IMG/VR virus record: IMGVR_UViG_3300042894_003945
Location: 1 to 64,000 of that record
DNA length: 64,000 nt
Source of the DNA: a virus
Strand: one strand, 5' to 3'
Shown here: piece after piece, positions 1 through 64,000 of the stretch
Numbering within the stretch: position 1 is the stretch's first letter
How the letters are laid out: each line of letters begins with the position of its first letter
Position numbers and translations under genes: made by a program
Notes under the pieces: generated by a model
Database searches by the model: none
What the model was told of the DNA's origin: nothing
What the model saw: only the letters and a program-made list of their open reading frames with translations

Positions 1-50
1 AATAAATCTAATTCATTAAAGAAAGTAAAACAGTCATATACTTTTATCAT
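1..50 (-). CDS. Glycosyltransferase family 17, N-terminus only (partial)
   Basis: The gene begins at 50 and runs off the window. The 16 visible residues, MIKVYDCFTFFNELDL, match the very characteristic start of GT17 proteins (beta-1,4-N-acetylglucosaminyltransferase-like), in which a YDCFxFFNELD stretch opens the nucleotide-sugar-binding domain. The ATG overlaps the stop of the upstream nuclease gene as ATGA, which indicates translational coupling and membership of the same operon. It would be a further sugar-transfer enzyme of the cluster that fills 0.7-10.5 kb. Only the first residues are seen, so catalytic residues cannot be checked. The call rests on the N-terminal signature alone. Confidence 0.7.
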   Translation of the reverse strand, partial: MIKVYDCFTFFNELDL

Positions 51-679
51 AACTTGAATTTAAGTCCAGTATTCTTTTCTATGAACTCCAAAGATACTTC
101 TCTAGATTTAATTCCCAAAGAAGAAGTTTTTTCATTTTTAAAATGGTAGGCTTTATATTCTTTTGTCTTTACAATATAGATCACTTTCCAACAATCCGTA
201 GGCACTGACATGTCTCCTAGCCTTTTTAATTCTCCCCAAGATCCTGCCCATACTTTGATCGAATCTTTCTCCATAGACATCTTTCTTGTTTCCTCTTCTA
301 AGTCTTTCCAATCTCCTCTGTTAACATTTGGATGTTGTGGGGTCATGTTAGAAAAGAAAAAGGATTCTCTCATAGCTGTAGAGTCACAGGCAGCGTCTGC
401 TGCCGCATAGTTATGTCCTCTATCGTATCCAGATCCTACGTAAAGCTTGTCTATGTTAGTATGCTTATAGAGTTTAGGGTCTGGTATAAACCTGTTAGTT
501 CTTGGATACTTTTTAGTGCATGCTAGTTTTTGTTGAGTCAACCACCAAGTTACAACTTTTGGATACTTTAAAACGGTATCGAATTCAGTTTGGTATTCTT
601 TATTAATTATTAAAACAGTGTTTTGAGATTGTGAAGATAGTGCTAAAAATACTAATACAAATGTTAATAATTGTTTCAT
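47..679 (-). CDS. Secreted DNA/RNA non-specific endonuclease (NUC1 type)
   Basis: A 210-residue beta-beta-alpha-metal nuclease that should cut DNA and RNA without sequence preference. The DRGH motif at 86-89 supplies the general-base His89. It is followed by the family pattern N111-x2-P114-Q115, Asn118/Asn120 and an acidic segment at 128-130. Residues 1-19 form a typical signal peptide (a Lys, a Leu/Val/Phe-rich core, then SSQSQ), so the mature enzyme should leave the cytoplasm. The gene overlaps its neighbours by ATGA junctions on both sides and sits among sugar-transfer genes. The start has the signal peptide directly after it, which supports this ATG. A secreted nuclease is unusual for a phage; degradation of extracellular or incoming DNA is inferred, not shown. 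Confidence 0.85.
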   Translation of the reverse strand: MKQLLTFVLVFLALSSQSQNTVLIINKEYQTEFDTVLKYPKVVTWWLTQQKLACTKKYPRTNRFIPDPKLYKHTNIDKLYVGSGYDRGHNYAAADAACDSTAMRESFFFSNMTPQHPNVNRGDWKDLEEETRKMSMEKDSIKVWAGSWGELKRLGDMSVPTDCWKVIYIVKTKEYKAYHFKNEKTSSLGIKSREVSLEFIEKNTGLKFKL

Positions 680-1404
680 CGGTCTATTCTATAGTGTGTA
701 AATAATCCTTCTCCATGCGCAACCGTGAAATTTTGTTCTTGCCACCATCCGTCTATCTTTCCCTCCAAATCAACTCCTTGCCCAGCGAAAGGTGCTATGT
801 TCTTTAAATAAAATTCTTTTTTATATAGACAAGGATTGTTTGTTTGGTTTGCATATTTGGAATCCGCATAGTACAATCCTGTATCAATGTCTTTATATAT
901 ATATTCAGGAAAGTCTAAATCTGGATTCTCTCTCCAATGAACGCACTCAAAAAGATGTTTGGGACTATCCATTTCGCGATTTGCGAATTGCAAAGTGTAT
1001 AAAGGATCTCCAAATTTAGACCTACTTCTAAACTTAACTACGTCTGCTACACCTCTATCTATTACTGACATCCCCTTATATATCTGCTCCTTGATTATAG
1101 GAAAGAACTCTGGTAGAATAATCCAATCATTTTCTAATAAAAGAATATTATCAGTTTCTGCATTTTCCGCTAGAGTTGAAAGTCCTTTGCCTATTCCAAC
1201 ATTAGTAGGAGTCATTATAATATTTATACCATACTCCGATGCTATTTTGTAATCTATGTCACTTGCTTCCTGTGCAAACAAACACACATCGTTTACTATC
1301 TCTATTAGTCCAGACCTTTTGTAGGACTCTAAAGTATTTACTAAAGTACCATAAGATCTCCAAGTTAATATTCCTACAGATAAATTAAATAGCGACATTG
1401 TCAT
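676..1404 (-). CDS. GT-A fold glycosyltransferase (GT2-like)
   Basis: A 242-residue protein with the layout of a small inverting GT-A glycosyltransferase. A beta-strand/nucleotide-binding start (LSVGILTWRS, 8-17) is followed by an acidic ENDW motif at 91-94 at the end of a hydrophobic strand, in the position of the metal-binding DxD. It probably transfers a sugar from a nucleotide donor in the cytoplasm; donor and acceptor cannot be read from the sequence. An alternative start is Met3. It overlaps the upstream methyltransferase by 20 bases and the downstream nuclease by ATGA, so it is cotranscribed with both. No membrane segment is seen. Confidence 0.7.
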   Translation of the reverse strand: MTMSLFNLSVGILTWRSYGTLVNTLESYKRSGLIEIVNDVCLFAQEASDIDYKIASEYGINIIMTPTNVGIGKGLSTLAENAETDNILLLENDWIILPEFFPIIKEQIYKGMSVIDRGVADVVKFRSRSKFGDPLYTLQFANREMDSPKHLFECVHWRENPDLDFPEYIYKDIDTGLYYADSKYANQTNNPCLYKKEFYLKNIAPFAGQGVDLEGKIDGWWQEQNFTVAHGEGLFTHYRIDR

Positions 1405-1984
1405 ATAGTTTTAAGAACTGCTGTTCCGTTATTACAGATAGTATTTCATTCCTTTTCTCTTCGTATAGACTCCAAGTTATTTCTTCTAGTTCTAACTTAT
1501 CTATTAACTTTTGAGTACCTCTTTGAATTATTCCACAACCCCAATCATGATCCACAACTTTTATATCCAGATCATCTCTTCTTCCTTTAAGGTACACTAT
1601 AGCTTTCCAAACATCTCCAGTCCACTCCCCTCCATGATCTTCTTTAACTTGATTATTAAAGGTTTCAGGTAGACAATCATGTACTACTATAGTCCCTCCT
1701 TCATTCAAATGTTTTAAAGAGTTTTCTATATCTTTAACTACCTGATCACTATGATGAAGACCGTCTATGAATACTATATCAAATTTAACATCCTCAGATA
1801 TAGAATTGAAATACTTATCGGAAGTTCCTACAAAATCACACTTACCTCTAGGAAAAGGATCTACAGCAAATTTATGTTCTACATTAATCCTAGCACAGTT
1901 TGAGTTATAGTCTTGAACTCCTATCTCTAAATAACTTTTGTACTTATTTCTATCAACTAAATAGTTTATTATGTCCCACCTCAT
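1385..1984 (-). CDS. Class I SAM-dependent methyltransferase (Methyltransf_24 type), copy B
   Basis: A 199-residue Rossmann-fold methyltransferase. The SAM-binding motif I is LEIGV at 19-23, the acidic ribose-contacting residue follows near VDP (41-43), FIDGLHH sits at 72-78 and VVHDC at 100-104. The FIDGxHxY-like and HDC features are typical of the Methyltransf_24 family, whose members often act on sugars or peptides in biosynthetic clusters. The next gene upstream (1986-2594) is clearly a paralog with the same motifs in the same places, so the pair arose by tandem duplication. The substrate is inferred to be a glycan because glycosyltransferases surround it. Confidence 0.75.
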   Translation of the reverse strand: MRWDIINYLVDRNKYKSYLEIGVQDYNSNCARINVEHKFAVDPFPRGKCDFVGTSDKYFNSISEDVKFDIVFIDGLHHSDQVVKDIENSLKHLNEGGTIVVHDCLPETFNNQVKEDHGGEWTGDVWKAIVYLKGRRDDLDIKVVDHDWGCGIIQRGTQKLIDKLELEEITWSLYEEKRNEILSVITEQQFLKLYDNVAI

Positions 1985-1985
1985 A

Positions 1986-2594
1986 CTAAAACTTTAATCT
2001 TTCAAAATCGAATACTCTAGTTAAATCTAGAAGCTCTTTTCTGTTTTTATTAAAAACTTCCCAGCTAAGCTCAGCTTCTTCATACAATTCTGGATTGCTT
2101 ACTTCCTTCACTTTATTATCTTTTACAATGACTCCACAACCACAATCTGTATCAATAGTAAAGCAAGTATGCAAACCTTTTTTTCTAAATCTTAAAACTG
2201 ATTTGTAAACATCACCATTCCATATGCCAGATACTCTAGGGATTAAAGTATATAACTCTTCTTCAGGACTGCAATCATGAAGAACTATAACTCCATTATC
2301 AACTAGATGATTTAGGGAGTTCTCTATGTCTATATCAACTTGTTCACTATGGTGAAGTCCATCTATGAATATTACATCATACTTAAAGTCTTTATCTAAA
2401 GACTCAAAGAATTCATTTGATGTCATCCTATGAGTAACCTCTGGGGCTACATGTCCTTCTGATCCTGGGTCTACTCCATCTTTGTGTTCTACCTTTATCT
2501 CTCTTATACATTGGCCTGTATAGACTCCTATCTCTAAATACTTTTTAGCTCCTCTATCTTTTATTATCTTATTTATTATTTCGTATCTTCTCAT
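1986..2594 (-). CDS. Class I SAM-dependent methyltransferase (Methyltransf_24 type), copy A
   Basis: A 202-residue paralog of the adjacent downstream gene. It has LEIGV at 20-24, VDP at 41-43, FIDGLHH at 76-82 and LHDC at 105-108. Both share the shorter C-terminal part with WNGDV/WTGDV and a CGCGV/WGCGI segment, so the similarity runs over the full length. The genes are separated by a single base, and this one overlaps the upstream glycosyltransferase by four bases. It probably methylates a sugar or amine on the glycan built by the neighbouring transferases. Two diverged copies suggest different positions or substrates. Confidence 0.75.
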   Translation of the reverse strand: MRRYEIINKIIKDRGAKKYLEIGVYTGQCIREIKVEHKDGVDPGSEGHVAPEVTHRMTSNEFFESLDKDFKYDVIFIDGLHHSEQVDIDIENSLNHLVDNGVIVLHDCSPEEELYTLIPRVSGIWNGDVYKSVLRFRKKGLHTCFTIDTDCGCGVIVKDNKVKEVSNPELYEEAELSWEVFNKNRKELLDLTRVFDFERLKF

Positions 2595-3253
2595 TGTATT
2601 TTATATTTTGAGTTGTACAATTCTACGTCTCTATTTTTTATAGTATCAAATGCTTTATCATCAGAAGTAGCACTCATCTTAGTTTTTATAGGAGACCCCA
2701 TGAGAGCGTTCATCTTTCCAGATTTAGCTATATTATGAAATAAATAGTCATCTCCACACCAAATCAACAGGTCTTCTGGTATTTTCACATAGTCTGCTTT
2801 CTTCATAGCCATGAATATTCCAAATCCCCAAGGACGAATCCTAGCTCCAAGTATTTCAAAAGAAGGTGTAGCAAACCTTGTAGGATTATTTACTTCTTCT
2901 ATCATAGGGTGACAGGCTCCTAAAATTCCTATTTTTTCAAAATCTACTTGACATACCCCTGTAAAAAGTTTATCTGATATTACTATATCATCATTTAAAA
3001 TGGCTATGTAATCTTGAGAAGATAGACTAACTCCTAAATTCCAAGAAGGATTAACATATAAGTTTCTTCCCTTTGCTACAATTATAAGTTTGTTATTAAG
3101 AGGAATTATTGGAAGTTTATATGATAGCTCACAGTTATTTATCAATATAACTTCGTGTACTGCAGGATCCGAATATAAAGTTTCTAAAAGTTGACTGAGT
3201 ATGTCAACTCTTCTAAACATTGTTGGGATTATTATAGAGAACTTTCTTTCCAC
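2591..3253 (-). CDS. GT2-like glycosyltransferase (GTG start)
   Basis: A 220-residue GT-A enzyme. FSIIIPTMF at 5-13 is the classic GT2 N-terminal strand, the strand ending ILINN at 36-40 follows, and LNDD at 86-89 is the metal/nucleotide-sugar-binding DxD equivalent. WCGDDYLF later matches the GT2 acceptor-side ED/DD region. The frame opens with GTG at 3253, inside the last codons of the upstream gene (22-base overlap); the next ATG would cut into the first strand, so GTG is preferred. Soluble, with no membrane helix. Donor and acceptor are unknown. Confidence 0.75.
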   Translation of the reverse strand: MERKFSIIIPTMFRRVDILSQLLETLYSDPAVHEVILINNCELSYKLPIIPLNNKLIIVAKGRNLYVNPSWNLGVSLSSQDYIAILNDDIVISDKLFTGVCQVDFEKIGILGACHPMIEEVNNPTRFATPSFEILGARIRPWGFGIFMAMKKADYVKIPEDLLIWCGDDYLFHNIAKSGKMNALMGSPIKTKMSATSDDKAFDTIKNRDVELYNSKYKIQ

Positions 3254-4173
3254 TTCAAATAATTTTTATATATAACATCAACTCTTTTGATCTGGGTGTG
3301 TCCATTTATAACTTTGTTGTACCCATTGTTTGCAATCACTTGGGCTTCTTTTTTACCCTCTTCACTAATATAGTAATTCAATTTAGAAATACATTCTGCC
3401 ACATCACTATAATATACTATATCTTCGTTTTCAACAAACAAAGAATTTATATTAGTGTGTTCAGGCAGTCTATCAGTTATAACTAATTTACCGCAAGCCA
3501 TACCTTCAAATACTCTTCTAGTAATTTCTTGCCATCTACTATGTTGAAAAACTACCACTCCACTGTTTAAGAAATCTCCATACTCCTGTCCTGATAAACC
3601 GTTTCTATTAATAAACTTATCCGGCATTACCTGAGATAGATGGTCCATTAGATGGGATCCTCCAGGTCCTCTGGTAGATCTTACAGGAGGGAGGTCATCA
3701 AAAGGAGTGTACCCACTGTACGGATTATGAATATTAGTATCAGCAAAGTGTGGCCACCATAAAGTATGGTATCCTTTATCTTTATATTTTAAATAAGAAT
3801 CATGAGCAGGGGTAAGAACTAAATCAAACTTATGAGCTTTGATTGAGTTTCTTTCAAAATTTTGAGGATCATCTCCAGATTCCATGACCCAGTACGCATT
3901 TGGAATATGCTTTTTATCTAACAAAGGAGAATCAAATCTTCCCCAATCCATATACATAACTATGTCAGGACGAAACTGACCAGAGTTATTATGTTCTATT
4001 AACAGAGATATTCCTGAGTCTACATAATTGTCATATATATCAAATAAAGAATATATAGATGTGTTACAACCCAGTCTTTTAAATTCATTAACAACGGATA
4101 AAGGAGTGGACCATACATCAGTTTCTCTGTGCGCAAATATAAATGCTACGTTACATTGTGAAAACGGCTTCAT
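3232..4173 (-). CDS. GT-B fold glycosyltransferase
   Basis: About 313 residues from the ATG at 4173. The frame is open to a TTG at 4200, but the ATG gives a better start, since the first beta-strand CNVAFIFAHRE follows at once and the overlap with the upstream FkbM gene falls from 50 to 23 bases. The C-terminal half carries FEGMACGKLVITD, the donor-binding segment of GT-B (GT4/CgeB-like) enzymes. The N-terminal half is a Rossmann-like domain with a YMDWG segment. It likely transfers a sugar from a nucleotide donor. It sits in an unbroken run of sugar-modifying genes. Confidence 0.7.
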   Translation of the reverse strand: MKPFSQCNVAFIFAHRETDVWSTPLSVVNEFKRLGCNTSIYSLFDIYDNYVDSGISLLIEHNNSGQFRPDIVMYMDWGRFDSPLLDKKHIPNAYWVMESGDDPQNFERNSIKAHKFDLVLTPAHDSYLKYKDKGYHTLWWPHFADTNIHNPYSGYTPFDDLPPVRSTRGPGGSHLMDHLSQVMPDKFINRNGLSGQEYGDFLNSGVVVFQHSRWQEITRRVFEGMACGKLVITDRLPEHTNINSLFVENEDIVYYSDVAECISKLNYYISEEGKKEAQVIANNGYNKVINGHTQIKRVDVIYKNYLKWKESSL

Positions 4174-4786
4174 AAGTTGATCGATATTGTTCGTAATCAA
4201 ATCTTTTATACCCTAAACTAAAAAGATATTCCATCATTTCTTTTTCTTTTTCCCACAATGGATTTCCTTCCACTACCCCTATTTCAACTACTATCTTTCT
4301 TGGCAGATGAGTTTTAAATAAATCCTTACACCCTTCTACGAAAAGGTACTCAGAGTTTTCAACATCTACTTTTATACAATCAGGTAGAGGCAAGTCAGCA
4401 GATTGTATAAACTGAGACAATGGAACACCTTTTATATCTTCAAAGTTACCATATTCTCTTATCTCTGACAAAGTATTATACCCTAAATTATGCCCATCTT
4501 TTGATATTTTAAGATGTCTATTAGAGTCTATTAGAGCACAGTTATATATTGCTATGCTTTGATAATCTTTGTATTTATTAACTAAGTAATTATAATAATC
4601 TAATATAGGTTCAAACAATACTACTGTTACATTATTATATTTTTTTAATATGATATCTGTAAAAACTCCTACATTAGCTCCTACGTCATAAATAACCTCC
4701 CCAGGTTTTATATCATTAAAATGTTGATCTACCAAATTAGAAACATCCTGATATAAAACTCCCTCCCAACCATTATAATCAGACAT
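4151..4786 (-). CDS. FkbM-family methyltransferase
   Basis: A 211-residue SAM-dependent methyltransferase. VIYDVGANVGVF at 31-42 is the FkbM motif I, FEP at 58-60 holds the acidic residue that binds SAM ribose, and KVDVENSE at 139-146 is the family motif near the active site. FkbM proteins O-methylate hydroxyls, commonly of sugars in polysaccharide clusters. The C-terminus overlaps the next glycosyltransferase gene and the start overlaps the preceding one by eight bases, so translation is likely coupled. It lacks an N-terminal extra domain, unlike the FkbM protein at 63.0-64.0 kb. Confidence 0.85.
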   Translation of the reverse strand: MSDYNGWEGVLYQDVSNLVDQHFNDIKPGEVIYDVGANVGVFTDIILKKYNNVTVVLFEPILDYYNYLVNKYKDYQSIAIYNCALIDSNRHLKISKDGHNLGYNTLSEIREYGNFEDIKGVPLSQFIQSADLPLPDCIKVDVENSEYLFVEGCKDLFKTHLPRKIVVEIGVVEGNPLWEKEKEMMEYLFSLGYKRFDYEQYRSTYEAVFTM

Positions 4787-5693
4787 CCAAGAAACTTTTA
4801 AATTTTTTCATTACTACTTCAGGACTAAAATTACTTACTAGATCTTTTACTTTATAATCCTTTTTTTCTATAGATCCTAGTATACTATACAGTTCATTAG
4901 GAGATGCATAGTAAAATCCTTTATCTTTTAAGACATGGATATGGTTCCTATCCCTACAATTTATGTTAGTCACAACAGGTTTATTCTGATGCAAGAACTC
5001 TGCTATAGCAAGCCCAAAAGATTCACCTTCAGATCTCCCATGAATCATGGCATCGCAAGTATTTACAAAAGCAGTTTTAGTTGGAAGATCTGCTACTGGA
5101 TTAAGATATAGTATTCTGGGATGCTGCCTAGTAAGAGGTTTTGTATTCATAAGTAAAAACCACCTACCTGCTTCGGCCATAGCAAATAGTACATCAGACA
5201 AGTAAGGTATGTCAAATTGATCCGCCCCTCCGTATCTTCCAAAAACAATATCTCCTTCTGGTATATTTAATTGCCCTCTAAAGTTTTCTGTTACTGTAGG
5301 TAGACTTACTATATGAGGTAGATAGTCTACATTAAATTTATTACCTAACCATTCACTAACAGCCACATACACATCTCCATGTTTATCAGAAGCGTTAAAT
5401 ACAGCGTGTACTATATTCCTAGCCTTATTAAAAAGCAAACCATCATACTGACCTGCTTTTATGAAATAAGCAGCATCTAACTCTGTATCTGCTATATCAG
5501 AAAAAGAATTGTATAGTACTAGTCTGTCTTTAAATCTTTCTTTAAATTTATCGAAAGATGACATGTCAGAATTAGCAGGAGCGAATACATAAGAAACGTT
5601 CCCTAATACAGTTTCGTTATAGTGAGCGTAGTCGTATAACGCAACTTCTGTACCTCTTAATCCTAATTGATTTGAATGGAATCCTACTATCAT
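4779..5693 (-). CDS. GT4-like (GT-B) glycosyltransferase
   Basis: A 304-residue GT-B enzyme. The N-terminal loop GLRGTEVALYDYA at 11-23 is the acceptor-side glycine loop seen in GT4 enzymes. The C-terminal domain contains GRSEGESFGLAIAEF at 219-233, the E-x7-E-type nucleotide-sugar-binding motif, followed by KPVVT. No membrane segment is seen. Overlaps of eight and four bases with its neighbours place it in the same polycistron. It should use a nucleotide-activated sugar with retention of configuration; the specific sugar is not predictable. Confidence 0.75.
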   Translation of the reverse strand: MIVGFHSNQLGLRGTEVALYDYAHYNETVLGNVSYVFAPANSDMSSFDKFKERFKDRLVLYNSFSDIADTELDAAYFIKAGQYDGLLFNKARNIVHAVFNASDKHGDVYVAVSEWLGNKFNVDYLPHIVSLPTVTENFRGQLNIPEGDIVFGRYGGADQFDIPYLSDVLFAMAEAGRWFLLMNTKPLTRQHPRILYLNPVADLPTKTAFVNTCDAMIHGRSEGESFGLAIAEFLHQNKPVVTNINCRDRNHIHVLKDKGFYYASPNELYSILGSIEKKDYKVKDLVSNFSPEVVMKKFKSFLDV

Positions 5694-6313
5694 AACTTTT
5701 CATAGAAGTCGTTTTGTGACTCCTGTCTTTTTATATCTTTAATGTGAAGAAGGCAATAGTCTTCTGTTTCAAAAGGAAGTAGAGTGTGAGTAGAGTGACC
5801 TACTAATCTTTCGTGTACTTTATTCTCCCATTTAATCTCTTCTTTATTTACAACTATTCTAGTTTGTGGATCTGGGTAATTAACAAATCCTTTTTCGTTT
5901 ACGTTCCAGTTCCATCTTTGAACATGCTGTTCTGTTAATCCCTGAACTATATTAATTCTAGGAACCATAAACATTTCAATGCTAGGATTATTGTATAGAA
6001 TCTCTTTTAAAGTTATTAAAAGATTCTCATGTACATTCTCGTCTGCGTCTATAAAAAAAATATAATCTTTAGTGCATTTAGATTTAGCAAAATTTTTATG
6101 TGATGCAAAATCATTATCTAGTAAATTGAAATATAAACTAACTCTATCTCTATACTCCTCCAATATGGTCACTGTAGATTCTTCTGTAGAAAAGTCATCC
6201 ACTATTACAATCTCGTCTTCCGGCTGTAGATTCTTTAATAATCTATCTAGAAGAGGTCTTATATACGCTTGACCTTCGTTGTGAGTGGTTATACAATATG
6301 ATATTGATACCAT
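5690..6313 (-). CDS. GT2 glycosyltransferase (WaaE/KdtX-like layout)
   Basis: A 207-residue GT-A glycosyltransferase. ISYCITTHNE at 4-13 is the nucleotide-binding start, VDDFS at 38-42 the uridine-contact motif, and FIDADE at 87-92 the DxD. A later PDPQTRIV and EDYCLLHI resemble the small WaaE-like GT2 group, which adds glucose or heptose-linked sugars to LPS core; that specificity is family knowledge and not proven here. It overlaps the downstream GT-B gene by four bases. Confidence 0.8.
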   Translation of the reverse strand: MVSISYCITTHNEGQAYIRPLLDRLLKNLQPEDEIVIVDDFSTEESTVTILEEYRDRVSLYFNLLDNDFASHKNFAKSKCTKDYIFFIDADENVHENLLITLKEILYNNPSIEMFMVPRINIVQGLTEQHVQRWNWNVNEKGFVNYPDPQTRIVVNKEEIKWENKVHERLVGHSTHTLLPFETEDYCLLHIKDIKRQESQNDFYEKL

Positions 6314-6317
6314 AATA

Positions 6318-7070
6318 CTAAATTAAATTATATAAAAAATTCAACTCTCCTGTTAAACATTCTTTTATTTTTTCGTGATTTTTATTATCACTATGAATAA
6401 CAATACAATCTTCACAAGGAAGATTTTGATCTAATCTAGGTCTGTATATTTCATATCCCATATTCTTTAACAAAGAAACAACTAGCTCATCATTTACCAT
6501 CCCCACGTAATTCTCTAGCATCATCCAAGGTTTGTTTCTTTTTATTGTTTTTACCATACCGTTTATAGCGTGTATCTCAAAACCTTGAATATCCATTTTT
6601 ATAACATCTACATCTAAGTCCAAAGAATCAAAAGGCACTACAGTAACTACTTCTCCATCCGTCCCTTCTACTAAGCCTCTGGCTCCAAAATTATCTACAC
6701 CGTCTGGTTCTTTAAACTTATCGAGACTCTCCATTTTCATTTCACAATATTTATCTCCCAGCCCTAAATTTAAACATTCAACTTTATGTTCTACTTTGTG
6801 AAGAGATGTGTTTAATTTAAGAATCTCACACAATAAAAATTGAGGTTCAAAAGCGTATACTTTATTACCATACCTAGCCATGTTTACTGTGTGAAAGCCT
6901 ATATTAGCCCCAGCATCTAATATAACATCAGTATGTTTTATAAACTTAGAATATATGTGATAAAAAGTTATTTCCCAAAATCCTTTATCTTTTATACTCC
7001 TACCTATCAAATCTTCTAGTATAACAACATAAGATCCAAATCCTTTATTTTCGGTTTGTACTAAAGTCAT
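6318..7070 (-). CDS. FkbM-family methyltransferase
   Basis: A 250-residue FkbM methyltransferase with DAGANIGFHT at 52-61 (motif I), FEP at 74-76, and KMDIQGFE at 158-165. An N-terminal helix-rich segment of about 45 residues precedes the Rossmann core, as in many FkbM proteins. It overlaps the upstream zinc-ribbon gene by one base and is four bases from the downstream GT2 gene. It is the second FkbM in this cluster; O-methylation of a sugar in the same glycan is the likely job. Confidence 0.85.
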   Translation of the reverse strand: MTLVQTENKGFGSYVVILEDLIGRSIKDKGFWEITFYHIYSKFIKHTDVILDAGANIGFHTVNMARYGNKVYAFEPQFLLCEILKLNTSLHKVEHKVECLNLGLGDKYCEMKMESLDKFKEPDGVDNFGARGLVEGTDGEVVTVVPFDSLDLDVDVIKMDIQGFEIHAINGMVKTIKRNKPWMMLENYVGMVNDELVVSLLKNMGYEIYRPRLDQNLPCEDCIVIHSDNKNHEKIKECLTGELNFLYNLI

Positions 7071-7513
7071 TATAAAAATCCAGCGGCTTCTAAAGCTTGT
7101 GAAAAATACTCTTTATCAAAATGTAAAACCTTTTTCATATCTGTCTTATACTTGTGATATGATCCGTCAGGTTTTTTAAATCTTTCTTTTTCCTCCTCGG
7201 TAACTTCTACATGTGGAGCAAACGCCCATTTCCAATCATGTTTAGACGATCCGTCAGGAAATACTATCCCGACTCCTTCTTTAGTTACTGTAGTGGGGAA
7301 CCAAACAAATCCGTCTTTATCTACAAACTTTATGTCCCTAAACAAATTAGGTAAAAGAGATTCGTATGTAACAACTCCTTCAGTATTCTCTAACAGTAAA
7401 GTGTTTGTAGTAAATCCACACTGTAAACAGTCCCAGCTTACTACACCTTCTGCGTGTCTTTCATAGCATAAAGGGCTTCCACATTTTCTACAACTTGTTA
7501 ATTGGTCTTGCAT
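7070..7513 (-). CDS. Zinc-ribbon protein of unknown function
   Basis: 147 residues. Paired cysteines at C8/C11 and C29/C32, plus C16, form a rubredoxin-like zinc ribbon at the N-terminus. The rest is acidic and lysine-rich, with a WKWAFAPH segment and a C-terminal EYFSQALEAAGFL. I do not recognise the family. It lies between the GT-B gene pair and the FkbM gene and is in the same operon (one-base overlap with FkbM, one base from the next gene upstream). A structural or regulatory zinc-binding role is all that can be said. Confidence 0.6.
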   Translation of the reverse strand: MQDQLTSCRKCGSPLCYERHAEGVVSWDCLQCGFTTNTLLLENTEGVVTYESLLPNLFRDIKFVDKDGFVWFPTTVTKEGVGIVFPDGSSKHDWKWAFAPHVEVTEEEKERFKKPDGSYHKYKTDMKKVLHFDKEYFSQALEAAGFL

Positions 7514-7514
7514 A

Positions 7515-7745
7515 TTAATCTAATAATTGTGTATAATTTATGTTTGTTCCCAGAGGGTAACTTGATACACTAGTTGTTCCACTTGTTGTTATTATACCGC
7601 TTGGTCCAATAGGAGCAGTTTCTTTTTTATCAGATACTTTTTCTAGTACTTCTTTTACTCTGTCCCATTGTTTAGGAGTGGCAGTAAGATCGTTACAAGC
7701 CTCCGTAAATCCTTTTAACCACATTACAAATTCTTGAGATGTCAT
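7515..7745 (-). CDS. Small hypothetical protein
   Basis: 76 residues. The N-terminal half (FVMWLKGFTEACNDLTATPKQ to about residue 45) looks helical and resembles small phage proteins with an E-F-x-x-W-L-x-G-F start. The C-terminal half is Ser/Thr/Gly-rich and disordered. It overlaps the upstream glycosyltransferase by four bases. The function is unknown. Confidence 0.5.
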   Translation of the reverse strand: MTSQEFVMWLKGFTEACNDLTATPKQWDRVKEVLEKVSDKKETAPIGPSGIITTSGTTSVSSYPLGTNINYTQLLD

Positions 7746-9013
7746 AATGATTTTAATTTTGGCAAATTAATAGGTTGAGCTACACTTATCTTAGGCAGTT
7801 TACTATCAAGTATTTCTTTTAGTCTATCCACCATAGAATCAAAGCTAAATTTTGTTCTTGATATGTGACCCTGTCTTTTACCCATATCAACGTACTTGTT
7901 ATAGTTTTCATATACTTCTTTTAAAGATGCCTCTACTGATTTAGGATCTGCCTTAAACCAACTAGACTCTTTTATTAAGAAAGGATTAGAAGCTGATGGA
8001 TGTATCTGATCTACCTTTCCAGTTACAAATATATTAAATTCTTCGTTTAAAAAATCAATGTGTCCACTAAAAGGTGAACAAATTATAGGTTTACTAGAGG
8101 CAGCAGAAAATTCCAAATAAGGTCTACCAAATCCTTCATTCCCTACTAAAGCAAATGCTTTAACCTTTTCGTGATTATAAAGGTGGTTCATCTCTTCATC
8201 AGTCAACTCTCCGTGAAGGAAGTATATATTTGGCATATCGCCGCCTACCAATCCACGAATAACGTCTATTTGATCTAGGATAACCTCTTCTTCCATTATA
8301 CTAAATCCAGCCATGCCAGTCTTAAGAATTAAAGCAGGCCTCTTTTTCTTGTCTTTAAAAGCTTCTAGAAATGATTTTACAAGAGTGGTTATTTGTTTTC
8401 TATCTTCTCCTAGATCTCCAGTCAACCAATGTCCCACAGTAAGAAAACAAAACTCTTCTTTTATATTAGATAAATCAAAATTAGATTTTTCAATTCTTTT
8501 ATACTTCCTATTATCAACTCCCTCAAACAAAACTTCTATAGGTTTAGAAACTTTTACAATACCTGTTTTTTGTTTTGTATTTTGATCCAACTTCTCAAAT
8601 GAAGTCTGATCAGCTACTTGCTTAACAAATTTAGAAGATACTATACTGAGGTCCATTCTGTTTATTCCTTCGATCAAATCTCCTGGTAATACTGTTGTTT
8701 CTACTAAAGCAGAAACCCCAATGTTAAATTTACCAATAGGTTGGAACTCATTAGCTACAGTTATTTGAAACCAAACATCTGGTTGCTTACTCATCTGAGG
8801 GGTATTCATAATTCTTCCTAACAGATCAGCTTCCTCAGGATCGTTTACATCCAAAGCACCGTAAGGACACTCTCCCCATCTTTGAGATATTATTTGTATA
8901 TCCCACTCTTCTCCTTTTAATTTAACTAAAGCTTTTACGAAATCTCTAGATCTTGCTCCATAACCACTAAACGTATCCACAGGACAGGACACTACGCAAT
9001 AAGGTTTATTCAT
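7742..9013 (-). CDS. GT4-like (GT-B) glycosyltransferase
   Basis: A 423-residue GT-B enzyme. The N-terminus CVVSCPVDTFSGYGARSRD carries the glycine-rich acceptor loop, and the second domain holds a GNEGFGRPYLEFSA segment followed by KPIICSPFSGH, the GT4 nucleotide-sugar site. It is one of two large adjacent GT-B genes (the other is at 9019-10458) that differ too much to be a recent duplication. Soluble and probably cytoplasmic. Together they may add successive sugars. Confidence 0.75.
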   Translation of the reverse strand: MNKPYCVVSCPVDTFSGYGARSRDFVKALVKLKGEEWDIQIISQRWGECPYGALDVNDPEEADLLGRIMNTPQMSKQPDVWFQITVANEFQPIGKFNIGVSALVETTVLPGDLIEGINRMDLSIVSSKFVKQVADQTSFEKLDQNTKQKTGIVKVSKPIEVLFEGVDNRKYKRIEKSNFDLSNIKEEFCFLTVGHWLTGDLGEDRKQITTLVKSFLEAFKDKKKRPALILKTGMAGFSIMEEEVILDQIDVIRGLVGGDMPNIYFLHGELTDEEMNHLYNHEKVKAFALVGNEGFGRPYLEFSAASSKPIICSPFSGHIDFLNEEFNIFVTGKVDQIHPSASNPFLIKESSWFKADPKSVEASLKEVYENYNKYVDMGKRQGHISRTKFSFDSMVDRLKEILDSKLPKISVAQPINLPKLKSL

Positions 9014-9018
9014 AACTA

Positions 9019-10458
9019 CTAAATTGATATATAGTTTTTAAGTGTATTTATTTTTTTATCTTCTACTTTTAGTATGTGGAATCTCTTTCTAGGTTTCCAC
9101 TTTTCAAAAGTAAGATTAACAGTTTCTATAAAGGTATCAGACATCTTTCTAGCCGACATCATAGATTCATCTGAGGTTACCCACTCTCTTGCTGAAGCTC
9201 CTCTGCTTGATCTCTCTTCTTTGGACATATCGTAGACTTCTCTGAAAGCTTTAGCAGCGTCTCTAAAGTCAGCTCTATCATCAGAAATATAAGGAGTGGG
9301 AGGAGATCCTTGAATACTTATACCGGCAGGGAAAACAGGTATAGCCCATCTTCCGCATTTTTTATATCTACCTAAATGGTTTGTACAAAAATCTTCAGTA
9401 AACTCAATCCAATTACCTTTCTCATCTTCAAATCTCATTTGATCTTGCATACCGCCTGTAACATTCGCTATAATCATTTTACCGCACATCATGCTCTCTG
9501 TTAAAGATAGTCCCCATCCTTCATTAGAAGATAGTAGTACAGACGCATCACAAGAATTGTATAGCCTGTTCATATATGCAACATCATTTCCTGGATTAGA
9601 GAACACTACTTGCTTGTTCCTATCTCCCATAAACAAATCAACCACTACAGGCAAATTGGTACCGTTATCATCTACTTTGTGTGTATGTAATACCAAACAA
9701 CACTTGTCTGCTTTATCTGCCGGTAATTGGTCTAGGAAGTATCTAAAAGCAAGTATAGTATCAGGTATTGATTTTCTTCTTATGTTTCTACTATTAAACA
9801 AAAGAACAAAGTCATACTCTACACCTCCGAACAAACCTTGTTTGAAATCCATAAGGTTTTGATATTCCTCAGTTCCTTCTTTTATAGGGTAAAAGTTATT
9901 TTCATTTATACCATGTGGAAAGTATTTAACAATTTTATCCTTGGCATACTCTCCTAATACTACTTTATTTAGTATCTCTGTCTGCTTTGAAATTGCTAGT
10001 AAAGTGTCACAAGATCTATAATAGTTTCTATTATACAAAGGTGCTGGTTCGCAATCCCAAATATTAATATACACCATAGGGATTTGTTGCCTGATCTCAT
10101 GTTCTATTTTAAACAACCACTCATAATATCTAGGATCTGTAATAAACACTAAAGCATCTGGCTTTTCTACCTGTATAAGATGCCTTATAAGATCAGGAGT
10201 TCCGTATCCATTAGTGGGGTACAGTATGATAGAAGCGTCTGGAATTCCTGCTACTTCATTTGTAGATTGGGATAGGTCTAGTCTTTTGTTTTTTTCTGGA
10301 TGATCTATAGCTCCTCCTATACAAACGTAATTGAAGGTATGCGCAGTTCCCAAAACTAATTCTCTAGATATTGTGGCTATTCCTGAAAAAAACCTAATAT
10401 CATCTCCTATTAATAGAATTTTTTTTCTATCTTCTCTTTTTATATAACCTGGTTTCAT
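9019..10458 (-). CDS. GT4-like (GT-B) glycosyltransferase
   Basis: A 479-residue GT-B enzyme. The N-terminus ILLIGDDIRFFSGIATISRE provides the first Rossmann strand and glycine loop. The middle has HGIN, a GT4 hallmark near the inter-domain cleft, then an NSRNIRRKS segment of the second domain. SSNEGWGLSLTESMMCGK is the E-x7-E donor-binding motif. It is the first gene of the downstream sugar cluster, following a ribbon-helix-helix gene by 16 bases. Donor and acceptor are unknown. Confidence 0.8.
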   Translation of the reverse strand: MKPGYIKREDRKKILLIGDDIRFFSGIATISRELVLGTAHTFNYVCIGGAIDHPEKNKRLDLSQSTNEVAGIPDASIILYPTNGYGTPDLIRHLIQVEKPDALVFITDPRYYEWLFKIEHEIRQQIPMVYINIWDCEPAPLYNRNYYRSCDTLLAISKQTEILNKVVLGEYAKDKIVKYFPHGINENNFYPIKEGTEEYQNLMDFKQGLFGGVEYDFVLLFNSRNIRRKSIPDTILAFRYFLDQLPADKADKCCLVLHTHKVDDNGTNLPVVVDLFMGDRNKQVVFSNPGNDVAYMNRLYNSCDASVLLSSNEGWGLSLTESMMCGKMIIANVTGGMQDQMRFEDEKGNWIEFTEDFCTNHLGRYKKCGRWAIPVFPAGISIQGSPPTPYISDDRADFRDAAKAFREVYDMSKEERSSRGASAREWVTSDESMMSARKMSDTFIETVNLTFEKWKPRKRFHILKVEDKKINTLKNYISI

Positions 10459-10474
10459 TAAATTTTTTTAAGGG

Positions 10475-10675
10475 TTAAAGACTTCCGCTTGTTGCTAATT
10501 GATTGTAAGTCAACATTTTAACTTTAAAATCAGGATCCGTCAGATATAAATGTATTGATCTATTTACAAACTTCTGAAGAGATAACCCTGTCCTTGCACT
10601 TTCTATTTTAAAATTTTCCGACAAGTCTTTGTGTATTTTTACACTTGTTAATTTTAATCTGTCTTGATAAGCCAT
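10475..10675 (-). CDS. Ribbon-helix-helix DNA-binding protein
   Basis: 66 residues. LTSVKIHKDLSENFKIESAR followed by TGLSLQKFVNRSIHLYL fits a MetJ/Arc-type ribbon-helix-helix: a basic strand that enters the DNA major groove, a helix, a short turn with Gly-Leu-Ser, and a second helix. Such proteins bind as dimers and usually repress or activate nearby promoters. It stands at the head of the 10.5-0 kb sugar operon, just after an ATATTTATATA element at 10698-10708, so control of that operon or its own transcription is likely. Confidence 0.75.
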   Translation of the reverse strand: MAYQDRLKLTSVKIHKDLSENFKIESARTGLSLQKFVNRSIHLYLTDPDFKVKMLTYNQLATSGSL

Positions 10676-10697
10676 AGTAACTAATTTATATATTTCA

Positions 10698-10708
10698 TAT
10701 ATAAATAT
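10698..10708 (-). promoter_or_regulatory. Putative phage late-type promoter element
   Basis: The minus strand reads ATATTTATATA, starting 23 bases before the start of the ribbon-helix-helix gene, in the 62-base gap after the RecB/Cas4-like gene. It matches the element that recurs before structural genes at 33.7-60.9 kb. The gap is very AT-rich, so this single match is weaker than those in the tail module. Confidence 0.45.
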
Positions 10709-10737
10709 ATACAGATTGATAAAAAGAATCTACTTAG

Positions 10738-11676
10738 TTAATTTTTTTTATCACATAAATCTGCAGAGTCTTTGAAGGGGCAGAATCTACAGTTATTACC
10801 ACTTGCTTTCTTTACGTATTGTTGTTCTTTAGGAGTCCCATCCTGGTTATAACAATCGTTAATGAAATTAGTAAACCTCTGAACAGCTTGATGGACTTTA
10901 CTCTTTCCATTAGCAGGCTCATGAATCTGTATCCTCGATTGGGGGAAGTCTGCATTTTCATACAACTTTCTTTTTAAAATTCTAAATCTAGGAACTATTT
11001 TATCTACTGGTACTCCAAATTGCTTTGAAAAGTAGTTTTTATATAGAAGTATCTGCGCTTGTTTTATCTCATCTTTCTTCTCATAATCTCTCCAGCCTTT
11101 AGTAGATGTTTTAAAATCTTCTATGTAAACAGTTCCATCTGTCTTATCTCTATAAATAAAGTCCACAAAACCTTGAAATAAAAAAGTATCGGTATCGTCT
11201 TTAACTTCTACCAGCAGAGGTATCTCCATACCCAACAATTCATAATCTCTTGTAGAAAAATAAGAAGTTCTTTTCTTCCTAAATTGATATAGAATATCAA
11301 TACCGTCTTCATAAAACTCTGCCATCTCTTCTTTAGTAGAGAAGTGATTGCCTCCATTATTTGCTACTTCTTTAAGATACTCTTCTCTAAATACCCTCTC
11401 AAACATCTCTACCATATTAAACTCCTCAGATTCTTTTACTGATTTGTTAAATAAAATAGTTAGATACGTCTGCAAGGTTTCGTGTATAGCAGTACCAAAA
11501 ACTGTATTGATGCTGGCAGAGAATGGATATATCCCTTTTGCATAACTGAGATACCATCTGTACGGACAGGATTCATATACAGAATACTGTGAGAATGATA
11601 TCTTTTTTTGATCATCCCTTTTATCTTCTTTTATTCTAGGTACAAGCTCCTCTGATAATCCAAGGACTTCTTTCAT
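10738..11676 (-). CDS. RecB/Cas4-like PD-(D/E)XK nuclease with Fe-S cysteines
   Basis: 312 residues. It opens with SFSQYSVYESCPYRWYLSYA (C37), the RecB-family start. GTAIHE at 61-66 gives the active-site His, FVDF with D171 and IEDFKTS with D186 and K188 form the D-x-(D/E)-x-K core. The C-terminal C296, C299 and C308 with C37 make the four-cysteine iron-sulfur cluster of Cas4/AddB-type nucleases. It probably resects DNA ends during recombination-dependent replication. No CRISPR array or cas1/cas2 is in the window, so an adaptation role is unlikely. It overlaps the upstream small gene by four bases. Confidence 0.85.
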   Translation of the reverse strand: MKEVLGLSEELVPRIKEDKRDDQKKISFSQYSVYESCPYRWYLSYAKGIYPFSASINTVFGTAIHETLQTYLTILFNKSVKESEEFNMVEMFERVFREEYLKEVANNGGNHFSTKEEMAEFYEDGIDILYQFRKKRTSYFSTRDYELLGMEIPLLVEVKDDTDTFLFQGFVDFIYRDKTDGTVYIEDFKTSTKGWRDYEKKDEIKQAQILLYKNYFSKQFGVPVDKIVPRFRILKRKLYENADFPQSRIQIHEPANGKSKVHQAVQRFTNFINDCYNQDGTPKEQQYVKKASGNNCRFCPFKDSADLCDKKN

Positions 11677-11867
11677 GGTATTTTAGATATGAGATTGTCT
11701 AGCTCTACTGTTACTTTTCCAATCTCTGTCATAAGATAGTTAAACTGTGCTTGTATATCATCGCTAGATGGATCATCGCTATTAGATAGAGCTTCTATCT
11801 GTATTCTATAATCATCCAACTTTCTGTTACAAGCTTCTATACCTTCGTTTATTTCTTCTAATGTCAT
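11673..11867 (-). CDS. Small helical (coiled-coil) protein
   Basis: 64 residues, acidic, predicted as two helices with heptad-like spacing (EEINEGIEACNRKLDDYRIQ and MTEIGKVTVELDNLISKIP). It overlaps both neighbours by four bases (ATGA), so it is translated with the zinc-ribbon gene and the nuclease. The family is not recognised. Confidence 0.55.
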   Translation of the reverse strand: MTLEEINEGIEACNRKLDDYRIQIEALSNSDDPSSDDIQAQFNYLMTEIGKVTVELDNLISKIP

Positions 11868-12115
11868 TCTGTATCTTTTTTAGATTCTTCTTCTATTCCT
11901 AAAGGAGAGAACTCTTTGTTAACATGTTTACAGTTTACACAGTAAAAAGTAGGTACCGGGATCAGTTGATCTTTGTCGCTGGCAGTTGCTACTAAAAACT
12001 TAGATACTTTTCTTAAATACATCGCTTCTGAGAAAATTGTTCCTCCACATTTTTCACAAACTACTCCTGTTGTCTGATCAAATCTAATATTCGCTAACGG
12101 ATTATGTTGTTGCAT
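11864..12115 (-). CDS. Small zinc-ribbon protein
   Basis: 83 residues with two CxxC knuckles (C20/C23 in VCEKCGG and C59/C62 in FYCVNCKH), which should bind one zinc. The spacing of about 36 residues and the intervening hydrophobic strand fit a zinc-ribbon fold. It lies 10 bases after groEL. Similar small ribbons occur widely in phage replication regions. The partner is unknown. Confidence 0.6.
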   Translation of the reverse strand: MQQHNPLANIRFDQTTGVVCEKCGGTIFSEAMYLRKVSKFLVATASDKDQLIPVPTFYCVNCKHVNKEFSPLGIEEESKKDTE

Positions 12116-12125
12116 ATTTTATGTT

Positions 12126-13781
12126 TTACATGAATTGACTATAATCTACATCTTCTTTTTTATCATCTCCTACAAAGTACACAGTTGATTCTGTAGTAAG
12201 AATTGTTCCTGCTACACTTGCTGCATTTTCTATAGCAGTTCTTGTGATCTTAGTTGGATCAAGAATACCGCTAGAAAGAAAATCTTCCACTTCACCAGTC
12301 TTAGCATTGTATCCTATCCATTCTTTGTTATCTTCTTCATCAGTTGCTCTCTTATCAATTAAACTAAGAAGTTCGTATACGTTTTCTATTCCGGCATTGT
12401 AAAGTATCTTTTTAAATGGAGCAGACAAAGCCTTTTCTACTATTCCAACTCCAAGTTCTTGATCGTCATTATCACAGTTGTTATAAGCGTCTTTAATGAA
12501 CTCTTTACAGTTAATCAAAGCCATACCACCTCCAGGCACAATACCTTGATCTAAAGCCGCTTTAGTTGCGTGTAAAGCATCATCAACACGATCTTTTTTC
12601 TCTCTCATTTCCACTTCACTTAGACCACCAACGTTAATAATAGCAACACCTCCAGTAAGCTTTGACAATCTTTCTTGAAGCTTCTCTACTTCAAAATTAG
12701 ATTTAGCTATTTCTATTTGTGCTTTTAAGTCAGACAGTCTCTGTTCTATCTTTTCTATATCCCCCTTTCCATCAATGATAGTTGTGTCTTTGCTTGTTAT
12801 GTTTACAACACGAGACTTTCCAAACATCGCTTTAAACTCGTCTGGTTTCATTTTATCTATCTTGTGACCTTTGGTTGGAGATACTACAGTTCCTCCAGTA
12901 AGAATAGCTATATCTTCTAAAATAGCAGTCCTTCTATCTCCAAAGTCTGGGGCTTTTACTGCACATACTTTAATAGTATTGTTAGCTTTATTTACTACAA
13001 GCAATGCTAAGGCTTCGTTTTCTACATCTTCTGCAATAATCAAAAGAGGTAAGTTTTCCGAGTGTGCTGCTTGCAATACAGGAAGTACGTGTGCTGTTGT
13101 ATTTAATCTACCATCGTATAAGAAAATAAGAGGCTTTTCAAATACAGCTTGCATAGAAGTGTTGTCTGTAACAAAATAAGGAGATTTGTACCCACGCTCA
13201 AACATCATACCCTCAACAACTTCTAAAGTAGTTTCTCCAGTCTTAGACTCTTCTATAGCCACTACACCATCTGTTCCAACTTTATCCAAAGCTGTGGCAA
13301 TTAAGGTGCCGATCTCAGGATCATTGTTAGCTGATATTGTTGCTACTTGCTTTATCTGATCTTCAGATGAGATATCTTTTGAAATAGATTTTAGACCTTC
13401 AACAACTTTAGCTACTCCTTTATCAATACCTTTCTTAACCTCTACCGCATTTGATCCCTGAGTGATGGCTTTCATTCCGTCATTGATCATTACAGTTGCT
13501 AATAAAGTAGATGTTGTAGTACCATCTCCTGCTTTGTCTGCGGACTTAATAGAAACTTGTTTTACCATTTGAGCCCCGATATCCTCTACTGGATCTTCTA
13601 ACTTAGAGAAAGCTTTGGCTACGGTTACTCCATCTTTGGTAACCTTGATTGATCCATCAGCATCTCTAATTATTACATTCCTACCAGCAGGTCCTAATGT
13701 AGAAGATACGCTGTCATTAATTTTATTAATTCCACTTAGAATTTTCTTCTTTAATTCTGTTCCAAACTCTGTCTTTATCAT
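12126..13781 (-). CDS. groEL: GroEL chaperonin (Cpn60)
   Basis: A 551-residue group I chaperonin, full length. TLGPAGRN at 28-35 and GDGTTT at 85-90 are the ATP-binding signatures, the apical domain follows, and VPGGGMAL near 411 marks the return to the equatorial domain. The C-terminus ends in acidic YSQFM instead of the usual GGM repeat tail. With GroES just upstream it forms a groES-groEL operon in the bacterial order. It likely folds large virion proteins; the partners are inferred. Start: MIKTEFG, four bases after the groES stop. Confidence 0.97.
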   Translation of the reverse strand: MIKTEFGTELKKKILSGINKINDSVSSTLGPAGRNVIIRDADGSIKVTKDGVTVAKAFSKLEDPVEDIGAQMVKQVSIKSADKAGDGTTTSTLLATVMINDGMKAITQGSNAVEVKKGIDKGVAKVVEGLKSISKDISSEDQIKQVATISANNDPEIGTLIATALDKVGTDGVVAIEESKTGETTLEVVEGMMFERGYKSPYFVTDNTSMQAVFEKPLIFLYDGRLNTTAHVLPVLQAAHSENLPLLIIAEDVENEALALLVVNKANNTIKVCAVKAPDFGDRRTAILEDIAILTGGTVVSPTKGHKIDKMKPDEFKAMFGKSRVVNITSKDTTIIDGKGDIEKIEQRLSDLKAQIEIAKSNFEVEKLQERLSKLTGGVAIINVGGLSEVEMREKKDRVDDALHATKAALDQGIVPGGGMALINCKEFIKDAYNNCDNDDQELGVGIVEKALSAPFKKILYNAGIENVYELLSLIDKRATDEEDNKEWIGYNAKTGEVEDFLSSGILDPTKITRTAIENAASVAGTILTTESTVYFVGDDKKEDVDYSQFM

Positions 13782-13784
13782 ATA

Positions 13785-14081
13785 TTAATCTTTTATAATT
13801 GAAAGAATTTCTACCTCTCTACAAACATAGTACTCTTCTTGATCTACTATAATTTGTACTACTACTGATTTAGGCACTATTACTATATCTCCTACCTCAA
13901 CTTTCATTGGGTAGTAGTTTCCCATATGCGGATTATACATACCTTCTCCACGATCAACTACTTCAAAGTAGTTTGATTTTTCTTTACCGGTGTCTGGTAC
14001 TATAATACCCCCTACCATCTTGTCTTCTGCGTCTATTTTTTTTAAGACGACTTTGTCGTGTAATGCAACTAATTTACTCAT
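13785..14081 (-). CDS. groES: GroES co-chaperonin (Cpn10)
   Basis: 98 residues, the usual Cpn10 length. LHDKVVLKKID matches the L-x-D-R-V-x-x-K first strand, and GGIIVPDTGKEK is the mobile loop that docks on GroEL. VEVGDIVIVPK and the EEYYVCREVEILSII C-terminus complete the barrel. The gene lies four bases before groEL and 10 bases after the DNA polymerase gene. Its neighbour is its cognate partner, so a phage-encoded chaperonin pair is clear. Confidence 0.93.
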   Translation of the reverse strand: MSKLVALHDKVVLKKIDAEDKMVGGIIVPDTGKEKSNYFEVVDRGEGMYNPHMGNYYPMKVEVGDIVIVPKSVVVQIIVDQEEYYVCREVEILSIIKD

Positions 14082-14091
14082 ATTTTATTTT

Positions 14092-16398
14092 TTAGTGACC
14101 ATCTCTCAAATTGTGTGCCAAAGCTGGCGGTGCTACTAACTCTAAAGAAAGTCTAGTAGTGTTTTCCATTCTATCTTGAACAATTTTAGAAGCTTCCTCT
14201 GCTGCGTTTTCTTCTACCTCCATAACTAATTGGTCATGGATCTGTGCTACTACTTGTCCTTTTATTCCTTTTCTTTTAAATTCTCTGTTTATTTCAATAG
14301 CTGCACGATTTACAATAGAGGCCGCTAGACTTTGAATTTGATAGTTCATTCCGTTATTAAGACCATTCTTATAATCTCTAACCATATTCAAAACAGTGTC
14401 TTTATCTAATTGCTCTTCTAGCTTTCTTTGAAATTTAAACTCTAATAGTTTGTCTCCAAACTTCTTGTAAAGATAAGAAACTTTTGGTAAATGACGAACT
14501 CTTCCTACTTGTGTTTTTATATAACCATATTTTTTTACAAACTCTTTAGAAGTCTCCATCCATTTTTTTAGATTAGGAAATCCATTAAGATATCCGTCTA
14601 TAAGTTTTTCCGCTTCTTCGGTAGACACTTCTATGCTTTTACCTAGAGCATAAGCGCCCATTCCATAAGGAATACCTAAAGAGTATGCTTTAGCTTTCTG
14701 CCTTACATTATTCGCCATCTTCTTCAAGTAATTAGGAGCTTTCTTATCTGGAGAGTATTGTTCTAGCTTTTCAGTTTTTATGGCAATGGTAGAGTAGAAA
14801 TCCCAACCATTACGAAATATGTCCTTTAATCCCTCATCATCAGCTACGTGAGAGAATACTTTAGGTTCAAGGGATTCGTAGTCGCAGTCTATGAATACTG
14901 TTCCCGGTTTGCAAACAAAGAACGCACGTATCATATTATTATACTTAAGCACTATTGGATCATCTTCCCCTTCTTCTTTGGGTCTAGGGAGCTGTTGTGC
15001 ATCGGATCCATATCTACCTGATACTGTAGCGTGCTGTTTGTAGTAAAAATAATATAGCCCGTCTTCCACTTTATCTAAAAATCTATCCATATAAGTAGAC
15101 TTTATTTTAAGAAGTCTATTGTATATTCTTAAATTTTTAGCCCACTCATGCTTTTCAGATATAGATTGTATAAAATCATCATCAAACTTATCTTTACCTT
15201 TATCAGTAGCAGATAAGGGTTTAAATCCTAATACTCCAAAAGCAATGCTACCCAAGTGATCTTTTGATTGTATATTAAAAAAATCCCCTTCTTGACTTTC
15301 TTTCCACAATCCCACACTAATTTTTACAACAATCTTTTCATCTAATAGATCTAGATTTCCAGTTAACAAGTAATTCTTTACATCAGAATCTGGTAGTTCA
15401 TTTATAAGTTTAGAAGTTAAAGAGTACTTGCCAGACTTTTCTGAAATAGGTAGCGGGAGGTTGTAGTATTCTGTTAGCTTTTGAGCGTAAGTTCCTTTAT
15501 TACTAGGAGGGTATTTTTCTAAGGCTTTATCTACAACCCACTCCTTAACGGCAGGATTTTTCAGAAGATCCGCTATAACAAGTTTTTTGTAAGTTTCTAA
15601 ATCTTTTATAATTTCCTCTCTAGACTTGTTCATCAAATCCACGTCTACCATTACTCCGTTGCTCTCCATAGGGATAGTAACTTCTTTATACAATGGCATT
15701 ACTTCATCCTCAAAGAAAAATTTCTCTAGACCTTCTTTTACAAGTTTCTGATAATAGTAGTTATATACTCTTAAAGTAAGATCGGTATCAGCACATGCAT
15801 ACTTAGAGAGAATTGGAAGATCTGCTTTCCATATTTCATAATTCTCTTTAGTTGTTGTGCCTCCATTAGATTTTATAGATTCTTTTAGTAAAACTTGCTC
15901 TTCGTTCGCTTCCTTTTCCATATCAAGCCCTAACTCAGATTGAATCGCTATGGCTATATCTTTCAAACCAAAGGATCCTCCAAACCCTTCCCCAGCACCT
16001 TCCTCAGATACTGTATGTACAAGTAGTATAGTATCAGCATGTATAGAAGGAGTTATATCTATATCATAGAAACATTTTACGAACCTAGAATCAAAAGATA
16101 AGTTGTGTCCTATTATTTTCTTGGTACACAATAGATTTATAACTTTCTTTGCTAGATCGTGACAACTCTCTCCATATATTTTACTGTCACTAAGCTCTCC
16201 ATTTTTATGTTCCATAGTAGGCATGTAATATCCTATACCAACCTCTGCTGATACTGATATGCCTATTATACTTCCTTTTCTGGGATTGAGAGATGTGGTT
16301 TCTGTGTCAAAAGCAATTATGTCATTTGCTTTTATATGACTCACCATTTCTCTTAAAGTGTCTGGGGTATCTACTGTTACGTATTTCTTTTCTTGCAT
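14092..16398 (-). CDS. polA: Family A DNA polymerase with 3'-5' exonuclease
   Basis: A 768-residue replicative polymerase. Exonuclease: DTE at 31-33 (Exo I), HNLSFDSRF at 98-106 (Exo II) and YACADTD at 200-206 (Exo III), so proofreading is intact. Polymerase: VSGRYGSDAQQLPRP near 459-473, motif A with D506-Y507, motif B with R566, K570 and Y578-G579, and motif C with H721-D722. There is no 5'-3' exonuclease domain; that activity is a separate gene at 20.8-21.9 kb. It lies 22 bases after dUTPase and before groES in an operon probably driven from the promoter at 17.33 kb. Confidence 0.96.
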   Translation of the reverse strand: MQEKKYVTVDTPDTLREMVSHIKANDIIAFDTETTSLNPRKGSIIGISVSAEVGIGYYMPTMEHKNGELSDSKIYGESCHDLAKKVINLLCTKKIIGHNLSFDSRFVKCFYDIDITPSIHADTILLVHTVSEEGAGEGFGGSFGLKDIAIAIQSELGLDMEKEANEEQVLLKESIKSNGGTTTKENYEIWKADLPILSKYACADTDLTLRVYNYYYQKLVKEGLEKFFFEDEVMPLYKEVTIPMESNGVMVDVDLMNKSREEIIKDLETYKKLVIADLLKNPAVKEWVVDKALEKYPPSNKGTYAQKLTEYYNLPLPISEKSGKYSLTSKLINELPDSDVKNYLLTGNLDLLDEKIVVKISVGLWKESQEGDFFNIQSKDHLGSIAFGVLGFKPLSATDKGKDKFDDDFIQSISEKHEWAKNLRIYNRLLKIKSTYMDRFLDKVEDGLYYFYYKQHATVSGRYGSDAQQLPRPKEEGEDDPIVLKYNNMIRAFFVCKPGTVFIDCDYESLEPKVFSHVADDEGLKDIFRNGWDFYSTIAIKTEKLEQYSPDKKAPNYLKKMANNVRQKAKAYSLGIPYGMGAYALGKSIEVSTEEAEKLIDGYLNGFPNLKKWMETSKEFVKKYGYIKTQVGRVRHLPKVSYLYKKFGDKLLEFKFQRKLEEQLDKDTVLNMVRDYKNGLNNGMNYQIQSLAASIVNRAAIEINREFKRKGIKGQVVAQIHDQLVMEVEENAAEEASKIVQDRMENTTRLSLELVAPPALAHNLRDGH

Positions 16399-16420
16399 TT
16401 CATAACCTTTATTTTTTTAA

Positions 16421-16867
16421 TTAAACTCCTGTGCTACCGAAACCACCCTCGCCTCTTATCGTTTCGGACAGCTCCTGCGTCTCGTAGAATATAGGACGTT
16501 CGGGTAGTTTCATTAGCACTCCTTGGGCTATTCTTTGACCTGTTGTAAAGATAAAAGGATAATTCCCATGATTTATAAGTATAACTTTTATTTCTCCTCT
16601 ATAATCGGAATCTACAGTTCCTGGGGAGTTTAATACTGTTATTTTATTTTTTAAAGCTAAACCGCTTCTAGGTCTAATCTGCAATTCATACCCTTGAGGG
16701 ATCTCCATAGCCAGTCCTGTGTTGACTAGTAAAACTTCATTTGGAGGTACAGATCCTGCGTGGCTGGATCTTAAATCAAACCCTGCGGCTTCTGATGTTT
16801 CATACGAGGGTATTATTGCATTTTCGTTTAGTTTAATTACTCTTATAGTAGGTATCTTAATATCCAT
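16421..16867 (-). CDS. dut: dUTP diphosphatase (trimeric dUTPase)
   Basis: 148 residues, the standard trimeric length. All five motifs are present: AAGFDLRS (1), RPRSGLA (2), VDSDYRGE with the catalytic Asp (3), GQRIAQ (4) and the C-terminal arm RGEGGFGSTG (5). It hydrolyses dUTP to dUMP, keeping uracil out of phage DNA and feeding dTMP synthesis. It is followed at once by the DNA polymerase gene and preceded by a small unknown gene three bases away. Confidence 0.97.
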   Translation of the reverse strand: MDIKIPTIRVIKLNENAIIPSYETSEAAGFDLRSSHAGSVPPNEVLLVNTGLAMEIPQGYELQIRPRSGLALKNKITVLNSPGTVDSDYRGEIKVILINHGNYPFIFTTGQRIAQGVLMKLPERPIFYETQELSETIRGEGGFGSTGV

Positions 16868-16870
16868 AAC

Positions 16871-17098
16871 TTAACTTCCTATTTCAGAATTACAAATAAG
16901 GTCCATCATTATATCCTCGAAATCTCCTGGGCTTTGCACTTCTTTAAATCTCTCTTTCAAAAAGGAAGTATAAGGTTCGGGAGGAGATACTTCATGTAAG
17001 ACAATTCCTTTCCCAATATATTTTACTGTGTAGTACTGTCCTTCCTCAATAACTTCAGGGTATCCTTTGATACATTCTACGATTGATCCGATTTCCAT
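16871..17098 (-). CDS. Small hypothetical protein
   Basis: 75 residues. IGSIVECIKGYPEVIEEGQYYTVKYIGKGIVLHEV has the beta-strand pattern of small SH3-like or KOW-like barrels often found in phages, with an acidic helical end. It is spaced six bases after the membrane-protein gene and three before dut. An AAAAGGTT leader precedes the ATG. The function is unknown. Confidence 0.55.
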   Translation of the reverse strand: MEIGSIVECIKGYPEVIEEGQYYTVKYIGKGIVLHEVSPPEPYTSFLKERFKEVQSPGDFEDIMMDLICNSEIGS

Positions 17099-17104
17099 AA
17101 CCTT

Positions 17105-17314
17105 TTATTTTTTAGTTTGTTCTAGTTTCTGTTCTAGTTCTAATATCCTATCTTTAAGTTTTTCTAATTCATTTTTTATATACTCCAAAGAAGCGTTAAC
17201 TAATAGTGCATTTGTTAGAAATTCTCTATTAATATGCTGTTGTTTTTCATTAATATAAAAAAGATATCCCATTCCTAAGAGATTGATGGCAAGACAAATA
17301 ATATAAAAAATCAT
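17105..17314 (-). CDS. Single-pass membrane protein with coiled coil
   Basis: 69 residues. Residues 2-20 (IFYIICLAINLLGMGYLFY) form one membrane helix; the remainder is a strongly charged helix with heptads (ELEKLKDRILELEQKLEQ). The layout resembles small inner-membrane spanin or membrane-anchored assembly proteins, but no partner gene for a spanin is seen beside it. It is the first gene after the host-type promoter at 17329-17359, giving a leader of about ten bases, so it should be expressed with the polymerase operon. Confidence 0.6.
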   Translation of the reverse strand: MIFYIICLAINLLGMGYLFYINEKQQHINREFLTNALLVNASLEYIKNELEKLKDRILELEQKLEQTKK

Positions 17315-17328
17315 GGTATTACTTTTAA

Positions 17329-17359
17329 CAAATATAAATATTATTTACCTTCCAACAAA
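17329..17359 (-). promoter_or_regulatory. Bacteroidota-type promoter (TTTG-N19-TATATTTG)
   Basis: The minus strand has TTTG at 17359-17356, exactly 19 bases, then TATATTTG at 17336-17329, matching the -33/-7 consensus of Bacteroidota primary sigma factors. The start codon of the membrane-protein gene is at 17314, so the predicted leader is about ten bases. The -33 element lies inside the end of the upstream DUF5522 gene. It would drive the 17.3-10.7 kb operon (dut, polA, groES-groEL). Confidence 0.75.
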
Positions 17360-17514
17360 ATTTTATTTCCTTTTTCCCATTTAGGATCGTAAGGACACTC
17401 TTTACATTTATTACCACAACAATGTCCTCTTTGTTTTAAATAGTGAGCGGTGAGTACTATGTACCCAGTCCGCTCATCTATGTAAAAGTCTATATTTTCT
17501 TGAAGTTTCGACAT
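17341..17514 (-). CDS. DUF5522-like cysteine-rich protein
   Basis: 57 residues from the ATG at 17514. The frame is open for ten more codons inside the reductase gene, but this ATG overlaps the reductase stop as TAATG, a coupling arrangement. NIDFYIDERTGYIVLTAHYL followed by KQRGHCCGNKCKECPYDP matches the short DUF5522 family common in Bacteroidota genomes, with a conserved cluster of five cysteines that may bind a metal. Its function is not known. Its presence in a phage suggests acquisition from a Bacteroidota host. Confidence 0.7.
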   Translation of the reverse strand: MSKLQENIDFYIDERTGYIVLTAHYLKQRGHCCGNKCKECPYDPKWEKGNKILLEGK

Positions 17515-19364
17515 TATTCTACAGCACAGGCACCACCAGCGCATGCTGCTATAGCACCAAAGTTAACAGTATCATCTTCTTCTAAAACATTGGTAAGGTC
17601 TATAGAAGTAAGGTGTTTGATCTTCTCTTCATACTGCTCTTTTGTTATATCTTCAAAAGGAGCTTGAACATATGTTCCTCCCCAATAAGGAAGCACAGAA
17701 AGTCCGTTATAATGAGCCCTGTTTTCCCACATCCAATCTCCTACTGTTTCCCACTCATCTTGTTTAATAGATACTGTAGCAGAAACGTTATGGCTGTTAT
17801 ACCCGTTTCTATGACCACTCTTAATCCAGTTTGTAGAGAAGTGTTTAACTCTTTCAAGAAGTTCTATAGGAGTTTCAGTCCTCAATAAAGATCCTGCCGG
17901 TGCTTTAATTGGAATCCTTACACACAAAGTATCGTGAGATCTCAAAGCATCGTCTTCACAAATCTCAGGATGGTTAGCCATTAGATACTTTGCAATATCT
18001 TCTGACTTATTAAAACGAACAGTTCTTAGATAGTAATCATTATGCCAAGCATGGATACCAGAAGCGGTTCCTAATACACAAGATGTAGTTCCTGAAGGTT
18101 TAATACAAGTAACACGGGCTGCCTTGTTGATCCCAATCTCCTCAGCATAGAAAGCATTTGCTTCTTTTGCCACATCTGCTGCTTTTTTCAGATCGTACTT
18201 TAAGATCTCACCGCTACCAATACCTGTCATGCCAATACCTAAAAGCGCATCCTTTTCTGTAGTCTTCTGCCAAATAGAACGTAGATAGTGGAAATCTGTA
18301 TAAGATGCCTGTAACGTTCCAAAGAAAGCTGCCACTTTAACACGTTGCATAAGATCTTCTTCGTCTACTACATCTGATACATTAACCTCGCAAAGATTAC
18401 AGAACTGATAAGGACGCAGTGCAATCTCACAACATGGATTAGTTCCCCACTCAATATTCTTTGTCCAATAGAATCCAGGCTCTCCTGAATTACTAAGTTC
18501 TATCTTTTTCCACAAAGCTCTAAACTCTTCTTCAGAGATCTGGCCTCTTTCTAATACTGCTGAGTTATTAGCTCTACCACGTTGTTCATTTAGTTCCCAC
18601 CAATTACCGAATTTACATGTAAGCATATCTTCATCATCATGGCTAAACAAAGCAATCATAGCAGCTCTTCTAATACCACCAGACAGTACGCTATTAGCAA
18701 TGTGGCACATGATATCATGAACTTCTAAAGTAGTAAGCTTTTCCCCATTCTGTTTGCGTTCAAGCATTGCTTCTATGTGGAACAAACAAGTCTTAAGTGG
18801 TTCAGGACCAGGTGCCTTACCTCCAGCTGTGATAAGTCTAGCTCCTTTAGGACGAATGTCTCTAAAGTCGAAAAGAGGTTTAGGACCTTTTCCGAAATAA
18901 GACTTCATAAGAACTTTAACTGCGTCAGCCCATCCTATGATGCTATCTTGAATCAAAAATCTTTTTTGTTTTGTAGGCTTAATTATTTCAGGAAGTTTCT
19001 CAACGTGTTGAAACTGAACCGAATATCCTACACCTGTACCTCCCAACAAAAGAAACATAGCTTCAGAAAAACAATGTACACTATCCATAGGTAGATAGCA
19101 ACAATTATAAATTCTAGCATTATTTACTTCTGCTGCGTTACCTGAAAATTGTAAAGCTCTCATTGAAGGTAGAACTTTTTTCTGTCTTATAAACTCCGCA
19201 TTTTCAGCTATTTCCTTTTTCAATTTAGGAAATTTTTGCATCATCATTACTTCATATCTGGTAACGATTTCATCCCACGTTTCTCTCCTCTGTAGCTCTG
19301 GCATATACTTTGAATACTTAGAGAAAATAGTGACTTGACTTAAGATTTCTGATCCTAATTCCAT
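17514..19364 (-). CDS. nrdJ: Class II (adenosylcobalamin-dependent) ribonucleotide reductase
   Basis: 616 residues. It reduces ribonucleoside triphosphates to deoxy forms using adenosylcobalamin to make the thiyl radical. NPCCEI at 309-314 holds the radical Cys311 and catalytic Glu313. C322, eleven residues on, and C88 or C89 near the N-terminus form the reducible pair. The C-terminal C608 and C613 (spacing five) are the shuttle cysteines. The pattern fits the monomeric RTPR group of Lactobacillus leichmannii, but it is about 120 residues shorter than that enzyme, so allosteric parts may be reduced. No small NrdB subunit is nearby, as expected. It is the first gene after a 111-base gap. Confidence 0.88.
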   Translation of the reverse strand: MELGSEILSQVTIFSKYSKYMPELQRRETWDEIVTRYEVMMMQKFPKLKKEIAENAEFIRQKKVLPSMRALQFSGNAAEVNNARIYNCCYLPMDSVHCFSEAMFLLLGGTGVGYSVQFQHVEKLPEIIKPTKQKRFLIQDSIIGWADAVKVLMKSYFGKGPKPLFDFRDIRPKGARLITAGGKAPGPEPLKTCLFHIEAMLERKQNGEKLTTLEVHDIMCHIANSVLSGGIRRAAMIALFSHDDEDMLTCKFGNWWELNEQRGRANNSAVLERGQISEEEFRALWKKIELSNSGEPGFYWTKNIEWGTNPCCEIALRPYQFCNLCEVNVSDVVDEEDLMQRVKVAAFFGTLQASYTDFHYLRSIWQKTTEKDALLGIGMTGIGSGEILKYDLKKAADVAKEANAFYAEEIGINKAARVTCIKPSGTTSCVLGTASGIHAWHNDYYLRTVRFNKSEDIAKYLMANHPEICEDDALRSHDTLCVRIPIKAPAGSLLRTETPIELLERVKHFSTNWIKSGHRNGYNSHNVSATVSIKQDEWETVGDWMWENRAHYNGLSVLPYWGGTYVQAPFEDITKEQYEEKIKHLTSIDLTNVLEEDDTVNFGAIAACAGGACAVE

Positions 19365-19475
19365 AGTTGTTTTTAATTAAATTTTTAAGAGAGGTAAAAA
19401 TAAATACGGTATATACAGACAAAAAAAATTGAAATTGCTCAGCTTTTTTTATCCCCCTAACCTATGCTTACGGGT
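19365..19475. other. Intergenic region before the reductase gene
   Basis: 111 bases, the longest gap in the window. On the minus strand it has an A7 run, then T8 followed by G (a TTTG element), and 17 bases later TATTTTTA, a weak match to the TTTG/TAnnTTTG promoter. It also holds GTATTTATT, close to the phage late element. A weak CCC/GGG pairing follows the helicase stop. It is too short for a cobalamin riboswitch, and no such fold is apparent. Confidence 0.4.
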
Positions 19476-20828
19476 TTAATTTCTAGTAAACTTTTTCTTA
19501 AGCATTGATATATCATCTGAACTAAAATCCCCCTTTCCTCCATCTTCTTGATTCTCAGAGTCTTCGTCATAAAGGTCTTCTGATATATCTATAAATCCTT
19601 TGTTTAGGTCTATTTTGGCAGAGTAGGTCATACCGTCTGGTCCTAATCTAGACTTCATTATATGGAATCTTCCAGTCCCATTTATCTTATCTTTCCTTTT
19701 TCTGGAAAGGGATACGCTAAAGTCTGCTATCATCATTTTTTGAAAGCTGCCTGCCACCTTGTCTCCTTCTATAATCTCATCCTTAGCTCCCATCCTATTG
19801 ATCTGGGAAGGGCATACAAAAGGTATCTTTAAATCCTTAGCCATACCTTTTAGGTCTGTATAGATGTCATCTAACTCCTCTTTGGCTTCTTTACGGGTTC
19901 TTCTAGGCTTTAAAAGATCTGGGTAGTCTATTATTATCAGATCTGGAATGAAGTCGTTATTGGCCTCTAATTGCTTTAGGTGGGATTCTATAGTGCCTAG
20001 AGAAGCCCTTCCTGGGGAATACTCCTTGATCACTATCTTTCCCTTAAGACTTTTAACTGCCGCTTCTACTTCTTTCCTGTGGTGCTTCAGCATCTTAACT
20101 TCTATCCCAGTTAAAATAGAGTCTATCTTCTTTCCCACATATCTCTCATCTAGCTCCAAAGTATAGTACACCACATTGTACCCTGTTTTCAAGCAGTGGG
20201 TAGCAATGTTACAAACCACAGTAGATTTTCCTATTCCGGGAGGCGCAAAGAGAAGCATTAGGTTACTACCGCCTACTCCTCCATCCGTAATGTCATTAAA
20301 CACTTTCCAAGGGAATGGTATCTTTTTATCCTCCTCTTCCCTAAACCGACTCTCCACATCCTTGTCGTATTCGTGTCCTATGTTTTTTTCATTACCTGCT
20401 TTCAATGCTTCATCGATCATCTTTCTAATTCCTTCAAACTCTCCTGTTTTAAGAAGATCTACTGAGGATAGTAAAGCGTCTCTAAGCTTTTGATTTTTAC
20501 AGAAGTTGAAAAACTCTTCCTTTACATAATCTACATCATCTTGAGTAGCAGTGTAAGCTTGTTTAAGTTCTTCTTTAATTGATACTTGCAGTACTTCATT
20601 CTCTTCTTTCTTTAGTTCTATTTTAAGAACCTCCATAGTAGGGTAGGTATGATACTTAGAATAATAATCTAGTATTATTCCTATGATCCACTTATGTGCA
20701 GGAGACTCAAAATAATCAGCTGTAATTACATCTGCTATGTTTTGAAGGAACGCCTTATCATTTAATAAGGAGTACAAAACTTTTATTTGAAATTGATGTC
20801 CGTACTGATTTAGTTTGTTTGCTGTCAT
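19476..20828 (-). CDS. dnaB: Replicative DNA helicase (DnaB/gp41-like)
   Basis: 450 residues. The N-terminal 150 residues are helical like the DnaB N domain. The RecA-type motor has Walker A APPGIGKST at 195-203, an ELDE segment matching the catalytic Glu region, Walker B LIIIDYPD near 300, and a PSQINRMG-containing motif corresponding to the H3/H4 region. It unwinds the fork ahead of the PolA polymerase. No primase domain is fused and none is in the window. The C-terminal 40 residues are acidic and Ser-rich. The gene follows the 5' exonuclease by six bases. Confidence 0.9.
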   Translation of the reverse strand: MTANKLNQYGHQFQIKVLYSLLNDKAFLQNIADVITADYFESPAHKWIIGIILDYYSKYHTYPTMEVLKIELKKEENEVLQVSIKEELKQAYTATQDDVDYVKEEFFNFCKNQKLRDALLSSVDLLKTGEFEGIRKMIDEALKAGNEKNIGHEYDKDVESRFREEEDKKIPFPWKVFNDITDGGVGGSNLMLLFAPPGIGKSTVVCNIATHCLKTGYNVVYYTLELDERYVGKKIDSILTGIEVKMLKHHRKEVEAAVKSLKGKIVIKEYSPGRASLGTIESHLKQLEANNDFIPDLIIIDYPDLLKPRRTRKEAKEELDDIYTDLKGMAKDLKIPFVCPSQINRMGAKDEIIEGDKVAGSFQKMMIADFSVSLSRKRKDKINGTGRFHIMKSRLGPDGMTYSAKIDLNKGFIDISEDLYDEDSENQEDGGKGDFSSDDISMLKKKFTRN

Positions 20829-20834
20829 AACTTA

Positions 20835-21872
20835 TTAATAGTTGTTTAACGATGAAAATATACTAACCCAAGATTCCACATTTGGAATCGCTCCTCCCAT
20901 TCTATCGTGATGATACAACTTTATAAAATCAAATTTTTTAAGAAGAGGTGTTTTATTATGGTATTGATTTGTAATCTCCTCCTTTAAAATATCGGATATA
21001 TTCGGATTCTTTATATCCATTATTTTATAAAACACTTCAAGTTGTTTTTTAACATTCAGAACTCTCTGATATACAACTGAATTCTTAGGAGGACTTTCAC
21101 AAATTTGATAAACATCTTCTAAAGTTTTAGGGTCTTCTTTAGACATGAACTCAAAAAGCTTTATAACATTTTTCTCACCAGCCCCATGCACTCCAGGTAT
21201 GTTGTCAGAAGTATCTCCTACTAATGTTTTGTAGATTGTAAAATTATTAGGATGAACTCCAAAATGTTCTACAACACTATTTACATCATATATCTTTTTT
21301 TTAGTAGGACTATACACACTAACACGATCATTTACAAGTTGCATAAAGTCATTGTCAGATGACATTATAAAAACTTTAGAATCATCATACTCATCGTGTA
21401 TTTTTACAGATAAGTTTCCAATCACATCATCAGCTTCTAACTTATCAAAAGACATTAAAGTTATAGGCAGACATTCCAAATAAGGAATTAGCCTAGATAT
21501 TTGATTGTATTTTGAATCGTCTTCATCTGACTTGTTATTAAACGACTTGTAGTTCATTATCCTACCTGTATCTCTATTCGATTTATATTCGTTATATAGA
21601 TATTTCCTGTTTACCGACCCGCCTTCACCGTCAAAGACGATTACTATGCGAGTCGGATTTAACAGTTTAGTGGCATGTCCAAGAGACTTTAAAAAACCAA
21701 CTAATCCTCCAATATCATTTCCCAACATGTTCACTCTATCAACAACAGCAAAGCTCCTAAGAAATGTGTTCATTCCATCTACTATAAGAACTCTGCTGTT
21801 GTGGTGGAGGTTTTTTGGTTTCTCATCTTTATTAATTCTAGAAAATATGTCTAAAAGTCTTTCCTTATTCAT
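20835..21872 (-). CDS. 5'-3' exonuclease / RNase H (FEN-like)
   Basis: 345 residues. VLIVDGMNTFLRSF (D32) is the first metal-binding Asp of the PIN/FEN family. IVIVFDGEGGSVNRK holds the second, MSSDNDFMQL carries the acidic pair, and GDTSDNIPGVHGAGEKNV is the helix-hairpin-helix DNA-binding region with further Asp ligands. It likely removes RNA primers from lagging-strand fragments, as T4 RNase H does, which explains why the polymerase lacks this domain. It overlaps the uvsX gene by eight bases. Confidence 0.92.
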   Translation of the reverse strand: MNKERLLDIFSRINKDEKPKNLHHNSRVLIVDGMNTFLRSFAVVDRVNMLGNDIGGLVGFLKSLGHATKLLNPTRIVIVFDGEGGSVNRKYLYNEYKSNRDTGRIMNYKSFNNKSDEDDSKYNQISRLIPYLECLPITLMSFDKLEADDVIGNLSVKIHDEYDDSKVFIMSSDNDFMQLVNDRVSVYSPTKKKIYDVNSVVEHFGVHPNNFTIYKTLVGDTSDNIPGVHGAGEKNVIKLFEFMSKEDPKTLEDVYQICESPPKNSVVYQRVLNVKKQLEVFYKIMDIKNPNISDILKEEITNQYHNKTPLLKKFDFIKLYHHDRMGGAIPNVESWVSIFSSLNNY

Positions 21873-22938
21873 CTCCGGAATTATTATCGACTACACTTCC
21901 ATTGTCTTCTTCTTCGATTACATCGTAGTCGTCACTTCCAAGAATCTTCAACCACTCTGCTGAATGTGCTTTCTTGTATGCGTCAATATACTTCTTGTCA
22001 TCAATGATGAAGCCGTGTGGAGTAGCGATAATCTTTCCAGTAGTAGTAACCCCTGTAATGTGGTTTTTGTCTACAGATATCTTAGTCCTTTTAGCAAACT
22101 CAACATCTTTACCGTTCTTAGTAGCTTTAATCTTGTTTGTACCTGCTCCGGTAGCATTACCGAATGTTACTACAAGCGTAGAGTCTAGGAACATTGTGTT
22201 TCCTCCTTTGTTTTTCAACTTAGGGAGTTCTCCATAAACAGAAGGCTTTTCTACCCACACCTTATTTACAATGATAAGGGTGTTGGTATACTGTGAGCTT
22301 TCTTTCCTAGATCTTACAATCCTTTGGTTTACAAAGTTGCCAAACTGAACAGACATTGCTCCTGCGTTCCATTCGTTGTTGTTCTTATTAGATTCAACAG
22401 ACATTTTACATGGAATAGATCCTACAGAGTCCCAAAGGAATACAATATCCATTGGAAGGTTTCCTTTCTCTTGTTCATCTAAAAGATCCATGATGAATCC
22501 GGCAACATCTTCAATAGTTGATAGATGATCTCTATCGACATAAATAAAGTTACCTCCGTAAGAAATTTCACCAGTTTCTTTATTTACTGTTTCATTTACT
22601 TCGAATCCCATGATCTTAGCATGATGCCAATCCCATTTCATCTCAGTTATAATAAACACTGGAAGCTTGCCCATTCTCTGGACATTCATAGCTGCTTCAA
22701 TCATTGCCGTAGTCTTTCCTGTATCGCTATGGCCTCTAAATGTAATTACGTGACCATGTGGAATTCCTGGTAAACTAATTGCTTCTTGAAATGCTTCTGA
22801 AAGTGGGATCCACTCTTGTTTTTTAAACCCTACGTTTTCAGTTAGGTTCTTTGATTTCTTAAAGTTCTCTAAACTAAAGGACGAGTTTTTCTGAAGGGCA
22901 CTTGCTACAGCACCCTTAATGTTCTTATTTTCTGCCAT
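21865..22938 (-). CDS. uvsX: UvsX/RecA-like recombinase
   Basis: 357 residues. Walker A GHSDTGKTT at 69-77 and Walker B MDIVFLWDS at 163-171 mark the RecA motor, and a later NKGGNTMFLDST region corresponds to the DNA-binding loop area. The N-terminal segment (SALQKNSSFSLENFKKS) is helical and suits monomer contacts. The C-terminus is very acidic (DDYDVIEEEDNGS), as in RecA. With gp32-like SSB directly upstream and the exonuclease downstream, it serves strand exchange and recombination-dependent replication. Confidence 0.9.
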   Translation of the reverse strand: MAENKNIKGAVASALQKNSSFSLENFKKSKNLTENVGFKKQEWIPLSEAFQEAISLPGIPHGHVITFRGHSDTGKTTAMIEAAMNVQRMGKLPVFIITEMKWDWHHAKIMGFEVNETVNKETGEISYGGNFIYVDRDHLSTIEDVAGFIMDLLDEQEKGNLPMDIVFLWDSVGSIPCKMSVESNKNNNEWNAGAMSVQFGNFVNQRIVRSRKESSQYTNTLIIVNKVWVEKPSVYGELPKLKNKGGNTMFLDSTLVVTFGNATGAGTNKIKATKNGKDVEFAKRTKISVDKNHITGVTTTGKIIATPHGFIIDDKKYIDAYKKAHSAEWLKILGSDDYDVIEEEDNGSVVDNNSGDE

Positions 22939-22948
22939 ATGTTACAAT

Positions 22949-23791
22949 TTAATTTTCTTCTCCGAACAAATCATCAAACTTAGAAGCAACGCTGCTCTTA
23001 TTTTCTGTATAATCAGAAGCAGGTTTGTATGGTCCATCAAAAGGAGGTTCCTCGGTAACAGACTCTTCTACGGCAGGGGTTGATACTTCAGTGGGTTCTT
23101 CTTGAGGGTTGATATAATCATGAAGCATCTTTTTGATTTCATCATAACTATACTTTTTATAAATCTCAGTAATTTCTTTCTGTGATTCTAGTACTTTCTT
23201 AACTAGGTCTGCATCTTCAGAAATAGGAGAGATATTTCTTTTTGGGGTTACGTTTACAGCAATATAGTTTACATCTCTCTTACCAATTTTAATTACATCA
23301 TTGTAACCTTCAACAGTAAGATCGGTACCGCTAGTAACATCAGCAATATCTCCAAAGTCATCATCAGCCATAATGCTGAGAAGCTTTTCGTATGTGGTCT
23401 TGTTGAACTCCCACAATCTTGCTCCCAAACCTTCTTCTCCTCTTACTAGCACTTGTGCAAAGTATTTAGTTCTTGGTTTTAGTTTTCTAGCAAGTTCTTT
23501 GCTGCTTTCTGTGTTCTCATCGTAAAGTTCTCTAACTAGTTGAACTACGGGGTCTTTCTCTCCGAAGTTCTCTAAAGAGAATACATTCTTTTTAAAAATG
23601 TTGTACTGATGAAAAGTTACTTCTGAAAATGGAAAGTCTTTATTTGTCTTTCTAGGGAGAATCCTGACAACTTGCTTTCCTAACTTTGGTTTCCAGAAAA
23701 TTGTGGTGTAATCAATTTTTTCAAAACCACCACCTGAATTTTTTGACTGAAGCTTACTAAGCCTCTCTTTGATGAGATCAATCTTGGACAT
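22949..23791 (-). CDS. Single-stranded DNA-binding protein (T4 gp32-like)
   Basis: 280 residues. The N-terminal basic helix (KIDLIKERLSKLQSKN) suits cooperative protein contacts. FWKPKLGKQVVRILPRK near 32-49 is the first strand of the OB-type core seen in gp32-like proteins, and a VGxNIxV-type core follows. The C-terminus is acidic and Pro-rich, ending FDDLFGEEN, the tail that recruits replication partners. The zinc-binding Cys/His set of T4 gp32 is not seen. The gene has its own host-type promoter 24 bases upstream, fitting strong early/middle expression. Confidence 0.85.
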   Translation of the reverse strand: MSKIDLIKERLSKLQSKNSGGGFEKIDYTTIFWKPKLGKQVVRILPRKTNKDFPFSEVTFHQYNIFKKNVFSLENFGEKDPVVQLVRELYDENTESSKELARKLKPRTKYFAQVLVRGEEGLGARLWEFNKTTYEKLLSIMADDDFGDIADVTSGTDLTVEGYNDVIKIGKRDVNYIAVNVTPKRNISPISEDADLVKKVLESQKEITEIYKKYSYDEIKKMLHDYINPQEEPTEVSTPAVEESVTEEPPFDGPYKPASDYTENKSSVASKFDDLFGEEN

Positions 23792-23814
23792 AACTTGATT
23801 TTTTAAGTGAAAAA

Positions 23815-23845
23815 CAAAAATAGTGAATATTCGGATAATTCCAAA
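23815..23845 (-). promoter_or_regulatory. Bacteroidota-type promoter (TTTG-N19-TATTTTTG)
   Basis: The minus strand has TTTG at 23845-23842, 19 bases, then TATTTTTG at 23822-23815. Both elements and the spacing match the Bacteroidota -33/-7 consensus. The ATG of the gp32-like gene is at 23791, giving a predicted leader near 19 bases. The site fills most of the 62-base gap, so it looks purpose-built for the SSB-uvsX-exonuclease-helicase operon. Confidence 0.8.
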
Positions 23846-23853
23846 TTTATTTT

Positions 23854-24294
23854 CTAGGACTTCTTTTCCACATTTATGATATCGTGGATTTTAGTCTTAA
23901 GCTGTACGAAGCTATTGTTCTGGGTTAACAGGATACTATTTTCATAGTCTTTCCAGTTAACTTTGAAGTTGTTATCCCTTACGCCGTTGTTTAAAGACTC
24001 TACAAGCTTATTGAGGGAGTTTATAGTGTATAATACGTTACACTCCTTACGGCGGTGCATCAATATCGTATTAGGAAGGATATTGTTCTTATTTATATTG
24101 TCGCTGTCAATGTTATAAGTACAAACATACTCGTTCTCATTATCTGTCTCTAATACAAATATTTTAGAGTAAATGACTTCATACCTACTTTTTATGTCGG
24201 TTATAGTCATTTGAAGGTCCTCCTTCTTTGTAAAAGTACAGAATAGCTTATTCAAGTAGTCGTATGTTAAATCAAAAAACGTATTATTTTTCAT
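23854..24294 (-). CDS. Hypothetical protein
   Basis: 146 residues, rich in Asn, Lys and Asp, with strand-helix alternation and no recognised motif. The middle (TILMHRRKECNVLYTINSLNKLVESLN) suggests one helix after a strand. It sits between the PolA-like gene and the SSB promoter, in the replication block, with 28 bases upstream. A tatataaata run overlaps its start codon and is probably chance in this AT-rich stretch. Confidence 0.55.
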   Translation of the reverse strand: MKNNTFFDLTYDYLNKLFCTFTKKEDLQMTITDIKSRYEVIYSKIFVLETDNENEYVCTYNIDSDNINKNNILPNTILMHRRKECNVLYTINSLNKLVESLNNGVRDNNFKVNWKDYENSILLTQNNSFVQLKTKIHDIINVEKKS

Positions 24295-24322
24295 ATATAA
24301 ATAGTAAAAATAAGTTCAAAAA

Positions 24323-25660
24323 TTAGATATTTTTCATTTCTTGGTAGTTATATCCGAACTTACAGGAGGTTTTGTACCCGTCTTGTTCTAGAATGTCCCT
24401 GATCTCTCCTATGGTCTTCTTGCCGTCTTTTTTACTATAATCAAAAAGGAAAGAGTCATAGTTATATAACACCAATTTAGTTACTTTATTTTCTAAATAT
24501 TTTAGTAAATCGTTTATAATTAAAATATTCCTTTCTGTTTCGTAGTTCTGCAAAACATAGGGTAATATCTGTGTCTTCGAAGTTATACCTTTTATTGGAG
24601 ATTTCGATAAAAAACTTTCTATAAATCCTTGTTTTTTATAAGTTTGCCACAAAAACTTCTTAAATTCTTTAACCTTTGCGAAAAAAGGGATATCTTCTAG
24701 CTCCTCTGATATGGAGTCTGTATATAGAAGTTTAAAAGTTAGGCCCTTGCTTTCCGCATATTGTTCAGCAGTTACCGTCTCAGTACCGTAGTAAAACTTT
24801 GCTAAGTGGGTATGTATATCTTCCTCCTCAAACTTATATCCGATATGATACGCTAATATACGAATGTGATACGAAGAGTAATCAAACTCTACAAGAACGT
24901 CTTTAGATGGAACAAAAGAAGATCTACTGCCATCTTCCTTGTTCATAGCACTAAAATTGATGCCGTTAAACGCATTTGAAGGCCTGCCAGTACTGGTAAA
25001 TAAGTTGTATTGAGTGTATATTTTGTCTGATTTAATCGACATTAAAGGGTTTTTTGGGGTATAATGACTGATAAATCGGTCATTATTTATGTTTATACCC
25101 TCTGCTTCTATATTACTAAAAATCGTAGGAGCTAAGCATCCATACAGTTTATAGTACTTAGCTTTAAACCAAGATGCTTCAAACTTTATACTGGCTACTA
25201 ATCTTTCATATTTTTCAAAATGTTTGCAGATAGGTATAATTTTATTAATATCAGGTCTGCCTTCGTACTTCTGATAGAAAAATCTATGGGCTACTGTGTT
25301 ATAGTCTGTCTCTTCTATGTAATCTCCTGTTTGTAAATACTTGGCTGTTTTTACACAATATAAATCGCACTCTCTCTTTAAATAATGCCTAAGTCTTTTT
25401 CCATCTATTGCGTATATATTTCCTACTTTGCCTTGTATAAAATCAAATACTTGGTTTTTATCTAGGCTAAAAGCTTCTGTGTGGTCTATAGAAAGTATAA
25501 ATCCCATTCTAGATCTGAATGGTTTAATGTATACTAGGGACGGCTCTGATATTTTGGGGTGGTAGTTATCGTTTGTAGATATTACGTCTACAAAACAATT
25601 TGTAAAATCGTACTGTGAAAACTTTTGAAACTGTTCTTCCGTTTCTATAATGTAATACAC
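24323..25660 (-). CDS. Second, divergent family A DNA polymerase-like protein (GTG start)
   Basis: 445 residues. TSTGRPSN at 222-229 and VEFDYSSYHIRILAYHI at 257-273 are clear polymerase fingers/palm motifs, with the catalytic Asp at 260. Motif B is altered: K305 is in place, but the conserved Arg is Tyr301 and the YG pair is Y313-T314. Motif C has YD (D402) instead of HD. The N-terminal exonuclease-like region keeps only traces (FVDVIS), so proofreading is lost. It may be a translesion, priming or regulatory polymerase. It starts with GTG at 25660; the nearby ATG at 25665 is out of frame. It has its own host-type promoter. Confidence 0.75.
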   Translation of the reverse strand: MYYIIETEEQFQKFSQYDFTNCFVDVISTNDNYHPKISEPSLVYIKPFRSRMGFILSIDHTEAFSLDKNQVFDFIQGKVGNIYAIDGKRLRHYLKRECDLYCVKTAKYLQTGDYIEETDYNTVAHRFFYQKYEGRPDINKIIPICKHFEKYERLVASIKFEASWFKAKYYKLYGCLAPTIFSNIEAEGININNDRFISHYTPKNPLMSIKSDKIYTQYNLFTSTGRPSNAFNGINFSAMNKEDGSRSSFVPSKDVLVEFDYSSYHIRILAYHIGYKFEEEDIHTHLAKFYYGTETVTAEQYAESKGLTFKLLYTDSISEELEDIPFFAKVKEFKKFLWQTYKKQGFIESFLSKSPIKGITSKTQILPYVLQNYETERNILIINDLLKYLENKVTKLVLYNYDSFLFDYSKKDGKKTIGEIRDILEQDGYKTSCKFGYNYQEMKNI

Positions 25661-25675
25661 GACATAACCTTTTTA

Positions 25676-25707
25676 CAAATATAGACTACTTTGCGTACTG
25701 TGCCAAA
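25676..25707 (-). promoter_or_regulatory. Bacteroidota-type promoter (TTTG-N20-TATATTTG)
   Basis: The minus strand has TTTG at 25707-25704, 20 bases, then TATATTTG at 25683-25676. The -33 element lies in the last codons of the baseplate-region gene that ends at 25686. The GTG start of the second polymerase is at 25660. It marks the boundary between the structural module and the replication module. Confidence 0.75.
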
Positions 25708-26201
25708 TTTGTAAAATATTTTTTTACTTCTTTTATTGTTTTTTCAACTTCATCTAAAGTCTTTTGATTCTCATTGGCAATCCCAGGAATTCCTTCAGGA
25801 GTTGTATATAAAGGGCCTGTTAATTTCCAGACAAATGATTTTGTATTATAAAGAGGATCTTTAGAAGCTCTGTTAAATTCGGATTCAGATACTTCTAATA
25901 TATTATCCAAACCTCCGTTCACTCTTTTTATAACGTATCTAGTAAAAAACCCTTTTTCATAGTCAGTATCTGTAGGTTCAGAATAGTAAAAATTATAGGA
26001 GTCTTTTTTGCTAGAAGTATTGTTTGTTTGTAATGAGTATATTAATTCTTGTGTATCAGATTGATACTCTTTACCAGAAAAAAATTTACCGTCATTAGTA
26101 GAATAATAAAATCCTTTATAAAATTTTAAAGTTCTTCTTATTAAGAACTCCCCTCCAGATGTGTAATCTACTTTTAATATTTCTGACTTTGGATAGTACA
26201 T
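25686..26201 (-). CDS. Hypothetical protein of the baseplate operon
   Basis: 171 residues. The first two thirds alternate Tyr-rich beta-strands (RTLKFYKGFYYSTNDGK, FVWKLTGPLYTTPEG), and the last 30 residues form a helix (LDEVEKTIKEVKKYFTNLAQ). The pattern suits a small virion or baseplate component. It is five bases after the 1010-residue structural gene, so it belongs to the same late operon. I do not recognise the family. Confidence 0.55.
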   Translation of the reverse strand: MYYPKSEILKVDYTSGGEFLIRRTLKFYKGFYYSTNDGKFFSGKEYQSDTQELIYSLQTNNTSSKKDSYNFYYSEPTDTDYEKGFFTRYVIKRVNGGLDNILEVSESEFNRASKDPLYNTKSFVWKLTGPLYTTPEGIPGIANENQKTLDEVEKTIKEVKKYFTNLAQYAK

Positions 26202-26206
26202 GTAGT

Positions 26207-29200
26207 TTATTGCTTATCTGTAAAATATGGATAGCCTGTTGCTAAAGGTGTAGATAGTATGTATCTACCAGTGATATTGTCTATTGCGTTCTCAATATTT
26301 ATTAAATTAAAAGTAGTAGATGCTATAGCTCCAAGGTATACCCCAGTAAACGTAGCATTTAACATAGCTTGACCAGTAACAGTACCGGCTGATAAAGGGT
26401 TTTTTGCAATTAAAGCCAGATAATCTAAAACTTTATATCCTGTATCAAAAACTCTAGTATAATCAGGAGGAGTAGCATGTTGCTCATAACCAGATCTTAC
26501 TTTAGTCATTTCAGATTGAAATATATTCTTTATGTCTGAATCTTTCATGTCTATATAATATGACATGTTTACTATTATATTCTCTAATATACCATTTTTA
26601 GAAATATCAGTAACTCTAGATTGTGTGGTGGTAGTTGTTTGATTAACAGCTGCTTGCCCCTCTCTAGTAGTCCCTGTAACTCTATTTATTCTAGTTTCTG
26701 TAATTTTTGGATACAGCCTTTTATACGTGCTTCGAAACTCAGTCAACAGATCTCCATATGTTATCTCAGACCCTCCACTCTCTTGAACCGCCGCTCTAGA
26801 ATATAATGCTCTAGGTCTCCCAGATTTATCTTTTTTAAAATCTAGCTCCCCCTCCACATCTTTTATAAAAATATTTTCTCTTAGAACATCCATATATAGA
26901 GCTGCCAGTATTTTATAGTATCTGATAGATCTTAAGGTGTCTCCTATATTTTTTCTTGATTGTTCTAGTAAGTCTCTTAAAAATTGGGAAGACCTTTCTA
27001 AAGATCTCAATTGTTTCTCTTGTTGATCTAATATACAAATCTGAGATCCTAAAGTTGTTTTCCAACCGTTAGTTAATATTTCATTATTTATTTTAGTAAC
27101 AATAAATCCTATAGATTTTTGTTTATAATCTTTAGGAAGTACATTTTTATCTACGGTAAAGATCTCACCTATAGTTAAACCAGAAATGCCATCTAAAGTT
27201 AGCTCTACTGATATGGGTATCACGGCTTTGTAATCAGTTGCGCAATCTAATTCAACTAACAAAGAATTTAGATATGCGTTCATTGTAGCTAAATTACCAT
27301 TATTAAAAACAGATATGTTACTATTATCAAGTACGTAATCTCTAACAAATCTAATTAATACTAGTATTTGGTTTAGTAAACTTCTTTTTGATTCTTCTTC
27401 AGATACTAAAAGATCAGTGGCTAAATTTGTTGTCTCTTTAAAAAGTCTATCCACTAGGCCTTCATTCAAATAATTGTAAGTGGAAGTCTGTAAAGATGCC
27501 ACATTCTGCCTACTTTGAGCAGCTACTGCTATCATAGTAGCTTGTGAAGGGAATATTTTAGAATTTATTTTGTGAGACCTTACTATACTGCTATTTCCTA
27601 AAATATTTACTTTAAATTTAGAAGACACACTAGATTCCGAAGGCAGCTCTGTATAATGTTTATCAATTATGCAAATCTTATTATCTGTAACAAACTTATC
27701 AAAATCATTTATAGAGCCTAAAGAAAAAGATATTTCCGATAACAATTTGGATATGTAAGTGCCAACATAGACATATCCTTGACCAGATATTGCTAATTCT
27801 TTGTATAAGGAAATTATTTTACCTATGTTAATATATAAATTTCCTATTATTCCCAAATTAGTATCAGAGTATAGATACTCTTTAAACTGGGCGCCTATTT
27901 CGCTAATCGGATCTTCTATATTATAAACGGATGGGATAAAACCAACATTATCATTTTTGTCTTTGAATATAGTAGCTTTACTGTTTCGTATAAGTACTGT
28001 ATTTGGGTTTATAGATATAGAATTAAAAGATGCTTGACATAGTCCATTAGAAAAGCTCCCAGCTCTTAAAGGACCTGATGGTATTTCTATGTTTATTAGT
28101 TTTTGACTCTTTTCCGAAAAAAGATTTTTAAAACTGTTTAATATTTGCACTAAATATGCAAATTGAATATAATAGTTGTATCTGTCATCTAAAGGAGGCT
28201 CATCTGATACCGGTATAGGGTTTAGTACAGCGCTGAGTTTTTTTGTTGTGTATATATTTCTATCTACATAAGGCTCGTCTTCTGGCTTAATATCAGCATC
28301 TATAAAAGATATAAAACTGTTCTTTTTTAAGTTTCTATTATTAGTATTGCTAAGCTTGCAATATCCATCAAATAATAATTCAAACTGGCTTTTTATTTCA
28401 GAATTTTCATTTGTATTTTGATCTTCTCCACTTACTGTCCCAGATATAGTGTCGTTCATTCTTATGGTATCAATAACATCTCCTATACTCATCAAAACAG
28501 TGGTACATTCGTAAGACCCGTTAGGCATTAATTCGTACTCAAAATTTCTTATAGATCCTAAAACCCCGTCATAATTTCCAGAATACTTATGTCTAAGTTT
28601 TTGTAAACTATCATATATACCTTCTTGTGTTATACTCTCGTTAAAACAATCTATGGTATTAAAAGGTGTATTTTTAATAGAAGAGGCACTATAATCTGTA
28701 GTCAGTATTTTAGAATTTGTTTTACTATCATGAGAGTCTCCATTATCACTAGTGTCTAAGTACATTGACCATCCCCACTCCAAAAGAACTTTGTATCCCG
28801 GCCTTAAAAAAAGAATACTGAGTTCTTCAAGCTGCGTTACATCCCATGCATAAAATTTTACAGTAGCCTCTGTCAAGGATCCATAAGCTCCTAAACTTCT
28901 AGTAGTCATGCTAGTTATACCAGGCATAGGCCTTATACCATATTGAGTACTGCTTATATCTCCTCCATACGAAGCCCCTCTTCCTCCTATACCGGACCTT
29001 AACTTTGCTGTATTTGATTCGGTATTAAAATCGTAAAGAGTTCCTCCTTGCAATATATACTTCTTTGCTAAATTAGAACTTTCTTGATAATTTACAAAAG
29101 AAGTCATTCTTATCCATGGAGTTTTGGAAGATACGTATTTTGCAAGCTCTACAGTCCTTTCTACTTTACTTAGAAGATTTTGTCTAGCTTTTATCTGCCT

Positions 29201-29239
29201 TACTACAAATGGTTTAAAAGTACTTTTAAATATTGACAT
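26207..29239 (-). CDS. Large baseplate/hub-region structural protein
   Basis: 1010 residues. The N-terminal region (TPWIRMTSFVNYQESS, then PGITSMTTRSLGAYGSLTEA and a LEELSILFLRPGYKVLLEWGW stretch) resembles the start of gp27/gpD-type hub proteins, where tube-like beta domains ring the tail axis. The middle is mixed, and a long helical, charged section lies at about 740-830. The C-terminus is hydrophobic and Gly/Ala-rich. Position between the LysM-like baseplate gene and the end of the late operon fits a hub or wedge role. Exact homology to a T4 protein could not be settled by eye. Confidence 0.55.
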   Translation of the reverse strand: MSIFKSTFKPFVVRQIKARQNLLSKVERTVELAKYVSSKTPWIRMTSFVNYQESSNLAKKYILQGGTLYDFNTESNTAKLRSGIGGRGASYGGDISSTQYGIRPMPGITSMTTRSLGAYGSLTEATVKFYAWDVTQLEELSILFLRPGYKVLLEWGWSMYLDTSDNGDSHDSKTNSKILTTDYSASSIKNTPFNTIDCFNESITQEGIYDSLQKLRHKYSGNYDGVLGSIRNFEYELMPNGSYECTTVLMSIGDVIDTIRMNDTISGTVSGEDQNTNENSEIKSQFELLFDGYCKLSNTNNRNLKKNSFISFIDADIKPEDEPYVDRNIYTTKKLSAVLNPIPVSDEPPLDDRYNYYIQFAYLVQILNSFKNLFSEKSQKLINIEIPSGPLRAGSFSNGLCQASFNSISINPNTVLIRNSKATIFKDKNDNVGFIPSVYNIEDPISEIGAQFKEYLYSDTNLGIIGNLYINIGKIISLYKELAISGQGYVYVGTYISKLLSEISFSLGSINDFDKFVTDNKICIIDKHYTELPSESSVSSKFKVNILGNSSIVRSHKINSKIFPSQATMIAVAAQSRQNVASLQTSTYNYLNEGLVDRLFKETTNLATDLLVSEEESKRSLLNQILVLIRFVRDYVLDNSNISVFNNGNLATMNAYLNSLLVELDCATDYKAVIPISVELTLDGISGLTIGEIFTVDKNVLPKDYKQKSIGFIVTKINNEILTNGWKTTLGSQICILDQQEKQLRSLERSSQFLRDLLEQSRKNIGDTLRSIRYYKILAALYMDVLRENIFIKDVEGELDFKKDKSGRPRALYSRAAVQESGGSEITYGDLLTEFRSTYKRLYPKITETRINRVTGTTREGQAAVNQTTTTTQSRVTDISKNGILENIIVNMSYYIDMKDSDIKNIFQSEMTKVRSGYEQHATPPDYTRVFDTGYKVLDYLALIAKNPLSAGTVTGQAMLNATFTGVYLGAIASTTFNLINIENAIDNITGRYILSTPLATGYPYFTDKQ

Positions 29240-29244
29240 ATAGT

Positions 29245-29550
29245 TTACACGCCATTTAATATTTCATATTCAGATAATACTCTTTCAAGATTAAAAGGAA
29301 TTCTTAATTGAGTTCCTGGTGTTACAAATATACTATCTCCTGGCAAATTATTAGCAACCATTAACACCCAATAATATTCTGTTGCTTTATAGTATTCATA
29401 AGATATCATATCAAGTCTGTCTCCATATACAGTTTCTATGTAAATGTCTTGATCAGAAAATGGTATGTCTGGATACTTGGAAGCTCTATAGTATCTTACA
29501 GAATTTTGACTTTCCTTAAGTACTTTTATATTTGAATATCTACTACTCAT
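29245..29550 (-). CDS. Baseplate LysM-like protein (gp53 / gpX type)
   Basis: 101 residues. VYGDRLDMISYEYYKATEYY followed by WVLMVANNLPGDSIFVTPG and LRIPF is the phage version of LysM: an opening Y-G-D-x-L-x-x-I-S, the helix, an A-N-N, then a P-G-x-x-L-x-I-P end. Such domains occur in P2 gpX and at the start of T4 gp53, both baseplate parts. It lies two bases after the 609-residue structural gene and five before the hub-like gene. Confidence 0.7.
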   Translation of the reverse strand: MSSRYSNIKVLKESQNSVRYYRASKYPDIPFSDQDIYIETVYGDRLDMISYEYYKATEYYWVLMVANNLPGDSIFVTPGTQLRIPFNLERVLSEYEILNGV

Positions 29551-29552
29551 TT

Positions 29553-31382
29553 TTAATTAGTTTCTTTTGGTGCTAGTCTAGTGTCAGATAACTTTTCTGA
29601 TATTCCATTTAACCATTTTAACCCTTCTTTACTCTTATCAAATCCGTTTATTCCAAAGAAAGGAGCGCTAGCAGATTTTCTTGGAAGGAAGTTATATATT
29701 GGAATAAATGTCATAGTACACTTTATAAGTTGTGGCAGTTCGTGCATATCTGCGTCCCCTCCACTTGTATTTTCAGGCTCTGATAAAGCTATCTCCCAGT
29801 TTGAATCTTCATCCACAATCATATCAAAGCTAGTTATTATTCCTGGTTGATACAAGAAAAAGTCTCCTATGGTTAACTCTGCTATGTTACCTCTCATAAG
29901 CCCGGCACTAGAATAATCTGCTGCCATACTAGATACCAAATAGTTTAATTTCTGGTACAAAGGTTTCATTTCAGCTCTAGAAGAAGCGGCTACAATAAAA
30001 GAAAGTGTTACAGTTTCTGTAAATCCATCATAAGCGTAGAAAGATTCTCCTCTTCCTACGTACTTATAAGCATCCCATTTAGACACCACATTCCTTCGTA
30101 TATTAGATATGTAAGCTCTAAAAACTATATAGACTCCATAGTTAGCTTTTCCTGTTGGGTCTGAAGGTCTATCATTATCTAATACTTTTATTCTAAATTT
30201 AACTATGTCTCTAATAGTTTTTCCATTTACTATTCTATCATTGACATCTAAAAGATCTCCTCCGTCTGAGTCAATAGGTGACTTACTGTAATAAAGTCCT
30301 ATTAGATTTATCCTATCAGAATTTTCCACACTTCCTGTAGCAGTGTACGTCACTCTATCAACAGCTCTTCTAGGTTTTGCTACCCCTATCCTAGTTTCTA
30401 TATTATATTGTTGATAGTTAGCAATAGGAAGAACATTTCCAGCATTTCCTCCTAAATTAAAATTTATAGCATTTTTGTAATCTCTAAAATCAAAATTACT
30501 TCCTAGATTTTTTCTATTACCTTCAAATTCGTTTCCTTGAAATACAGAAGTAGGTAGATCTCTAGGGTCTGTTTCCCCTAATACAAAAGCATTAAAGATG
30601 GTTTGATCGTCTTTTTCATTCTTATTTACATCTATATAAGCAGTTCTAAAAGAATCAGCAAGTTCTCCAAATCTTTGCAAAGTTTTTACAGGTACTGATA
30701 TAAATCCACTTTTTGAATCTACTACTGGATTGTTTATAGAATAGTAGAATCTCCTTATGGTAGTACTGCCTATGCCAAGAAAGGATCCTGCTCCTCCTCC
30801 ATATTTCATTAAAACATTTTCATTTTCATTACCTAACTTTGCTACTAGATTTTGAAGTCTATTATTACCGTCTTTATCCTCAGTTAGTATATAATTTTCA
30901 TAATTTCTCTGACTTTCATTCTGTGGAATTAATCCATGTTTTGTAAATCTGGCTCCTAAAGCTCCTAATGCAACCTGAGCTAATGTGTTTAATCCTAAAG
31001 GATTGTATAATTGGGTTGGTATAATAGTTTTATCAAAGGTATTTACATCTATTTGTTTTATGTTAGGATTGCTTCTCTGAAGACCTGTTTGTTTTAACAA
31101 AAACAAAGGACCTTTAGTAGTTGTATATAAAAACTGAGTAACCCTGGACAGATCGGAAGCAGTTCTGGATGCTAAAGTTACAACTCCAAATTGAGTAAGT
31201 CCATCATCAAAATTAGAAGGAGACCATCTAGTATCAACCCCTCTTACAACAAAAGGTTGGTTACTACTCCCACCACCAGGCCTATCTTTGCCATAAGGTA
31301 GATTATTAGCCGTGAATGTACCATACCCGCTATAATACCTGTGGTTTTCTAAATTATTTGCTAAATCTTGTAATGATGGCAC
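29553..31382 (-). CDS. Tail/baseplate structural protein (GTG start)
   Basis: 609 residues with no signal or membrane segment. The C-terminal third has FTETVTLSFIVAASSRAEMK, then a YLVSSMAADYSSAGLMRGN stretch, IGDFFLYQPGIITSFDMI and a WEIAL end. That is the look of baseplate-tube junction proteins (T4 gp48/gp54 functional class), where late beta-strands copy the tube fold. It follows the tape measure gene by 11 bases, the usual place for such proteins. The frame opens with GTG at 31382 (VPSLQDLAN). The function is inferred from position and fold hints. Confidence 0.55.
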   Translation of the reverse strand: MPSLQDLANNLENHRYYSGYGTFTANNLPYGKDRPGGGSSNQPFVVRGVDTRWSPSNFDDGLTQFGVVTLASRTASDLSRVTQFLYTTTKGPLFLLKQTGLQRSNPNIKQIDVNTFDKTIIPTQLYNPLGLNTLAQVALGALGARFTKHGLIPQNESQRNYENYILTEDKDGNNRLQNLVAKLGNENENVLMKYGGGAGSFLGIGSTTIRRFYYSINNPVVDSKSGFISVPVKTLQRFGELADSFRTAYIDVNKNEKDDQTIFNAFVLGETDPRDLPTSVFQGNEFEGNRKNLGSNFDFRDYKNAINFNLGGNAGNVLPIANYQQYNIETRIGVAKPRRAVDRVTYTATGSVENSDRINLIGLYYSKSPIDSDGGDLLDVNDRIVNGKTIRDIVKFRIKVLDNDRPSDPTGKANYGVYIVFRAYISNIRRNVVSKWDAYKYVGRGESFYAYDGFTETVTLSFIVAASSRAEMKPLYQKLNYLVSSMAADYSSAGLMRGNIAELTIGDFFLYQPGIITSFDMIVDEDSNWEIALSEPENTSGGDADMHELPQLIKCTMTFIPIYNFLPRKSASAPFFGINGFDKSKEGLKWLNGISEKLSDTRLAPKETN

Positions 31383-31393
31383 TTCTAATTGTT

Positions 31394-33673
31394 TTATGCG
31401 TATTTTGTATCTGTTCTTTTCTGGGCTATCCCTATTCCTATTCCGTCTACTTGTAGCACTATGTTATTTTGTATAACTGTATCTTTTTGATTAGCTCCTA
31501 AAGTTTTATCATCTCTCCTATCAGTATTATTCATTTGATTGAACGCACTTGAGCCTTCTACCCTTCTATCAGTATTGTTCATCTGTGGAGTAGGGTATGC
31601 AGTGTTTGGAGCGGAAGGCATAATAGCAGCGGAAGTATTTAAATTAGGAACAACAGAATTAGCTCCTACTTGTGGAGTATATTGAGTATCTTTTCCTGAC
31701 TCGGAGGCGGCAGCTGATATCCCTGCAACAGCGGCTACTCCTGCTAATCCTCCTAAAACTAAAGATAGGCCTCCAGTAGCCATAGCCATAGCTGTTGCTA
31801 AGGATACTGCCAAACCTACTATCACCCCTAAAACTGCTTTTAAAGCAGTGGTATTAGATAAGAACTTTACAATCCCTTCTATAATTTTGATCATAGGACC
31901 AGCAGCCATTTCTGTAAAAAGCTGCTTAATTCTTTCAACAGATTCTTCAAATCTTTTTTGTAAATCTGCTCTAGCTATATCCTGCAATAAAACCTCTCCG
32001 CCTTCTTTTTTTCTTGCTTCTTCCATTAGAGCAGCCATTCCTGCTGTATCATTTCTAGATCTAAGCAAGGCATACTGCTCTTCTAAAGCTTGTTTATTTT
32101 GAAATCCTAATTTATTTAAAACCTCTTGCTCTCTAGCAGCTTTTGTTAACTCTTCTGCTGACATACCTATTGAAGCTGCTAATCTGTCTCTTTGAATAAC
32201 ATTAAGATTTGTTAAACCATTCAGACCCCCCATTTGGTCCATTAACTCTTTAGCAGCTTCTACAGATTTACCATCCAAAGCTAACGCTCTAGCTTTTTCA
32301 AAGTTGAACCTTTTACCTATTAACAACTCAGCTTCTAATTCTCCTGCTATAGATGTTTCAAAATCTAAAAGACTTTTAGAAATTTTTTGTGTTTGTTCTA
32401 AAGATAATCCTAATTTATTTGCTTCTATTACTGCTTTAGCAATTAAATCCGGATTGTTTTTATACATTACAGATATTTCGGAATTGATTTTAGAAATATC
32501 TGATATTATTTTTCTATATGATATTGCTGTCGTGTTTTGCTTTATTGCATTTTGTAAAATATCATCAGCTGATTTTCCAGATAACAAAGATATTTTTTGT
32601 ATTCCTGCTGATTCTTCTTTAGAAAGTCCCATTTGTTTTGTTAACAAAATTTGACTTTGTACCATTTTAGAAGTAAATAAAGAGTTTGTCTCTAAAACTT
32701 CCTGTAGCTCTGCTGTAGCAGCGACTTGGTTTTTTACTGATAAAAAAGCAGAATCTAGTCCCTTTACTATGTTTCTGTTTTCATTAGATATCTGTCTGAA
32801 GTTATCTAATATTCCTATAGCTGAGTTTCTAGTAATACCTAAATTATTACTAATTTGTACTAGTTGCTTATCAAAATCAAAAGCTAATTTTACTAATGCT
32901 TTTATAGCAGCTGCTACTGCGGCTATAGCAACTAAGATTAGAAACAAAGGGCTTTTTACCACTCGCATTATTTCACTTCCTAAAGCACTAAAACCCTCTC
33001 TACTGCTTACTTTAAACGCATCAGATATTTTCTTAAAGTCCATAAAGTCTTTTAAGAAAGGTATTCCAGTCATAGAACCAAATATCTTAGCCAATGCACT
33101 AGCTTTTAATTGAGCTTCTTTTACTTTAGCGTTCCCTTTATCTAATAAATCATTTAATTTTTTTAATTCTTCAGCATTTAATTCTCTTGCATTTTTCTCT
33201 TTCATTAAAACATAAAGAGCTTGTTCATCGGCAGTTACTTTTTTTCTTACTTTCTTATCTGTTGATTCAACTCTTTTCTCAATGTCTGCATACATAGTCT
33301 TTAGATCTTGTGCAGGCTTATTACTTTTTTGCAGAGATTTATTTATATCATTTTGTATTTTGTCTATATTAGTCTGTATAACTTGTGTCTCAATTGAATT
33401 TGCATTTATTCTGGATTGTATAATTTCCTGATCTATATATTCTCTGCCTATCTTGGACGCTAAATTTCTAGTATCGTCTAATGCGTGTTTTAAATCAGTA
33501 GAGAGTTCAAAAGATGTTTTTAATAAAGTAGAACTTTTTTTAAATTCTTTTGATAAATCTTTAACAGCGTCTACAGAAGTCAATACGTTAGCCCTAATCT
33601 TAGTTATTTCAGTAGCGACATCTCTAGCTCCCTTAAGTGTATCATCAAAAGACCCTGTTCCTGAATTGGTCAT
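31394..33673 (-). CDS. Tape measure protein
   Basis: 759 residues. The first 200 form long charged helices and coiled coils. Two hydrophobic Ala/Val/Ile-rich stretches (FLILVAIAAVAAAIKALVK near 235-260 and a Gly/Ala-rich one near 610-660) are typical of tape measures that later cross the host membrane. The C-terminus is Asn/Thr-rich with a repeated MNNTDRR. It lies after the two chaperone genes, the standard order. At roughly 1.5 angstrom per residue the tail would be near 110 nm (inference). A late promoter element and a terminator lie directly upstream. Confidence 0.85.
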   Translation of the reverse strand: MTNSGTGSFDDTLKGARDVATEITKIRANVLTSVDAVKDLSKEFKKSSTLLKTSFELSTDLKHALDDTRNLASKIGREYIDQEIIQSRINANSIETQVIQTNIDKIQNDINKSLQKSNKPAQDLKTMYADIEKRVESTDKKVRKKVTADEQALYVLMKEKNARELNAEELKKLNDLLDKGNAKVKEAQLKASALAKIFGSMTGIPFLKDFMDFKKISDAFKVSSREGFSALGSEIMRVVKSPLFLILVAIAAVAAAIKALVKLAFDFDKQLVQISNNLGITRNSAIGILDNFRQISNENRNIVKGLDSAFLSVKNQVAATAELQEVLETNSLFTSKMVQSQILLTKQMGLSKEESAGIQKISLLSGKSADDILQNAIKQNTTAISYRKIISDISKINSEISVMYKNNPDLIAKAVIEANKLGLSLEQTQKISKSLLDFETSIAGELEAELLIGKRFNFEKARALALDGKSVEAAKELMDQMGGLNGLTNLNVIQRDRLAASIGMSAEELTKAAREQEVLNKLGFQNKQALEEQYALLRSRNDTAGMAALMEEARKKEGGEVLLQDIARADLQKRFEESVERIKQLFTEMAAGPMIKIIEGIVKFLSNTTALKAVLGVIVGLAVSLATAMAMATGGLSLVLGGLAGVAAVAGISAAASESGKDTQYTPQVGANSVVPNLNTSAAIMPSAPNTAYPTPQMNNTDRRVEGSSAFNQMNNTDRRDDKTLGANQKDTVIQNNIVLQVDGIGIGIAQKRTDTKYA

Positions 33674-33685
33674 CTTTAAGCTTTA

Positions 33686-33696
33686 TATATAAATAT
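33686..33696 (-). promoter_or_regulatory. Putative late promoter element before the tape measure gene
   Basis: The minus strand reads ATATTTATATA, starting 13 bases before the ATG at 33673. It lies immediately after the terminator stem at 33700-33723, so the terminator tail and the promoter element share bases. This separates tape measure transcription from the chaperone operon upstream. Confidence 0.6.
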
Positions 33697-33699
33697 TAA

Positions 33700-33723
33700 A
33701 GCCGCTATTTTTTACTAGCGGCT
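33700..33723 (-). terminator. Hairpin terminator overlapping the chaperone stop codon
   Basis: An 8-bp perfect stem (33700-33707 with 33716-33723, minus-strand AGCCGCTA/TAGCGGCT) and an 8-base loop, followed on the minus strand by TTAATATTT. The stem begins within the last codons of the 94-residue gene (stop at 33705-33707). The T tract is weak, so partial termination is likely. Confidence 0.65.
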
Positions 33724-33989
33724 CTAGGGGATACGTAATCTGCCATATGTTCTTTTCTCTTGGCTAGGTCTTCCATGTTTAAGGTAGTACCTTTATTTTG
33801 TGCTTTTTCTATTTCATCATTATGTTTTTTAATGATATCAGATAGTTTTTTTATATTCATAAGCCTATATGATGCAGGCATATGGTAGGCTTGTTGATAA
33901 GATATTGCACCTTGGCTATTCATTGATAACCAAAGCAATTCATCAAACATATAATTTCTATACTCCGAACTCAGGCCAAAAAAAGTCAA
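33705..33989 (-). CDS. Tail assembly chaperone, distal part (gpT-like), probably made by frameshift
   Basis: The frame is open for 94 codons from a TTG at 33989; the first ATG is only at codon 14. GLSSEYRNYMFDELLWLSMN and then QGAISYQQAYHMPASYR match the second-frame partner of tail-assembly chaperones (lambda T position), which joins the upstream protein through a programmed frameshift. It overlaps the upstream gene by 32 bases that contain a run of seven T (33978-33984). There is no good independent start, and it lies right before the tape measure. A separate protein from TTG or the inner ATG is possible but less likely. Confidence 0.7.
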   Translation of the reverse strand: MTFFGLSSEYRNYMFDELLWLSMNSQGAISYQQAYHMPASYRLMNIKKLSDIIKKHNDEIEKAQNKGTTLNMEDLAKRKEHMADYVSPRAASKK

Positions 33990-34722
33990 CAGTCATGGGT
34001 AGACTAAGGCCCTCCACAACCTCTCCATTAACAGTTGTAAAATCAAACTTCATTACTATGTCTGGGGTATTGTCTGCTATGTTTTTTCTAAGGCTTTGAG
34101 AATCCCTTATAGGCATTGTTTTGATAAAATCTCTAACTACTTTTTTATCTCTATCCCCATCCACCGCTACTATTGAATGTGCAAGTCTTACTGTAACGTC
34201 TGAAGAAAGGTTCTTATTTACCTTTTGTAACCCTCTTATCTCTGCATCAATAGCCATTTCATCCTTATGGGTAGCTATTTTATAAGTTATTAACTTACCT
34301 GACATAGGGAGCTGGTAATTAAATTCATTAACTCCTTTTTTAACTTTATCCCAATCTATCTCTTTTTCCTTTAATGTAGATAAATCTACCGTAACCTCTT
34401 CAGGTACTGTTGATCCTGCCGGAGTATATTTAAAAGGGTACTTGCTACCATATGCTAATATCCTAGCTCCTATCATGATAGCGTTTTTATCTCCTATAAG
34501 AAGATCATTGTAGTCAATTTTACTTGCTATAATAGCCTGTAAAAACTTGTCAATAACTACTCCTTGTTGAATAAAGTTTCTATTTGTTAAGATGTCTTCA
34601 TGCATTGCAGTAGGTAGGTATAACTCAACTTGTCCTGAACTTAGGGGGCTGCTTTCTGGGTAGAGGAACCCTTTTGAGGGAAGGTCTAAAGGTTGTGTCG
34701 GAACATTCATTAAATCTGCCAT
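33958..34722 (-). CDS. T4-type baseplate/tail assembly protein (gp26-like), proximal chaperone
   Basis: 254 residues. PLDLPSKGFLYPESSPLSSG opens the family of T4 baseplate proteins (PF12322-like), followed by a T-x-x-x-E-D-I-L-T helix and LLIGDKNAIMIGARILAYG. The protein is soluble and ends WPEFGV just past a T7 run. By position (before the second chaperone frame and the tape measure) it acts like lambda gpG: it would chaperone the tape measure and recruit tube subunits. A late promoter lies upstream at 34738-34748. Confidence 0.75.
   Translation of the reverse strand: MADLMNVPTQPLDLPSKGFLYPESSPLSSGQVELYLPTAMHEDILTNRNFIQQGVVIDKFLQAIIASKIDYNDLLIGDKNAIMIGARILAYGSKYPFKYTPAGSTVPEEVTVDLSTLKEKEIDWDKVKKGVNEFNYQLPMSGKLITYKIATHKDEMAIDAEIRGLQKVNKNLSSDVTVRLAHSIVAVDGDRDKKVVRDFIKTMPIRDSQSLRKNIADNTPDIVMKFDFTTVNGEVVEGLSLPMTVDFFWPEFGV
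33978..33984 (-). other. Slippery T7 run, candidate programmed frameshift site
   Basis: The minus strand reads GTTGACTTTTTTTGGCCTGAG. In the upstream frame it is GAC-TTT-TTT-TGG, and the downstream chaperone frame reads ACT-TTT-TTT-GGC. A +1 slip of tRNA-Phe on the run (or a -2 slip) moves ribosomes from the 254-residue frame, which ends 18 bases later, into the 94-codon frame. The fused product would be about 335 residues. Confidence 0.6.
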
Positions 34723-34737
34723 AAACTATATTTTGTA

Positions 34738-34748
34738 TATATAAATAT
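34738..34748 (-). promoter_or_regulatory. Putative late promoter element before the gp26-like gene
   Basis: The minus strand reads ATATTTATATA, starting 16 bases before the ATG at 34722 and just downstream of a strong terminator. It isolates the chaperone gene from the upstream 208-residue gene. Confidence 0.6.
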
Positions 34749-34760
34749 ACGAATTTATTT

Positions 34761-34800
34761 TTTTATAAAAAAGAAACCCACCTAATATCGGTGGGTCTTT
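34761..34800 (-). terminator. Rho-independent terminator
   Basis: A perfect 7-bp GC-rich stem (34776-34782 with 34790-34796, minus-strand ACCCACC/GGTGGGT) and a 7-base loop, followed on the minus strand by TTCTTTTTTATAAAAAA. It comes 23 bases after the stop of the 208-residue gene. The opposite strand has a short TCTTTT tail, but no plus-strand gene is present to use it. Confidence 0.85.
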
Positions 34801-34822
34801 TGTATGGGTGTTTGGGGTATTT

Positions 34823-35449
34823 TTATTTAATCCAACCTTCTTTTAAAGAGTGTTGCAACATTACTCTAGCTAGCTTCTCTTCGTCTAATTCACCACTCTT
34901 CATTTTCCTTTTAAGATCTGCCATCTTTTGTGGGGTCATCTTAGCAGATATCTTTTCTACAGCTGCTGGTTCTTTAACCAACTTAGTCAAAGCCTTTTTA
35001 AACTTGCCTACATGCTTTTCAGCCTCTTTTTCTTCTTCAGCCTGTGCTTTCTCTTCAAGCATCATTTCATGGGCTGTAAGGGCTTCTAATGCAGCCTTAG
35101 CAGATTCCATTTGCTTCATTGCTTTTTCAGCAAGTCTTTGCTTCTTTGGATCTTCTTTAGCTTCTGCCATTGTCTTTAGCTTGTCTACTATTTCTGATAC
35201 TTGACCTGCTATGTCAGATGCTTTTACTTCGTTTTCTAGTACTTCTGTATTTGCTACTTCTTCTTCTGTTGCTTCTTTTTGCCCTTGCGTTTTAATCTCT
35301 ATAGTCTCTCCTGAAGGGGTTTTTTGTAACTCTTGTTGTTGTGCAGGAGTTAAAGTTTTCCCATCCTTAGTTACAAAAACTTTTTTTTCTTCTAATTCTT
35401 CTTTAATTATTTTCTTAATAAGACTATCAAGTTTTTGAATTTGCTTCAT
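34823..35449 (-). CDS. Charged helical/coiled-coil protein of the tail module
   Basis: 208 residues, nearly all helical and very rich in Glu, Lys, Ala and Gln. There is a basic start (LIKKIIKEELEEKKVFVTKD), a flexible T-P-A-Q-Q-Q-E-L stretch, and a long coiled coil (AMKQMESAKAALEALTAHEM, then EKAQAEEEKEAEKH). The C-terminus is basic and ends GWIK. The composition suggests a scaffold, assembly or DNA-associated virion protein. It forms its own transcription unit, with two late elements before it and a strong terminator after it, which implies high or separately timed expression. Confidence 0.6.
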   Translation of the reverse strand: MKQIQKLDSLIKKIIKEELEEKKVFVTKDGKTLTPAQQQELQKTPSGETIEIKTQGQKEATEEEVANTEVLENEVKASDIAGQVSEIVDKLKTMAEAKEDPKKQRLAEKAMKQMESAKAALEALTAHEMMLEEKAQAEEEKEAEKHVGKFKKALTKLVKEPAAVEKISAKMTPQKMADLKRKMKSGELDEEKLARVMLQHSLKEGWIK

Positions 35450-35467
35450 TTTATAATGCGATTTGTG

Positions 35468-35498
35468 TATATAAATATCAAATTTAGTGTATAAATAT
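35468..35498 (-). promoter_or_regulatory. Tandem late promoter elements
   Basis: Two copies on the minus strand, 20-22 bases apart depending on the edge used: ATATTTATATA at 35478-35468 and ATATTTATA at 35498-35490, each preceded by G. They start 19 and 41 bases before the ATG at 35449. This is the only doubled site in the window, suggesting strong expression of the 208-residue coiled-coil protein. Confidence 0.6.
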
Positions 35499-35502
35499 CA
35501 GA

Positions 35503-36093
35503 TTAGAAACCTTCCTCAGTAAAAATCTTCTCAATTCTCTTAGGAAGTTTTTTATAATTCATATTAAATCTAGGAGACATAGCTTCTATAAGCTTTTTAT
35601 TACTGTAAGGACTGTTTTTGGTAGTACACCACCTCCTAGAAATCAACATATAGTTGTAAAAATGCACATATGAATTAGCTTTCTTGGTATAATTTTCAAT
35701 ATCAATAGGCAATTCAAAATCTTTTATTAGCTGAACAGACCTTTTTTCATTGTCTAACTCCAGATCTCTACAGTTTGCTATGTGTTTTTTTATATTTACT
35801 ACGCTATTTCCTTCTAACCAGTAATCTAGTAAAGCCATACTCTTCATACAGGCTTTCCATAAAGGAATCTGTTCTTTCCATTGAGTCAGGTGACAATACT
35901 CATGGACTAATATTTCTACAGAATCCTTCCTACCCATAGAACAAACTAAGGTAGGTACAGTTTCGTCAAAATATCCTGAGGCTTTTATAGAATTGGTGAC
36001 TTTTACATACTTTGTCTTCCTTAAATCGCATTTAACGCCTTCTTTTCGGCATTCTGCCTTAACAAAAGCGATAAAGTACTTAAGTTTATCCAT
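35503..36093 (-). CDS. Putative zinc metallopeptidase-like protein (HExxH)
   Basis: 196 residues. SVEILVHEYCHLTQWKEQ contains HEYCH at 64-68, a gluzincin-type HExxH helix, and a conserved-looking acidic LELDNEK at 111-117 supplies a candidate third ligand (E112 or E116). The surrounding helices and a strand upstream (VPTLVCSMG) suit a small metallopeptidase fold. It is encoded between tail tube and tail chaperone genes, so processing of a tail or host protein is possible. Peptidase activity is not proven. A terminator hairpin with an embedded late element precedes it. Confidence 0.65.
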   Translation of the reverse strand: MDKLKYFIAFVKAECRKEGVKCDLRKTKYVKVTNSIKASGYFDETVPTLVCSMGRKDSVEILVHEYCHLTQWKEQIPLWKACMKSMALLDYWLEGNSVVNIKKHIANCRDLELDNEKRSVQLIKDFELPIDIENYTKKANSYVHFYNYMLISRRWCTTKNSPYSNKKLIEAMSPRFNMNYKKLPKRIEKIFTEEGF

Positions 36094-36105
36094 AGTATAT
36101 ACATT

Positions 36106-36136
36106 AAAAAACCCGCCATAAATAAATATGACGGGT
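36106..36136 (-). terminator. Terminator hairpin with a late promoter element in its loop
   Basis: The stem is 36111-36115 with 36132-36136 (minus ACCCG/CGGGT), one mismatch, then four more A/T-rich pairs, followed on the minus strand by a T6 tail (36110-36105). The upper stem and loop contain ATATTTATT on the minus strand (36129-36121), the same element that precedes other late genes. It would end tail tube transcripts and start those of the HExxH gene (ATG at 36093). Confidence 0.75.
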
Positions 36137-36160
36137 CTTTCCTTTTTAAAGATATGTTAA

Positions 36161-36652
36161 TTAGAAGTTCAAGACCATTCCTGAGTTTCCTAATGTCATT
36201 TCTATTGTGGTGTAGGCGTCCAAAGACCAGTCCCAATCACCAAAAGAAGATACATTCTTAATGTAAGCCTTCTTGATTACCCACTCATTCACTATGTTTC
36301 CTACAGGATCGATAGCGTTGAAGGTAATGTCTTTCCAGTAGAAGTCACCGTAGCCAGCACGACCTGTTACAGTTTCGTAACCAAGTCTAGCCCATTCCAT
36401 AACTGCCTGCGCACCTGAAGGAGACACTGGGTTATAGAGACTAAGGGTTACATCATTCCATCTACGCTTAGCACGAAACTTCACGTATGAGTTGATGTTG
36501 TCGATGATAACTTCTCCATCATCGTATCCTATACCTCCTACCTTTTTGATCAGGTAGGAAGGGACTCCTTGTATATACATTATGAATCTATGTTGGAGGA
36601 TTGGTTCAAACAATGTGCCCAACATTTCATCGGGAGTACTAAGTATTGCCAT
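36161..36652 (-). CDS. Tail tube protein (T4 gp19-like)
   Basis: 163 residues, the usual size of T4-type tube subunits. EPILQHRFIMYIQGVPSYLI is the N-terminal strand pair. A segment with KFRAKRRWNDVTLSLYNPVS and then a WARLGYETVTGRAGYG stretch matches the gp19 core (strand, then the helix before the second sheet), and the C-terminal WDWSLDAYTTIEMTLG is a conserved strand. It polymerises into the inner tube around the tape measure. It follows the sheath gene by 34 bases and has its own late element. Confidence 0.92.
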   Translation of the reverse strand: MAILSTPDEMLGTLFEPILQHRFIMYIQGVPSYLIKKVGGIGYDDGEVIIDNINSYVKFRAKRRWNDVTLSLYNPVSPSGAQAVMEWARLGYETVTGRAGYGDFYWKDITFNAIDPVGNIVNEWVIKKAYIKNVSSFGDWDWSLDAYTTIEMTLGNSGMVLNF

Positions 36653-36672
36653 TTTATTCTAGTTTATTCTAT

Positions 36673-36682
36673 TAATAAATAT
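36673..36682 (-). promoter_or_regulatory. Putative late promoter element before the tail tube gene
   Basis: The minus strand reads ATATTTATTA, starting 21 bases before the ATG at 36652. It sits in the short gap between sheath and tube genes, so the tube can be made in excess of the sheath. Confidence 0.55.
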
Positions 36683-36686
36683 TATA

Positions 36687-38945
36687 TTATCCGAAATTAA
36701 CCCCAGTAGCTGTGATATTGAATTCCAACAAGATGAATTCGATAGACTTCACAGGAGATACGTAGATCTTACCTACGAGTTGGTTACGATCGATTACATC
36801 ATTAGTATTCAAAGTATCATCAATCTGAATACGGAAGGCATACAAACCTTGACGAGATTGTACACTCTCCATGTAAGGAGTTATTGCTGAGATAAGATTA
36901 TTCCTAGTGGCAATAGTATTATTCTCAAACACATAGTTAAGAGCAACTCCGCTAATGTATTCACGTAAGTTGATTAACAATCTACGAACGTTGATACGAT
37001 TCAAAGCTGTATCTCTAACTTGTAGAGTCTTCTGACCCCAGATTACTACTCCGCTAGTTTGGAATTTAGCAATTGGGTTAACTCTACCATTGTAAAGAGC
37101 ATCTCTATCCGCCTTAGTCAGACGTATACGAGTGTCTATTGCTCCACCAAGACCTCCACGGTTAAGACCAGCAGGAGCAAACCACTCGGCAGCTACTCTG
37201 TCATTATATGCGTAAGCTTGTGGAACTATTACAGTTGGAGGAACGAATATATCTTTAGTGCTATTCAAATCCTTAACTTTAACCCAAGGATAGTAAGCAG
37301 CGCTGTAGCTAGAATCAAGACCAGCAGCAGTAGCTACCGCAGTAACAACTGTAGAGTTTAGACCTGTAAGATCACGGAGATATACCGCATCAGTACGCTC
37401 TTCGCACATATTCTCTGCAAGGAGTGTTACAGGCGAGTGATACTCTTCAATTACACCAGGCAAAGCCAACAAATCAAAGTTATACTCTTCTACATTAGAT
37501 AGAATGTCTATAGCTTTTTGATAAGATGCAGCTCCGGCAGCAGTTCCGCTAGATAAATTAAATCCAAACAAGTTAGATGCTGATATATCTTTTCCTTTCT
37601 TCTTTATAGTAGTGATGTTCATACCATCAGTACCACCTTGGAAAGGAAGCATAAATTTGTTATCTGCACCAGGCTTGGTGAAAGCTACGTTAGAACCAGT
37701 GCCAGCTCCTAGAGGAAGTGGGTTCAAATAGTTCCAGTTATCGCCATTAGAGTAATCAAATCCAGAGAATGAAACACTAGCAGCAGTGCTACTAAGCATT
37801 ACTGCAGCTGGTAAGAACTTACCACTAAATCCAGCAATTGGCTCATACAAAGCCTCATGTCCATTTGGATAAAGTTGAGGGAAGATAGCGCCATCAGCAA
37901 CTCCTTCAGCAAGTTCTACACGAATATAGTTAGATCTGCTATCAAAATCACCGTATTGAATAACTTTAGCAAGAGTTACGTTGTATTCAGAATACTTGTC
38001 TCCGATTGCTTTTGCTATATAATTAGGTGCATTTGGATCTAAAGAAACTCCTACAAATTGTTCGATTATAGATGGAGCCCTGTCAATATCATTCCACTGA
38101 CGTACTATGACATCAAATGTAGAATAATCTGCAGCTGTAGCTCCTTGACTAATGTTGTCTATACCAACTTTAATATCTTTGTTGGTTTTCAAACCATCAG
38201 ACCTGTGGTGGAACTTAAACAACTTAACTCCACTATCAGAAACAACCCATGGAGTAGATGCGTGATCATATCCTCCAGGATTAGAGCTAGTGAACTCACA
38301 GTTAGTAGCTGTGAATACTAATGAGTCGTTTATGCTTCCAGTATAAGAACCGTTAACAGCAAGCGCACTTCCTGTGATGTGGTTACTAAATAATAAATAA
38401 GGGAATACGGAACCAGTTTGATAGTTCTCATCTGTACCCAATACTTTAGATATATAAGTAGCAGAGGTTGGATTTAATGAAGCGCTGAAAGAAGAACTGA
38501 AAGCTCCACTTCCACTGTAGCCTATAAAAAATCCATTGAAAGCATTATAAGTGCCTCCTACGAAAGAAGCGGTACCTATACCTACTGCTGCAGTATCGTT
38601 CTTAGTTGGGTAAATTACACTAAGGATAGTGCTACCGCTAATTATAGCTGCTAAAGGTCTAGTATTAGTGTATATGTATCCACCATTACCAAGTATTCTA
38701 GTTACTTTTGCTGTATTTCCAGCTTGTAAGTAACTATAAACAGTTTGCGGAACATAGCTGTTTGCACCATCGGCACCAAACAACGCAGTAAATTGGCTGT
38801 AGCTAGTAACGTCTACTGGAACGAAAGCAGGGCCTTTTTCAGTAGGTCCTACTACAGCAAGGCCTGTTTGTTCAGTACCTTGAGAGTAGAAGCTCTGATC
38901 GTTTTCGTAGGCATAGACGCCAGCGGAAAGAATTTGTTCTGTCAT
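36687..38945 (-). CDS. Contractile tail sheath protein (gp18-like)
   Basis: 752 residues. The start SAGVYAYENDQSFYSQG, followed by a TGLAVVGPTEKGPAFVPVDV stretch, is the classic N-terminal arm and first domain of sheath proteins. The middle (residues ~100-480) is a variable Ser/Gly-rich insertion. The C-terminal part has a VIWGQKTLQVRDTALNRINV stretch and a RRLLINLREYISG helix, the conserved sheath core used in the mesh contacts. Neighbouring tube gene confirms the role. Its start codon lies in one arm of a 15-bp inverted repeat. Confidence 0.96.
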   Translation of the reverse strand: MTEQILSAGVYAYENDQSFYSQGTEQTGLAVVGPTEKGPAFVPVDVTSYSQFTALFGADGANSYVPQTVYSYLQAGNTAKVTRILGNGGYIYTNTRPLAAIISGSTILSVIYPTKNDTAAVGIGTASFVGGTYNAFNGFFIGYSGSGAFSSSFSASLNPTSATYISKVLGTDENYQTGSVFPYLLFSNHITGSALAVNGSYTGSINDSLVFTATNCEFTSSNPGGYDHASTPWVVSDSGVKLFKFHHRSDGLKTNKDIKVGIDNISQGATAADYSTFDVIVRQWNDIDRAPSIIEQFVGVSLDPNAPNYIAKAIGDKYSEYNVTLAKVIQYGDFDSRSNYIRVELAEGVADGAIFPQLYPNGHEALYEPIAGFSGKFLPAAVMLSSTAASVSFSGFDYSNGDNWNYLNPLPLGAGTGSNVAFTKPGADNKFMLPFQGGTDGMNITTIKKKGKDISASNLFGFNLSSGTAAGAASYQKAIDILSNVEEYNFDLLALPGVIEEYHSPVTLLAENMCEERTDAVYLRDLTGLNSTVVTAVATAAGLDSSYSAAYYPWVKVKDLNSTKDIFVPPTVIVPQAYAYNDRVAAEWFAPAGLNRGGLGGAIDTRIRLTKADRDALYNGRVNPIAKFQTSGVVIWGQKTLQVRDTALNRINVRRLLINLREYISGVALNYVFENNTIATRNNLISAITPYMESVQSRQGLYAFRIQIDDTLNTNDVIDRNQLVGKIYVSPVKSIEFILLEFNITATGVNFG

Positions 38946-39025
38946 TTTCTATAAGATTTGAAAAATATTGTGTATTGATACGTTAATAAATATCAATAAT
39001 TTTCAGCAAAAAAATGACAGAACAA
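38934..39025 (-). promoter_or_regulatory. 15-bp inverted repeat that can sequester the sheath start codon
   Basis: Plus-strand 38934-38948 and 39011-39025 are perfect inverted copies (AAAATGACAGAACAA and its complement). In minus-strand RNA the proximal arm contains the sheath AUG and the next three codons, and the distal arm, 62 bases upstream, is fully complementary. A read-through transcript would fold a 15-bp hairpin over the start; a transcript begun at the late element (38984-38993), located between the arms, would lack the distal arm. Confidence 0.7.
38984..38993 (-). promoter_or_regulatory. Putative late promoter element before the sheath gene
   Basis: The minus strand reads ATATTTATTA preceded by TTG, starting 39 bases before the sheath ATG and lying between the two arms of the 15-bp inverted repeat. 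Transcripts starting here would have an accessible start codon. Confidence 0.6.
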
Positions 39026-39031
39026 TATTTA

Positions 39032-39304
39032 TTAAACCGCTTCTATCTTGCCAGCAGCAAGATCTATAGTGCCTTCACCGTACTTTTTAAGAAGTTCCTG
39101 TGAAAGTTCGCTTTCTTTTTCTCTTAATTTAGAATAATCAGCAAATAACAAATCCTTTTCTTTCTTCAACTCATCTTCTTTCTTACTGAGAAGGTTTAGT
39201 TTAATCTCAATATCTCCGATAGAGTTTAGAGTTTTACCAAACATCTCATTTAAACTTCTTAGACTATCAATCTCTTCTTGAGTCAAATCTCTAACTTCTG
39301 CCAT
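39032..39304 (-). CDS. Small coiled-coil protein
   Basis: 90 residues, predicted helix throughout: LTQEEIDSLRSLNEMFGKTL, then INLLSKKEDELKKEKDLLF-like charged heptads. It ends in a short GEGTIDLAAGKIEAV strand. Similar small coiled-coil proteins occur near tail genes of T4-like phages and in cyanophages, where no function is set. It lies 10 bases after the zinc-ribbon gene. Confidence 0.6.
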   Translation of the reverse strand: MAEVRDLTQEEIDSLRSLNEMFGKTLNSIGDIEIKLNLLSKKEDELKKEKDLLFADYSKLREKESELSQELLKKYGEGTIDLAAGKIEAV

Positions 39305-39314
39305 ATTATTTATT

Positions 39315-39548
39315 TTATATTTCCCATTTTTCTAGTGGACAAGCTTGTTTGCCTGGCAAAGGAGAGAATATTTTCTTCTCCAAAGGACATCCACACTTCC
39401 CACAATAATTATATTTCAGTATCTCACTTATCTTATTTTCCTCACAATCATTACAAGTAGATATCCTCTTTTCTGCCTTTTCCTTTTCTTCTTGAGAAGG
39501 ATTAGCTGCAGATATCCAGGCTGAAGCGATCTCAAGTAGCTTGTTCAC
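39315..39548 (-). CDS. Small zinc-ribbon protein (GTG start)
   Basis: 77 residues. CNDCEEN, then a YCGKCGCPLEKK knuckle, and finally CPLEKW at the end form a cysteine-rich domain found as short proteins in many phages. The N-terminal 30 residues are helical (ASAWISAANPSQEEKEKAEK). The first in-frame start is GTG at 39548, six bases after the membrane-protein gene. It likely binds zinc; the role is unknown. Confidence 0.6.
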   Translation of the reverse strand: MNKLLEIASAWISAANPSQEEKEKAEKRISTCNDCEENKISEILKYNYCGKCGCPLEKKIFSPLPGKQACPLEKWEI

Positions 39549-39554
39549 TCTGTA

Positions 39555-39902
39555 TTATTTTTTAGTTACTGCCTTCTTTTTTGCAACAGTTTTCTTAGCT
39601 TTTGGTTTTGCTTTTGGCTTTGGCGCCTCTGCTTGTACTTCCATAGGTGCTGCTTCAGGAAGTTTTTCAAATAAAACCTCAAGAGCTGGTGATACTTCCA
39701 ACACGGATTCTGGTTGAAACCCGCCAAAAGACTTGTCAGTTTCGTACACAAAAGAACTGTCTACAAAAGAACTGGTAGCCTCTAATGGAGGTTCTACAGG
39801 ATTTGGTGCTACCTTAGGATCTTCTTTTTTCTTTGAGGATTTAAATACAAAAAACAATACTACTGCGATTATAGCAGGAATAAGAATTAATACTGGATTC
39901 AT
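39555..39902 (-). CDS. Membrane-anchored protein with Lys/Ala/Pro-rich tail
   Basis: 115 residues. Residues 3-20 (PVLILIPAIIAVVLFFVF) form a membrane helix, then a basic stop-transfer KSSKKK. The middle is acidic and Pro/Glu-rich, and the last 25 residues (APKPKAKPKAKKT, then VAKKKAVTKK) form a histone-H1-like basic tail. The tail could bind DNA or RNA at the membrane. It is the first gene after a late element. Confidence 0.6.
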   Translation of the reverse strand: MNPVLILIPAIIAVVLFFVFKSSKKKEDPKVAPNPVEPPLEATSSFVDSSFVYETDKSFGGFQPESVLEVSPALEVLFEKLPEAAPMEVQAEAPKPKAKPKAKKTVAKKKAVTKK

Positions 39903-39921
39903 AAATTTATTTTTTTTCTAC

Positions 39922-39931
39922 TAATAAATAT
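39922..39931 (-). promoter_or_regulatory. Putative late promoter element
   Basis: The minus strand reads ATATTTATTA, starting 20 bases before the ATG at 39902, in a 95-base gap that is almost pure A/T. A TATATTTG is also present a few bases upstream on the same strand but has no TTTG at the right distance. Confidence 0.5.
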
Positions 39932-39997
39932 ATACAAATATATATTTTTTCTGTATAATTTATATATTTTTTATAAGAATTTTCTTTAAATTTAAAA

Positions 39998-40273
39998 TTA
40001 ATATTCATTAGTATCTAACCACTCTTGAAGTGGTACGTGGTCTCCATTATACAATTCTCTTCTTAAATCGTGTTCTAAACACTGTTCATAAGTAGGCATT
40101 TCTCCATTTGTTAATGGTTCAGAATGTCTTTGCCCTCTTATAAATTGGATAATATTTTCAAAACATCTAACATCATAAACAAAATTCATATACTCAAAAA
40201 GCACATCTTTTGTAAAATCTTCAGGTTGATATTCTGTTCTAATGTAAATAAAATCAGTTGTAGTGTAACTCAT
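39998..40273 (-). CDS. Hypothetical protein
   Basis: 91 residues, acidic. It has a DFIYIRTEYQPEDFTKDVLF start, helical segments, and a W-L-D-T-N-E-Y end. There is no known motif. It is the last gene of the fibre operon, 12 bases after the 427-residue structural gene. The frame is well isolated and codon use resembles its neighbours, so it is probably a real gene. Confidence 0.55.
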   Translation of the reverse strand: MSYTTTDFIYIRTEYQPEDFTKDVLFEYMNFVYDVRCFENIIQFIRGQRHSEPLTNGEMPTYEQCLEHDLRRELYNGDHVPLQEWLDTNEY

Positions 40274-40285
40274 ATTGTTATATTT

Positions 40286-41569
40286 TTAAATTATAAATGG
40301 ATGCCCGATTGTACCTTGCATAGGAAGTTTTGTAGCTCCGAACGCTAAATAACCCATCCATTCGTTTTCAGGACCACCAGAATCAATTTCAACGATTACT
40401 TGAAAGTTATTATATCCAAAAATATCCATATCTTGCCTTGCTTGTTCTGTACCAGTTGCACTTGGGTATGAGGATATACTATCGTATGATATAGCTAAAT
40501 CTATTTCTGAAGTTGCTAAGTTATCCTCATCTAAGACACCCATGGCTTGTCTAGTAGTTAAACCAGCGGCACTTCCTAATCCGATTCTATCTTGAACTGT
40601 AGCAGTACCTGCTGCTGATTGGGTTTTCATAGAACCCATAAATGATATACCTTTAAGATTGAAAGGAAGTCCAGTCACTGCTGCCGTTCTACCAGAATCT
40701 TGACGTATCGTATATGACCCTGCTTGCCAACCTCCACCTTTAATAGCCATATAGATAAATCTTCTATTTGTTGTACCTCTAGCTGTCCAGTTAAGTGTAA
40801 AAGTATCTGTACCAAAAGCAGACAATACAGCTCTAGCATTTGGGTTACCACCAGCTACAACTATCATGGCTAAACATTCAGTAGCACGAGCATAAGAATC
40901 TGTATCCATAGGATCAGCACCATCATCAGAGTTGCCTACTACAACTATGTTTTGTGCTGTAGCAGTTCCTGTTGCTGCACCTACACATAAACCTGAGTCA
41001 TTAACTTGTCCTGTATTTAACGCCGCTGTTGATTGTACACCAGCAAACATTACACATTGATTATCTCCTCTAGAATTAAAACCATTTGCAGTATAGTTTT
41101 GTGTTCCTGTTGCTGCTGGTTCTGCTATATCACCTATTGTTACTTGTTGAATATCATCTAAACCCCATGCTTCATAAAATATTGTTAAGTTTGCTGGTGT
41201 TGCGTCATCTACTATTAGAGTAAATCCATTTGCATCAATACTACTAATATCTAATCTACCGTCAACTGTACCAGCCCCGTCTACAGTAATACAAACACAG
41301 TTATCAGCAGCTACACTAGCGCAGTCTGCTGCGGCTGAGTTATCAGCACTAAATGTACCAACAGATCTTCTTATAGTTGGACTACTACAAAAACCAATAC
41401 CTCTTCTTTCAGATACTGTTTGAGTAAAAGAATCTGTAGCAGATTGGTGCCCCATCCAATAAAATCTAATCGCTTTAGGACTAAATCCTAAATTAGTAAC
41501 AACTTTAGTTGCATTTAAAGCATCACTTGTTAACCATTGAATTGCACCTTGTGCGTAACCAAATGCCAT
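40286..41569 (-). CDS. Putative tail fibre/appendage protein
   Basis: 427 residues, beta-rich, with many Ala, Thr, Gly and Asp. It has a repeated look of VVTNLGFSPKAIRFYWMGHQ near the start and a TLNWTARGTTNRRFIYMAIKG strand pair later, which suit a beta-sandwich or jelly-roll virion protein. No membrane or signal segment is seen. It is two bases after the 1050-residue collagen-like fibre and probably works with it at the tail tip. The exact family was not recognised. Confidence 0.55.
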   Translation of the reverse strand: MAFGYAQGAIQWLTSDALNATKVVTNLGFSPKAIRFYWMGHQSATDSFTQTVSERRGIGFCSSPTIRRSVGTFSADNSAAADCASVAADNCVCITVDGAGTVDGRLDISSIDANGFTLIVDDATPANLTIFYEAWGLDDIQQVTIGDIAEPAATGTQNYTANGFNSRGDNQCVMFAGVQSTAALNTGQVNDSGLCVGAATGTATAQNIVVVGNSDDGADPMDTDSYARATECLAMIVVAGGNPNARAVLSAFGTDTFTLNWTARGTTNRRFIYMAIKGGGWQAGSYTIRQDSGRTAAVTGLPFNLKGISFMGSMKTQSAAGTATVQDRIGLGSAAGLTTRQAMGVLDEDNLATSEIDLAISYDSISSYPSATGTEQARQDMDIFGYNNFQVIVEIDSGGPENEWMGYLAFGATKLPMQGTIGHPFII

Positions 41570-41571
41570 AA

Positions 41572-44500
41572 TTATGCTCTTGTATAAGTTATTCTAATTG
41601 CTAATAATTCAGCCACCGCCGCTAATGTATCACCACCTGCCGCACCATCTCTATAGCATCTAAATTGCACAAAATTACTAGCTGCTGGGGTACCCCCTAG
41701 TGTTATTGCCGCTGTTGCTGCAGATATATTCACGTCTCTCGTAGCCTGGTTAGCATCGGTAACTGTTTGAGCAGTACCAAAAGCTTGGTCTATCAAATCA
41801 GAATCAGCGTATGCTCTTCCTTGGAATCCCCAAACAACAGAGTTTGTTGATGCGTTATTTGACATCCAATAGAATACTGCAGTTATTGTACCACCATTAT
41901 AATCTGATGGCATAGGCATTGCCCAGTTTGCAAAGGTTTGTGAACCGTCTGCAAAGTTTATAGAGTAAAAGTTTACTGCATTTGTTGCTGTTGCTGTTAG
42001 TGTTGGAGATTGTGCACCAGCTGTAATTGAAGGCCAACCGCCACCAGCTGTTAATATAATTTGACCTGCTACAGATGCACCATTAGCTCCTGAAGTACCT
42101 GCTGAACCAGAAGAGCCACTAGTTCCTGGAGCTCCACTAGCTCCATTTGCACCAGAAGTGCCAGAAGAGCCACTAGTTCCTGGATCTCCACTAGCTCCAT
42201 TTGCACCAGAAGTGCCAGAAGAGCCACTAGTTCCTGGAGCTCCATTGGCACCATTGGCTCCACTTGTGCCTGAACTGCCAGATGTACCAGGAGCACCGTT
42301 TGCTCCATTAGCTCCTGAGGTTCCTGATGAACCTGAAGTTCCGTTAGCTCCATTAGCACCATTGGCCCCATTAGCTCCACTAGTACCAGATGAACCAGAG
42401 GTACCATTAGCTCCGTTAGCTCCGTTTGCACCACTAGTACCACTAGATCCGGAAGTACCATTAGCACCATTGGCACCATTGGCTCCACTTGTTCCGCTTG
42501 TTCCGCTGGTACCGTTAGCACCGTTAGCTCCTGAAGTACCACTAGATCCACTCGTGCCGTTAGCTCCGTTTGCTCCATTTGCACCGGAGGTGCCTGATGT
42601 ACCAGAAGTACCATTAGCTCCATTAGCTCCATTAGCTCCTGAGGTGCCTGATGTACCGGAGGTACCGGAGGTACCGTTAGCTCCGTTAGCTCCATTAGCT
42701 CCTGAGGTACCTGAAGAACCGCTGGTACCGTTAGCACCATTAGCTCCTGAAGTTCCTGAGGTTCCATTTGCACCGTTAGCTCCTGAAGTACCGGAGGTAC
42801 CAGAAGTACCATTAGCTCCGTTAGCTCCGGAAGTTCCTGAGGTTCCTGAGGTTCCATTTGCACCATTAGCACCAGAGGTGCCTGATGTGCCATTAGCTCC
42901 GTTAGCTCCTGAAGTACCAGAAGTTCCGGTTGAACCCGATGATCCTGATGTACCATTGGCGCCATTAGCCCCGCTAGTTCCAGAAGTGCCACTAGTTCCT
43001 GTTGAACCAGAGGTACCTGTACTACCTGATGTGCCTGATGTGCCATTGGCACCATTTGCACCAGATGTTCCAGAAGTACCAGATGTTCCACTAGTTCCTG
43101 ATGTATTTGTAGTGGTTGCTCTATAGTATAGTTGTCCGCTGTTTGTATCTACTACAACGTAGTTAAGTAAAGAGTTAGCAGATAAGTTTACACTTAAAGA
43201 CCCCGTTATGGAAACACTACCACTAATATCTAATAAAGTATTGATTCCAGTTTCCTTACCTATCCCTATTCTTGATTGTGATACATAGAATACTCTCTGT
43301 CCGAATTGTCCTATTCTAACTGTATTATCAGAGAATGCTTCTATTACTGGGAGACCAGCAGCTGTGTTTACTGAGAATAAAGATCCTGAAAGGGAATCTT
43401 CTATTTGGAATAATCTTCCAGATACTCCATCTACTGTAAATACACTAGATCCGGTACCGTTTATTGCTACGGATCCTGTGAACCTGTGGGTATCTGCTGC
43501 ACTATCTCCAAAAATATTACTTCCACTACTATAAATTACTGAAGAAGATACGGTTTGTACCACTAAAGTATTTGCCGTAATATTTCCTGTAGAGGTTATA
43601 TTTCCTGCTACGGATAAGGTAGAACCATCAAATGTTAAATTAGCTTCGGCATTTGCTGTGTTAGTTGTACCTAATGAAGTTAATATTCTGTTATCTACAG
43701 CGTTTGTTATAGTATTAAACCCTGTACCTGATGTACCAGAACTACCTGATGTTCCATTAGCTCCGTTAGCTCCTGAGGTTCCGGATGTGCCGGAAGTACC
43801 AGATGTTCCTGTACTGCCACTAGTTCCACTAGTCCCATTAGCCCCGTTTGCACCACTAGTCCCAGATGAACCAGAAGTACCGTTGGCACCGTTAGCACCA
43901 GAAGTACCGGAAGAACCTGAAGTACCTGTGCTTCCACTTGATCCAGAGGTGCCGTTAGCACCATTTGCTCCGCTAGTTCCTGATGAACCAGAGGTTCCTG
44001 TTGAACCACTAGTACCCGAGGTTCCAGAGGAGCCTGAAGTACCTGATGTACCAGAACTACCAGATGTTCCACTATTGCCAGATGTGCCTGATGAACCTGA
44101 TGTACCTGTGCTACCGCTTGTACCTGTAGTTCCAGAACTTCCAGAGGTTCCATTTGCACCATTAGCACCTGAAGTACCTGAGGAACCACTTGTGCCTGTA
44201 GAACCACTAGTTCCAGAACTGCCTGAAGTACCATTTGCTCCATTAGCCCCGCTAGTTCCAGACGATCCAGATGTACCTGTACTACCACTAGTTCCAGATG
44301 TACCTGTACTACCTGAAGAGCCAGATGTTCCAGTTGAGCCTGATGTTCCAGAAGTACCGCTAGATCCGTTAGCACCAGAAGTACCTGATGTTCCAGAAGT
44401 ACCTGCCGGAGTTAAAGCCCAAGAAGCTGTAGTTGCAAAAGAAGCGGATGTAGCAAATGATGCTGTTCCAAATAATGATCCTGTTAAAAAAGCAAAACTC

Positions 44501-44724
44501 CCAGAAACTACAATAGGTTCTCTGTTAAAAGTTCCCAACCTTATTATATTGTTTGAGAATGCTTCTAATATTGGAATGCCGGAGATATCCTTTACAGCAA
44601 ATAAAGACCCTGACAGATTATCTGTAACAGAAAAAAGTTGGCCTTGGGAACCTTGTACATCTAAAATAGTGGATCCAGACCCGTTTACTACGAGTCCTTT
44701 GCGGACTTTGAATTCATTTGCCAT
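41572..44724 (-). CDS. Collagen-like tail fibre protein, 1050 residues
   Basis: The N-terminal about 105 residues hold the DVQGSQGQLFSVTDNLSGSL module and GTASFATSASFATTASWAL repeats seen in phage tail-fibre heads. Two collagen-like blocks follow (about residues 106-333 and 540-885), strict Gly-X-Y triplets made of GTS, GSS, GAN and GST with almost no proline until a few GAP/GDP near the end. A middle module with a TGFNTITNAVDNR start is nearly the same as one in the 2786-residue fibre. The C-terminal about 165 residues form a beta-rich tip. It has the only strong Shine-Dalgarno in the window and a late element upstream. Confidence 0.8.
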   Translation of the reverse strand: MANEFKVRKGLVVNGSGSTILDVQGSQGQLFSVTDNLSGSLFAVKDISGIPILEAFSNNIIRLGTFNREPIVVSGSFAFLTGSLFGTASFATSASFATTASWALTPAGTSGTSGTSGANGSSGTSGTSGSTGTSGSSGSTGTSGTSGSTGTSGSSGTSGANGANGTSGSSGTSGSTGTSGSSGTSGANGANGTSGSSGTTGTSGSTGTSGSSGTSGNSGTSGSSGTSGTSGSSGTSGTSGSTGTSGSSGTSGANGANGTSGSSGSTGTSGSSGTSGANGANGTSGSSGTSGANGANGTSGTSGSTGTSGTSGTSGTSGANGANGTSGSSGTSGTGFNTITNAVDNRILTSLGTTNTANAEANLTFDGSTLSVAGNITSTGNITANTLVVQTVSSSVIYSSGSNIFGDSAADTHRFTGSVAINGTGSSVFTVDGVSGRLFQIEDSLSGSLFSVNTAAGLPVIEAFSDNTVRIGQFGQRVFYVSQSRIGIGKETGINTLLDISGSVSITGSLSVNLSANSLLNYVVVDTNSGQLYYRATTTNTSGTSGTSGTSGTSGANGANGTSGTSGSTGTSGSTGTSGTSGTSGANGANGTSGSSGSTGTSGTSGANGANGTSGTSGANGANGTSGTSGTSGANGANGTSGTSGTSGANGANGTSGTSGANGANGTSGSSGTSGANGANGANGTSGTSGTSGTSGANGANGANGTSGTSGTSGANGANGANGTSGSSGTSGANGANGTSGTSGTSGANGANGANGTSGSSGTSGANGANGANGTSGSSGTSGANGANGANGANGTSGSSGTSGANGANGAPGTSGSSGTSGANGANGAPGTSGSSGTSGANGASGDPGTSGSSGTSGANGASGAPGTSGSSGSAGTSGANGASVAGQIILTAGGGWPSITAGAQSPTLTATATNAVNFYSINFADGSQTFANWAMPMPSDYNGGTITAVFYWMSNNASTNSVVWGFQGRAYADSDLIDQAFGTAQTVTDANQATRDVNISAATAAITLGGTPAASNFVQFRCYRDGAAGGDTLAAVAELLAIRITYTRA
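42070..43105 (-). repeat. Collagen-like block 2 of the 1050-residue fibre
   Basis: About 345 residues of uninterrupted Gly-X-Y triplets (GTS, GSS, GAN, later GAP). The protein period is 9 bases, but codons are mixed (GGT/GGA/GGC, ACT/ACA, TCT/TCA/AGT), so DNA identity between units is low. GAN pairs dominate here, unlike the other fibre. Confidence 0.9.
43725..44405 (-). repeat. Collagen-like block 1 of the 1050-residue fibre
   Basis: About 228 residues of Gly-X-Y triplets with GTS, GSS, GST and GAN. It lies between the N-terminal fibre-head repeats and the shared TGFNTITNAV module. No proline, so triple-helix stability must come from another source. Confidence 0.9.
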
Positions 44725-44730
44725 AGATAT

Positions 44731-44738
44731 CTCCTTCT
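44731..44738 (-). promoter_or_regulatory. Strong Shine-Dalgarno, unusual for this genome
   Basis: The minus strand reads AGAAGGAG, then ATATCT, then the ATG at 44724, so the spacing is six bases. It is close to the leader of T7 gene 10. Most other genes in the window have A-rich leaders with no such match, so this fibre gene seems set for high translation or for a ribosome that reads SD signals poorly elsewhere. Confidence 0.8.
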
Positions 44739-44759
44739 TTCATTATCCAAAAGGATCAG

Positions 44760-44769
44760 TAATAAATAT
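44760..44769 (-). promoter_or_regulatory. Putative late promoter element before the 1050-residue fibre
   Basis: The minus strand reads ATATTTATTA, starting 36 bases before the ATG. The leader that follows contains a small ATCC-TTTT-GGAT hairpin and then the strong Shine-Dalgarno. Confidence 0.6.
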
Positions 44770-44775
44770 AACAGA

Positions 44776-45033
44776 TTATGGTAATGGGTTAGGATCAGTC
44801 CACTCAGGAGTAGCTAATATTGCTAATATTTCTTCGTAGGTATAGGGACCTTCTTTAGTGGTTAAAGCCTCTACTGATGGTGGAATTGTTACTCCATCCC
44901 ACTTAACAAATGTTTTTGTCAGATCTACTGACTTTCTTACTGTGTCAGCTGATGTTTCTAATACTTCGTTGAAGTTAATTGTATCTAATTCAGATACATT
45001 AAAGATCATGAATTCTCTGTTTTCGTATGCCAT
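44776..45033 (-). CDS. Small hypothetical protein of the fibre operon
   Basis: 85 residues: a strand-rich start (REFMIFNVSELDTINFNEVL), a KTFVKWDG segment and a helical end with YTYEEILAILATPEW. It is three bases after the last LamG gene and before the late element of the next fibre. Small proteins at this place may act as fibre assembly chaperones, which is only a guess from position. Confidence 0.5.
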   Translation of the reverse strand: MAYENREFMIFNVSELDTINFNEVLETSADTVRKSVDLTKTFVKWDGVTIPPSVEALTTKEGPYTYEEILAILATPEWTDPNPLP

Positions 45034-45036
45034 AGT

Positions 45037-45705
45037 TTATAAATTAAAGCGTGATTTTAAAGCGTTATAATTTTGAGTCATTTCTTCTGTTGATAATATC
45101 CTATTATACATGGCAACAAATGAAAATTCCGCCGTACTGAATTCTCCAACACTAGGAACCCAATTGAGATACGCCGCACCTATAGAAAGTCCTGCGGGTG
45201 TGTTTAAACCTCCATTATTAGGTCCTGCTGATAATGTATTGTTTACATAGAGTGAATATGTATCTAAAGAAGGATTTCCATTCCCTATATACATTCTCCA
45301 ATTAGTATCTGAACCTCCAGTTGGACTACCGGATGTTACCCATCCTGATATATAATAATTTGCAACGCTGTTACCCCAGTGTCCTAAAATAGAATTATTA
45401 TAATTGCAATTTATTATTCTATTTCTAACAGCACCACTATATCTAGCAGCACCAGTCCATGTAAAATTGGTGGCAATTCCTAAATCTATATTTGTGTTAG
45501 AAGTAATATAATCATCCACTCCATCAAATGATAATACGGGTGTTGGTGATGAGGTGTTATAACTAACTCCATTATACAATGTTCCATGATATCCATTTCC
45601 TGAAATATCGTATATAGTTGTCCCAGATCCAGGATATGAATTTTTATTAGCTACATCCCATAGTACTACTAATCCACTTGTCGATATGTTAGGTCCTGTA
45701 AACAT
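45037..45705 (-). CDS. LamG/concanavalin-like adhesin, copy 6
   Basis: 222 residues. An N-terminal tag (SGLVVLWDVANKNSYPGSGT) leads into a LamG-type jelly roll with FDGVDDYI near 65-72. The C-terminal tag YNRILSTEEMTQNYNALKS is shared by all six tandem copies. Such domains bind sugars or glycans, so receptor binding at the tail tip is likely. It starts one base inside the stop of the previous copy (TAATG). Its binding face differs strongly from the other copies. Confidence 0.75.
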   Translation of the reverse strand: MFTGPNISTSGLVVLWDVANKNSYPGSGTTIYDISGNGYHGTLYNGVSYNTSSPTPVLSFDGVDDYITSNTNIDLGIATNFTWTGAARYSGAVRNRIINCNYNNSILGHWGNSVANYYISGWVTSGSPTGGSDTNWRMYIGNGNPSLDTYSLYVNNTLSAGPNNGGLNTPAGLSIGAAYLNWVPSVGEFSTAEFSFVAMYNRILSTEEMTQNYNALKSRFNL

Positions 45706-46427
45706 TATAATCCGAATCTTGATTTTTGTGAGTTATAGTTTTGTAAAACCTCTATAGATGTTAAAGGTCTGTTATACACAACAACATTTCCCAACTTAAA
45801 TTGACAATAGCAATATCCACAATGTCTATGGTATCCGTTTATTGTGAAAGTTGATGCTATGGTAAACGTACTTTGTAGAGTAGTGGCAGAATTATATATA
45901 CCGTTTGTATAAGAAGTCATAGTGCCTGGATTGTTGTTGGCAAAAGTACACACCAAATTTAACCATGTATTTAAAGCGGATGTGCCAAAACCTAAAGAAG
46001 CCCCTGCTGGAGGGTTTGGTGCAATAGTAGGATCTTGATTGTAAATATACCAACTAGGAGCCCCATTTGATTGTAAACCAAACACATTCCAATATCCAGT
46101 AGACCAGTCTATAACACTTGTAGCTCCTGTGCAAGGGCATGAGTTGTTGGTCCACGTTTGAGCATTTACCCAAACTCCTACAGTAAAACCAGCATTACTA
46201 GAGCTGATTACTGTACTGGAGTAGCTTATGTCATCTACTCCGTCATAAGTTAAAATACCAGAGTTTGCTGAACTATATCCAACTCCATTATACAATGTTT
46301 GATTATATACATTAGAACCTATATCACTCCAAATAGTACCACTACCAGGATAAGATCTAGGATTAGCCGCATCTAGATTTAATATTAATCCACTAGTTAC
46401 TATATTTGATCCTCCTATAGTTGCCAT
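45705..46427 (-). CDS. LamG/concanavalin-like adhesin, copy 5
   Basis: 240 residues. Head tag TSGLILNLDAANPRSYPGSG, a YDGVDDISYS strand near 65, and tail tag YNRPLTSIEVLQNYNSQKS. The middle holds paired cysteines (SCPCTG and HCGYCYC) absent from the other copies, which could form disulfides or bind metal. It begins in a TAATG overlap and ends in one, so it is translated as part of a chain. Confidence 0.75.
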   Translation of the reverse strand: MATIGGSNIVTSGLILNLDAANPRSYPGSGTIWSDIGSNVYNQTLYNGVGYSSANSGILTYDGVDDISYSSTVISSSNAGFTVGVWVNAQTWTNNSCPCTGATSVIDWSTGYWNVFGLQSNGAPSWYIYNQDPTIAPNPPAGASLGFGTSALNTWLNLVCTFANNNPGTMTSYTNGIYNSATTLQSTFTIASTFTINGYHRHCGYCYCQFKLGNVVVYNRPLTSIEVLQNYNSQKSRFGL

Positions 46428-47122
46428 TATAAACCGAATCTTGCTTTTTGTGCGTTATAGTTTTGAAGTACTTCCGATGCTGAAAGGGAACGATTATATA
46501 TTTTAAGACTTGATATTCTACCATTAAAAAAATATGTCACAAATCCAGGATCTTTGTATGCTCCTAAAACAAATTCTGCAGCAGAAGTATTAGTAACTCC
46601 AGAATTTTCAGAAGGGGATAAAAGTTGACTATTAAAATATCGATATCTAGAACCTACTGAATTATTATAAGTTCCGGTGTACATATTCCATTCTGTTTTA
46701 TTTCTAGGGATACTTCCATCTTGGTCATTACTGTAGTAAGCATACATAAAATTAGTATTATTACCTGCTCTAAATCCAAAATAAAATCCTTGATTAGTAT
46801 TTTGAACACCACCACCAAACATAAGTTGAAAACTAAGATTATTAGCAGCTTTTGCTACAATTTCAACAGTGCTTGAATATATACTTTGTGCAATTGGCGG
46901 TGTTGAAGTTAGCGCAACATAATCGTTTACTCCGTCAAATACAATAGCACCGCCATCTGAAGAATCAAAAGTAGGACTGTTAGTTAAAATTCCATGATTT
47001 CCATTTCCACTTAAATCATACCACATATTTCCACTACCTGGATATGAATTTCTATCAGCAGCATCTAGTGATAACACTAGCCCGTTTGTTACTATTTTAC
47101 CAAATGCGAATTGTGTTGCCAT
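46427..47122 (-). CDS. LamG/concanavalin-like adhesin, copy 4
   Basis: 231 residues. Head tag TNGLVLSLDAADRNSYPGSG and DLSGNGNHGILTNSPTF, then FDGVNDYVAL. The tail tag is YNRSLSASEVLQNYNAQKA. The DLSGNxNHG segment is the best-known marker of phage and bacterial LamG-like domains. The gene follows the 507-residue copy by four bases. Confidence 0.8.
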   Translation of the reverse strand: MATQFAFGKIVTNGLVLSLDAADRNSYPGSGNMWYDLSGNGNHGILTNSPTFDSSDGGAIVFDGVNDYVALTSTPPIAQSIYSSTVEIVAKAANNLSFQLMFGGGVQNTNQGFYFGFRAGNNTNFMYAYYSNDQDGSIPRNKTEWNMYTGTYNNSVGSRYRYFNSQLLSPSENSGVTNTSAAEFVLGAYKDPGFVTYFFNGRISSLKIYNRSLSASEVLQNYNAQKARFGL

Positions 47123-47126
47123 AACT

Positions 47127-48650
47127 TTATATATTGAATCGTGATTTTAATTGATTGTAGTTTTGACGAACTTCTGATGCTGAGAGGGCCCTATTATATA
47201 TCCTGACTATTGGTATATTTCCAGCAACAGTATAGTTATTATCCCCATGAAATCTGCCTATCCATAATTTATTTGCTCCTGTAGTAGTAGTATTTAATGG
47301 ATTAGCTGTTCCGATCTGTACTCCATCTATATAAAGAATAGCGCTTACTCCATTAGTATTAGATACTACTATATGATGATAATTTGAATTAGGATATGAT
47401 GAATTTGTAAAAAAATTAGCACCACTATCTCCTGTATTCCAATTTATAACATTATTATAAAAAAATATATTAGGTCCAGAACCATAATTATCACTATCTA
47501 ATGAAATAGGTATTTTTACATTATAATTTGATGACTGCATAACTAATTCTAAAGTACAACTAGGTCCTAATGTTATATTAGCATTTATGTAGTCGTCTGT
47601 TCCATCAAAAGTCGCCTGTGCATTTGAATCAAATGATACGTTAGCCATACTAATACTATTGGCATTTCTAGATATATCGAGTAGAGAATTTGTAGCTAAT
47701 CTAGTACCAGTTGTAAACTGTGTAGCATGGGATTTTTGTTCAACTTGAATATTAGCTATATCTACAATCATATTCCCAGCAGATGGAAACCAATATGAAA
47801 TTAGATAGTTATGAGTAGGAGTAAATGTGTAGCTATTCCTTACCCACTGTCCTACAGCTCCCCAAGTTGCATTCATTCCAAAATAACTATATCCTGCTGG
47901 ACCTCCGTAGTTATAGTTATTAAACCCGATATAATTACCCACTGCACTAGGTGTTACTGCTCTAGCATAGAAAGAAACTGTTACAGGAGACCCAATAGTA
48001 ACAAAAGGATCTACTCCATAAGCCATTCCATCAGTTACTCCATCAGGCCTAATCCAATTTAACCTAATACAATCCGTTTTTATTCGAGGATTTGCAGTAT
48101 CATATCCATTTGGAACAATTTCTTTAATAAGTCCAGAATTTGGTAGATGTGGATATCCCCACCACATCGTTGGAAAACTAGATGCGTTAATTGAAATCCT
48201 TTGATCTAAAGCTATACTATTCCATACTACTGGATATCCTGTAGAAGGGTTTACGTATCCTTGAGATCCATCTTGTGAACTATTATACTGATGCAATGAA
48301 AACTCTGTATTGCTTATTTTTTTGACAAAATAAGTTGTACCAGCTGATAAACCACCACCTGTTGTTTCAGGCATCACTGCATCATAAGTTCTTAAAGGAT
48401 GTGATGTTGTTGTTGTTACAATATTATTAGTAACGCTAGATATTGTTCCTATACTAAAATAAGCACCTCCATTATATTGATTTGTATTATATGTACTCCA
48501 AGCATTTCCATAGGTAGGTAAAGCATTTATTGTTGCTGTAGGAAGTGCATTGGTAGTAGGCTCTCCTTTGTATGAATTGCTATCTCCTGTGTCATATATA
48601 AACACTAAGTTTTCATCTCCTATTATATTTGGTCCTCCTGATATTCCCAT
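47127..48650 (-). CDS. LamG adhesin with an extra carbohydrate-binding-like domain, copy 3
   Basis: 507 residues, about twice the size of its neighbours. After a shortened head tag, residues about 45-330 hold an insert with a beta-sandwich look (VTVSFYARAVTPSAVGN, then FTPTHNYLISYWFPSAGNMI and a DIANIQVEQKS strand), similar to CBM-type domains. The normal LamG part follows (FDGTDDYINANIT) with tail tag YNRALSASEVRQNYNQLKS. The two domains may bind different parts of the receptor. Confidence 0.75.
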   Translation of the reverse strand: MGISGGPNIIGDENLVFIYDTGDSNSYKGEPTTNALPTATINALPTYGNAWSTYNTNQYNGGAYFSIGTISSVTNNIVTTTTSHPLRTYDAVMPETTGGGLSAGTTYFVKKISNTEFSLHQYNSSQDGSQGYVNPSTGYPVVWNSIALDQRISINASSFPTMWWGYPHLPNSGLIKEIVPNGYDTANPRIKTDCIRLNWIRPDGVTDGMAYGVDPFVTIGSPVTVSFYARAVTPSAVGNYIGFNNYNYGGPAGYSYFGMNATWGAVGQWVRNSYTFTPTHNYLISYWFPSAGNMIVDIANIQVEQKSHATQFTTGTRLATNSLLDISRNANSISMANVSFDSNAQATFDGTDDYINANITLGPSCTLELVMQSSNYNVKIPISLDSDNYGSGPNIFFYNNVINWNTGDSGANFFTNSSYPNSNYHHIVVSNTNGVSAILYIDGVQIGTANPLNTTTTGANKLWIGRFHGDNNYTVAGNIPIVRIYNRALSASEVRQNYNQLKSRFNI

Positions 48651-48652
48651 AG

Positions 48653-49378
48653 TTATAAGCCGAAGCGTGATTTTTGTGCGTTATAGTTTTGTAGACACTC
48701 TGCGTCTGTTAAATATCTATTATATACTACAATATTATTGACGTCTCCCCAATATTGAGAAGCGTTTGATGGGTTTGTTTGTGCTCCATTATTGTAAGCT
48801 CCTATTGAACAAAACCCATGTTTAAATCTTGCATTAGAACTATTATTAGATCCTAATATAGTTCCTGGAGCATCATTTATACTAAAACTATAATAGGGTT
48901 CGGAAGAAGCATAATATCTCCAAATTAGCATGTTCCACCTAGTAGTACCATATCCAGGTAAAGATTGTTGACTGTACCCAGAGCTATTAAACCCAGTTCC
49001 ATTAGTATTGTCATACATCCCTATTAACCATCCTCCAGATTGTATTATTATTTGATGGTCCCCGCCCGAACTTAACCCTCTCAAAAGTGTTCTCCAATTT
49101 GAAGCGCTGTTTAGAACTCTAGTCCAACATATAACAGTAACGTTTCCAGAAACTATAACATCAGAATCTACTTTTTTTGCACAACCATAAGACCCATTAA
49201 AATCCATATACTTTGGTCCTGATGAATTAAAAGCAGTTGAGTTGATATCAAAATGATTATTATTGCCACTTAAATCGTACCATTTAGTACCGCTGCCAGG
49301 ATATGAATTTGTATCCGCTGCGTCTAGTGATAATATTAATCCGTTTGTTGATACTATAGGTCCATTTGCAAATCCCAT
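48653..49378 (-). CDS. LamG/concanavalin-like adhesin, copy 2
   Basis: 241 residues. Head tag TNGLILSLDAADTNSYPGSG, WYDLSGNNNHFDINST, a DFNGSYGCAKKV strand in place of FDGVDDYI, and tail tag YNRYLTDAECLQNYNAQKS. Two bases separate it from the next gene. Single Cys residues at both the DFNG strand and tail may pair. Confidence 0.75.
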   Translation of the reverse strand: MGFANGPIVSTNGLILSLDAADTNSYPGSGTKWYDLSGNNNHFDINSTAFNSSGPKYMDFNGSYGCAKKVDSDVIVSGNVTVICWTRVLNSASNWRTLLRGLSSGGDHQIIIQSGGWLIGMYDNTNGTGFNSSGYSQQSLPGYGTTRWNMLIWRYYASSEPYYSFSINDAPGTILGSNNSSNARFKHGFCSIGAYNNGAQTNPSNASQYWGDVNNIVVYNRYLTDAECLQNYNAQKSRFGL

Positions 49379-49388
49379 ACTCTATCAT

Positions 49389-50051
49389 TTATAAATTAAA
49401 ACGTGATTTAGTTCCGTTGTAGTTTTGTGCTACTTCTGAGAAATTAAGGACGCGATTGTATACTTTATAGGAGTAGATTCTACAATTAAAAGTTGCTCCT
49501 AGTTGCCTATTATTTTGATATCTTAAAGTAGCACTATATGTTGTATTGGATATTAAAGAAGAATTTATATAAACTATTGTATTTTTTGTAGAATCATCAA
49601 ACGTTATAACTATATTATATGTACTATTTACAGTATGTCCTAAATTACTAAGGACTATATCTGTACCTCTATGATTTGCTATCAATATATTATTGCCACT
49701 ATTTGTATTATTATATCTACACAACATATTTTGATTAAATGATGCTAAAATATAATTGTATCTTTCTGTAGCTGTATTTGTATCAAAAGTTAAAGGAGAA
49801 TATGTAATATCTATTGTAAAAGTAGTTAAAGTTGGAGTAGAATGTAATATATAATCATCTATTCCATCAAGTACAAAATTTCCTCCATTAATAGAATTAA
49901 AAGCAGGTCCGTTAGTTAAAGAACCACTATTATTATTTCCTGATAGATCAGACCAAGTAGTTCCGCTACCAGGATACGACTTAGTATTCGCCGCATCCAG
50001 TGCTAGTACTAAACCATCAGTTACAATATTTGCTCCTCTGTAAAATCCCAT
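49389..50051 (-). CDS. LamG/concanavalin-like adhesin, copy 1
   Basis: 220 residues. Head tag TDGLVLALDAANTKSYPGSG and WSDLSGNNNSGSLTNG, then LDGIDDYIL, and tail tag YNRVLNFSEVAQNYNGTKS. It lies one base after the giant fibre gene, so the first of the six adhesins is coupled to fibre translation. All six share head and tail tags and differ in the core. Confidence 0.75.
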   Translation of the reverse strand: MGFYRGANIVTDGLVLALDAANTKSYPGSGTTWSDLSGNNNSGSLTNGPAFNSINGGNFVLDGIDDYILHSTPTLTTFTIDITYSPLTFDTNTATERYNYILASFNQNMLCRYNNTNSGNNILIANHRGTDIVLSNLGHTVNSTYNIVITFDDSTKNTIVYINSSLISNTTYSATLRYQNNRQLGATFNCRIYSYKVYNRVLNFSEVAQNYNGTKSRFNL

Positions 50052-50052
50052 A

Positions 50053-53000
50053 TTATAACAATCTTACAAGTGATTTAATAGTCCATAGTGTGTTTGATGC
50101 AGATGCTTGTAACTGTACACTGTTAGAAGTCAACGCTGCCTGTAGTATTATACCTGAAGTACTTCCGTTTACATCTGCTGTGTAGTTTTCAAACCATTCT
50201 ATAGATCCTCCTCCCCAAGTAGAGTACAATGTACCAGCTCTAGCTATAGATCCGCTATACGCTACGTAGTCAAAGAATGCTGCTCTATATGAACCTGTAA
50301 GTTGACTGGCTATTACTTGGTAACCTCCTACAGCTGGTGCTGAAGATGTTGTGTTGAACTCCGCAAGTCCTAAATCAAACGAGCCTGATACTGATAATCC
50401 GTTAGTGAAATTACCGGAACCAGACACATCCAGACTAAATTGTGGATTGGGTTGGTTAATACCTATACGGCCATTTGCAGAACCTGAGAATGGATTTCCT
50501 GTTGTTGTTGAGTAGGAACCTGTTCCAAATATTAATCCACCTAAATTGATACTATCTTGTCTTCCACTATTTAATGTAATATTAGTACCAATAATGATAT
50601 TATTGGATTTAATACTTGAAGCAGCATCAGTAGCTACGTTATCTCCTACTCGATATCCGATTAATGTAGAAAAAGATGCACTCCTTGCAAAGAAGCCAGC
50701 TCTATATCCAAAAATGTTTGAGTTACTTGCGTTTGTTGCACCACCACCAGCAATATATCCAAAGAAATTTGAATTATTAGCGTTTGCTGCATTACTACCA
50801 GCACTATATCCAAAGAAATTTGAATTATCAGCGTTTGTTGAATTACCACCAGCAGAATTTCCAAAAAAGTTTGAGCTACTTGCGTTTGTTGAACTAGCAC
50901 CAGCACTAGTTCCTAAAAATATACTATTAGTAACACTATTATTAGTTCCAGCAGCAGGACTAACAGAACGTAATGTAGTTCCTGTTACTGTAATTGGAAA
51001 AGATGAACTAACAGCATTTTGAGCCCAACTAGCAGTTCCAAATAATGAACCTGTCAGACTGTTTATAGTTGCTGGACCTGTTACTGTAAAGCTTCCAGTT
51101 ATTTTTACACTACCTGTAAACTCATGATTATCTACAACGCTGTCTCCAAACACATTACTTCCGCTACTGTATATTACAGAAGATGATACTGTTTGGACTA
51201 CTAAAGTATTGGCTGTAATGTTTCCTGTGGAAGATATGTTACCTGTTACAGTAAGAGTACTACCATCAAATGTTAAGTTAGCCTCAGCATTCGCTGTATT
51301 AGTTGTACCCAATGAAGTAAGTACTCTGTTGTCAACAGCATTAGTTATAGTATTGAAGCCTGTTCCAGAAGTACCTGATGTACCTGCCGATCCACTAGTA
51401 CCTGCAGCACCAGAAGATCCTGCACTTCCTGATGTACCAGAAGAGCCCGAAGACCCACTAGTACCGGTAGAACCTGATGTACCGGAAGATCCTGTTGATC
51501 CGCTGCTACCAGAGGTTCCTGTACTTCCACTAGATCCGCTTGTACCTGTAGAACCAGAACTGCCAGATGTACCAGTGGAACCAGATGATCCTGTACTACC
51601 AGATGAACCGGAAGTACCAGTTGATCCGCTAGAACCTGAAGAACCGCTTGTTCCACTGTTACCAGAAGTTCCGTTTGCTCCATTTGCACCAGAAGTGCCA
51701 GAAGAGCCACTAGTTCCAGTAGATCCTGATGATCCGCTAGATCCTGTAGAGCCAGAGCTACCTGATGTACCTGTACTACCACTAGACCCGCTAGTTCCAG
51801 TAGATCCTGATGATCCGCTTGTACCAGTTGATCCTGATGAACCAGAAGAACCACCACTTCCAGAAGAACCTGATGTTCCAGTCGATCCACTAGACCCAGA
51901 AGATCCAGATGTACCAGAGGTGCCACTAGATCCTGCTGCAGCTACCCAAGTAGATCCGTTATATCTATAAATGTTATTATCTGCTGTATTGTAGTATAAC
52001 TGTCCAGCAGCCGTTCCTGTTGGGTTAGAAGCTGCCGTTGGGAGTCTGAAAGATCCTGTGATTCTTACGCTACCAGTGAAATCGTGAGTATCCACTACGC
52101 TATCACCAAATATGTTACTACCGCTGGTGTAAAGTACGGAAGACGTGACAGTTTGAACAATTAAAGTTTGTGCAGTTATTGTTCCTGCTACAGTAAAGTT
52201 AGTTGCGTAAGATGATGTTAGAGAGTTTATAGCCCAACTAGCAGTGCCATGTAATGAGGCAGATACAGCTGTTGCATTTACAGTTCCAGCTCCATTTATG
52301 TCATTACCGTTCATGGACAAATCCCCAGACATAGCCCTAGTACCGTCAACTAAAAGGTACTGGGGATGGTCATCTGATAATAGTCCTAATAAGTTTCCAT
52401 GTAAAGTAACTATTCCTGTTCTAGATGGAGATGCAAAACCAAGTCTAGGTCTTTCATCGATTATAGATTGAATGCTAGCACTGGCAGGAGTTACAACAAT
52501 AGAAGCAAATAAAGCAAACTGTTCTGTTACAAAACTTGGAGGTGTAGGAAGTGATCCTGCCTCTGCTGCTTCGAGATTGTCATAAAGGTCTTGACCATAA
52601 ACAAGGAAATATCTTGTTGTAGGAAGACCAATCATGTATAATGAGTGCTTAGCGTATTTTCCAGATGGTATTGCTTGCAATGTACCAAAACTAGCACTAT
52701 CATACAAAGCATTACTTGCAGTAGTTTGATTTGCTACTCTAGTAAATCCAGATCCACCTACTCCAGTACCTACTGATCCACTTCTATAAAGTGCATCAAA
52801 AGTTATAGGAGCTGCTCCTGTAGTAGTTATTCTATGTTCAGAGAAGAAATAAATTGCAGAAGTAACATCTAGGCTTCTAGGAGTGCCTCCTTCTGTAGTT
52901 ATGCCGCCGGATTGGAATATAGGTCCTAAAGCGTCTCTAAATAATCTATCTACATAGTTAGCATAGTGGTGTGCATCTAAAGGTGTTCTGTCTATATAAA

Positions 53001-56000
53001 CTATAGAAGTTGAGTCTGTAATAACTCTTCCTAAAGGAACATTAAATCTAGAGTTAGGTTCAGTTGCAGAAGATGTTAATATACCAGAGCCATTATAATA
53101 AACATATCTATCGGAGGATGTTGGTAATGTTATTTGTCTAGATGCTGCAGTTGTTCCTCTAGTGTTAATTTTATACAGGTTGTGGTTAGAATATCCGCCC
53201 GTACTCATTACATATCCTACAGATTCTGCTACTTGAACAGTTAATACACTAGCTGTTGTTAGCGCACCGCCATCAATAATACCCATTGTACTAGCAAAGG
53301 ATACTAGATCGCCAATTTCTGTTCTAACAGCTGATGGTTCTCTGACCCAATCAATGCCTCCATAAAGAATAACTGATGCAGTTCCTATTCCTGCACCTCC
53401 GCTAGGAATTAAACTTATATTTCCAGTTGGATTTGCAAATATACTAGCAGATACTGTTTGTGCGTTTAAAGATCCCCTAACTGTGAAATTATCAGCAGAG
53501 GATGCTGTTACTGCATGAGAAGCAGAAGTAGCATTTAAAGGAGTTCCGTTTATCCAAACTCCTCCATCATAAATTAATGCTTGCCCATTAGTTGGTGTTG
53601 TAATAGTTACATCAGATAAATCCTCTAATGTTTGAGCTACAGCTCCTCCACCAGATGATCCTCCTGCTATATTTCTAAATATACCGCCATCAATTATTCG
53701 GTTATTAGCTGTATCTGTTAAACTATTTGTTTGTCCTTTTAAAACTAAATATCCAATAAATAGCAATGAGTGAGCTGTAAATTCACCTTCAACAAATGAA
53801 TCTGTTGATAAGTATTGTAAGGCGTTTAATAAAGTAGTGTACGTATTTTGTCCATAATAAACAACAACTCTACCTGTTACTGGGTTTGCAAATACTCTTT
53901 GGATTTGCCATTCACTAGAAGCCATTGTGCTTAGTACCCCAGTACCGTCATCCCAGTAATCAGGATCTACTGTTGTATAAAAAGCACCTCCATTATTGTC
54001 TAAATAAATGCCAGATCCTGATCTCCAAGCTCTAGCAATAGATGCTGTTACAAATCCGGCTGCTTCATAATGAGAAACACTATTCGGGTCTTGATTGTAG
54101 AAACCTCCTAAAGTATAGGCTATACCACTCCCAAATCCAAAGCTTAAAGACCCTGTTTGTGGAGTAATTGAAAATCCGCTTACTTTAATAGGACCAAATG
54201 CCCTTATAAAGTCGTTTTGTTGTGTATCACAATCATAAGTAGTTTGAACGTTACTACCATAACCCGTAATAGATACATAGTTAGGGTGGGTAACTCTACC
54301 TAATGGTATTGCTTGTTCATACTGTGTTTGATTAAACCAACCAGTTTGTTGATATATAGTTCCTGTATTATCAACATATAGGTAGGTATTTTGGGAAGAC
54401 GTTATATACTGGGCAGATGCTGTATAATCATTCCAATTAACGTATGTTAGTATAGGATTGATTTCAGATCCACTAGAAGCGTTCATATTATTAATAATAC
54501 CGCTACCTTTCTTTACATAAATTATACTTCCGCTATATGAAATTCCACCTCCATATAAAATACCGCTAGATACACCACCTTCAAGCCACTTAAATTTAAT
54601 TAAGTTACCATCTTGACGGTAATATAAATCATATCCTGTAGCTGTATTTGATGCTGAAGTAAATAAATAAGATGCTGTAAAATTATTAGGTCCTGGGTCT
54701 TGACCTGGGTCTAATCTTAGGTGCCCTTGTAAAGTGAAGTTTGCACTAGCGTTAGCCGATCCAGATATAACTACACTACCTGATAATACAGTATTTCCTA
54801 TTAAGGTATTATTACCTATTTGAATAGTAGATCCGCTAGTTAACAGGCTTCCTGTAACAGTTTGAGTGCCTATAAACACATTACTTCCTATAGAAGTCAG
54901 ACTTCCAGACATGATAGTGCTACCAGTAACACTAAAAGTACTTCCACTATATACTAAATTAGAAGAAGCCGTAGCAGCATTTGCTGTGCCATCTGATAAT
55001 ACTACCCTACCTAATCCTGCGTTGCTTATGGTATTAAATCCAGTTCCAGAAGTACCTGATGATCCTGAAGATCCACTTGAGCCACTAGATCCCGAACTAC
55101 CGCTAGATCCTGATGAACCAGAAGTTCCAGAAGTGCCTGTGCTACCACTAGACCCACCTAAGCCCGAGCTACCACTACTTCCTGTTAAACCGGATGAGCC
55201 AGAACTTCCGCTAGATCCTGAGGTTCCAGATGATCCTGAAGTTCCAGTTGAACCAGAGCTTCCTGATGTTCCGGTAGAACCAGAAGATCCACTAGTGCCA
55301 GTAGAACCGCTACTTCCTGATGTCCCCGTACTACCGCTGCTTCCACTAGAACCAGAAGAACCCGCACTACCCGATGTACCAGTAGAACCGCTAGAACCAG
55401 ATGATCCACTAGTTCCTGATGATCCACTGCTTCCTGTAGTGCCGCTAGAACCAGATGATCCGCCAGTTCCTGATGAACCAGAGGTTCCAGTTGAACCAGA
55501 AGAACCTGAAGTTCCGGATGATCCAGAGCTTCCTGAAGTTCCTGTATAACCTGAGCTACCTGATGTACCAGTAGATCCTGATGAACCAGAAGTTCCAGAA
55601 GACCCGCTAGTGCCTGATGATCCGTTTTCCCCCGAAGTTCCTGAGGTTCCTGATGTGGCGGCTGCAAATGAAGTACCATTTATAGATAAAGATCCTGATA
55701 TACTGACAGATCCTGTAAATTCATGAGTGTTAGTAATTATGCTCCCAAAGTGAGTAGATCCTGTTACAAATTCTACACTAGAAGTTATAGTCTGTACTAT
55801 AAGAGTCTGTGCGCTAATAGTATCAGTTACTATAAGAGATCCTGTTATATTAGTGCTGCCAGATATATTAATTGTTCCATTTCCTGCTATTAATAATGCA
55901 GACGCTGTGGCTGCGTTTGTGGTGCCATCTGATAGTAAGACCCTTCCAATTACCGGATCATGTATTGTATTAAAGCCTGTTCCGGATGTTCCGGAGCTGC

Positions 56001-58413
56001 CGGACGATCCTGATGAACCGCTAGTTCCTGAATTGCCACTAGTTCCGGTTGAACCGCTACTGCCTGAAGTTCCTGTGCTACCAGAACTGCCGCTAGATCC
56101 TGTAGATCCAGATGAACCAGATGATCCACTAGTGCCAGATGTACCTGATTCACCAGATGAACCGCTAGTTCCAGAGCTGCCAGATTCACCTGCTGTACCA
56201 CTTGATCCACTCGTACCTGAGCTACCTGACTCACCTGAGGTGCCCGAAGAACCTGAAGTTCCCGATTCTCCACTTGTACCCGAACTGCCTGATGTACCTG
56301 AGGTTCCGCTTGAGCCACTAGTACCAGCCTCACCGCTTGTGCCTGATGAACCAGAAGATCCAGAAGTTCCGGCTTCACCTGAGGTTCCGCTTGAGCCACT
56401 AGTACCAGCCTCACCGCTTGTACCGCTAGACCCTGATGATCCACTTGTACCACTTGATCCGGAAGTTCCTGATTCTCCACTTGTACCTGAAGATCCTGTT
56501 GTGCCTGATGAACCTGAAGTTCCTGTAGAACCTGAAGTTCCACTTGAGCCACTAGTACCAGACTCTCCCGACGTGCCGCTAGATCCACTAGTGCCAGATT
56601 CTCCTGATGTTCCAGAAGAGCCTGATGTGCCAGAAGACCCGCTAGTGCCGCTAGAGCCAGAGGAACCTGATTCTCCACTTGTACCTGAAGAGCCTGATGA
56701 ACCTGATGTACCCGACTCACCTGATGTTCCAGATGATCCTGAGCTACCGTCTATACCAGACGATCCACTAGTACCTGACGTACCTGTAGATCCACTGCTT
56801 CCTGATGTTCCTGTAGAACCAGATGAACCTGAGGTACCTGAAGTTCCATCAGTGCCACTAGACCCTGAGGATCCACTTGTACCACTTGTACCACTAGTAG
56901 CCGCAGTAAATGAGGTTCCATTTATAATTAATGACCCTGTTATATCGACAGATCCTGTAAATTGGTGTGTATCGCTTAGTGCATCTCCAAATATGTTACT
57001 TCCACTACTATAAATTATAGATGAACTTATAGTCTGTACTACTAATGTTTGAGCAGTTATTGTTTCTGTGACAGTCAGAGACCCCGTTATAGCAGTATTT
57101 CCTGATATGTTAAAAGATCCATTAGAATATATTAAATTGGCAGATGCTGTAGCAGCATTTGTAGAGCCATCCGATAATAACACTCTGCCTTGAGCGGGGC
57201 TATCTATGGTATTAAATCCAGTTCCAGAAGTACCTGATGATCCTGAAGATCCACTTGAACCGGAAGTTCCAGAAGTTCCATTTGATCCATTAGAGCCAGA
57301 TACACCAGAAGATCCACTACTTCCCGTAGAGCCGCTTGATCCTGCTGAACCAGACTCACCTGAGCTGCCTGATGAACCAGAAGTTCCTGTAGAACCAGAA
57401 GATCCTGAAGTACCCGTACTACCTGAAGTACCAGATGAGCCAGACGTACCAGTTGAACCAGAGCTACCACTAGTGCCAGACGAACCAGAAGTTCCGGTTG
57501 AACCGCTACTGCCTGAAGTTCCTGTGCTACCAGATGAGCCAGAAGTGCCTGTAGAACCGCTAGAACCTGAAGTTCCATCTGAACCAGATGAGCCAGAAGT
57601 GCCTGAGCTTCCAGAGGAACCTGAAGTACCGGAAGTACCGGTTGAGCCCGAAGTACCTGAGCTTCCGCTTGAACCCGAAGTACCTGCGCTACCAGAAGAT
57701 CCTTCCATACCAGAAGTGCCAGACGAACCAGAGGTTCCTGTTGAACCCGATGAGCCTGTTGAACCTGAACTACCAGATGAACCAGAGGTTCCACTTGAAC
57801 CTGAAGTACCTGAGCTACCAGAAGTGCCTGTTGATCCAGACGTTCCGCTTGAACCACTAGTACCAGTTGAACCAGAGCTACCACTACTTCCACTAGAACC
57901 TGAAGTGCCACTTGTACCAGAGGTTCCAGAAGTGCCAGAAGTACCGCTAGTTCCTGATGTTGCAGTTGTAAATGAGGCGCCGTTTATAGATAAGGATCCA
58001 GTAATATTTACCGATCCTGTAAATTGGTGTGTATTAGTTAATTCTGTACCAAATATAGTAGATCCCGTAACAAATTCTGTACTAGATGTAATAACTTGGG
58101 CTACAATTGTTTGAGCTGTTAATGTACCTCTTACTGTAAAATTATCTGCTGAAGATGCTGTTAAAGCATTTATTGCCCAACTAGATGTACCATATAATGA
58201 TCCTGTTATACTACCATTTACAATTAATGAACCTGATATAGTTTGATTACCATCAAAATTATTTGATCCACTAATCTTAGCGCTGCCTGAAATTATATCT
58301 TCATAATCTATTGTATTCCACACACGGTATTGTGGATCATAGACTGGAACATGTCTATCACTAGGAGCATTTATATTAATTTCTACTGGTTTTCTACCGT
58401 TTAATTTAGACAT
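50053..58413 (-). CDS. Giant collagen-like tail fibre protein, 2786 residues
   Basis: The N-terminus (about 1-150) has fibre-head modules with GSLYGTSSWAINALTASS. Four collagen-like Gly-X-Y blocks follow at about 152-397, 507-808, 919-1124 and 2159-2349, mainly GTS, GSS, GST and GES with no Pro. Each ends in a TGFNTI module with GRVLLSDG-like strands and an SSSIIYSSGSNIFGD segment. Residues about 1125-2158 hold mixed beta regions. Near the C-terminus six 17-residue SNFFGYSAGSNAANANN repeats resemble YadA-type head rolls, then a beta-rich tip. It is probably trimeric and a long side fibre. Confidence 0.8.
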   Translation of the reverse strand: MSKLNGRKPVEININAPSDRHVPVYDPQYRVWNTIDYEDIISGSAKISGSNNFDGNQTISGSLIVNGSITGSLYGTSSWAINALTASSADNFTVRGTLTAQTIVAQVITSSTEFVTGSTIFGTELTNTHQFTGSVNITGSLSINGASFTTATSGTSGTSGTSGTSGTSGTSGSSGSSGSSGSTGTSGSSGTSGSTGTSGSSGTSGSSGTSGSSGSSGSTGSSGSTGTSGSSGTSGMEGSSGSAGTSGSSGSSGTSGSTGTSGTSGSSGSSGTSGSSGSDGTSGSSGSTGTSGSSGSTGTSGSSGSTGTSGSSGTSGSSGSTGTSGSSGTSGSTGTSGSSGSTGTSGSSGSSGESGSAGSSGSTGSSGSSGVSGSNGSNGTSGTSGSSGSSGSSGTSGTGFNTIDSPAQGRVLLSDGSTNAATASANLIYSNGSFNISGNTAITGSLTVTETITAQTLVVQTISSSIIYSSGSNIFGDALSDTHQFTGSVDITGSLIINGTSFTAATSGTSGTSGSSGSSGTDGTSGTSGSSGSTGTSGSSGSTGTSGTSGSSGIDGSSGSSGTSGESGTSGSSGSSGTSGESGSSGSSGTSGSSGTSGSSGTSGESGTSGSSGTSGESGTSGSSGTSGSTGTSGSSGTTGSSGTSGESGTSGSSGTSGSSGSSGTSGEAGTSGSSGTSGEAGTSGSSGSSGTSGEAGTSGSSGTSGTSGSSGTSGESGTSGSSGTSGESGSSGTSGSSGTAGESGSSGTSGSSGESGTSGTSGSSGSSGSTGSSGSSGSTGTSGSSGSTGTSGNSGTSGSSGSSGSSGTSGTGFNTIHDPVIGRVLLSDGTTNAATASALLIAGNGTINISGSTNITGSLIVTDTISAQTLIVQTITSSVEFVTGSTHFGSIITNTHEFTGSVSISGSLSINGTSFAAATSGTSGTSGENGSSGTSGSSGTSGSSGSTGTSGSSGYTGTSGSSGSSGTSGSSGSTGTSGSSGTGGSSGSSGTTGSSGSSGTSGSSGSSGSTGTSGSAGSSGSSGSSGSTGTSGSSGSTGTSGSSGSTGTSGSSGSTGTSGSSGTSGSSGSSGSSGLTGSSGSSGLGGSSGSTGTSGTSGSSGSSGSSGSSGSSGSSGSSGTSGTGFNTISNAGLGRVVLSDGTANAATASSNLVYSGSTFSVTGSTIMSGSLTSIGSNVFIGTQTVTGSLLTSGSTIQIGNNTLIGNTVLSGSVVISGSANASANFTLQGHLRLDPGQDPGPNNFTASYLFTSASNTATGYDLYYRQDGNLIKFKWLEGGVSSGILYGGGISYSGSIIYVKKGSGIINNMNASSGSEINPILTYVNWNDYTASAQYITSSQNTYLYVDNTGTIYQQTGWFNQTQYEQAIPLGRVTHPNYVSITGYGSNVQTTYDCDTQQNDFIRAFGPIKVSGFSITPQTGSLSFGFGSGIAYTLGGFYNQDPNSVSHYEAAGFVTASIARAWRSGSGIYLDNNGGAFYTTVDPDYWDDGTGVLSTMASSEWQIQRVFANPVTGRVVVYYGQNTYTTLLNALQYLSTDSFVEGEFTAHSLLFIGYLVLKGQTNSLTDTANNRIIDGGIFRNIAGGSSGGGAVAQTLEDLSDVTITTPTNGQALIYDGGVWINGTPLNATSASHAVTASSADNFTVRGSLNAQTVSASIFANPTGNISLIPSGGAGIGTASVILYGGIDWVREPSAVRTEIGDLVSFASTMGIIDGGALTTASVLTVQVAESVGYVMSTGGYSNHNLYKINTRGTTAASRQITLPTSSDRYVYYNGSGILTSSATEPNSRFNVPLGRVITDSTSIVYIDRTPLDAHHYANYVDRLFRDALGPIFQSGGITTEGGTPRSLDVTSAIYFFSEHRITTTGAAPITFDALYRSGSVGTGVGGSGFTRVANQTTASNALYDSASFGTLQAIPSGKYAKHSLYMIGLPTTRYFLVYGQDLYDNLEAAEAGSLPTPPSFVTEQFALFASIVVTPASASIQSIIDERPRLGFASPSRTGIVTLHGNLLGLLSDDHPQYLLVDGTRAMSGDLSMNGNDINGAGTVNATAVSASLHGTASWAINSLTSSYATNFTVAGTITAQTLIVQTVTSSVLYTSGSNIFGDSVVDTHDFTGSVRITGSFRLPTAASNPTGTAAGQLYYNTADNNIYRYNGSTWVAAAGSSGTSGTSGSSGSSGSTGTSGSSGSGGSSGSSGSTGTSGSSGSTGTSGSSGSTGTSGSSGSTGSSGSSGSTGTSGSSGTSGANGANGTSGNSGTSGSSGSSGSTGTSGSSGSTGSSGSTGTSGSSGSTGTSGSSGSTGTSGSSGSTGSSGTSGSTGTSGSSGSSGTSGSAGSSGAAGTSGSAGTSGTSGTGFNTITNAVDNRVLTSLGTTNTANAEANLTFDGSTLTVTGNISSTGNITANTLVVQTVSSSVIYSSGSNVFGDSVVDNHEFTGSVKITGSFTVTGPATINSLTGSLFGTASWAQNAVSSSFPITVTGTTLRSVSPAAGTNNSVTNSIFLGTSAGASSTNASSSNFFGNSAGGNSTNADNSNFFGYSAGSNAANANNSNFFGYIAGGGATNASNSNIFGYRAGFFARSASFSTLIGYRVGDNVATDAASSIKSNNIIIGTNITLNSGRQDSINLGGLIFGTGSYSTTTGNPFSGSANGRIGINQPNPQFSLDVSGSGNFTNGLSVSGSFDLGLAEFNTTSSAPAVGGYQVIASQLTGSYRAAFFDYVAYSGSIARAGTLYSTWGGGSIEWFENYTADVNGSTSGIILQAALTSNSVQLQASASNTLWTIKSLVRLL
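50620..50925 (-). repeat. Six 17-residue (51-base) beta-roll repeats
   Basis: Within the giant fibre. Units follow S-N-F-F-G-Y-x-A-G-x-N-x-x-N-A-x-x, the first being SIFLGTSAGASSTNASS and the last STLIGYRVGDNVATDAA. The hydrophobic-hydrophobic-Gly core and Ala/Ser/Asn turns look like trimeric autotransporter head repeats, though the 17-residue period is longer than the usual 14-15. Confidence 0.8.
51365..51935 (-). repeat. Collagen-like block 4 of the giant fibre
   Basis: About 190 residues of Gly-X-Y triplets, mainly GSS, GST and GTS, with one GAN-GAN-GTS patch near 51670-51700 that resembles the 1050-residue fibre. It follows a NIYRYNGSTWVAAAGS strand. Confidence 0.85.
55040..55655 (-). 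repeat. Collagen-like block 3 of the giant fibre
   Basis: About 206 residues of Gly-X-Y triplets (GSS, GTS, GST, with odd GYT, GGS and GLT). The end shares a 54-base exact repeat (55027-55080) with the end of block 1. Confidence 0.85.
55985..56895 (-). repeat. Collagen-like block 2 of the giant fibre
   Basis: About 302 residues, the longest block. It is rich in GES and GEA triplets, the only acidic collagen-like stretch in the window. It contains a 44-base exact direct repeat (56297-56340 and 56378-56421) 81 bases apart. Confidence 0.85.
56297..56421 (-). repeat. 44-base exact direct repeat, 81-base offset
   Basis: The sequences at 56297-56340 and 56378-56421 are identical, while most other repeat units differ at synonymous sites. 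The offset is 27 codons, which is nine triplets, so the duplication keeps frame and phase. It marks a recent expansion of the block. Confidence 0.85.
57220..57960 (-). repeat. Collagen-like block 1 of the giant fibre
   Basis: About 246 residues of Gly-X-Y triplets, mainly GTS, GSS and GST, with single GME, GSD and GVS. It begins right after the ASFTTATSGTSG junction at the fibre head. Its end includes the second copy (57205-57258) of the 54-base exact repeat found in block 3. Confidence 0.85.
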
Positions 58414-58421
58414 GTCTTATA

Positions 58422-58769
58422 TTAGCTATTTGCGTTTTCAAGAACAGATAGTACAGCATGAAGCTTATCTGCTTGGTTTGTAGTGATATAAAAAGCATCG
58501 TTTTTTTCTAAAACTAATTTACCACTTAGTGGGTTTAAAGATTCAAATGGAGGTATATACCCATTATTTAATACTGTAAATAATTGTACACTACCGCTTT
58601 TTTGAACTTGTATACTTGCGCTTTGAATGCTACCTGTTGTTACATTAGTAATTTGACAAGAAAGTATAATAGTAGAAATATCTAAATTCTCTTGATATAT
58701 AAGATTACTACCACTAGCTAATGACACTGATACTAATCTAAATCTATTTAAAGGTAACTGATCTGCCAT
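58422..58769 (-). CDS. Small fibre-associated protein
   Basis: 115 residues, beta-rich: RLVSVSLASGSNLIYQENLD, then TIILSCQITNVTTGSIQSAS and an FTVLNNGYIPPFESLNPLSG strand. It resembles a small beta-sandwich of the kind that links or caps tail fibres (an Ig-like or gp-type adaptor). It is eight bases after the giant fibre start in map order, so it is made just before it. The function is unknown. Confidence 0.55.
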   Translation of the reverse strand: MADQLPLNRFRLVSVSLASGSNLIYQENLDISTIILSCQITNVTTGSIQSASIQVQKSGSVQLFTVLNNGYIPPFESLNPLSGKLVLEKNDAFYITTNQADKLHAVLSVLENANS

Positions 58770-58779
58770 ATTCTATGTT

Positions 58780-60867
58780 TTAATTCGTTTCTAATGCTAA
58801 ATTTATCGGCGTTATTTGAGCTGTAACTGATTTATAAAATGTCCTACCTTCTATAGTTCCTGTTGCTTGCCTAATTACAAAATCATTACCAGCAAAAAAA
58901 TCTCCCGTTTCGTCTCCTGATGTATGAAATACACGTCCACGATTTTCTTCTACTACTCTTAAAGCTACATTTGTTTCTCCAACGCCTCCTTGATTTATAG
59001 GTAGCGCTAAAAAATTCACTCCAGCACCAGCATATGAAAAGTCATGAGATGTTGAAGTAATAAGTGAGCCAAACTCAACTAGTAAGTCAGCCCCCGCTTG
59101 ATTTACAACCACTCTTTGTACTACGTCTATTACCACATCTAGCATCTGTCCCACTTTTTGTTTACCTGCTAATGTTACACCACTAAATATAGTGTCTGGA
59201 TCATTAACAATATACTCTTTAATATATTGATATGATTTAATAAAATCTCCTGCTAGTGACCCACTACTATTAGATATTAAAGGAAATACGGTTATAGCTC
59301 CTTCAATAAAGTTTGATCCAGTTACTATAGGTAAAGTATATAAACTGCCTGATGATACGTCTTGTCCTTTAAATAATCCTGATGCAAATTGAGAGGTTCT
59401 GGCACAAGTGGGTACTAACAAGTCATCAGAAATTGCATCTATTAGTAACCCACTATCTTTAATTGTTGACGCATAATTTGCACCACTTCCACTTATATAT
59501 GTTGTGTTATAACTACCTGATAAAGCTAATTTGTTTATCATATAGTTTTGTATACTTGTCTTTTGTGATCTTATTATTAATGATCCACTTACATCTATAG
59601 AAGAGCTAATTGCAGATATATTAGGTTTTACTAACATTCTCACCCCTTTTGATCTTAAACCATAATCACCAAACGTAGTATTAGAGTTTAATAAAGACGC
59701 CTGACCTCCTTCAATACAATACACTCCCACTCTACTAAAGTTAGTAAAGAAAGATACTAATTGAGCGTATCCCCTGCCTCTTACACAAATACCTATTCCA
59801 TTAAATGCTACCTGAGTATATGCATCTACAATCATTGATTTAAGGGGGGAGTATCCGTCTAATACAGAATCGTCTACAATCATACCACCAGGACCGTTGC
59901 CAACTAATGGGTTTGGAGGATTAGATCCTGAATCTAAAGGCGCATAAAATTTATCTGCCGGTGTGTAAATTGCAGAACAATTTTGAATATATGGAGAAGT
60001 TATAATACTTGCACTTGGAGCAAAAGCAAAAAAGAAACCATTTCTTGGATCCTCTAAATTATCAATAGTTGAACCCTCTAATCTTAATCCATAACAATAT
60101 GTACCATTGTTCATTAAAAATAAATTAGACCCACTTGTTGCTGAAGTTGGTCTAACAACAACGCTTCTTAAATCATCTCCTATAATAGATGTGCTTGAGG
60201 GAACAATAATAGGGGCTTCTTCTACATAATACCCAGTTTTTACATGAATACTTTGTCTATAAAGTGGGAATCCGGAATTAGCAGCTAATGAAGCCGATGC
60301 TGCGGTAATTGCAGCTTTGATAGTTCTAAATGGAGTAGACAGAGTTTTACCGTCATTTGTATCTAAGCCATCTTCTGCTACGTAATATACTTTTTCAATA
60401 ACACCAACATTTGCTAGCTTGCTACCATCCCCAGTAAATCCAGCTGATGCTGTTATAGAAGTAGCTATTAGGCTTTCTCTAACAACAAAGGTATCAGCAG
60501 AAGATGCTGTTTCAGCTAAGGTTGCATTTTGTGCCTGTACTACATTGTTAATATTGTAGTTTTCTGTATCTCCGTCCCCTTTAATTAATTGAATAGTGTC
60601 TGGAAATACCTGTATAGCTGTTACAAATGCGTTAGGGGTGTTAGATGCGGTTAGTGCATTTATTGCCCAACTAGCAGTTCCAAACAATGATCCTGTTATA
60701 TCAGTGCTGTACCCTATTTCTACTACCTGATCTCCGGAACTAGATGTAGTTCTCATGAATAACTTACCATCGTAAGTATTCATTGCGATTTCACCAAAGT
60801 CTAGTTGTGCTACAGTAGGTTTCGCACCAGGAATAGCACTCCTGCGAAGTTTTAATTTTTGGGCCAT
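58780..60867 (-). CDS. Tail fibre with Mtd_N-like head and right-handed beta-helix
   Basis: 695 residues. The start LKLRRSAIPGAKPTVAQLDF and GEIAMNTYDGKLFMR follows the R-R-x-x-x-x-A-x-x-P-x-x-x-x-L-x-x-G-E-x-x-x-x pattern of phage fibre head domains (Mtd_N-like), which bind the baseplate. YYVAEDGLDTNDGKTLSTPF marks the onset of a pectate-lyase-like right-handed beta-helix (about 165-430), with IIVPSSTSIIGDD and RLEGSTIDN coils. The C-terminus is a mixed domain. A polysaccharide-binding or -cleaving role is plausible, but no clear catalytic residues are seen. It is the first gene of the fibre operon. Confidence 0.7.
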   Translation of the reverse strand: MAQKLKLRRSAIPGAKPTVAQLDFGEIAMNTYDGKLFMRTTSSSGDQVVEIGYSTDITGSLFGTASWAINALTASNTPNAFVTAIQVFPDTIQLIKGDGDTENYNINNVVQAQNATLAETASSADTFVVRESLIATSITASAGFTGDGSKLANVGVIEKVYYVAEDGLDTNDGKTLSTPFRTIKAAITAASASLAANSGFPLYRQSIHVKTGYYVEEAPIIVPSSTSIIGDDLRSVVVRPTSATSGSNLFLMNNGTYCYGLRLEGSTIDNLEDPRNGFFFAFAPSASIITSPYIQNCSAIYTPADKFYAPLDSGSNPPNPLVGNGPGGMIVDDSVLDGYSPLKSMIVDAYTQVAFNGIGICVRGRGYAQLVSFFTNFSRVGVYCIEGGQASLLNSNTTFGDYGLRSKGVRMLVKPNISAISSSIDVSGSLIIRSQKTSIQNYMINKLALSGSYNTTYISGSGANYASTIKDSGLLIDAISDDLLVPTCARTSQFASGLFKGQDVSSGSLYTLPIVTGSNFIEGAITVFPLISNSSGSLAGDFIKSYQYIKEYIVNDPDTIFSGVTLAGKQKVGQMLDVVIDVVQRVVVNQAGADLLVEFGSLITSTSHDFSYAGAGVNFLALPINQGGVGETNVALRVVEENRGRVFHTSGDETGDFFAGNDFVIRQATGTIEGRTFYKSVTAQITPINLALETN

Positions 60868-60897
60868 ATGTATGGAACGGTTCTAGTATATACTAAA

Positions 60898-60909
60898 CAG
60901 CTTTCGCTG
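60898..60909 (-). promoter_or_regulatory. Leader hairpin with GAAA tetraloop
   Basis: The minus strand reads CAGC-GAAA-GCTG, a four-pair stem with a GNRA loop, between the late element and the fibre ATG at 60867. A perfect TAGTATATACTA palindrome lies nine to twenty bases further on. Together they may stabilise the 5' end of the long fibre mRNA. Confidence 0.45.
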
Positions 60910-60922
60910 ACCTATATAGGCG

Positions 60923-60933
60923 TATATAAATAT
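60923..60933 (-). promoter_or_regulatory. Putative late promoter element at the head of the fibre operon
   Basis: The minus strand reads ATATTTATATA preceded by G, 56 bases before the ATG at 60867. It is the only such site between 45.0 and 64.0 kb, so one transcript may cover the beta-helix fibre, giant fibre and all six LamG genes. Confidence 0.6.
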
Positions 60934-60952
60934 CAAAGGTTCCTTACATATT

Positions 60953-63034
60953 TTACAGAAAATCAGATATTTTATCTATAACTTTTGAGGATGTTATAGT
61001 CTTAGTACACTCAAAATGTCTAGGAGTGTCTTTGTGTCTGGGACACCAGTTCCAATCTCCAGCATCTAATTGATCTGTATTGAAACACCCTTGACAGATG
61101 TTTGGTTCTGGGGATATTCTTATGCAATCTTCAAACTCTGTTTTAGGGTCTGTAAATCCAGAAATTAAACAAGTTTTAGTTCCCACAGCCCAAGATAGCC
61201 AGCTCAAACCGCTACTTATTCCTATAAACATGGCAGATCTTTGTAGTGTGTGTATAACAGTTTCAATATTGTTATCTAAAAGATACTCTATTCCTTTTGG
61301 ATGTTTATTTCCCATATACCCATCCTCCTCTTTGGATAGTAAACAAACTCTATATCCTTTAGATTTCAAATAATCTACCAATTCTTGCCAGCCATTAGGG
61401 TTATTCCAGTATTTTGTTTGTGCTGTCCCGTGTATAGCTATGCTGACTATCTTTTCTTTTTCAACATTTTTATTAAGTTTTATAGAAGGTTTTGCCTCTT
61501 TAAACTCTAAACCCAGTATATCAGAAGCAGTTTTTTGTAGAGATTGGTTTTTAAAATCAAAAGGATTCTTATCAAAGTCAACCTTCCCTTCACTTTTATA
61601 GAACCAGCCAATTGTGTACATAGCATACAAGTCGTGTACGGTATCTCCAGGTTTTACAAATTCTATTTCTGGATAATCTTCTTTAAAAAAGTGGTTCCAA
61701 AAAGTAGAACAGATAACTTTACAGTTATGCTTTTTTCTAAATTCTTCTACGTACTCAAACCAAGATAGAGTATCCCCTAAAGCCTTGGAATCCAGTGCTA
61801 TATAAACTCTTCTGTCTGTTAAATCCATTTTATATTCGTAAGAATTTACCCCATCATCTACAAAGATGTTCCAATCATTATAGTACTTGCTGGAAGTTCT
61901 TATCCAGTGGTTCTTTCTTATTGTGTCTTTATGTACAGTTTGTCCAGTTTTTTGATCTATAAACTGGACAGTATATTCTCTGTCAGGCCCTCCTACTATT
62001 TCAAAAAACGCACCGTCTATAAAATTTATATTGAATTTTGGCGCATTTTCTTTAGAAGGTATAGACAATTTTTCAGTAGAATTGTACCCTGATATTAATT
62101 GATCTTTTAAACTCATATCATATTTCTTTAATAAATCTTTTACTCTATTGGTCCAAGACAAATCAACTGCTTGTAGTCTGGCTTTCTTGGAATAAGAACT
62201 GTACGCTATGGGGTCTAAAACCTTACTAAGAGCTTCTATACCCTCCTCCAAACTCCTGTTAACCTTTATCATTCCAGACAAGTCTGCGTTATCTTCGTAG
62301 GTTCCCACTATAGGCAGTCCTGAAGCTAGGGCCTCTAGCAAAGTTAAATTAGGATGCCCCGCTTCTAGTTTTGAAAAATGTAAGAATACACTATGGGAAT
62401 TGTATAAATCCCTTAACTCTTCTTCGGACAAATTATAAAGTATAGTTGAATTTTTATACTCTATTGGAAATTTTTTAAAGTATACTTGATTATTTTGCGG
62501 TCCTGCTATCGTTATAGGAAGATCAAAATACTTAGCTAATTCTATAGCATACCCAAAGCCTTTCCTGTCCTCAGATTGATCGTGTATAAATCCATTATTA
62601 GCAACGCACAGAAGTTTATGCGTTTTCCAATCTCTTTTAGGAGTAAAATACTCCGTATTAACCCCATGAGAGAAATATTCCGGTATGTTTCCAAAATAAT
62701 CAACCAAGTATTTTGCGGGGACGAATGCTTTTTTAGCGTTTTTTATCGCAAGCATGTTTTCTTTGAATGCCTGAGAGTCCTTACCATACAGATATGCGTG
62801 GTGGTCATGCATAGTAAAGTAATAAGGAATGCCTCTTTCGTGAGCCATTATAGCCAAATTAGCAACGTGTATATGCACTACGTCATAATCACTTACTTCA
62901 TCTAGGTATTGTATCTTAGAATCATGTCCTAACTCAAGTAAAGCGTTGTGAGTTTCCCATATTATCTTTTCTACGGCTCCCCAACCATTAGGAGGTATAG
63001 GAATAAGCCCAGGAGTGACATTTATTATTTTCAT
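60953..63034 (-). CDS. Fusion of GT-B glycosyltransferase and TibC/Aah-type protein O-glycosyltransferase
   Basis: 693 residues. Residues 1-315 are a GT4-like GT-B enzyme (NVTPGLIPIPPNGWGAVEK start, FSHGVNTEYF, and LEAGHPNLTLLEALASGLP at 223-241). Residues about 335-400 are a beta-domain. Residues 405-693 match Aah/TibC: LDSKALGDTLSWFEYVEEF, IHGTAQTKYWNNPNGWQELV, ISSGLSWLSWAVG, and a four-cysteine iron-finger with C647, C650, C664 and C676. Aah/TibC enzymes attach heptose to Ser on autotransporters in the cytoplasm. A single chain could start and extend a protein-linked glycan. It overlaps the FkbM gene by four bases and precedes the fibre operon. Confidence 0.85.
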   Translation of the reverse strand: MKIINVTPGLIPIPPNGWGAVEKIIWETHNALLELGHDSKIQYLDEVSDYDVVHIHVANLAIMAHERGIPYYFTMHDHHAYLYGKDSQAFKENMLAIKNAKKAFVPAKYLVDYFGNIPEYFSHGVNTEYFTPKRDWKTHKLLCVANNGFIHDQSEDRKGFGYAIELAKYFDLPITIAGPQNNQVYFKKFPIEYKNSTILYNLSEEELRDLYNSHSVFLHFSKLEAGHPNLTLLEALASGLPIVGTYEDNADLSGMIKVNRSLEEGIEALSKVLDPIAYSSYSKKARLQAVDLSWTNRVKDLLKKYDMSLKDQLISGYNSTEKLSIPSKENAPKFNINFIDGAFFEIVGGPDREYTVQFIDQKTGQTVHKDTIRKNHWIRTSSKYYNDWNIFVDDGVNSYEYKMDLTDRRVYIALDSKALGDTLSWFEYVEEFRKKHNCKVICSTFWNHFFKEDYPEIEFVKPGDTVHDLYAMYTIGWFYKSEGKVDFDKNPFDFKNQSLQKTASDILGLEFKEAKPSIKLNKNVEKEKIVSIAIHGTAQTKYWNNPNGWQELVDYLKSKGYRVCLLSKEEDGYMGNKHPKGIEYLLDNNIETVIHTLQRSAMFIGISSGLSWLSWAVGTKTCLISGFTDPKTEFEDCIRISPEPNICQGCFNTDQLDAGDWNWCPRHKDTPRHFECTKTITSSKVIDKISDFL

Positions 63035-63960
63035 GGTCTTTTAGCGTATATGAACCCAGAATTACTATTTTCATCAGAGTCTCTATACTCTGCAATGTAT
63101 CCTTCCTTTTCTAATTTATGGAACAGAGGTTTAGGATCTCCATGAAACTCTAGAAAAATTTGATTTATTTTTTTATAATAGTAGCTAGACAACGCATTTA
63201 AAACTTCATACTCTGCACCTTCTATATCTAACTTTAAAAGATTTATGTTATTTTCTAACATGAAAAAAGTAGACAATGAAAAAGACTCTATGAATATGGT
63301 ATGGGTCTCTGTCTGTTTATTATACTTATTTATTGTGCTAGAGACTGAACTCCCCAGTGAAAGATCAAAAAGGACAATATCTGTTCTATCGGATAAGGCT
63401 TTATTTAGACATATAACATTTGGATCATCTATAAAATTTTTTTCTAAACAATCAAAAGCTGACGGGTCTGGTTCTACACTGTATATTCTTTTTGCGCCTT
63501 TAGTTTTTGCAAAAGCGGTAAAAAATCCAACATTAGCTCCTGCATCTAAAATAACTCCTGAGAAATCTATTCCTCTACAAAGATCGGAATAAAAAAAATC
63601 TACATATGACGGACCCACCATATCATTATTAGGTGTTATAAATGGAAGTTTTATAGGGGCCGATGTTTTATTTAAATAAAAACTTGTAGACTGCAATAAT
63701 CTTTTATTGGACCCATATACTTTAAAATTGAACCCAGGATACGCTGGATTATTTAAAATTACCTTCATTAACTTTTCTTCTAAAGGAACTAACCAACCTG
63801 AAAAATCTGAGTTAATTTCTATATCTTCCCATAAAAAATAAACACAACCAACATGAACATCAGAAACTGTTATACTTGCCTTAAAAGTATTTTTTGTTTT
63901 TGATTTAAAAGTAAACTGAGCTGTCTTTTTATCAAAAGATATGTCTAATATACTATCCAT
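63031..63960 (-). CDS. FkbM-family methyltransferase with N-terminal beta domain
   Basis: 309 residues. The C-terminal half is FkbM: DAGANVGFF at 139-147, VEPD at 162-165 and KLDIEGAE at 243-250. The first about 120 residues are a beta-rich domain (FKASITVSDVHVGCVYFLW, then VPLEEKLMKVILNNPAYPGF) not present in the two FkbM proteins at 4-7 kb; it may bind the glycan or protein acceptor. It is coupled by ATGA to the TibC fusion gene, so O-methylation of the sugar that enzyme adds is the natural guess. Confidence 0.85.
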   Translation of the reverse strand: MDSILDISFDKKTAQFTFKSKTKNTFKASITVSDVHVGCVYFLWEDIEINSDFSGWLVPLEEKLMKVILNNPAYPGFNFKVYGSNKRLLQSTSFYLNKTSAPIKLPFITPNNDMVGPSYVDFFYSDLCRGIDFSGVILDAGANVGFFTAFAKTKGAKRIYSVEPDPSAFDCLEKNFIDDPNVICLNKALSDRTDIVLFDLSLGSSVSSTINKYNKQTETHTIFIESFSLSTFFMLENNINLLKLDIEGAEYEVLNALSSYYYKKINQIFLEFHGDPKPLFHKLEKEGYIAEYRDSDENSNSGFIYAKRP

Positions 63961-64000
63961 TTTGCTGAATTTTTAGTAAATAATCTACTGCTTCCTCCAT
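63953..64000 (-). CDS. C-terminal end of an upstream gene (partial)
   Basis: An open frame enters from beyond the window and ends with TAG at 63953-63955, with the last residues MEEAVDYLLKIQQNG. It overlaps the FkbM start by eight bases, as do other pairs in this cluster. The helical, charged tail is typical of glycosyltransferase C-termini, but too little is visible to name it. Confidence 0.5.
   Translation of the reverse strand: MEEAVDYLLKIQQNG

What the first reader, a model, noticed from the sequence alone, without database searches (positions are those of the whole stretch)
33958..33992. Likely programmed frameshift in the tail assembly chaperone at a T7 run
The 254-residue chaperone ends 18 bases after a run of seven T. 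The next frame, which encodes a gpT-like domain, has no good start: a TGA lies just before CTG-TTG-ACT, and the first ATG is at codon 14. Moving from one frame to the other needs a +1 (or -2) slip exactly on the T run. Frameshifting between two chaperone parts before the tape measure is a conserved trait of long-tailed phages, but usually it is -1.
Basis: partly seen in the sequence, partly recalled or inferred. Interest (0 to 1): 0.7.

Follow-up and report, generated by a model that had tools for sequence, protein, structure and literature searches.

The report
Conserved +1 frameshift in tail chaperone
A large, mostly uncultured group of T4-like phages makes the long form of its tail-building chaperone by having ribosomes skip forward one base at a fixed run of U's, whereas relatives slip backward one base or (T4 itself) carry two separate genes; the case is computational, no protein has been measured.

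Summary
On the minus strand a 254-aa T4_baseplate-family (PF12322) protein lies between tail tube and tape measure and ends just after TTT TTT TGG CCT GAG. The second chaperone domain continues in the +1 frame. In 245 non-redundant related junctions (330 fusions reconstructed) the second domain is in +1 every time it is detected. The first Phe codon is never TTC, the second codon is only TTT, CTT or CTA, and the base before the run is T in 1 of 245 (126 expected). A third of members have no ATG/GTG/TTG at or before the junction. In IMG/VR, 114 of the 120 returned occurrences of TTTTTTTGGCCTGA are this junction. More distant homologues use a classical -1 site (T_TTT_TTC) for the same domain; T4 has it fused in frame in gp51, with gp26 as the short form. 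That T4 split is already published (Vladimirov 2022, not readable here). New here, as far as I could check, is the clade-wide switch to +1 with a fixed site. Variants favour +1 over -2 and argue against polymerase slippage. Fusion protein, efficiency and exact slip codon are unproven.

The parts
33958..34722 (-). ORF1: tail assembly chaperone N domain (gpG-like / T4 gp26-like, PF12322 T4_baseplate), 254 aa
   Evidence: PF12322 E 8e-6, 26.1 bits vs cutoff 24.5; phrog_150 baseplate hub E 4e-7; relatives
33978..33984 (-). Slip site: run of seven T, read TTT TTT TGG in ORF1 frame; first UUU_U proposed as the P-site slip codon
   Evidence: Sequence; in 245 non-redundant relatives codon 1 is TTT 242, CTT 3 and codon 2 is TTT 205, CTT 38, CTA 2
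33985..33987 (-). Codon before the run (GAC); third base is not T, so no T_TTT_TTT -1 heptamer
   Evidence: T at this base in 1 of 245 relatives, 126 +/- 7 expected from codon usage
33708..33977 (-). ORF2 in the +1 frame from GGC: chaperone C domain (gpT-like, gp51-tail-like), 90 aa; stop at 33707-33705
   Evidence: Conserved from the first residue after the run; profile match to -1-frame T domains of other T4-like phages E 9e-9, 0 of 200 shuffles; helical, long-short-long helix pattern
33958..33960 (-). ORF1 stop TAG that ends the unshifted product
   Evidence: Sequence
31394..33673 (-). Tape-measure-like protein, 759 aa, directly downstream
   Evidence: Position and length; no family hit; the same place is annotated tail tape measure protein in immuto and LIS04
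36161..36652 (-). Tail tube protein upstream
   Evidence: phrog_4542 tail tube E 2e-12
36687..38945 (-). Tail sheath protein upstream
   Evidence: PF04984 E 1e-14; phrog_23 E 6e-72

Best explanation
[quoted passage not shown] Most ribosomes finish ORF1 and make the short (N, gpG-like) chaperone. A minority slip forward one base on the U run, while peptidyl-tRNA-Phe sits on UUU followed by U or C, so it re-pairs with UUU or UUC. They then read GGC CUG AGU... and make a 338-residue fusion carrying the C (gpT-like) domain. By analogy with lambda, the short form coats the tape measure and the fusion recruits tail tube subunits. Shown: conserved site, frame relation, conserved and homologous C domain, lack of starts in many relatives. 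Inferred: that the fusion is made, that the step is +1 and not -2, that the first UUU is the slip codon, and the function in assembly.
For: (1) Order sheath, tube, two small genes, ORF1/ORF2, tape measure. (2) 355 distinct junctions; ORF2 in +1 in 340 of 340 where detected. (3) In 245 non-redundant members: codon 1 TTT 242, CTT 3, TTC 0, although TTC is 20% of Phe codons elsewhere in ORF1; codon 2 TTT 205, CTT 38, CTA 2, never TTA, the commonest Leu codon; base before the run T in 1, expected 126 +/- 7. (4) 110 of 330 have no ATG/GTG/TTG at or before the junction, 3 none in the whole ORF2 frame (L069). (5) Homologous C domain: reached by -1 at T_TTT_TTC in cyanophages, phiAS5, Atu_ph07 and PA5oct, fused in frame in T4 gp51 (hhalign E 2e-11, 0 of 200 shuffles). 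(6) +1 over -2: CTA members and GXN1 (TTC TTT CGT) have no good -2 re-pairing but allow UUU to UUC at +1. (7) TTT/CTT interchanged at least 7 times on a tree, both keeping +1 re-pairing.
Against: No protein or ribosome-profiling data. No conserved downstream RNA structure (mean z 0.19 and -0.58) and no consistent upstream Shine-Dalgarno-like stimulator (23 of 245), so the cause of pausing is unknown. The zero-frame A-site codon is a sense codon, unlike prfB. Two thirds of members do have some ATG/GTG/TTG in the ORF2 frame at or before the junction. -2 on T7 gives a plausible re-pairing too. LIS04, from a distant group, fits -2 as well as +1.
Confidence: 0.86

Rival explanations
1. The same fusion is made, but by a -2 slip on the U run, adding one extra Phe, as reported for phage Mu.
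For: T7 allows P-site UUU to move back two bases onto UUU; invariant T at position 3 of the run fits; -2 is known in phage Mu (PMC5009743).
Against: TTT CTA members (several contigs and LR756508) and GXN1 (TTC TTT CGT) lack a good -2 re-pairing for their P-site tRNAs, while +1 UUU to UUC works in all. TTT CTT members would need Leu tRNA on UUC.
Confidence: 0.1
2. ORF2 is a separate gene, started at TTG or an inner ATG or by re-initiation after the ORF1 stop.
For: TTG and ATG exist in the window; a conserved ATG (NMP motif) lies about 32 codons in, in most members; annotators call short ORFs there in cyanophages.
Against: The window TTG is not conserved; a third of members have no start at or before the junction and three have none in the frame. 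The protein is conserved from the first residue after the T run. Synonymous bases of ORF1 at the run are fixed. The homologous domain is fused in frame in gp51.
Confidence: 0.03
3. Transcriptional slippage on the T run gives mRNA with 6 or 8 U's.
For: A homopolymer of seven is near the length where RNA polymerase can slip (established knowledge).
Against: About 1 in 6 members interrupt the run (TTTCTTT or TTTCTA) and still keep ORF2 in +1. A T just before the run, which would lengthen it, is nearly absent.
Confidence: 0.03
4. Sequencing or assembly error, or a decayed gene.
For: Homopolymers are error-prone.
Against: Same site and frame in hundreds of independent contigs and in sequenced isolates Mel-JY01 and immuto.
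Confidence: 0.005

Closest known systems
Lambda gpG/gpGT and the -1 frameshift of long-tailed phages (Xu, Hendrix and Duda 2004; reviewed in PMC5009743)
   Same: Short and frameshift-extended chaperones encoded between tube and tape measure; [quoted passage not shown]
   Different: Lambda shifts -1; here ORF2 is in +1 and the T_TTT_TTT heptamer is avoided.
T4-like tail assembly chaperones gp26/gp51 (Vladimirov, Gautam and Davidson 2022, Virology 566:9; known here only through citations in PMC10885494 and PMC12846349)
   Same: Same protein family (PF12322 hits gp26 and gp51) and same C domain.
   Different: T4 uses two genes in place of a frameshift; cyanophages and other T4-like phages use -1 T_TTT_TTC; the window clade uses +1.
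prfB (release factor 2) +1 frameshift, CUU_UGA_C
   Same: About 1 in 6 members have CTT_TGG_C; P-site tRNA can re-pair on UUU one base on.
   Different: A-site is sense codon UGG, no stop codon and no consistent Shine-Dalgarno-like stimulator; no sign of autoregulation.
+1 chaperone frameshift suggested for haloarchaeal myovirus HSTV-2, and -2 in phage Mu (PMC5009743)
   Same: Non -1 access to the second chaperone domain.
   Different: Homology to these proteins was not tested here; no large conserved site set is described in the passages read.

Membership tests
Tail assembly chaperone pair (gpG/gpGT type), T4-like family | N-domain homology to a known chaperone family | tested here: met
   PF12322 E 8e-6 above cutoff; T4 gp26 and gp51 are the same Pfam family
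Tail assembly chaperone pair (gpG/gpGT type), T4-like family | Gene position between tail tube and tape measure | tested here: met
   the same order is annotated in immuto and LIS04. Two small genes lie between tube and ORF1 in the window
Tail assembly chaperone pair (gpG/gpGT type), T4-like family | C domain homologous to the second chaperone domain | tested here: met
   hhalign 95.7%, E 9e-9 against -1-frame T domains; those match the gp51 tail E 2e-11
Tail assembly chaperone pair (gpG/gpGT type), T4-like family | Short and long forms both made; long form minor | not testable with these tools
   Needs proteomics or a reporter
Classical -1 frameshift (X_XXY_YYZ) | Slippery heptamer in the zero frame with ORF2 in -1 | tested here: not met
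   ORF2 is +1 in 340 of 340; T before the run in 1 of 245
Programmed +1 ribosomal frameshift | Conserved slip codon that can re-pair one base downstream, ORF2 in +1 | tested here: met
   UUU_Y in nearly all members, CUU_U in three
Programmed +1 ribosomal frameshift | Slow A-site (stop or rare codon) or stimulator | tested here: inconclusive
   UGG conserved but also fixed by dual coding; no conserved RNA structure or Shine-Dalgarno-like sequence
Programmed -2 frameshift | P-site tRNA re-pairs two bases upstream in all members | tested here: not met
   CTA members and GXN1 do not allow it with normal pairing

The most novel reading that the evidence does not exclude
One chaperone family switched from -1 to +1 frameshifting, with direction set by the base before the U run (T: tandem -1 on T_TTT_TTC; non-T: single P-site +1 on UUU_Y), giving a stimulator-free, sense-codon +1 site kept across a large uncultured phage clade.
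Probability: 0.4. Interest if true: 0.72.

Novelty: new variant of a known kind. Interest (0 to 1): 0.55.

Why it matters
Frameshifting between chaperone parts is known, but usually -1. Here homologous genes use -1, +1 or two separate genes, so direction can be compared within one protein family. Hundreds of natural +1 sites, some with prfB-like CUU_U, make the rules of +1 slippage on sense codons testable in simple reporters. Public annotation misses or truncates the second domain in many of these phages.

Tried and rejected
Downstream RNA structure: the window has an 11-bp hairpin about 38 nt after the run (z -2.5), but there is no clade-wide signal. Upstream Shine-Dalgarno-like stimulator: not consistent. 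A direct profile match of window-clade ORF2 to the T4 gp51 tail was weak (27 of 300 shuffles as good; 2 of 300 with added members); it became clear only through -1-frame domains of cyanophages and other T4-like phages. PDB fold search of a gp51 model found nothing (best E 0.35). I first took the T4 gp26/gp51 split to be unreported; citations show it was published in 2022.

Full report
Check of the observation. The minus strand reads CCC ATG ACT GTT GAC TTT TTT TGG CCT GAG TTC GGA GTA TAG at the end of the 254-aa ORF (34722-33958); the T run is 33978-33984. The +1 frame is closed by TGA just before CTG TTG ACT TTT TTT GGC and then open to 33705. ORF1 matches PF12322, T4_baseplate, and phrog_150, baseplate hub. 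It lies downstream of sheath and tube genes, with two small genes in between, and upstream of a 759-aa protein in the tape-measure position. The window is part of a 136,878-base virus record with one copy of this gene at the sensitivity of that search; the window has no tRNA genes.

Relatives. The 80 best IMG/VR loci, found by ORF1 protein and not by the motif, show TTTTTTTGGCCTGA or, in one, TTTCTTTGGCCTGA, in the same frame, with ORF1 ending a few codons later and ORF2 in +1. The +1 protein is conserved from the first residue after the run: GLT.EYR..LF.QIHEIVFHG.GGYDW.TVYNMPIWLR. Two further protein-based scans brought the set to 355 distinct junctions: TTT TTT TGG 270, TTT CTT TGG 66, TTT CTA TGG 4, CTT TTT TGG 3, three with TAC in place of TGG, one with TTC, and eight distant or outlying rows. 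ORF2 was in +1 in all 340 where it was detected. The sets were drawn by motif, so the counts of TTT and CTT forms are not a random sample.

Signs of selection. In 245 members under 85% identical around the site, codon 1 is TTT in 242 and CTT in 3, codon 2 is TTT 205, CTT 38, CTA 2. TTC is 20% of Phe codons elsewhere in ORF1 and TTA is half of the Leu codons, yet neither occurs here. The third base of the preceding codon is T once, against 126 +/- 7 expected from codon usage; this counts sequences, not independent events, but the effect is very large. Much of GGCCTGA is fixed because two proteins are read through it (my reasoning from the codons). 110 of 330 members have no ATG, GTG or TTG at or before the junction, and three have none in the whole ORF2 frame.

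Direction. For TTT TTT both +1 and -2 re-pair. TTT CTA members, and GXN1 with TTC TTT CGT, do not allow -2 with normal pairing, while tRNA-Phe moving from UUU to UUC at +1 works in all. Invariance of the third T fits a slip on the first UUU. The TTT/CTT states interchange at least seven times on a tree of 134 members. Interrupted runs, and avoidance of a T before the run, argue against polymerase slippage. No stimulatory RNA structure or Shine-Dalgarno-like element is conserved.

Wider family. In cyanophages (DSL-LC02, S-RSM4, P-SSM7, S-SSM6a), Aeromonas phiAS5, Stenotrophomonas Bhz51, Agrobacterium Atu_ph07 and PA5oct, ORF1 ends at NNT TTT TTC, a classical -1 heptamer (pf16 has GAT TTT TTT; OLIVR5 has GAT TTT TTC slightly further from the stop); the second domain is in -1. 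A profile of these -1 domains matches the last 50 residues of T4-like gp51 (hhalign 97%, E 2e-11) and the window-clade ORF2 (96%, E 9e-9), with 0 of 200 column shuffles as good in either case. T4 gp26 lacks this tail. Predicted helices agree: gp51 206-221, 226-230, 234-248 and ORF2 6-22, 29-33, 37-63. An ORF1 tree needs three changes among +1, -1 and split, with the T4 pairs together; deep branches are long and partly unresolved.

Prior knowledge. The review PMC5009743 states that the G-T frameshift is conserved in long-tailed phages except T4, and that -1, -2 and +1 are all used in different phages. Vladimirov et al. 2022 reported that some T4-like phages carry a short and a long chaperone gene in place of a frameshift (as cited in PMC10885494, and PMC12846349); I could not read it. 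I found no paper in the held library that describes +1 sites in this family; most subscription papers are not held, so this is weak evidence of novelty.

Verdict. Real, functional and most likely programmed +1 frameshifting in a known kind of gene; a new variant in direction and site. Nothing here measures the protein.

Noticed in passing
L511 2265-2399; L512 2301-2396: Cyanophage genes annotated gp51 (45 and 32 codons with stop) are fragments of the -1-frame second chaperone domain, called from an internal start.
   Followed up: yes
L084, L085, L087 (GXN1, SP-15, LIS04): These Gram-positive phages share NCC CGA TT in the overlap, a second dual-coded motif near the +1 junction; a slip there is possible too.
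   Followed up: partly
L516 2241 (Salmonella SJ2), L515 2223 (Vibrio D508), L509 3309 (Cygsa01): Second domain in -1 but with sites ATT TTC or CTT TTC, not the usual T_TTT_TTC.
   Followed up: no
33908-33974: Stable hairpin in the window about 38 nt after the T run (z -2.5), not supported across the clade.
   Followed up: yes
L507 (JACAFS010000073.1): A relative lies on a 4-kb contig binned as a Thaumarchaeota MAG, probably a phage contig in the bin.
   Followed up: no
35503-36093: A 196-aa gene with weak SprT-like metallopeptidase similarity (E 0.03) sits inside the tail cluster.
   Followed up: no

What the first reader, a model, noticed from the sequence alone, without database searches (positions are those of the whole stretch)
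38934..39025. Start-codon hairpin that would silence the tail sheath gene in read-through transcripts
A perfect 15-base inverted repeat has one arm over the sheath AUG and its next codons and the other arm 62 bases upstream; the putative late promoter lies between them. Read-through RNA would contain both arms and hide the AUG. RNA from the late promoter would contain only one arm and be translated. T4 is known to use the same logic for some genes (for example e and soc). It would stop sheath synthesis, and wasteful self-assembly, before the late phase.
Basis: partly seen in the sequence, partly recalled or inferred. Interest (0 to 1): 0.78.

Follow-up and report, generated by a model that had tools for sequence, protein, structure and literature searches.

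The report
Read-through hairpin hides tail-sheath start codon
In a group of uncultured T4-like phages, messenger RNA that runs into the tail-sheath gene from upstream is predicted to fold so that its start site is hidden, while RNA begun at the gene's own promoter cannot fold that way; the logic is known from phage T4, but here it sits at a different gene and promoter type, is kept by compensating mutations, and has a transcription-terminator counterpart nearby.

Summary
The 15/15 inverted repeat (38934-38948 / 39011-39025) is real and is the only perfect one of that size and spacing in the 137-kb virus record (0.05 expected). The promoter between the arms is well supported: ATATTTAT precedes 25 of 136 genes (22 of 40 with a gap of at least 25 nt), never antisense, and precedes the sheath gene in 40 of 43 distant relatives. 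The 15-bp repeat is the outer part of a longer hairpin with the promoter at its apex. In 13 of 14 distinct close leaders such a hairpin forms (z -2.3 to -11.4). Arm sequences differ between lineages yet still pair: native arm combinations beat 5038 of 5040 permutations. The exception has a homing-endonuclease-like gene inserted at the 5' arm. Tail-tube promoters of the same phages show nothing similar. A read-through-only block on sheath translation is therefore likely. The mechanism matches T4 e/soc/49/I-TevI. Less familiar is a set of terminator-like hairpins with the same promoter motif in the loop (window 36106-36140 and 17 or so sites in relatives).

The parts
36687..38945 (-). Tail sheath gene (752 aa), the regulated gene
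   Evidence: phrog_23 E 6e-72; relatives
38934..38948 (-). 3' outer arm: last bases before the AUG, AUG and codons 2-4
   Evidence: 15/15 complementary to 39011-39025
39011..39025 (-). 5' outer arm, present only in read-through RNA
   Evidence: pairing kept in clade A
38958..38980 (-). 3' inner arm (TATCAATACACAATATTTTTCAA)
   Evidence: Folding
38991..39008 (-). 5' inner arm (TGCTGAAAATTATTGATA), overlaps the first bases of the promoter motif
   Evidence: Folding
38986..38993 (-). ATATTTAT putative promoter element between the arms, 40 nt before the ATG
   Evidence: Genome-wide motif; conserved in 40 of 43 distant relatives and in Flavobacterium phage immuto
39032..39902 (-). Upstream operon of three small genes (39555-39902, 39315-39548, 39032-39304), likely source of read-through RNA
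   Evidence: ORFs; no terminator-like site before the sheath gene
39924..39931 (-). ATATTTAT putative promoter of the upstream operon
36106..36140 (-). Counterpart at the transcription level: terminator-like hairpin with ATATTTAT (36129-36122) in its loop, before ORF 35503-36093

Best explanation
RNA that enters the sheath gene from upstream contains both arms and folds into a hairpin of about 90 nt that buries the translation initiation region, so sheath is poorly translated from it. RNA polymerase starting at the ATATTTAT promoter at the hairpin apex makes RNA that lacks the 5' arms, and this RNA is translated. The sheath gene is thus expressed essentially only from its own promoter and is insulated from read-through, most probably from the same-class promoter of the three-gene operon about 1 kb upstream, possibly also from earlier transcripts. 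Shown by computation: the arms, their conservation with compensatory change, the motif, the predicted closed and open states. Inferred: that the motif is a promoter, where the RNA starts, and that translation is repressed.
For: Inverted repeat. Motif: 25 of 136 genes sense, 0 antisense; 22 of 40 genes with a gap of at least 25 nt but 2 of 94 with shorter gaps; same motif before terminase, PhoH, sheath, tube and hub genes of Flavobacterium phage immuto, 14 forward to 1 reverse. In 13 of 14 distinct close leaders the 5' flank pairs with the 3' flank better than dinucleotide shuffles of the 5' flank (z -2.3 to -11.4). Predicted openness of -15..+10 is lower in read-through than in promoter-started RNA in all 14 (e.g. 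window 0.32 versus 0.63, AUG 0.00 versus 0.43). Native arm combinations beat 5038 of 5040 permutations across seven lineages; 7 of 9 outer pairs show two-sided changes among L041, L016, L128, L042. Specificity: strongest of 24 motif-bearing genes; absent at the tube-gene promoters of the same phages (z -1.0 to +2.0). The one lineage without it (L008) has a homing-endonuclease-like gene inserted beside the promoter.
Against: No transcript data; start sites unmapped. Clade A buries the AUG itself, but in L016, L041 and L128 the AUG stays partly open (no more closed than in the short RNA) and the helix covers the bases just 5' of it; in L006 and L007 the difference in openness is small. RNAalifold on the joint alignment finds only a 6-bp apical helix without covariation, because registers differ; the two-sided changes rest on a hand alignment of four lineages. 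Distant relatives (below 48% identity) keep the promoter without the hairpin. Part of the inner pairing (GATA..TATC) involves the conserved motif.
Confidence: 0.72

Rival explanations
1. Temporal gate exactly: early or middle transcripts run through, the hairpin keeps sheath silent until the late promoter fires.
For: Identical logic is established for T4 e, soc, 49 and I-TevI, which are late genes on early/middle polycistronic transcripts. The motif is concentrated in the structural-gene part of the genome. All genes around are on one strand.
Against: The nearest upstream promoter motif is of the same class and conserved in place; no early promoter or transcript is known here; other structural genes with the same promoter lack such a hairpin.
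Confidence: 0.25
2. The hairpin is an RNA-processing or stability element (for example an RNase III site or 3'-end protector of the upstream operon) rather than a translation block.
For: Long, largely A+U stem directly after the upstream stop codon; no terminator in between.
Against: Does not explain why the 3' arm always lies on the initiation region or why the promoter sits between the arms in every lineage.
Confidence: 0.1
3. A DNA-level element: palindromic operator or cruciform around the promoter.
For: Complementarity flanks the promoter symmetrically.
Against: Arm sequences differ completely between lineages, unlike a protein-binding site; G-U pairs occur in the stems.
Confidence: 0.05
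4. Chance or mutational inverted duplication without function.
For: The exact 15-nt copy occurs only in the window, L013 and L001 and could have arisen by template switching.
Against: 0.05 expected per genome; 13 of 14 close leaders pair; swap test.
Confidence: 0.04

Closest known systems
T4 genes e, soc, 49 and I-TevI: translation start hidden in long transcripts, late promoter inside the 5' half of the hairpin (PMC3014915, PMC2988022)
   Same: Translation start sequestered in an RNA helix; promoter immediately upstream so that its RNA lacks the 5' strand; similar structures predicted in related phages.
   Different: Tail sheath gene; motif ATATTTAT(A) rather than TATAAATA; most genes lack a Shine-Dalgarno sequence; nearest upstream promoter is of the same class; pairing shifts register between lineages.
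Aeh1 mobE and T4 segB homing-endonuclease hairpins (PMC2988022)
   Same: Same architecture of hairpin and promoter.
   Different: Those control mobile endonucleases; here the insertion of a homing-endonuclease-like gene (L008) coincides with loss of the hairpin.
PeSLs, composite promoter-terminator motifs of T4-like phages (Comeau, Arbiol, Krisch 2014; not held, seen only as a cited title and a short mention in PMC4503421)
   Same: Promoter and terminator stem-loop combined in one intergenic element; resembles the terminator counterpart found here.
   Different: PeSLs carry early promoters; here the motif marks structural genes and lies in the loop. Exact PeSL geometry could not be checked.

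Membership tests
T4 e/soc/49/I-TevI-type read-through hairpins | SD and/or AUG sequestered in an RNA helix in long transcripts | tested here: met
   Predicted in window and relatives by folding; not probed experimentally
T4 e/soc/49/I-TevI-type read-through hairpins | Promoter placed so that its RNA lacks the 5' strand | tested here: inconclusive
   ATATTTAT motif lies between the arms; start site not mapped
T4 e/soc/49/I-TevI-type read-through hairpins | T4-type late promoter TATAAATA | tested here: not met
   Sense motif is ATATTTAT(A), 25 genes sense and 0 antisense; no gp55-like protein seen in the proteins scanned, but the scan was incomplete
T4 e/soc/49/I-TevI-type read-through hairpins | Gene lies on long early/middle transcripts | not testable with these tools
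   Nearest upstream promoter motif is of the same class; no transcript data
T4 e/soc/49/I-TevI-type read-through hairpins | Reduced 30S binding or translation on the long RNA | not testable with these tools
   Needs toeprint or reporter
PeSL promoter-terminator cassettes | Early promoter combined with a terminator stem-loop | tested here: not met
   The sheath hairpin is not a terminator-like site; the motif is concentrated at structural genes, 16 of 58 in 31-101 kb against 2 of 36 in 1-31 kb
PeSL promoter-terminator cassettes | Mobile cassettes that mediate gene shuffling | not tested
   Defining papers not held
Rfam families | Match to a described RNA family | tested here: not met
   No match up to E 1 in 38000-40500

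The most novel reading that the evidence does not exclude
These phages use one regulatory layout, a structural-gene promoter in the loop of a hairpin that only read-through RNA can form, with two outputs: blocking translation (sheath) or terminating transcription (terminators with ATATTTAT in the loop, after the tube gene and elsewhere). It would insulate neighbouring units of the same promoter class from each other rather than separate early from late.
Probability: 0.45. Interest if true: 0.65.

Novelty: new variant of a known kind. Interest (0 to 1): 0.55.

Why it matters
It extends a regulatory design known from a few T4 genes to a major virion protein in a distant group of T4-like phages, with evolutionary evidence (two-sided changes, register shifts) that the structure and not the sequence is selected. 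Together with the promoter-in-loop terminators it suggests a compact way to insulate adjacent transcription units that needs no extra DNA and can be looked for in other phages. A cultured relative with the same promoter motif (Flavobacterium phage immuto) makes the promoter assignment testable now.

Tried and rejected
Joint RNAalifold of 13 relatives gave only a 6-bp apical helix, because clade A and the others pair in different registers; replaced by per-sequence shuffles, an arm-swap permutation test and a hand alignment. The idea that the 5' arm is merely a -33 promoter element: TTTTG is shared near this position in many relatives, but the TTTGTCA part is confined to clade A, and upstream flanks of other motif copies show no common element. 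Terminator reading of the sheath hairpin: no terminator-like site there. Rfam: no match. Sigma-70 type promoters: 16 found against 19.9 expected in shuffles. Genome contigs: no relatives. Two PHROG batches failed on wrong coordinates and were not repeated, so the search for a late sigma factor is incomplete. Literature searches for a TATTTATA late promoter and for promoter-in-terminator-loop elements found nothing pertinent in the held library. Structure prediction of proteins was not needed.

Full report
Setting. The window is bases 1-64000 of a 136,878-base virus record with no named host. The gene at 36687-38945 (minus strand) is a tail sheath. Downstream lie a tail tube (36161-36652) and a baseplate hub (33958-34722); upstream lies a run of three small genes of unknown function (39902-39032). 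Most genes start without a Shine-Dalgarno sequence, and the sheath of Flavobacterium phage immuto is a full-length relative at 34% identity, so a Bacteroidota host is plausible but not shown.

Observation. The inverted repeat is exact over 15 nt with a 62-nt gap. It is the only one of that kind in the record, against 0.05 in Markov sequences. Folding of the region gives z -5.3. The stem continues inwards, so the structure is one long hairpin with bases 38993-38986 (ATATTTAT) near the apex.

The motif between the arms. A k-mer comparison of upstream regions with gene interiors put ATATTTAT first among 8-mers (26 genes against 1.0 expected). It lies mostly 11-41 nt before an ATG. It is upstream of 25 of 136 genes in sense and of none in antisense, concentrates in genes with an upstream gap (22 of 40 versus 2 of 94) and in the structural part of the genome (16 of 58 versus 2 of 36 in the DNA polymerase/RNR part) (functions). 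The core TATTTAT precedes the sheath ATG by 24-49 nt in 40 of 43 distant relatives tested. The full motif stands before terminase, PhoH, sheath, tube and hub genes of phage immuto, several times directly after a terminator-like hairpin. A promoter for structural genes is the simplest reading. It is not T4's TATAAATA in sense orientation, and the start site is inferred.

Conservation. Twenty loci were found with the sheath protein, more with an alignment and with a DNA pattern. Fourteen distinct leaders belong to the group of close relatives (sheath identity about 62% or more where measured). In 13 of them the 45 nt upstream of the motif pair with the leader and first codons better than dinucleotide shuffles of those 45 nt (z -2.3 to -11.4). 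Two architectures occur. Clade A (window, L001-L007) pairs over the AUG. L016, L041, L042 and L128 pair the bases just 5' of the AUG with quite different sequences; L009 does this and can also pair at the AUG. Exchanging 5' and 3' halves between seven lineages shows that the native combinations are better than 5038 of 5040 permutations. In a hand alignment of the outer stem of four lineages, 7 of 9 pairs show two-sided changes, with two broken cells. The gene-side arm of clade A is coding and does not vary, so the literal 15-bp arms cannot show compensation; that evidence comes from the lineages that pair elsewhere. Joint RNAalifold sees only the apical helix.

Controls. Among 24 motif-bearing genes of this genome the sheath has the strongest pairing across the promoter (duplex z -5.5); the second is a terminator-like site. 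The tube-gene promoters of the same phages show none (z -1.0 to +2.0). In distant relatives the promoter is kept without the hairpin. L008, the only close relative without significant pairing, carries a gene with NUMOD1 and weak GIY-YIG matches inserted between the upstream gene and the promoter.

What it most likely does. RNA from the ATATTTAT promoter would start within or after the apical loop and lack both 5' arms; its initiation region is predicted more open than in read-through RNA in all 14 sequences, though only slightly in L006 and L007. The read-through most clearly to be expected comes from the upstream operon: an ATATTTAT copy lies 0.9-1.4 kb upstream of the sheath ATG in 11 of 12 sequences that reach that far, with no terminator-like site between it and the sheath gene in the window. 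That promoter is of the same class, which favours insulation over an early/late gate; both remain possible.

A counterpart at the level of transcription. Downstream of the tube gene the window has GACCCGTCATATTTATTTATGGCGGGTTTTTT (36106-36140): a terminator-like hairpin with the promoter motif in its loop and the next ATG 28 nt after the motif. Across all loci, 18 of 687 distinct TATTTAT sites sit in the loop of a stem of at least 10 bp (0.35 expected after shuffling the 5' flank), 15 of them with a U-rich tail (0.10 expected). Other A+T heptamers give 0-9; the higher of these overlap the motif or its reverse complement, so they partly count the same sites. The listed sites have a gene ending 30-74 or about 230 nt before and another starting 19-43 nt after, and stems of differing sequence. 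Transcription entering from upstream would terminate; transcription starting in the loop would not. This part was not pursued to the same depth.

Comparison with what is known. The logic is that of T4 e, soc, 49 and I-TevI (PMC3014915; PMC2988022). The sheath hairpin works like these, with a different promoter motif and gene; membership cannot be claimed because the T4 promoter type was tested and not met. The terminator counterpart resembles PeSLs, known here only from a cited title and short mention (papers not held).

Limits. Everything is computed from sequence. Relatives are metagenomic contigs and not independent samples; z-scores use 100-200 shuffles; genes were called mechanically; late sigma factor genes were not searched exhaustively.

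Noticed in passing
window 36106-36140 (minus strand); L039 12592, L034 9982, L019 1097, L042 6212, L037 9448, L058 8222, L061 7243 and others: Terminator-like hairpins with the structural-gene promoter motif TATTTAT in the loop, next ATG 19-43 nt downstream; 18 observed against 0.35 expected.
   Followed up: partly
L008 402-1133: GIY-YIG/NUMOD-type homing-endonuclease-like gene inserted between the 90-aa gene and the sheath promoter; the sheath read-through hairpin is lost or strongly weakened there.
   Followed up: partly
L043, L044, L047-L051, L053, upstream of sheath: More distant relatives have a separate hairpin (ATAGGTGAC...GTCGCCTAT) preceded by a second TATATTTATA motif about 100 nt before the sheath ATG, instead of the promoter-spanning hairpin.
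   Followed up: no
L134 (Flavobacterium phage immuto, record bases 118000-160366): ATATTTAT occurs 14 times forward and once reverse, before terminase, PhoH, sheath, tube and hub genes, often right after a terminator-like hairpin.
   Followed up: partly
window 38957-38971 and 39022-39036: Second, 87% inverted repeat overlapping the 5' outer arm by 4 nt; it could compete with the main hairpin or form a pseudoknot-like alternative.
   Followed up: no
window 41572-44724: 1050-aa protein built largely of TSGTSG/ANGANG repeats, looks like a collagen-like fibre.
   Followed up: no
L037 and L115, just after the promoter-in-loop terminators: The following ORFs begin with zinc-finger-like C..C..H..H motifs (MECKICGKVFGNKNGLSKHLYKTH; MTKFNCNQCNRDFNSLKGLQNHNSRIH), possibly mobile endonucleases using these sites.
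   Followed up: no
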